Below, piece by piece: positions 1 through 15,444 of a DNA stretch of 15,444 nucleotides (position 1 is its first letter; the number at the start of each line of letters is the position of its first letter). The DNA is from Candidatus Bathyarchaeota archaeon (GTDB lineage: Archaea > Thermoproteota > Bathyarchaeia > EX4484-135 > B24-G1): NCBI GenBank assembly GCA_003662535.1, contig QMYG01000003.1, positions 1 through 15,444 of the forward strand, in the 5' to 3' direction. Position numbers and translations under genes: made by a program. The notes beneath the pieces were generated by a model, which was not told the origin of the DNA, did not search any database, and worked only from the letters and a program-made list of their open reading frames with translations.

Positions 1-1457
1 GCGTAACCACCTGTGAATGTGACAACCCTGCTTGGCTTGGCCTCAGCAGGCTTAACCAACTCCTCCACCAACCCCTCGTAGACCACACCAGAGGTGGCGT
101 CTACCGTGTAGTCTGCGCCTGTCTTTAAAACTTTGGTAGCCGTCTGGGTTCCAACTATGCAGGGTATGCCCAGCTCCCTAGAGACGATGGCGGCATGGCA
201 GGTTATGCCGCCCTCATCCGTAACGATGGCCCCAGCCATGCGCATATAGGGAACCCAGTCGGGGTTCGTCATGACCGTTACGAGTATGTCTCCTTTGCTG
301 ATGAGTTGGCTGGCCTCCTGCGGGCTCATGGCGACCTTCGCTTTTCCTGAGTAGACTCCGGGGCTGGCTGGAATGCCCTTCAAAACGACAACCCTCTCTT
401 GGGCTGGCTTCAGCTCCTCACGCTTAAGGGCCTCAGCCTCCCCGGCTTTCTTCACGCTCCAGACCGTTTCGGGCCTAGACTGCACGATGAACACGTTCTC
501 TGGGAAGGGTAGGTCCCTGTCTATTGCCCACTCGATGTCCTGCGGCCTGCCGTAGTGCTGCTCTATGCGCTTGGCGAGCTCAGCCAACTTTATGATCTCC
601 TCGTCCGTGAGGCAAGGCACGAGCTGGCGTTCTGGCGGGACCTCCGCATGGACGGTCCTTCCAGTCTCTGGGTCTCTGATGTATTCGACGGTCTTCTTGG
701 CGACCTTCCTATCTATAATCTCTAAGCTTTCCTTATCAACCACGAACTGGTCGGGTGTAACGGCGCCAGAGACGACGGCCTCGCCGAGACCCCAGTTCCC
801 CTCTATGACGACCTGACTTGGGTCTCCGGTAACCGGGTTTATCGTGAACATGACTCCTGCGGCCTTGGCGTTCACCATCTTCTGCACGGCTACGCTAATT
901 AGGACTTCTTCGTGCTTGAATCCCTTCTCCTCCCTGTAGAAGATGGCTCTGGGCGTGAAGAGGCTGCTCCAACACTTCTGGACTTTCTTTAGGACTTCTT
1001 CTTCACCCTTCACGTTTAGGTAGGTTTCCTGCTGCCCTGCGAAGCTTGCGTCTGGCAGGTCTTCGGCTGTTGCGCTGCTCCTGACTGCGACGTAGACTTC
1101 CACGTCTCCGACGCGGGCGGCGAGCTCCCTGTAGGCGTCTCTTATTGCGTTCTCTATGGCTTCTGGCATCGGAGTCTCTTCGATGACACGCCTTATGCGC
1201 CTGCTTGCCTCCTCGTAGAGTTCAGGCTTGGACTTGTCCACTATGACTTCACGCAGAATCCTGTAGATTTCCTCAGCTATTCCTGTCTCCTCTATGAACC
1301 GCTTATAAGCTGTGGCTGTGATGGCGAAGCCCGGGGGGACGGGGATTCCCGCTGAGAGCATCTCTCCTAGATTGGCGCACTTACCCCCCACTAGGGGCAC
1401 GTCCTCCTTCCTAAGCTCCTCAAACCAGAGAACGAGCCTCTCCTGCCGCTCATTCAT
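1..1457 (-). CDS. ppsA: Phosphoenolpyruvate synthase, N-terminal 485 residues (C-terminus beyond window edge)
   Basis: This enzyme makes phosphoenolpyruvate from pyruvate and ATP, releasing AMP and phosphate, and feeds gluconeogenesis in the cytoplasm. The reading frame begins MNERQERLVLWFEEL. It contains the ATP-grasp domain with the family motifs PLVGGKCANLGEM near residue 24, SSATAEDLP, FAGQQETYLNV and VMFTINPVTGDPSQ, and a SRPET segment. The swivelling phosphohistidine domain follows, with GGITCHAAIVSRELGIPC. Counting from the ATG at 1457, the catalytic histidine (codon 197-195) is residue 421, the same number as in E. coli PpsA, which supports this start. The next upstream ATG (1464) is out of frame and soon stops. 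The C-terminal PEP/pyruvate barrel, roughly 300 residues in the family, lies outside the window. No frameshift or intein is visible in the portion present. Confidence 0.95.
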   Translation of the reverse strand, partial: MNERQERLVLWFEELRKEDVPLVGGKCANLGEMLSAGIPVPPGFAITATAYKRFIEETGIAEEIYRILREVIVDKSKPELYEEASRRIRRVIEETPMPEAIENAIRDAYRELAARVGDVEVYVAVRSSATAEDLPDASFAGQQETYLNVKGEEEVLKKVQKCWSSLFTPRAIFYREEKGFKHEEVLISVAVQKMVNAKAAGVMFTINPVTGDPSQVVIEGNWGLGEAVVSGAVTPDQFVVDKESLEIIDRKVAKKTVEYIRDPETGRTVHAEVPPERQLVPCLTDEEIIKLAELAKRIEQHYGRPQDIEWAIDRDLPFPENVFIVQSRPETVWSVKKAGEAEALKREELKPAQERVVVLKGIPASPGVYSGKAKVAMSPQEASQLISKGDILVTVMTNPDWVPYMRMAGAIVTDEGGITCHAAIVSRELGIPCIVGTQTATKVLKTGADYTVDATSGVVYEGLVEELVKPAEAKPSRVVTFTGGY

Positions 1458-1503
1458 GTCGCATACCCACTTAAGCTATTCAAAAGATATGGGTAAAGAT
1501 GAG

Positions 1504-1515
1504 TAATTAAAAGAT
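1504..1515 (-). promoter_or_regulatory. Probable TATA-type promoter of ppsA
   Basis: Read on the minus strand this stretch is ATCTTTTAATTA, an archaeal-type TATA box. It lies about 47-58 bases upstream of the ppsA start, which would give a leader of roughly 25 bases. This is inferred from composition and spacing only. Confidence 0.4.
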
Positions 1516-1590
1516 TAACCAACCCCCCGACTCAGCGTCGCTCGTGGTTTAGCTAGGTATTTAGCGTGTTTTGGGAGGGCGCCCGCCCCT

Positions 1591-1602
1591 TAATTTTTTT
1601 AT
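1591..1602 (+). promoter_or_regulatory. Probable TATA-type promoter of the zinc-ribbon membrane protein gene
   Basis: The sequence TTAATTTTTTTA follows a GC-rich palindrome (GGGCGCCC at 1577-1584) and sits about 40 bases before the ATG at 1639. A transcript start near 1623 would leave a short leader carrying the GAGG (1627-1630) ribosome-binding site. Confidence 0.35.
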
Positions 1603-1638
1603 CCCTAACCTGCGGTAAAGTAGTGTGAGGAATCTGGG

Positions 1639-1863
1639 ATGAGTAAGAGGGGTAGACGTGGAGAAACAGTGCAGACCGTTCCTTCTCACAAGCACTGCCT
1701 CGTCTGTGGCAGACCAATACCCCTAAACAGGGACTTCTGCTCCAGAATCTGCGAGGAGAAGTGGAAGGAACGCAAGAAGCGGGAGAAGCGCTGGTCTCTA
1801 ATATGGCTGATTTTCGCAATGGCGAGTATGGCGATACTCTTCATACTGGTTGGAATCTGGTAA
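1639..1863 (+). CDS. Small zinc-ribbon plus transmembrane protein (DUF2116-like)
   Basis: This is a 74-residue protein of unknown function. The N-terminus is basic. A four-cysteine zinc-ribbon follows (C20, C23, C34, C38, in CLVCGRPIPLNRDFCSRIC), then a highly charged linker EEKWKERKKREKRW, and one membrane helix at about residues 52-73 that ends at the C-terminus. This layout matches the archaeal DUF2116 family of short zinc-ribbon/membrane proteins. A GAGG ribosome-binding site lies eight bases before the ATG, and a plausible TATA box lies about 40 bases upstream. It diverges from ppsA and converges with the Fe-S subunit gene, so it appears to be a single-gene transcript. The charged linker should face the cytoplasm. 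No partner or pathway can be read from the neighbours. Confidence 0.8.
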   Translation: MSKRGRRGETVQTVPSHKHCLVCGRPIPLNRDFCSRICEEKWKERKKREKRWSLIWLIFAMASMAILFILVGIW

Positions 1864-1866
1864 GAG

Positions 1867-1871
1867 AAAAA
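1867..1871 (-). terminator. Possible oligo-T terminator of the glcDF-type operon
   Basis: The minus strand has a run of five T about 37-41 bases after the stop of the Fe-S subunit gene, in the short convergent gap. Archaeal transcription often ends at oligo-T, but this one is short. Confidence 0.25.
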
Positions 1872-1907
1872 TATTGTAATAATGGAGAGGAGAAAGAAAC
1901 ATTAAAC

Positions 1908-3077
1908 TTAAGCTGACCCCGCCTCCTTCAATGCCCTAAGCACCAGCTCCTCCAAGCTCAAGACTTCTATAGGCTCGATTCCATGCATGATCTCCGCTAT
2001 GTCCACCCCATCCTTCAATGTCTTAAGGCAGGTGGGGCAAGACGTAACGAGCGTCTTCGCACCCGTCGGGATGGCGTCCTTAGCTATCCTCGTAGCCGCA
2101 ATGGAGGTGGTCAACCCGGGCATATACAGCCTGACAGCCCCACCAGCGCCGCAACACCTAGCGTTCGGGCCGCTGCGCTCCATCTCAATAAACTCGACGC
2201 CGGGAATAGCCCTAATCACGTTTCTCGGTGCATCGTAGACGTCCATCCTTCTTCCTAGGTCGCAGGGGTCGTGGTAGGTTACACGCAGGTTTACACGCCC
2301 CAGCTTCAGTCTACCTTCACGTATCAGCATGTCCAGATACTGTGATATGTGCATGACTTTGACTGGCAGTTTTATTCCCATTTCTGGGTAGAGCTTGGCG
2401 AAGGACTTGTAGCATCCCGGGCACGAGGTTATCACGAGCTTGGCTCCGCTTCTAGCGAACATCTCGGCGTTCTTCTTCATGACCTCCTTCGCTCCGTCTA
2501 CGTCCCCTATGGCGTTCTGGGCGAAGCCGCAGCACACCTCATCCTTAAGAATGGTGAATTCTACTCCTGCAGCCTTCAGTATGCTTACGGTCGCCTCTCC
2601 CATGTGGGGTGTTACGTAGGCGGTTGTGCACCCCACGTAGTATAGAACGTCCGCCCTTTCCGGAAGCTCCTCTATGAATTCCTTAGCCCAAGCCGTCCTC
2701 TCCTCGCTCGGAAGCGAGAAGGGATTACCATACTTCATCACTCCTTCGCTTAGGTGTTTGGCCTCCTCAGGAGCCAGCCCGAGACGGTAGAACTCGCACC
2801 TAGCCGCCTCAATTATCCTATCGGTCTCCACTCCAGCAGGACACTTAACATAGCAAGCCCTGCAGGTCGTGCAGCTATAGATTCGCCTCACGACCTCCTG
2901 AGTCGGCTTTATATCTCCCTTCAGGAGGCCGCGCAAAAGCAGTAAGCGTCCACGAGCCCCGAAGCTCTCCTCCCTATCCATCTCCAGAAGCGTGGGGCAG
3001 ACACTGCCGCAGAAACCGCACCTCGAACAGTAGTAGACGAGCTCCTCAAGCTCCTCCACGGGAATCTTAAAATCCAT
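1908..3077 (-). CDS. glcF: Fe-S/CCG-domain subunit of a 2-hydroxyacid dehydrogenase (GlcF / HdrD-like)
   Basis: This is the electron-transfer subunit partnering a flavin 2-hydroxyacid dehydrogenase. Numbered from the chosen start (389 residues), it has two CxxCxxCxxxCP [4Fe-4S] motifs: C17/C20/C23/C27 and C69/C72/C75/C79. Two cysteine-rich CCG domains follow, with C150, CCG at 182-184 and CPGC at 219-222, then C272, CCG at 308-310 and CPTC at 347-350. These are the domains of GlcF, LutA/LldE and heterodisulfide reductase HdrB/HdrD. The ATG at 3077 has GGTGA (3088-3084) six bases upstream. The GTG at 3083, which overlaps the previous stop by four bases, abuts that site directly and is less likely. 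The gene directly follows the flavin subunit and is almost certainly cotranscribed and translationally coupled. Glycolate, D-lactate or another substrate cannot be distinguished by reading. Confidence 0.88.
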   Translation of the reverse strand: MDFKIPVEELEELVYYCSRCGFCGSVCPTLLEMDREESFGARGRLLLLRGLLKGDIKPTQEVVRRIYSCTTCRACYVKCPAGVETDRIIEAARCEFYRLGLAPEEAKHLSEGVMKYGNPFSLPSEERTAWAKEFIEELPERADVLYYVGCTTAYVTPHMGEATVSILKAAGVEFTILKDEVCCGFAQNAIGDVDGAKEVMKKNAEMFARSGAKLVITSCPGCYKSFAKLYPEMGIKLPVKVMHISQYLDMLIREGRLKLGRVNLRVTYHDPCDLGRRMDVYDAPRNVIRAIPGVEFIEMERSGPNARCCGAGGAVRLYMPGLTTSIAATRIAKDAIPTGAKTLVTSCPTCLKTLKDGVDIAEIMHGIEPIEVLSLEELVLRALKEAGSA

Positions 3078-3079
3078 AA

Positions 3080-4471
3080 TCACTCACCCCACAGAATCCC
3101 GGGATTCATTATGCCGTTCGGGTCGAAAACCCGCTTAATTCCACGCATAAGCTCTATCTCCTCTGGACTGTGCTCCTTCAAGAAGTATTTCGCCTTCACC
3201 TTCCCAACAGCGTGTTCTCCGGTAACGGTTCCTCCGAGCTTTATCGCTAGCTCGTTGATTTCGTCGTGGCACTTCATGACCCTTTCGACCTCTTCCGGGT
3301 CCCTTTCGTCGTAGACTAGGAGTGGGTGGAAGTTTCCGTCTCCGATGTGCCCAATTATCCCCATCAGTATGCCGTGTTTCTCCGTTATTTCGTAGACTTT
3401 CTTGACCGCCTCTGGAAGCTTCTCTACGGGAACTGTTATGTCCTCGACTAGGACTGTTGGTTTCCCTAGCCTGAACATGGCTGGGTAGGCCTTGGCCCTA
3501 GCTAGGTAGAGCTTGTTCATCTCCTCTGGGTCGCTTGTGTAGCGTGCCTCTATGGCTCCGTTCTCCTTCAGAACCCTCTCTAGATACGGAGCAAGCTTTA
3601 GGGGCTCCTCCTCGGTGCTACCCTCCAAATCTATGATTAGGATTGCCTCCGTTTCTGGGAGGCCTAGGTTCAGCCACGAGTTTATGGCTTTCTGGGCGTT
3701 CTTGTCCACGAATTCTAGGAGGCCCGGCGTGATTCCAGCCATGAATATCTGGCTGACAGCCCTAGCTGCGTCTACCACGCTGTCGAAGACGCCCATCACT
3801 CGGACTCTCGCCTTAGGTATGGGAAGCAGCTTCAAAACAGCCTTCGTAATTATGCCCAGCGTCCCCTCGCTCCCGACGAAAAGCCTGCACAGCTGGTAGC
3901 CAGACGAAGTTTTCAGCGTCTTCGTCCCAACATTTATCACGTCTCCAGTCGGCAAAACAACCTCTAGCCCTAAAACCCAGTCCCTTGTCGTACCATATTT
4001 TACGCCCCTAAGCCCACCAGCATTCGTCGCTATCGTCCCACCTATGGTTGCAGACTCGCTGCTCGCAGGGTCCGGTGGATAAAAAAGCCCGTATTTAGCC
4101 AGCTCTCTCTCTAGGTCGGCGTGTATCACGCCTGCCTCCACTATGCACCAGAGGTCTGCAGGCCTTATGTCTATGATTTTGTTCATCCTCGTCATGTCTA
4201 CCACTATTCCCCCGCCGTAGGGGACTACCGAGCCGCTGAGGCTTGTCCCGCCGCCCCTAGGATGGACGGGAATCCTCTCCCTGTTCGCCAGCTTGAGAAC
4301 CTCGGAAACCTCCTCTGTTTTCCCCGGCCTGACGACCACATCTGGCATGTGCTGGTTTATCGATGCATCAGCGGAATAGCAGTAGAGGAGCGCTGGGTCT
4401 GTTATGACGTTTTCCTCGCCTACTATGGCTTTAAGCTCCTCAACCACTTGATCGAGCTTTTCCGTATTCAT
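3080..4471 (-). CDS. glcD: FAD-linked 2-hydroxyacid dehydrogenase subunit (GlcD / D-lactate dehydrogenase type)
   Basis: This 463-residue flavoprotein oxidises a 2-hydroxyacid such as glycolate or D-lactate to the 2-oxoacid and passes electrons to the Fe-S subunit encoded next. The FAD-binding PCMH-type domain spans about residues 40-215. It has RPGKTEEVSEVLKLAN (48-63), PRGGGTSLSG (71-80), PPDPASSESATIGGTIATNAGG (132-153) and FVGSEGTLG (198-206). The C-terminal FAD-oxidase domain carries HIGDGNFHP (375-383), GTVTGEHAVG (414-423) and the family end motif IKRVFDPNGIMNPG. The length is normal for GlcD. A TATA-like box at 4496-4510 lies so close to the ATG that the mRNA may be nearly leaderless, although GAGGT also lies ten bases upstream. 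It is divergent from ilvD across a roughly 160-base regulatory gap. Confidence 0.88.
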   Translation of the reverse strand: MNTEKLDQVVEELKAIVGEENVITDPALLYCYSADASINQHMPDVVVRPGKTEEVSEVLKLANRERIPVHPRGGGTSLSGSVVPYGGGIVVDMTRMNKIIDIRPADLWCIVEAGVIHADLERELAKYGLFYPPDPASSESATIGGTIATNAGGLRGVKYGTTRDWVLGLEVVLPTGDVINVGTKTLKTSSGYQLCRLFVGSEGTLGIITKAVLKLLPIPKARVRVMGVFDSVVDAARAVSQIFMAGITPGLLEFVDKNAQKAINSWLNLGLPETEAILIIDLEGSTEEEPLKLAPYLERVLKENGAIEARYTSDPEEMNKLYLARAKAYPAMFRLGKPTVLVEDITVPVEKLPEAVKKVYEITEKHGILMGIIGHIGDGNFHPLLVYDERDPEEVERVMKCHDEINELAIKLGGTVTGEHAVGKVKAKYFLKEHSPEEIELMRGIKRVFDPNGIMNPGILWGE

Positions 4472-4495
4472 GGCCGAAATAACCTCTACCCATAA

Positions 4496-4510
4496 TGCAT
4501 TTTAAATTTG
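4496..4510 (-). promoter_or_regulatory. Probable TATA-type promoter of the glcD-glcF operon
   Basis: On the minus strand this reads CAAATTTAAAATGC, a good archaeal TATA element. With the usual spacing of 25-27 bases, transcription would begin only a few bases before the glcD ATG. Confidence 0.45.
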
Positions 4511-4511
4511 T

Positions 4512-4563
4512 GCAGGCTTTCTGCATGGTAGACTTCGCCTTTAAACCCGAGCAGGCTAACTGC
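4512..4563. promoter_or_regulatory. Two GCAG-N5-CTGC dyads, candidate operator pair
   Basis: GCAGGCTTTCTGC occupies 4512-4524 and GCAGGCTAACTGC occupies 4551-4563, identical in 11 of 13 positions. Each is an inverted repeat of GCAG/CTGC around five bases, and their centres are 39 bases apart. They lie between the TATA boxes of the divergent glcD and ilvD genes. One abuts the glcD box and the other lies about 25 bases upstream of the ilvD box, so a regulator bound here could control both directions. The identity of any regulator is unknown. Confidence 0.4.
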
Positions 4564-4586
4564 GGTTGCCGCCCCACATCCATAAT

Positions 4587-4599
4587 AAAATTAAAATAC
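4587..4599 (+). promoter_or_regulatory. Probable TATA-type promoter of ilvD
   Basis: AAAATTAAAATAC lies about 39 bases before the ATG at 4632. It predicts a transcript start near 4619, just ahead of the AGGTGG ribosome-binding site at 4621-4626. This places the longer in-frame ATG at 4566 outside the transcript. Confidence 0.5.
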
Positions 4600-4631
4600 G
4601 CATGTGGGAAGTTAAGAATCAGGTGGATTTA

Positions 4632-6320
4632 ATGCCGTCCCTTCCAAGACCGAGAAGTTCTAAGGTGGTAGACGGAATAGAAAGAATAGGGCATCGTGCC
4701 CTCCTCAAAGCGAGCGGGTTCTCAGACGATGACCTGAAAAGACCGCTAATTGCCGTGGCAAACTCGTGGAACGAAGTTTGTCCAGGCCACATACACCTAA
4801 ACACGCTAGCAAAATACGTGAAGCAGGGAATTAGGGCTGCAGGAGGAACCCCAATAGAGTTTAACACCATAGCAATCTGCGACGGCATAGCCATGGGCCA
4901 CGAAGGAATGACCACACCGCTACCCAGCAGGGAACTAATTGCAGCATCACTAGAGCTAATGGTAATCGCACACGGCTTCGACGCCATGGTCTGCATAACA
5001 ACCTGCGACAAGATAGACCCGGGAATGATGATGGCAGCCGCAAGGCTGAACATACCCACGATCTTCTGCTTAGGCGGAAACATGCTTCCGGGCGAGCCAA
5101 TGTATGGCTATTATAAGGGGCAGAAAATCGCCTTAGACAAGCTCTTTGAGGTTCCTGGCCTGGTTAAGACCGGAAAAATGACGCTTGAAGAGGCTAAATA
5201 CGTTGAGGACCTTGTAGCGGCTGGCCCTGGGGCCTGTAGTGGGATGTTCACTGCGAACACGATGCAGTGCCTGATTGAGACGCTTGGCATGACCATACCC
5301 TACATGGCGACTGTTCCGGCGGTCTACGCCGAGAAGCAGAGAATGGCTGTTGAGGTTGGAAAGCGCATCATGTACCTGCTTGAGCACGACATAAAGCCGA
5401 GGGACATACTCACCTACGAGGCCTTCGAGAACGCAATAATGATGGACATGGCGCTTGGGGGCTCAACGAACACGGTTCTGCACCTCCCAGCCATGGCCCA
5501 CGAGGCGGGCATAAAGATAGACCTAGAACTCTTCGACGAACTCAGCAGGAAGACGCCTCACCTCTGCAACATGGCGCCAGCGGGCCCCTACACGCTGGTA
5601 GACTTACATCAGGCTGGTGGAATTCCGGGCGTAATGAAGAGGCTGGAAAACCACCTGCACAAGGAGTGCATGACGGTCTCAGGGAAGACCATAGGAGACA
5701 TAATTAAGGAGGCGAAAATCTACAACCCTGAAGTAATCAGACCTGTAGATAACCCAGTCCATAAGGAGGGTGGAATCGCCATACTCAGGGGGACTCTCGC
5801 CCCCAACGGTGCTGTGATAAAGACTGCGGCTGTAAGCCCGAAGATGTGGAAGTTTAAGGGCGAGGCAAGGGTCTTCAACTGGGAGGAGGACGCAGTCAAA
5901 GCCCTAATGAACGGCGAGATACAGCCGGGCCAGGTCATCGTAATCCGATACGAGGGCCCGAAGGGCGGGCCAGGAATGAGGGAGATGCTCGTCGCTACAG
6001 CCACCGTCATGTCCCTAGGCCTCGGAGAATCGGTCGCCCTAGTTACGGACGGCAGGTTCTCCGGTGCGACCAGAGGCCCATGCATAGGCCATGTGTCTCC
6101 GGAGGCGATGGAGGGAGGCCCAATCGCCGTCGTAGAGGACGGGGACATCATAAGCATAGACATTGAGGCGAGACGCCTAGACCTAGAGGTTCCAGAGGAA
6201 GAGATAAAGGCCAGGCTCGAGGAGTGGAAGCCAATCGAGCCGAAGGTGAAGAAGGGCTACCTATACGTCTACTCAAAGATAGTGTCCTCAGCCGACAAGG
6301 GAGCAATCTTCATGATATAA
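4632..6320 (+). CDS. ilvD: Dihydroxy-acid dehydratase
   Basis: This Fe-S dehydratase converts 2,3-dihydroxy-isovalerate and 2,3-dihydroxy-3-methylvalerate to the 2-oxoacids in valine, isoleucine and leucine synthesis. The protein is 562 residues, the family's usual size. All three cluster-ligand cysteines are present: C50 in [10 protein letters not shown]125 in TTCDKIDPG and C202 in GPGACSGMF. The signature [17 protein letters not shown] lies in the C-terminal part. The start at 4632 ([11 protein letters not shown]) is preceded by AGGTGG five bases upstream and by a well-placed TATA box. An in-frame ATG at 4566 would add 22 residues, but it lies upstream of the promoter and has no ribosome-binding site. 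The related sugar-acid dehydratases (Edd and similar) share the fold, so a sugar-acid substrate is a less likely alternative. It is divergent from glcD and convergent with the cupin gene. Confidence 0.94.
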
Positions 6321-6342
6321 ACCCAACCCTCAAACCCCACCA

Positions 6343-6367
6343 TTTTTTATGAGTCAAAAAGAAAAAT
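6343..6367. terminator. Bidirectional oligo-T terminator between ilvD and the cupin gene
   Basis: The plus strand has T6 at 6343-6348, about 23 bases after the ilvD stop. The minus strand reads TTTTTCTTTTT over roughly 6356-6366, about 30 bases after the cupin stop. Both fit archaeal oligo-T termination without a needed hairpin. Confidence 0.5.
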
Positions 6368-6395
6368 GAGGAAGTTTTGGGGCTGTAAAACCGCT

Positions 6396-6752
6396 TTATT
6401 CATCTTTGGGAGGGGCGTAGGAAGCTAGAATAACGGTAGGCTCGCTTCCGGTGTTGTAGACTTCATGCGTTACTCCCGGCGGTATGTGGATTATGTCCCC
6501 TTCGCATAATTGGTGCTTTTCTCCGTCGCAGATGACGAGGAGGCTCCCCTTAATCACGTAGAAGGTGTGCTCCATGACCTTGTGGCTGTGGGGTTCAGCC
6601 ATTCCTCCGGGCTCTATGTGGAAGAGTCTTACTGCTAGCTTTTCAGCGTCGGAGTTTTCAGGCGTTATCAGGTCCTTCCCGTAGGCGCCCTTATGCTTAG
6701 GAGCCTCATACCAAGGCATAAACCTCGGAGAGACCATCACAGCCCTAGCCAA
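6396..6752 (-). CDS. Small single-domain cupin protein
   Basis: This is a 118-residue conserved beta-barrel protein. Cupin motif 1 begins at G50 and has metal ligands H55, H57 and E61, ending at G69. Motif 2 runs from G85 through the PPG at 91-93 to H96. All four canonical metal ligands are therefore present, so metal binding is likely. Single-domain cupins of this type include isomerases, dioxygenases and sensory proteins, and nothing here decides the substrate. The chosen start is TTG at 6752, because GGGGGTG (6766-6760) sits about eight bases upstream and a TATA-like box at 6788-6797 fits. The in-frame ATG at 6737 would remove five residues. It stands alone between convergent ilvD and the divergent transporter. 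Confidence 0.82.
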   Translation of the reverse strand: MARAVMVSPRFMPWYEAPKHKGAYGKDLITPENSDAEKLAVRLFHIEPGGMAEPHSHKVMEHTFYVIKGSLLVICDGEKHQLCEGDIIHIPPGVTHEVYNTGSEPTVILASYAPPKDE

Positions 6753-6787
6753 CCAGAAACACCCCCAACACTACAAAAAGCAGAAAG

Positions 6788-6797
6788 GATTTAACTT
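6788..6797 (-). promoter_or_regulatory. Probable TATA-type promoter of the cupin gene
   Basis: On the minus strand the stretch reads AGTTAAATCC. It would start transcription near 6768, just before the GGGGGTG ribosome-binding site of the TTG-initiated cupin gene. Confidence 0.35.
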
Positions 6798-6952
6798 TGA
6801 TGACACCACACCTAATTCAAGGCTAATACCCAGACTAATATTAACACTCCACCAAATTACACAGAGAATATTAGATAAAAACTCGAAAACATACACATAT
6901 TTTTGCCAGATTCCCCTATCTACTTATAAAGATGGATGGTCATAATGATAAA
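6798..6952. other. A/T-rich divergent intergenic region, no gene seen
   Basis: Between the cupin and transporter promoters I see no open reading frame or RNA gene. Two AATATT-centred octamers, CTAATATT (6835-6842) and AATATTAG (6867-6874), form a perfect inverted pair with a 24-base spacer. They could be binding sites, but matches like this are not rare in A/T-rich DNA. Confidence 0.3.
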
Positions 6953-6964
6953 GCTTAAATATTA
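6953..6964 (+). promoter_or_regulatory. Probable TATA-type promoter of the Nramp-like transporter
   Basis: GCTTAAATATTA predicts a transcript start near 6984. That is downstream of the ATG at 6971 and just ahead of the AGAGGTGG ribosome-binding site, so it favours initiation at the GTG at 7001. An alternative TATAAA lies at about 6925-6930. Confidence 0.45.
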
Positions 6965-7000
6965 ACCTCTATGATAAAAAGAGGTCAGAGGTGGATTGAA

Positions 7001-8632
7001 GTGGCTGAAGAGAAAAAGAGCCATATCATCTTCGGGCGCCTCGACATCCCATTCGAGGTCAAAGACGTAGCTAAATTCCCTGGTTATGCCGCCGTCTTCG
7101 GGCCTGGAATCATCTGGGCTGGGCTGAGTCAGGGCAGCGGAGAGCTAATCTGGTGGCCATACCTCGTCTCGAAGTATGGCTTATGGTTCATGGCTTGGAT
7201 GCCTATCTGGGCGATTCTGCAGTGGTGGTATAATCAGGAGCTGGGTAGATATACGCTGGCCACGGGTGAGAGCGTCTACGACGGCTTTATGAGGATACAC
7301 TTCATCTGGGGCTGGGTCTGCTTCGCCTTCGCCGTCATCATGTTCTCGTGGGTCGGCGGCTATCAGGGTGCCGCCGCCAGCGCCATGACGGCGATCACTA
7401 AGTTCCCGCCGGGCTGGGACACGAAGAGTCAGGTTCGGTTCTGGATGGTGTTGCTGAACATAATTACGTGGCTCATCGTTATGTTTGGACCAGTCGCCTA
7501 CAGGGTCGTCGAGGTGATTGAGACGCTGGCGGCCATCGCATCCTTCTTCGGGATGCTGGCCGCCGTGCTGGCGACCCCCGAGGTTCTGGCGGTCGGTGGC
7601 AAGTTCTTCGCTTCCTTCCTGAGCCTGAAGGTTAATCCAGCGATTCCAATATTGCCTAAGGTTCCGCCCAACTGGGACGTGGCTGACACAGCCGTACTGA
7701 TTACCAGCATCACCTACACGGGTGCGGGCGGAATCTGGAACACTGGCTACAGCTTCTGGGTTAGGGACGGAAACTGGGGGCAGGCTGCCCACGTAGGTAG
7801 GGTAACCAGCCCCCTGACCGGCAAGCCGGAGGCCATACCAAGCGTCGGCGTAGCCTTTGAGGCGACCCCAGAGAACATCGCCGAGTGGAAGAAGTGGGTT
7901 AGAACCCTGTGGCTGGACAACCTCTTCGGCGTATTGTTCAACATGTTCACCATCGTCTGGACGGCCTGGCTTTCCTACGGAATACTGCACCCAGCGGGCC
8001 TAACGCCTAAGGGCTGGCAACTAGTTACTGTGCAGGGTGAGTGGTTCGCCAAGGCCTTCGGCGAGCCGGGCAGAATCGTCATGCTGCTGCTGGGCTTCTT
8101 CTTCCTGTTCGATATCCAGTTCACAGCTGGAGACCTGATGTCTAGGATTGTCAGCGACTACGCCTACGTAGGCCTCAAAGGAAGGGTGAAGAGCATACCA
8201 AAGACCGTCATACTGATGTACATCTGGCTGGCAATCTTCATCCTGCCCCTGTCCATCGGAGCCCCGGCGACCTTTGCGCTCTACGTCGTCTACCTATTCG
8301 TAGTCTCCCTGCTGATGGCCTACTCAGCCATCCACGACTGGGAGTACAGAAAGATTTACTACTCGTTCTTCACGCTGTTCATCATCGTCGGCTGCATCCA
8401 GATATTCCTGAAGAGCCCAGCAACCCTGATTCTGTCGACCGGAATCCTGAACATGGCGGTTCAGGCGATTTTCTGCACATCCCTGCTGGTGCTAAACTGG
8501 TACGTCCTGCCGAAGATACACCCGGCCGGCAAGGAGGTTAGGCCCAGCTGGATAACCTTCATACTGCTGCTGTTCAGCACCATCATGTGGTGGTACTGCA
8601 CCGCTTGGTACATTCAGGTCAGGCTTGGCTAG
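7001..8632 (+). CDS. Nramp-like multi-pass membrane transporter lacking the classical DPGN motif
   Basis: This is a polytopic inner-membrane protein of 543 residues with about 11-12 hydrophobic segments. Its first helix reads FGPGIIWAGLSQGSGELIWW, which matches the Nramp/SLC11 helix-1 region. The metal-ligand motif DPGN is replaced by GSGE, as in the divergent 'GSGEL' group annotated as Nramp family in bacteria and archaea. The helix-6 region, around TGAGGIWNTGYSFWVRDG, also lacks the usual Met-Pro-His metal site. Transport by the LeuT fold is likely, but the substrate is unknown and need not be Mn2+ or Fe2+. I chose GTG at 7001 because AGAGGTGG ends six bases upstream. The ATG at 6971 would add ten residues and has neither a ribosome-binding site nor a promoter in the right place. 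Aromatic residues, mainly Trp, are very frequent. Confidence 0.75.
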   Translation: MAEEKKSHIIFGRLDIPFEVKDVAKFPGYAAVFGPGIIWAGLSQGSGELIWWPYLVSKYGLWFMAWMPIWAILQWWYNQELGRYTLATGESVYDGFMRIHFIWGWVCFAFAVIMFSWVGGYQGAAASAMTAITKFPPGWDTKSQVRFWMVLLNIITWLIVMFGPVAYRVVEVIETLAAIASFFGMLAAVLATPEVLAVGGKFFASFLSLKVNPAIPILPKVPPNWDVADTAVLITSITYTGAGGIWNTGYSFWVRDGNWGQAAHVGRVTSPLTGKPEAIPSVGVAFEATPENIAEWKKWVRTLWLDNLFGVLFNMFTIVWTAWLSYGILHPAGLTPKGWQLVTVQGEWFAKAFGEPGRIVMLLLGFFFLFDIQFTAGDLMSRIVSDYAYVGLKGRVKSIPKTVILMYIWLAIFILPLSIGAPATFALYVVYLFVVSLLMAYSAIHDWEYRKIYYSFFTLFIIVGCIQIFLKSPATLILSTGILNMAVQAIFCTSLLVLNWYVLPKIHPAGKEVRPSWITFILLLFSTIMWWYCTAWYIQVRLG

Positions 8633-8648
8633 GGCTGGCGCAAAGGCT

Positions 8649-8658
8649 GATATAGTTT
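8649..8658 (+). promoter_or_regulatory. Possible TATA box before the 180-residue membrane protein
   Basis: GATATAGTTT lies about 34-43 bases before the ATG at 8692. It could start a short-leader transcript that includes GGTG at 8680-8683. The downstream genes may therefore be transcribed separately from the transporter as well as by read-through. Confidence 0.25.
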
Positions 8659-8691
8659 CTCCACCTCCCATACTATTTTGGTGTTTGTGTT

Positions 8692-9234
8692 ATGGGTTTT
8701 AGGTATGAGGCTTTCAACCCCTATCGTAGGCGTTTGGGGGTTTTGTCCAGCCTCATTCAGGCCTTTTTGCTGACGCTCATTTATGCGGCTGTGGGCCTCT
8801 CCTCAAACGCTCTCATGAGGATTGGGGTTATTTACCTGCCTTTAGCTGTGCTCAGCTTCTATCTGGACGCAATATATGCGCAAATCCCGCTTGTGAGGGC
8901 TATTAGGCCTTATACCTTCAAGGTTACGTTGGCTTGGTCTCCGCTTTTCGCCTTGTCCAAGATGTTTAGTGATTCGCTCTACTATTCTTGGACTGGGGAG
9001 ATTCCGCTGAACGCCTACTTGGAGATGGTTCCCTACCAGCTTCCCGGCCTGCTCTTCCTCGGAGCCTTCTATGGGATGTGCTTCTACATAACCTACGTCT
9101 ACCTCTATAAGCTCTACGCCTACTTCGAGGCTAAGAGGGCTGAACGCAGAAGGGAGATACTCCTACGCTACTACGGGAGAAAGACTGAAAAAGCCAAGAA
9201 GAGCCCCAAGCATGAGGATAAACACCAGAGATAA
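8692..9234 (+). CDS. Membrane protein of unknown function, about four helices with a basic tail
   Basis: I do not recognise this 180-residue protein. Hydrophobic segments are at about residues 15-36, 42-65, 76-95 and 115-139. The C-terminal 40 residues are strongly basic and charged (EAKRAERRREILLRYYGRK followed by a Lys-rich end), so the tail is probably cytoplasmic. The general layout of short helices with a basic end resembles small integral membrane components of transport systems, but no specific family motif is visible. A GGTG site (8680-8683) precedes the ATG. Its last 23 bases overlap the start of the V4R-domain gene in another frame, implying coupled translation and possibly shared function. 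Confidence 0.7.
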   Translation: MGFRYEAFNPYRRRLGVLSSLIQAFLLTLIYAAVGLSSNALMRIGVIYLPLAVLSFYLDAIYAQIPLVRAIRPYTFKVTLAWSPLFALSKMFSDSLYYSWTGEIPLNAYLEMVPYQLPGLLFLGAFYGMCFYITYVYLYKLYAYFEAKRAERRREILLRYYGRKTEKAKKSPKHEDKHQR

Positions 9235-9787
9235 GACGGGATTACCGTTGAAGAAAGGACTGAAAGTCGGGGAAATCGCCGAGAAAATCCGTATAGACGG
9301 TGAAGGTAGACTCTTTGTAGACGGAATTCCGGCGCTCATACTTACAAGGAGTTTTTTGGCGCTCATTCAGCAAACGATGGAGGAGCTTATTGGGGAGCGT
9401 GGAGCAGCCCTCATCTTCTACCGTGCAGGCTTCAGAGGAGGCTACAACTTAGCGAAGAGCCTGAAAGCCTACGGATTAAAGCCGCCAGCCATACTTCAGG
9501 CCTGCCTACACACAGCCTCCCTCAGGGGATGGGGCGTGTTCGGCGTGGCGGAGCTAGACCTGAAGAAGCCAAAGGTAGACGTAGTAGTTAGAGCGTCCCC
9601 AGCAGAGGAGATGAAAGGCAGAAACAAGCCTGCCTGCCACCTAATCTGCGGATTCATCGCAGGAATAATGCAGTATTTGGCTGAAATGTGCGGAAAAAAC
9701 GTAAAAATAAGGGGAACTGAGAAAAAGTGCATCGCAAAGGGAGACCAGTACTGCGAGATAGTCGCCGAACCCCCTCACGCCAGCTAA
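9212..9787 (+). CDS. V4R-domain protein
   Basis: This is a 191-residue soluble protein. The C-terminal half is a V4R (4-vinyl-reductase) domain, a small-molecule-binding fold found in bacteriochlorophyll 4-vinyl reductase, in phenol-type activators and in many archaeal proteins. Supporting features are GERGAALIFYRAGFRGG (61-77), HLICGFIAGIMQYL (143-156) and the ending with cysteines C173 and C181 in TEKKCIAKGDQYCEIVAE. Cysteines C142, C146, C160, C173 and C181 could bind metal or act in redox sensing. The chosen ATG overlaps the previous gene by 23 bases and has no strong ribosome-binding site, so translation is probably coupled. A TTG at 9248 is an alternative. The stop overlaps the convergent end of the last FtsZ-like gene by four bases. 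A ligand-sensing or regulatory role is an inference. Confidence 0.8.
   Translation: MRINTRDKTGLPLKKGLKVGEIAEKIRIDGEGRLFVDGIPALILTRSFLALIQQTMEELIGERGAALIFYRAGFRGGYNLAKSLKAYGLKPPAILQACLHTASLRGWGVFGVAELDLKKPKVDVVVRASPAEEMKGRNKPACHLICGFIAGIMQYLAEMCGKNVKIRGTEKKCIAKGDQYCEIVAEPPHAS
9694..9726 (-). terminator. Probable oligo-T terminators of the FtsZ operon inside the V4R gene
   Basis: The minus strand has three oligo-T tracts of five or six bases (9726-9722, 9707-9703, 9699-9694), about 58-90 bases past the last FtsZ-like stop. There is no intergenic space, so the operon most likely terminates here, antisense to the V4R coding end. Confidence 0.35.
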
Positions 9788-10749
9788 AATATCTTCTCAG
9801 TCGTCCCTATGAGGCTCGTTATCGTCGGGGACGTGACGTTCGAGGCTGCAAGCATCACAGTAGGGCGTTCCAGGCCCTCCTCCATCCTCAGACCCCAAAA
9901 CACCCTCCCGATGCGGTACTGCTCCGTCAGAGTTCTCGCGGCCTCGCTCGCCTCCTGCAGCGTAACGGTTGGCGGCGCAGTTATGTACATTAGGGCTCCT
10001 TCAGCCGTTTCTAGGTCTGCGTCTATGAGCTTGTTTTTCACGGCGTTGTCTAGGGCTTCTTTCACCCTTCTTCCTACGCCGTGCCCGACCATGCCTAGGT
10101 TCATGTCCTTCACTAGGGAGTGGAAGTCTGCGAAGCTTATGCTGACGACAGCTGGCTTCGTGATTATGTCTATGAGGCCTTTCAGCGTGTTCACGAGGAT
10201 GCTGTCCATGAACTTGAAGGCGTATTGAACCTGTATGTCGCCTATCTTCTTCAGCAGTAGGTCGTTCATGTTCACTATTGTGAGGTCTGAGCGGTCTATT
10301 ATCGCCCTGAGCCCCATCCTAGCGTTCTCCATGCGGTTCACGCCCTCAAAGGTAAAGGGGATGGTAACTAGGCAGATTCTCAGGGCGTCTGTAAACCTCG
10401 CCCTCACCTCCTCTAACAGCCTCGGAATTCCGCCTGAGGCGGTCCCCCCGCCAAGCCCTCCGGTTATGATGACCACGTTCGGGGAGCCCATAGCCGCTAT
10501 GACCTCGTCTACGTTCTCGCTCATCGCCATCTGACCCTTCATCAGGTTCCCGCCGCTCCCCCTGCCCTCCGTCGTCGTCCTCCCTATCAGTATGCTGGCT
10601 GAAGCCTTCACGGTCTTTAGGTGGACCGCCTCCGTGTGAACTGCTATGGTTGGGACGTCTACCCCAACCTCGTAGAGCCTGTTCAGCGTGTTGCACCCGC
10701 ATCCGCCCACGCCGACGACGACTATTCCGGGCTCGACGTCCTCGCTCAT
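9784..10749 (-). CDS. FtsZ-family GTPase paralog A' (altered T4 and T7 loops)
   Basis: This is a 321-residue protein with the whole FtsZ core fold. The T1 loop is GVGGCGCNT (13-21), the T3 loop is GRGSGGN (62-68), the T5 region is VTIPFTFEG, the H7 region is NDLLLKKIGDIQVQYAFKFMD, and the closing strands are VFWGLRMEEGLERP. The tubulin/FtsZ signature reads GGGTASG (100-106), with Ala where Gly is normal. The T7 catalytic loop reads SISFAD (203-208): the Asn and first Asp of NxDxxD are Ser, and only D208 remains. It is therefore unlikely to be a normal self-activating FtsZ. It ends at the core, with no linker or SepF/FtsA-binding tail. The closest relative here is the A gene at 13025. The ATG abuts the B' stop directly, with GAGGGG five bases upstream of the start region. 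It is the last gene of the operon. Confidence 0.88.
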   Translation of the reverse strand: MSEDVEPGIVVVGVGGCGCNTLNRLYEVGVDVPTIAVHTEAVHLKTVKASASILIGRTTTEGRGSGGNLMKGQMAMSENVDEVIAAMGSPNVVIITGGLGGGTASGGIPRLLEEVRARFTDALRICLVTIPFTFEGVNRMENARMGLRAIIDRSDLTIVNMNDLLLKKIGDIQVQYAFKFMDSILVNTLKGLIDIITKPAVVSISFADFHSLVKDMNLGMVGHGVGRRVKEALDNAVKNKLIDADLETAEGALMYITAPPTVTLQEASEAARTLTEQYRIGRVFWGLRMEEGLERPTVMLAASNVTSPTITSLIGTTEKIF

Positions 10750-11754
10750 CTAGGCCCCCCTCAGGTAGTTGTCTACCAGCTTCGAGCGAATCCCCGAAGT
10801 TATCAGGGTAACCTTCGGTAGGTGGAGCGTCCAGTCTGGGCGGACTCCGAAGTATATTGTCGTTATGCCGTAGCGCTCCTTCAGTATTCTCGGTATCTCC
10901 TCGACGCCTCCGGTGCTCAGCACAGCCTTCCTCGCCTCAATCAGGGTTACAGCCCCCTGAGCGTTCGTGATGTCCGCCTCTACGTAGTTCTCCTGAAGCG
11001 AGTTCTCGAAGGCCGTAAGCGTGTCCCTGCCCTCTCCGACGCCGACGAAGCCAAGCCCGGAATCCCTAGTTACACGCTCAATGTTCGAGAAGTCTATGCT
11101 GATTAGGCCCGGAACAGGCTCAGCCCCCTGAAGCCTGATAAGCCCGGTGATTGCGTTCGTTAGGACTTGGTCCATGCGTTTAAATGCCTGAATTATCGAT
11201 GCTTGTCTCGCCTTTGCCTTTAGGACGTCGTTGCTGTGGACTATTGTCATGTCGGAGAGTTCCAGCACTTCCTTTAGTGCTGTGCGTGCGTTTTCCGCTC
11301 TTTCGCTCCCCTCTGATTCGAAGGGTAGTGTTACCATGCTCCAGACGAGCTTGTCTTTCATGTTTTCGTCCATGTATTCTAGGAGTGCCGCTATTCCCCC
11401 GCTTCCTGTTCCGCCTCCTAGCCCAGCTGTTACTATTACGAGTTCCACGTCTTCCAGCAGGTTCGCCACTTTTCCAACCTCATCCGTCATCACTTTTCTC
11501 CCCAGCGGCAGAAGTCCTCCCGAGCCTCTGCCCCGTGTTGTGGCTTCTCCTACGAGTATCTTGTGTTTCGCCTTCGTTTTGTGTAGTGAGACTGCGTCCA
11601 TGTCTACGGCGATTGTTGGGACTTCAACCCCAGCCAGCTCTAGGTTCGTGATCGTGTTGCATCCGCACCCGCCTATGCCGACCACGGCCATCCTTATGGC
11701 CGCCCGCTTGCTCATAACCTCCCTTAAGTATGCGTCCTCCGAGTGGGCTGTCAT
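10750..11754 (-). CDS. FtsZ-family GTPase paralog B' (canonical signature, T7 Asp to Asn)
   Basis: This is a 334-residue FtsZ core. Its T1 loop is GIGGCGCNT (26-34), its T3 loop is GRGSGG (75-80), and its signature GGGTGSG (113-119) is canonical, so GTP binding is expected. The T7 loop is SIDFSN (219-224): the first catalytic Asp (D221) is kept and the second is Asn. Other core landmarks are VTLPFESEG, SNDVLKAKA, GLGFVGVGEGR and YFGVRPDW. It most resembles the B gene at 12012 (shared DFSN, GVGEGR, FGxRPxW). It ends LVDNYLRGA, without a long tail. The start at 11754 has GGTGA six bases upstream. The later in-frame ATG (codon 14) has GGAGGT too close to it, at one base. One base separates it from the small-protein stop. 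Confidence 0.88.
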   Translation of the reverse strand: MTAHSEDAYLREVMSKRAAIRMAVVGIGGCGCNTITNLELAGVEVPTIAVDMDAVSLHKTKAKHKILVGEATTRGRGSGGLLPLGRKVMTDEVGKVANLLEDVELVIVTAGLGGGTGSGGIAALLEYMDENMKDKLVWSMVTLPFESEGSERAENARTALKEVLELSDMTIVHSNDVLKAKARQASIIQAFKRMDQVLTNAITGLIRLQGAEPVPGLISIDFSNIERVTRDSGLGFVGVGEGRDTLTAFENSLQENYVEADITNAQGAVTLIEARKAVLSTGGVEEIPRILKERYGITTIYFGVRPDWTLHLPKVTLITSGIRSKLVDNYLRGA

Positions 11755-11755
11755 C

Positions 11756-12010
11756 CTACTTCACCCCCCTCTTACTTACCCTAGCCTCGACGGCCTTCAG
11801 CAGTTCGGCCTCAATCGTTTTCCTGTCGTAGTTAGAGTTGTAGCCCTTCTCAGCCATCCAGTCCATGAACTTAACGACAGGCGGGATGTAGGGCATCTTC
11901 TCCATCTCTAGGTGCCAAGCTAAGTCTACCTCCCCCGAGTTTTCGTCTAGGAACTGGTTTACGAGCTCCTCGAGCGGAGGGTTCTCTTTCTTTCTCAGGA
12001 GGAACGCCAT
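11756..12010 (-). CDS. 84-residue protein of unknown function inside the FtsZ operon
   Basis: I do not recognise this protein. It begins MAFLLRKKENPPLEELVNQF. A middle part rich in Asp, Glu, Met and Pro (EVDLAWHLEMEKMPYIPPVV) comes next, and a probable helix with a basic end (KTIEAELLKAVEARVSKR) finishes it. It has no membrane segment and no cysteines. The ATG at 12010 has GGAGGTG six bases upstream, formed by the last codons of the B gene, and one base separates it from that stop. A GTG at 12019 would add three residues and overlap B, but it lies in the ribosome-binding site. Its position exactly between the two B-type FtsZ genes, with tight spacing on both sides, suggests a partner, regulator or membrane adaptor of the polymers. 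That role is inferred only from context. Confidence 0.75.
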   Translation of the reverse strand: MAFLLRKKENPPLEELVNQFLDENSGEVDLAWHLEMEKMPYIPPVVKFMDWMAEKGYNSNYDRKTIEAELLKAVEARVSKRGVK

Positions 12011-12011
12011 T

Positions 12012-13019
12012 TTAGACACCTCCTCCCAAGAATTCCTCGACGTAGCCGCTTTTTACTCCGCAGGCAATCACCGAGGCCCTTACCTCTGCCAGTTCCCATG
12101 TTGGCCTTATGCCGAAGAACACGGTGGATGTGCCGAAGTTGTTCGTTATGTAGTTTATCGTGCTCCTTATCTGCCCCATATCGAGGTAGATTTCCTTCCC
12201 CTCGTAGAAGAGTAGCACTCCGTGGGCTGTGGAGAGGTCTGTCTCTGCGTAGTCGTCTCTTAACGCCCTGTTGAAGGCGTCGTAGATTCTCCTACCCTCG
12301 CCGACTCCAGCGAAGGAGATGCGTGCGTTTCGCATTATGCGCTTCACGTTCGAGAAGTCTACGTTTATTATGCCTGGCCCGACCTCGGGGGACTGAAGCC
12401 TCACCAGTGCCTCAACGACCCTCGCTATCTTCCTGTCCATCACCTTGAAAGCGTAGGGCAGGGTTATCCCGCCCATCTTTTCAGCCAGCACGTCGTTCGC
12501 ATTCGGTATTATCGTGTCCGAGCATTCTAGGAGCTCCTGCAGACCCATCTGTGCATTCTTTACCCTTTCCTCACCCTCCTCCCTGAACGGAAGCGTTACA
12601 ACTGCGATTCTGAGCGCCTCCTTCCTCCTCAGTGCCAGCTCTCTGAACAGCACTGGTAGGCCGCCTGTTCCCGTTCCCCCTCCCAGCCCAGCGATTCCGA
12701 TTACAGCGTCTACGTCCTTATCTATGGCTGCTAAGGCATCTTCTATGCTGTTCTCCATGGCTTTGGCGCCGACATCCGGGACTCCGTGTGCTCCCCTCGG
12801 TATTTCCGTCAGCCCGCTAAGGAGGACCTTCTTGTCTGCTGACGTTCTCCTTAGGACTGGGGCGTCTGTGTTCATTGCGATTAGCTTGGCTGGCAGCTTC
12901 AGCTTGTAGAGGTTGTTTATTGCGTTGTTCCCGCATCCGCCTACGCCGACGATGTTTATTTTTACAGCCGCCATGCGCTCCCTTTCAGCCAGTACGCTCT
13001 CGTCTCCAACAATTCCCAT
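12012..13019 (-). CDS. FtsZ-family GTPase paralog B (canonical signature, T7 Asp to Asn)
   Basis: This 335-residue FtsZ core has the T1 loop GVGGCGNNA (25-33), the T2 region MNTDAPVL (49-56) and the canonical signature GGGTGTG (113-119). The T3 loop is unusual: PRGAHGVPDVG replaces the GxGxGGN pattern. The T7 loop is NVDFSN (219-224), keeping the Asn and first Asp of NxDxxD, with the second Asp changed to Asn. VTLPFREEG, NANDVLAEKMG and FFGIRPTW complete the fold. It ends YVEEFLGGGV, without a tail. Of the four it looks nearest to ordinary FtsZ in T4 and T7. The ATG has GGAGGTGA nine bases upstream, built from the final Gly-Gly-Glu codons of the A gene, with five bases between the genes, so translation is likely coupled. 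Confidence 0.9.
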   Translation of the reverse strand: MGIVGDESVLAERERMAAVKINIVGVGGCGNNAINNLYKLKLPAKLIAMNTDAPVLRRTSADKKVLLSGLTEIPRGAHGVPDVGAKAMENSIEDALAAIDKDVDAVIGIAGLGGGTGTGGLPVLFRELALRRKEALRIAVVTLPFREEGEERVKNAQMGLQELLECSDTIIPNANDVLAEKMGGITLPYAFKVMDRKIARVVEALVRLQSPEVGPGIINVDFSNVKRIMRNARISFAGVGEGRRIYDAFNRALRDDYAETDLSTAHGVLLFYEGKEIYLDMGQIRSTINYITNNFGTSTVFFGIRPTWELAEVRASVIACGVKSGYVEEFLGGGV

Positions 13020-13024
13020 CTTTC

Positions 13025-14011
13025 CTACTCACCTCCTATTTCTTTGAGAGTTTCATCAATTGTTTGTGAGCTAACCCCACTCGCAACAACCATTACGTGA
13101 GTGCGCTTAACATCTGGGGCTACCTTCAAGCCCCAAGTAACCTTATCAACACCATAAATCTCGTTAAGCACTCTGGGGGCTTCGCTCGCCTCCTTCAGGT
13201 TCGCACCTAGAGGTGCCTTCACGAACACGAGGGCGCCCCTCGCCGTCGAGAGGTCTGCGTCGAGGAGGCACTGCTCTATCGCCCTCTCCGTAGCTTTCCT
13301 CGCACTGGCCTGTATGCCGTATCCGAGCAGGTTCACGCCGCTCCTCTTCACAACAGAAGTGAAGTCGGAGAAGTCGGTCCTAATCACCGAGTTGGTTGGG
13401 TCCAGCATGTCCGCTAGGCCCGACAAGCCGTAGACGAGCATGCTGTCCATGATTTTCATGGCGTCTTGAACCGGTAGGTCTCCGTACCTCTTCAGGAGCA
13501 GGTCATTTAGGTTCACTATTACGAAGTCCGTGGCGTCTAGGAGCTCCCTTAGGGCGATTTGAGCGTTTTTTATCCTCTCCGCACCCTCGTATTTGAAGGG
13601 CATTGTAACGACTGCTCCTATCAGTTTGTCTGGGTGTTTCTCCCTGAAGGCTGACAGTATGTAGGGCATGGCTCCTGAGCCTACTCCCCCGCCTAGGCCT
13701 GCTGCGGCTACTAGGAGGTCTGGCTCCCCAATGGCGTCTAGCACCTTGTCTACGTCCTTTTCTGCGACCTTCCTACCTAGGCCTATGTCTCCCCCCGTCC
13801 CCCTACCCTTTGTTAGGAATTCCCCGATGTGCACCACTGCGTCAGCCTTAGCGATTGATAGTACGCTTGCGTCTGTGTCTACCGCTATGAGGCGTATGGC
13901 GCTCTTCCCGTAGAGGTTGCTGGTTGTGTTGCATCCACAGCCTCCGAAGCCGACTATGGCCATCTTTACGATGGGTTTTTCAGGCCTTCTTATCGGGTAG
14001 GAGAAAGACAT
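13025..14011 (-). CDS. FtsZ-family GTPase paralog A (altered T4 signature)
   Basis: This is the first gene of the operon. It encodes a 328-residue FtsZ core with the T1 loop GFGGCGCNT (21-29), the T2 region VDTDASVL (44-51) and the T3 loop GRGTGGD (69-75). The T5 region is VVTMPFKYEG, followed by NAQIALRELLDATDFVIV, NDLLLKRYGDLPVQDAMKIMD and the closing strands TWGLKVAPD. The signature is GGGVGSG (107-113), with Val in place of the conserved Thr that contacts GTP phosphates. The T7 loop is RTDFSD (211-216), with both catalytic Asp present but Arg replacing the Asn. It ends TLKEIGGE, without a linker or tail. AAGGAGGG lies about 12 bases before the ATG at 14011, which is somewhat far. The TATA box at 14063-14076 is well placed. 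The closest relative here is A' at 9784. Confidence 0.9.
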   Translation of the reverse strand: MSFSYPIRRPEKPIVKMAIVGFGGCGCNTTSNLYGKSAIRLIAVDTDASVLSIAKADAVVHIGEFLTKGRGTGGDIGLGRKVAEKDVDKVLDAIGEPDLLVAAAGLGGGVGSGAMPYILSAFREKHPDKLIGAVVTMPFKYEGAERIKNAQIALRELLDATDFVIVNLNDLLLKRYGDLPVQDAMKIMDSMLVYGLSGLADMLDPTNSVIRTDFSDFTSVVKRSGVNLLGYGIQASARKATERAIEQCLLDADLSTARGALVFVKAPLGANLKEASEAPRVLNEIYGVDKVTWGLKVAPDVKRTHVMVVASGVSSQTIDETLKEIGGE

Positions 14012-14062
14012 TTCCCGTTCTTTCCCTCCTTGATATATTCTTCGATAATATTTTGAAAACTG

Positions 14063-14076
14063 CCATATATAAACAT
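14063..14076 (-). promoter_or_regulatory. TATA-type promoter of the FtsZ operon
   Basis: The minus strand reads ATGTTTATATATGG, an excellent archaeal TATA box. It lies about 52 bases upstream of the first ATG, giving a transcript start near 14041-14045 and a leader of about 30 bases with AAGGAGGG. No other convincing promoter is seen within the operon, so the five genes are probably one transcript. Confidence 0.6.
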
Positions 14077-14096
14077 GTAAAGTTCAAAAATACTAA

Positions 14097-14118
14097 CATC
14101 TAATTCTAAGATTAGATG
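14097..14118. promoter_or_regulatory. Perfect 8+8 dyad upstream of the FtsZ operon promoter
   Basis: CATCTAAT (14097-14104) and ATTAGATG (14111-14118) are perfect reverse complements separated by six bases. They lie about 21 bases upstream of the TATA box of the operon, a position typical of an activator site or an upstream-bound repressor. Which protein binds here, if any, is unknown. Confidence 0.45.
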
Positions 14119-14343
14119 GGAATTTCTCGTAAATATCTAAAGAAAAAATTAAGCGGTAGGCTCTCAGAACCTGATGCATAATAGCTAGTTAAGCGCCTAA
14201 CTTTTCATAAAGAATTTCTTTTTATCCTCTATTTTTCGTCTCTTATTTGAGGTAGATTGGTGCTGTTTTTGTTGTCTACCTTTTAGGTTTTGTGGGTGGT
14301 TTTTCTGTGTGGTTGTGGAGCTGGGTGTTTCTTGGAGTTGGCA
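14119..14343. other. Intergenic region between divergent FtsZ operon and aminotransferase, no gene seen
   Basis: I find no coding frame or recognisable RNA gene. The region has a near-palindrome GTTAAGCGCCTAAC (14188-14201) and T-rich stretches around 14206-14246. A seven-base inverted repeat AGGTAGA (14250-14256) / TCTACCT (14275-14281), with an 18-base loop, is followed by TTTT. The last part is strongly G/T-biased on the plus strand. A short transcript or attenuator-like hairpin is possible but unsupported. Confidence 0.3.
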
Positions 14344-14353
14344 AAGTTTAATG
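14344..14353 (+). promoter_or_regulatory. Probable promoter of the aminotransferase gene
   Basis: AAAGTTTAAT is an A-rich BRE-like stretch followed by a TATA element. It predicts a start near 14374, just before the GAGGTGG ribosome-binding site at 14381-14387. This favours the TTG at 14395 over the in-frame ATG at 14368, which would be upstream of the transcript. Confidence 0.4.
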
Positions 14354-14394
14354 TGTATTTTCATGTTATGCTTTTGTTAAGAGGTGGGTGTAGT

Positions 14395-15444
14395 TTGCTG
14401 CAGGATTACTTAGCCCCGACTCCGCCTCCCCCAGCGATTCGTGAGGCGATGGCGAAGGCGGCTGAGCGTAAGGAGAAGGGTCTACCTGTCTACGACTTCT
14501 CAAGCGGGAACGTCGGCGCACTCCCCCTAAAACTGAAGCTTTTCAGAACTATGCAAATCGAGGCTGAGGAAGGCGTGCCCGAGGGCCTCCGCCTAATCGC
14601 AGAGAGCGTGGCAAAAGGCCTAATAGAGTGCCTATACGAGAAGCCGTCAGGCTTCGCCTACTCCCCCACAGGCGGAACCACGCCGATAAAACAGTCGGTT
14701 CTACGGTACTTCAGAGAAATACACGGCCTACCCCTCACAGACGACGACCTAGACAGAATCCTAGTTACAGCAGGCGGACAGCAGGCGATGGCCGTAAGCC
14801 TCAGGGCTTTAAAGCCCGGCACCGAGGTTCTCATGCTCAGGTGGGACTACTCGCCGATACCGGGCATACTGAAAGACCACGGCTTGAAGGAGACCCGTGT
14901 TAGGCTGACGGAGGAGCTGGCTCTGGATGTTTCTGATTTGGAGTCTAAGCTTGGGCAGAACCAAGTTTTCTATTTGAGTATGCCGAATAACCCCACAGGG
15001 TATACGTCCGTCGAGGATTTGGAGACGATTGCTAGGCTTATGGAGGAGCATAATGGCGGCGTGATATGGGACGCACCATACCTCTTCACTATAATACGGC
15101 TGACCGAAAATAAGGCTGTCTTTGATAGGTCCTTCCTAAACGAGATACACGAGAAGTTCAGGGATGTTGGACGTAGACACTACGAGAACATGTGCATACT
15201 CTCTAGCCTCTCCAAGACCTGCCTAATCGCAGGCCTAAGAGTTGGCATGGCGACAGCCAACAAGCAGTGGATTGCAAATATGAATGCGATACTCGGTAGG
15301 GAAAACCTTAGCAGCCCAACTGTCTCCTTCACGATAGCCAAGCACCTCCTAGACGCCTTCCTAGAAAGGCCGATAACCCACGAGTGGACCTGCGAGGTGC
15401 TAGCCAGCAGACTAACAGTCCTCATGGAGGAAATCGGAGACCAC
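14395..15444 (+). CDS. Class I/II PLP-dependent aminotransferase, N-terminal 350 residues (runs off the window)
   Basis: This is a fold-type I aminotransferase with the N-terminal motif YSPTGGTTPIKQSVLRYF, the cofactor-phosphate segment VTAGGQQAM, and NNPTG at 198-202. It also has D226 and Y229 in WDAPY, which contact the PLP ring, and the Schiff-base lysine K274 in SSLSKTCLIAG followed by GLRVGMA. It lies in the aspartate/aromatic/alpha-aminoadipate aminotransferase group (no helix-turn-helix domain is present), and the exact amino donor cannot be told. TTG at 14395 is chosen because GGTGG (14383-14387) ends seven bases upstream. An in-frame ATG at 14368 would place that ribosome-binding site inside the coding region. 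Family members are about 400 residues, so only a short C-terminal part is missing. It is divergent from the FtsZ operon. Confidence 0.9.
   Translation, partial: MLQDYLAPTPPPPAIREAMAKAAERKEKGLPVYDFSSGNVGALPLKLKLFRTMQIEAEEGVPEGLRLIAESVAKGLIECLYEKPSGFAYSPTGGTTPIKQSVLRYFREIHGLPLTDDDLDRILVTAGGQQAMAVSLRALKPGTEVLMLRWDYSPIPGILKDHGLKETRVRLTEELALDVSDLESKLGQNQVFYLSMPNNPTGYTSVEDLETIARLMEEHNGGVIWDAPYLFTIIRLTENKAVFDRSFLNEIHEKFRDVGRRHYENMCILSSLSKTCLIAGLRVGMATANKQWIANMNAILGRENLSSPTVSFTIAKHLLDAFLERPITHEWTCEVLASRLTVLMEEIGDH

Follow-up and report, generated by a model that had tools for sequence, protein, structure and literature searches.

The window, that is, the whole 15,444-nucleotide stretch analysed here, is contig C3 in its entirety, from a MAG of 721,938 bases and 58.5% completeness (G000). 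On its minus strand lies an operon of four intact genes for FtsZ-fold proteins (321–335 residues), which we name ZA, ZB, ZC and ZD, and one gene for a protein of 84 residues. Indeed, ZA (13025..14011, 328 residues), ZB (12012..13019, 335 residues), the small gene (11756..12010), ZC (10750..11754, 334 residues) and ZD (9784..10749, 321 residues) follow one another with gaps of 5, 1, 1 and 0 bp, in agreement with the first-pass annotation, and each downstream start is preceded by a G-rich, Shine–Dalgarno-like stretch that overlaps the preceding gene. For the small gene, the list of open reading frames starts at a GTG (12019), and the ATG at 12010 gives the 84 residues used here. The promoter predicted upstream of ZA was recovered by eye as a TATA-like element (TTTATATATGG, 14063..14073, minus strand), followed by a Shine–Dalgarno-like AAGGAGGG (14024..14031, minus strand), also seen by eye, before the ZA start. 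AT-rich, TATA-like stretches were likewise visible upstream of ZA at the three other loci described below.

All four large proteins exceed the Pfam Tubulin cut-off (104.8–112.6 bits for a cut-off of 33), ZA and ZD also exceed that of Pfam FtsZ_C, and all four stay below the NCBIfam ftsZ equivalog cut-off (171.0–207.2 bits for a cut-off of 295.2). The early description of a five-gene tubulin-superfamily module thus holds for these four genes and not for the fifth, whose 84-residue product has no tubulin match and is predicted to form four helices (pLDDT 78.9, from five sequences). Identity to ZA is 33% for ZB, 35% for ZC and 41% for ZD. The predicted model of ZB has the full FtsZ fold (pLDDT 88.8) and superposes on Methanocaldococcus jannaschii FtsZ with a TM-score of 0.85 at 35–36% identity. 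Searched against known structures, ZB scored 166 bits with FtsZ, 38–44 bits with 3zid, 4b45 and 4b46, and 13 bits with BtubB, and ZA scored 155 bits with FtsZ and 34–46 bits with the same three entries, which we take to be CetZ structures (the source table labels them FtsZ-type). With these two proteins as queries, the bit scores led us to reject CetZ or tubulin rather than FtsZ as the identity of ZA and ZB; an FtsZl1 identity was rejected for all four, as proteins of 321–335 residues are not long coiled-coil proteins.

The T1 and T4 loops are largely kept across Z rows, and the GGGTASG found at T4 of the window's ZD recurs in 18 of 19 ZD rows. The tails that follow the core measure 9–16 residues in Z proteins versus 21–177 in canonical FtsZ (0 in one truncated ZC row, from G335); judged by tail length alone, ZA to ZD thus appear to lack the linker and anchor-binding C-terminal peptide of canonical FtsZ. 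A consistent amphipathic anchor was sought in the Z N-terminal extensions and none was seen. With short tails, no such signal and no membrane tie found, the first-pass proposal of a membrane-remodelling machine received no support.

In each of the four operon-bearing genomes a small gene separates ZB from ZC; that of L171, of 78 residues, was placed by position (23% in the alignment, without a BLAST match). A protein database search gave three clusters of the small protein, one of them identical to that of the window. SepF was considered and rejected as its identity, since the protein is predicted to be all-helical and had no match to the SepF Pfam domain at E ≤ 1 when searched without its first Met. 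No PHROG family was found for it either.

The gene order ZA-ZB-small-ZC-ZD recurs in three further MAGs of archaea, which belong to two other classes, bringing the operon genomes, the window's included, to four in three classes. These loci are L034 (G551, of which G256 is a second handle for the same contigs; Thermoprotei archaeon B15_G2), L170 (G451, 98% complete) and L171 (G335, 90% complete); all four loci have near-zero gaps or overlaps between genes. Best BLAST identities to the window are 52% (ZA), 65% (ZB), 43% (small), 59% (ZC) and 67% (a 61-residue piece of ZD) for L034; 50, 58, 43, 34 and 61% in the same order for L170; and 37% (ZA), 38% (ZB) and 43% (ZD) for L171, the third FtsZ of which has only 264 residues, with 33% for ZX and 27% for ZC. 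ZX denotes a fifth FtsZ type from G551: in L034, a PRC-barrel gene and ZX stand between ZC and ZD, and ZD runs off the contig. A second cluster in G551 comprises ZC, ZX and the start of ZD on contig C50, with the remainder of a ZD on C29; dN/dS between the two G551 copies is approximately 0.15 for ZC and 0.13 for ZX, at high dS (1.4 and 3.2). Neighbours of the operon in the window include an aminotransferase (Pfam) and an Nramp-type transporter (NCBIfam). Inspection by eye also gave PEP synthase and IlvD in the window, pyruvate kinase near the G551 operon and aspartokinase near that of G451; no common neighbours outside the operon were seen among those viewed by eye at these loci.

At E ≤ 1e-70 the family occurs in 4 of 398 genomes drawn from the phylum, the window's own included, and in the class of G551 two of 81 genomes match at 1e-68 (G551 and G451). 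In the class of the window's MAG, the model finds a match (E ≤ 0.001) in 144 of 256 genomes, with a best score outside G000 of 218 bits versus 265–562 bits for its four proteins; in the class of G335, two of 12 genomes have matches at 1e-10, that of G311 being confined to an FtsZ placed among canonical rows. In the protein database (8000 candidates scored and the best 120 listed, for ZB and for ZA/ZD), the matches listed include 13 clusters near ZB, above a score drop from 220 to 167 bits, and 21 near ZA/ZD, where the corresponding fall is from 370 to 250 bits. One of the 13 is a fragment and another, P0014, groups with ZC; the 21 comprise five ZA and 16 ZD clusters, near-copies of the window's own among them.

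A tree of 54 rows (29 Z and 25 canonical bacterial and archaeal FtsZ, without CetZ and with no root inferred) separates the Z clade from canonical FtsZ at 100/99. Within it, ZA (100/99), ZB (100/100), ZD (100/100), ZX (100/100) and ZC (90/83) form groups, and the deepest split sets ZA+ZD, with weaker support (91/78), against ZB+ZC+ZX (100/100). These results confirm that the Z paralogues are anciently diverged orthologous groups and not recent copies. Together with a gene order conserved in four genomes, this separate clade bears out the dedicated multi-FtsZ module proposed at first. A quicker tree of 83 rows gave the Z clade a support of 98. In that tree a very long-branched sequence from outside the operon, L023 of G005, fell inside the Z clade beside the divergent ZC of G451 and G335, and these three stood apart from the remaining ZC; this long-branch join may be false.

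The groups differ at the T7 loop, numbered here as in Escherichia coli FtsZ. The canonical motif N-x-D-x-x-D is incomplete in every one of ZA to ZD of the window and complete in 20 of 21 canonical rows: ZA (RTDFSDF) has both catalytic aspartates and is α-like, ZB (NVDFSNV) and ZC (SIDFSNI) carry Asn at the D212 position and are β-like, and ZD (SISFADF) has Ser in place of D209 and keeps D212. Over 51 Z and 21 canonical rows, near-duplicates included, D212 is kept in 9/9 ZA, 19/19 ZD, 2/15 ZB (Asn in 13), 0/6 ZC, 0/2 ZX and 21/21 canonical sequences; once each 95% cluster is reduced to a single row, the figures are 6/6 for ZA, 14/14 for ZD, 2/14 for ZB, 0/6 for ZC and 0/2 for ZX. D209 is absent from all 19 ZD rows (Ser in 14, Gly in five) and present in the other 32 Z and the 21 canonical rows, and all nine ZA rows have both aspartates with Asn207 replaced by Arg or His. 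Among 32 canonical and divergent non-Z rows, D209 is invariant and position 212 is Asp in 29, Glu in two and Ser in one. Parsimony on the tree (72 rows) gives one change for D209 and two for D212, whose loss in ZB, ZC and ZX coincides with the deepest split of the Z tree. The Z paralogues are thus divided, in the manner of tubulins, by a catalytic acid of T7 that is present in ZA and ZD and mostly lost from ZB, ZC and ZX. FtsZ D212 presumably corresponds to tubulin position 254 (E254). In α-tubulin E254 is catalytic, and in β-tubulin K254 blocks hydrolysis of the GTP of α (PMC13394414); in E. coli FtsZ, D212A leaves 7% of the GTPase activity (PMC8142252). Because the group-specific T7 states have long been kept and the GTP-binding loops are largely conserved, selected roles are indicated rather than decay.

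With moderate confidence, we regard the operon as encoding a dedicated heteromeric FtsZ-type cytoskeleton, a mixed filament with hydrolysing and non-hydrolysing contacts. Four anciently diverged subunits and a small helical partner would be made from one operon, and the subunits would co-assemble head to tail, like FtsZ or tubulin, so that a subunit's T7 loop would complete the GTPase site of the adjacent subunit. A contact to which ZA, perhaps also ZD, contributes T7 would hydrolyse GTP, and one to which ZB or ZC contributes it would not; the arrangement of α/β-tubulin would then have been reached independently inside the FtsZ lineage. The order α-like, β-like, small, β-like, α-like might reflect two pairs, and the role of the small protein would be to cross-link the filament or to recruit it. 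In the window's organism, which bears Cdv genes, such a filament would most likely serve cell shape, internal organisation or membrane remodelling and not ordinary cytokinesis. Membrane contact, if any, would be made via a partner, because the Z tails are short and the N-termini not consistently amphipathic; the small protein, with its four predicted helices, is a candidate for that partner. A cytosolic filament is just as likely as a membrane-linked one.

Division genes were sought elsewhere in these genomes. Contig C34 of the window's own bin holds a cdv-type operon. It comprises CdvA, which exceeds its Pfam cut-off, a pair of ESCRT-III-like genes (Snf7 E-values of 3e-5 and 1.6e-4, neither reaching the curated threshold) and a Vps4-type AAA ATPase that carries an MIT domain; in this incomplete bin PF00091 matched the four operon genes only, and SepF was unmatched. 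With a cdv operon present and SepF and other FtsZ undetected, a role outside ordinary division is the more likely one in the window's host. If, on the contrary, the operon were its hosts' cytokinetic machine, a four-subunit Z ring would replace FtsZ1/FtsZ2–SepF with the small protein as membrane anchor, which we find unlikely. G451 speaks for such a ring: PF00091 matched only the operon's four genes in this 98%-complete genome, and neither SepF nor Snf7 was matched, so that a division role is possible in G451-like hosts; the silence of Snf7 says little, however, because the Sulfolobus acidocaldarius control matched only below cut-off with this weak model. The PRC-barrel gene of the G551 operon points the same way, this domain being found in haloarchaeal division proteins and CdvA (PMC10936438). 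In G551 the only PF00091 match outside the operon pieces was a partial one, in a 980-residue open frame. SepF was matched in eight of 16 genomes and not in G000, G001, G002, G451 or G551, and Snf7 in five of ten, again not in G551. Against a cytokinetic role stand, besides the cdv operon, G335, with a canonical-type FtsZ on its contig C12, two SepF matches and one weak Snf7 match beside the operon; the distribution, as most relatives must divide without the operon; and the short tails without a consistent amphipathic anchor. Four separately acting paralogues that merely share an operon, for instance a dynamic ring and stable scaffolds, would have precedents in Haloferax, where the tasks of scaffold and constriction are divided between FtsZ1 and FtsZ2 (PMC12186497), and in plants, where filament turnover is not the same for FtsZ1 as for FtsZ2 (PMC8142252). 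The fixed order, the near-zero gaps or overlaps and the common deep split nevertheless favour stoichiometric partners, making separate action quite improbable.

The heteromeric cytoskeleton must also be weighed against a foreign or spurious origin of the locus. A TubZ- or PhuZ-like system of a mobile element, serving segregation or internal organisation and now chromosomal, would agree with the patchy occurrence across classes and with the lack of any FtsZ-family match in the nearest relatives G001 (85% complete) and G002 (75%). It is a distant prospect, though, as the operon neighbours are metabolic and chromosomal-type and in none of the four genomes does the operon contig stand out from its bin in composition: the tetranucleotide fit of C3 to its bin is 0.776, where 12 of 15 other sampled contigs above 9 kb reach 0.73–0.78, and in G451, G551 and G335 it falls inside the range of ten contigs sampled per genome. 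Moreover, PHROG matches were weak (best 1.5e-4, PhuZ 3e-4, both for ZA), a viral scan gave 73 loci with only 25–39% identity to ZB, and none of the 109 plasmid records retrieved with ZA reaches 60% identity, approximately 35% being the best among the matches listed. As to recent duplicates, a binning error or an assembly artefact, some grounds for suspicion lie in the 58.5% completeness, in three compositional outliers (C5, C10 and C12, at 0.20–0.36, among 20 further contigs sampled of 121) and in the PEP synthase of the window, which among 68 genomes is nearest to two of the G551 class (77 and 75%), is next closest to G005 of its own class (74%) and matches the same-order G001 and G002 at only 34–35%. 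A transfer of the contig or a wrong bin label is possible, but the operon, recurring in other genomes, would be real either way. The copies are ancient and common to other genomes, the order recurs, C3 lies within the compositional range of its bin, and identical or orthologous database proteins come from other contigs; recent duplication and assembly artefact are thereby refuted, and this whole group of explanations keeps almost no credence.

The literature searched yielded no account of an operon with four FtsZ genes, and the known systems resemble it in part. With archaeal FtsZ1/FtsZ2, accompanied by SepF and CdpB PRC-barrel proteins, the Z proteins share the fold and the GTP-binding loops, but they fall outside the canonical clade (100/99, with rows unlabelled as FtsZ1 or FtsZ2), have shorter tails and an altered T7 and are encoded four to an operon; among the operon genomes, only G335 gave SepF matches. 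FtsZ1 and FtsZ2 stem from an ancient duplication, with divergent FtsZ in Crenarchaeota (PMC9871819), and one of the dual FtsZ of Odinarchaea is tethered by a terminal amphipathic helix (PMC12583498). The Culexarchaeia FtsZ, likewise a non-canonical FtsZ of TACK archaea, clusters with sequences of Thermoplasmata, Bathyarchaeia and unclassified Thermoproteia; it is presented as an FtsZ homologue, without mention of a paralogue operon (PMC9723716). CetZ offers another set of archaeal superfamily paralogues with a possible non-division role, but ZA and ZB score far lower on CetZ-type structures than on FtsZ. FtsZl1 and FtsZl2 are FtsZ-like proteins proposed to remodel membranes, the former with gene partners; FtsZl1 mostly carries a long coiled coil and a further domain and FtsZl2 an extra C-terminal region of approximately 300 residues (PMC2875224), whereas the Z proteins are bare FtsZ cores. 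As regards a TubZ/PhuZ-type partition system, the operon has chromosomal-type neighbours and its small protein gave no PHROG family. The plant chloroplast FtsZ1 and FtsZ2 are not known to share an operon. Two types are thought to coassemble there, with a CTP on only one of them (PMC8142252), versus four here.

A parallel in logic lies with the tubulins. BtubAB is a tubulin-type paralogue pair with a difference at T7. Like α/β-tubulin and the Asgard AtubAB, the latter encoded in an operon (PMC13394414), the Z paralogues differ at the T7 catalytic position, but they are FtsZ-like in sequence and length and number four or five subunits instead of two. Tentatively, then, the operon may represent an independent tubulin-type invention within the FtsZ lineage, with four (or five) obligate subunits in a repeating mixed filament, GTP being hydrolysed at only some of its contacts; the archaea that use this cytoskeleton would rely on another machinery for division. 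The change from a polymer of one subunit to one that requires several is a central step in the origin of microtubules; if this reading is true, the operon would provide a second, separate lineage for that step, its four partners encoded together and its catalytic split readable from the sequences, and some Thermoproteota would keep an FtsZ-derived cytoskeleton beside their Cdv division machinery.

Beside ZD, the FtsZ-like gene at 9784-10749 on the reverse strand of the window, lies a gene for a V4R/DUF5943-type protein (9212-9787), encoded on the opposite strand; the 3' ends of the two genes overlap by 4 bp. Elsewhere in the same bin (G000), contig C34 carries a cdv-type operon (122-3567), comprising two ESCRT-III-like genes, a CdvA gene that also shows a weak PRC-barrel match and a gene for a Vps4-type ATPase. 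Three other contigs of this bin, C5, C10 and C12, are composition outliers (0.20-0.36 versus about 0.76) and are perhaps contaminants.

In G551, an archaeal genome from another class, each of the two FtsZ clusters (contigs C6, C50 and C29) ends within ZD, at identical sequence, as if the assembly had been halted by a stretch common to two ZD genes. Close to the operon of this genome (locus L034), a small Roadblock/MAPKK1-interacting-like protein, called from Pfam matches under the cut-off, is encoded on the opposite strand (6701-7117). A partial Tubulin match was also detected on contig C32 of G551 (2523-2753), in an open frame of 980 amino acids that is perhaps an FtsZl1-like protein.

Several genomes of the same class as the window's bin (G201, G203, G232 and relatives) display three to five FtsZ matches each, some of them partial, with the matches lying on different contigs, and 73 putatively viral IMG/VR contigs (L198-L270) encode FtsZ-like proteins with 25-39% identity to ZB, another gene of the window operon. 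Finally, the Thermoplasmata archaeon SubAcS15-31 (L111) possesses a divergent FtsZ, placed outside the clade of operon paralogues, in which the T7 catalytic position, D212 in Escherichia coli FtsZ, is occupied by S.
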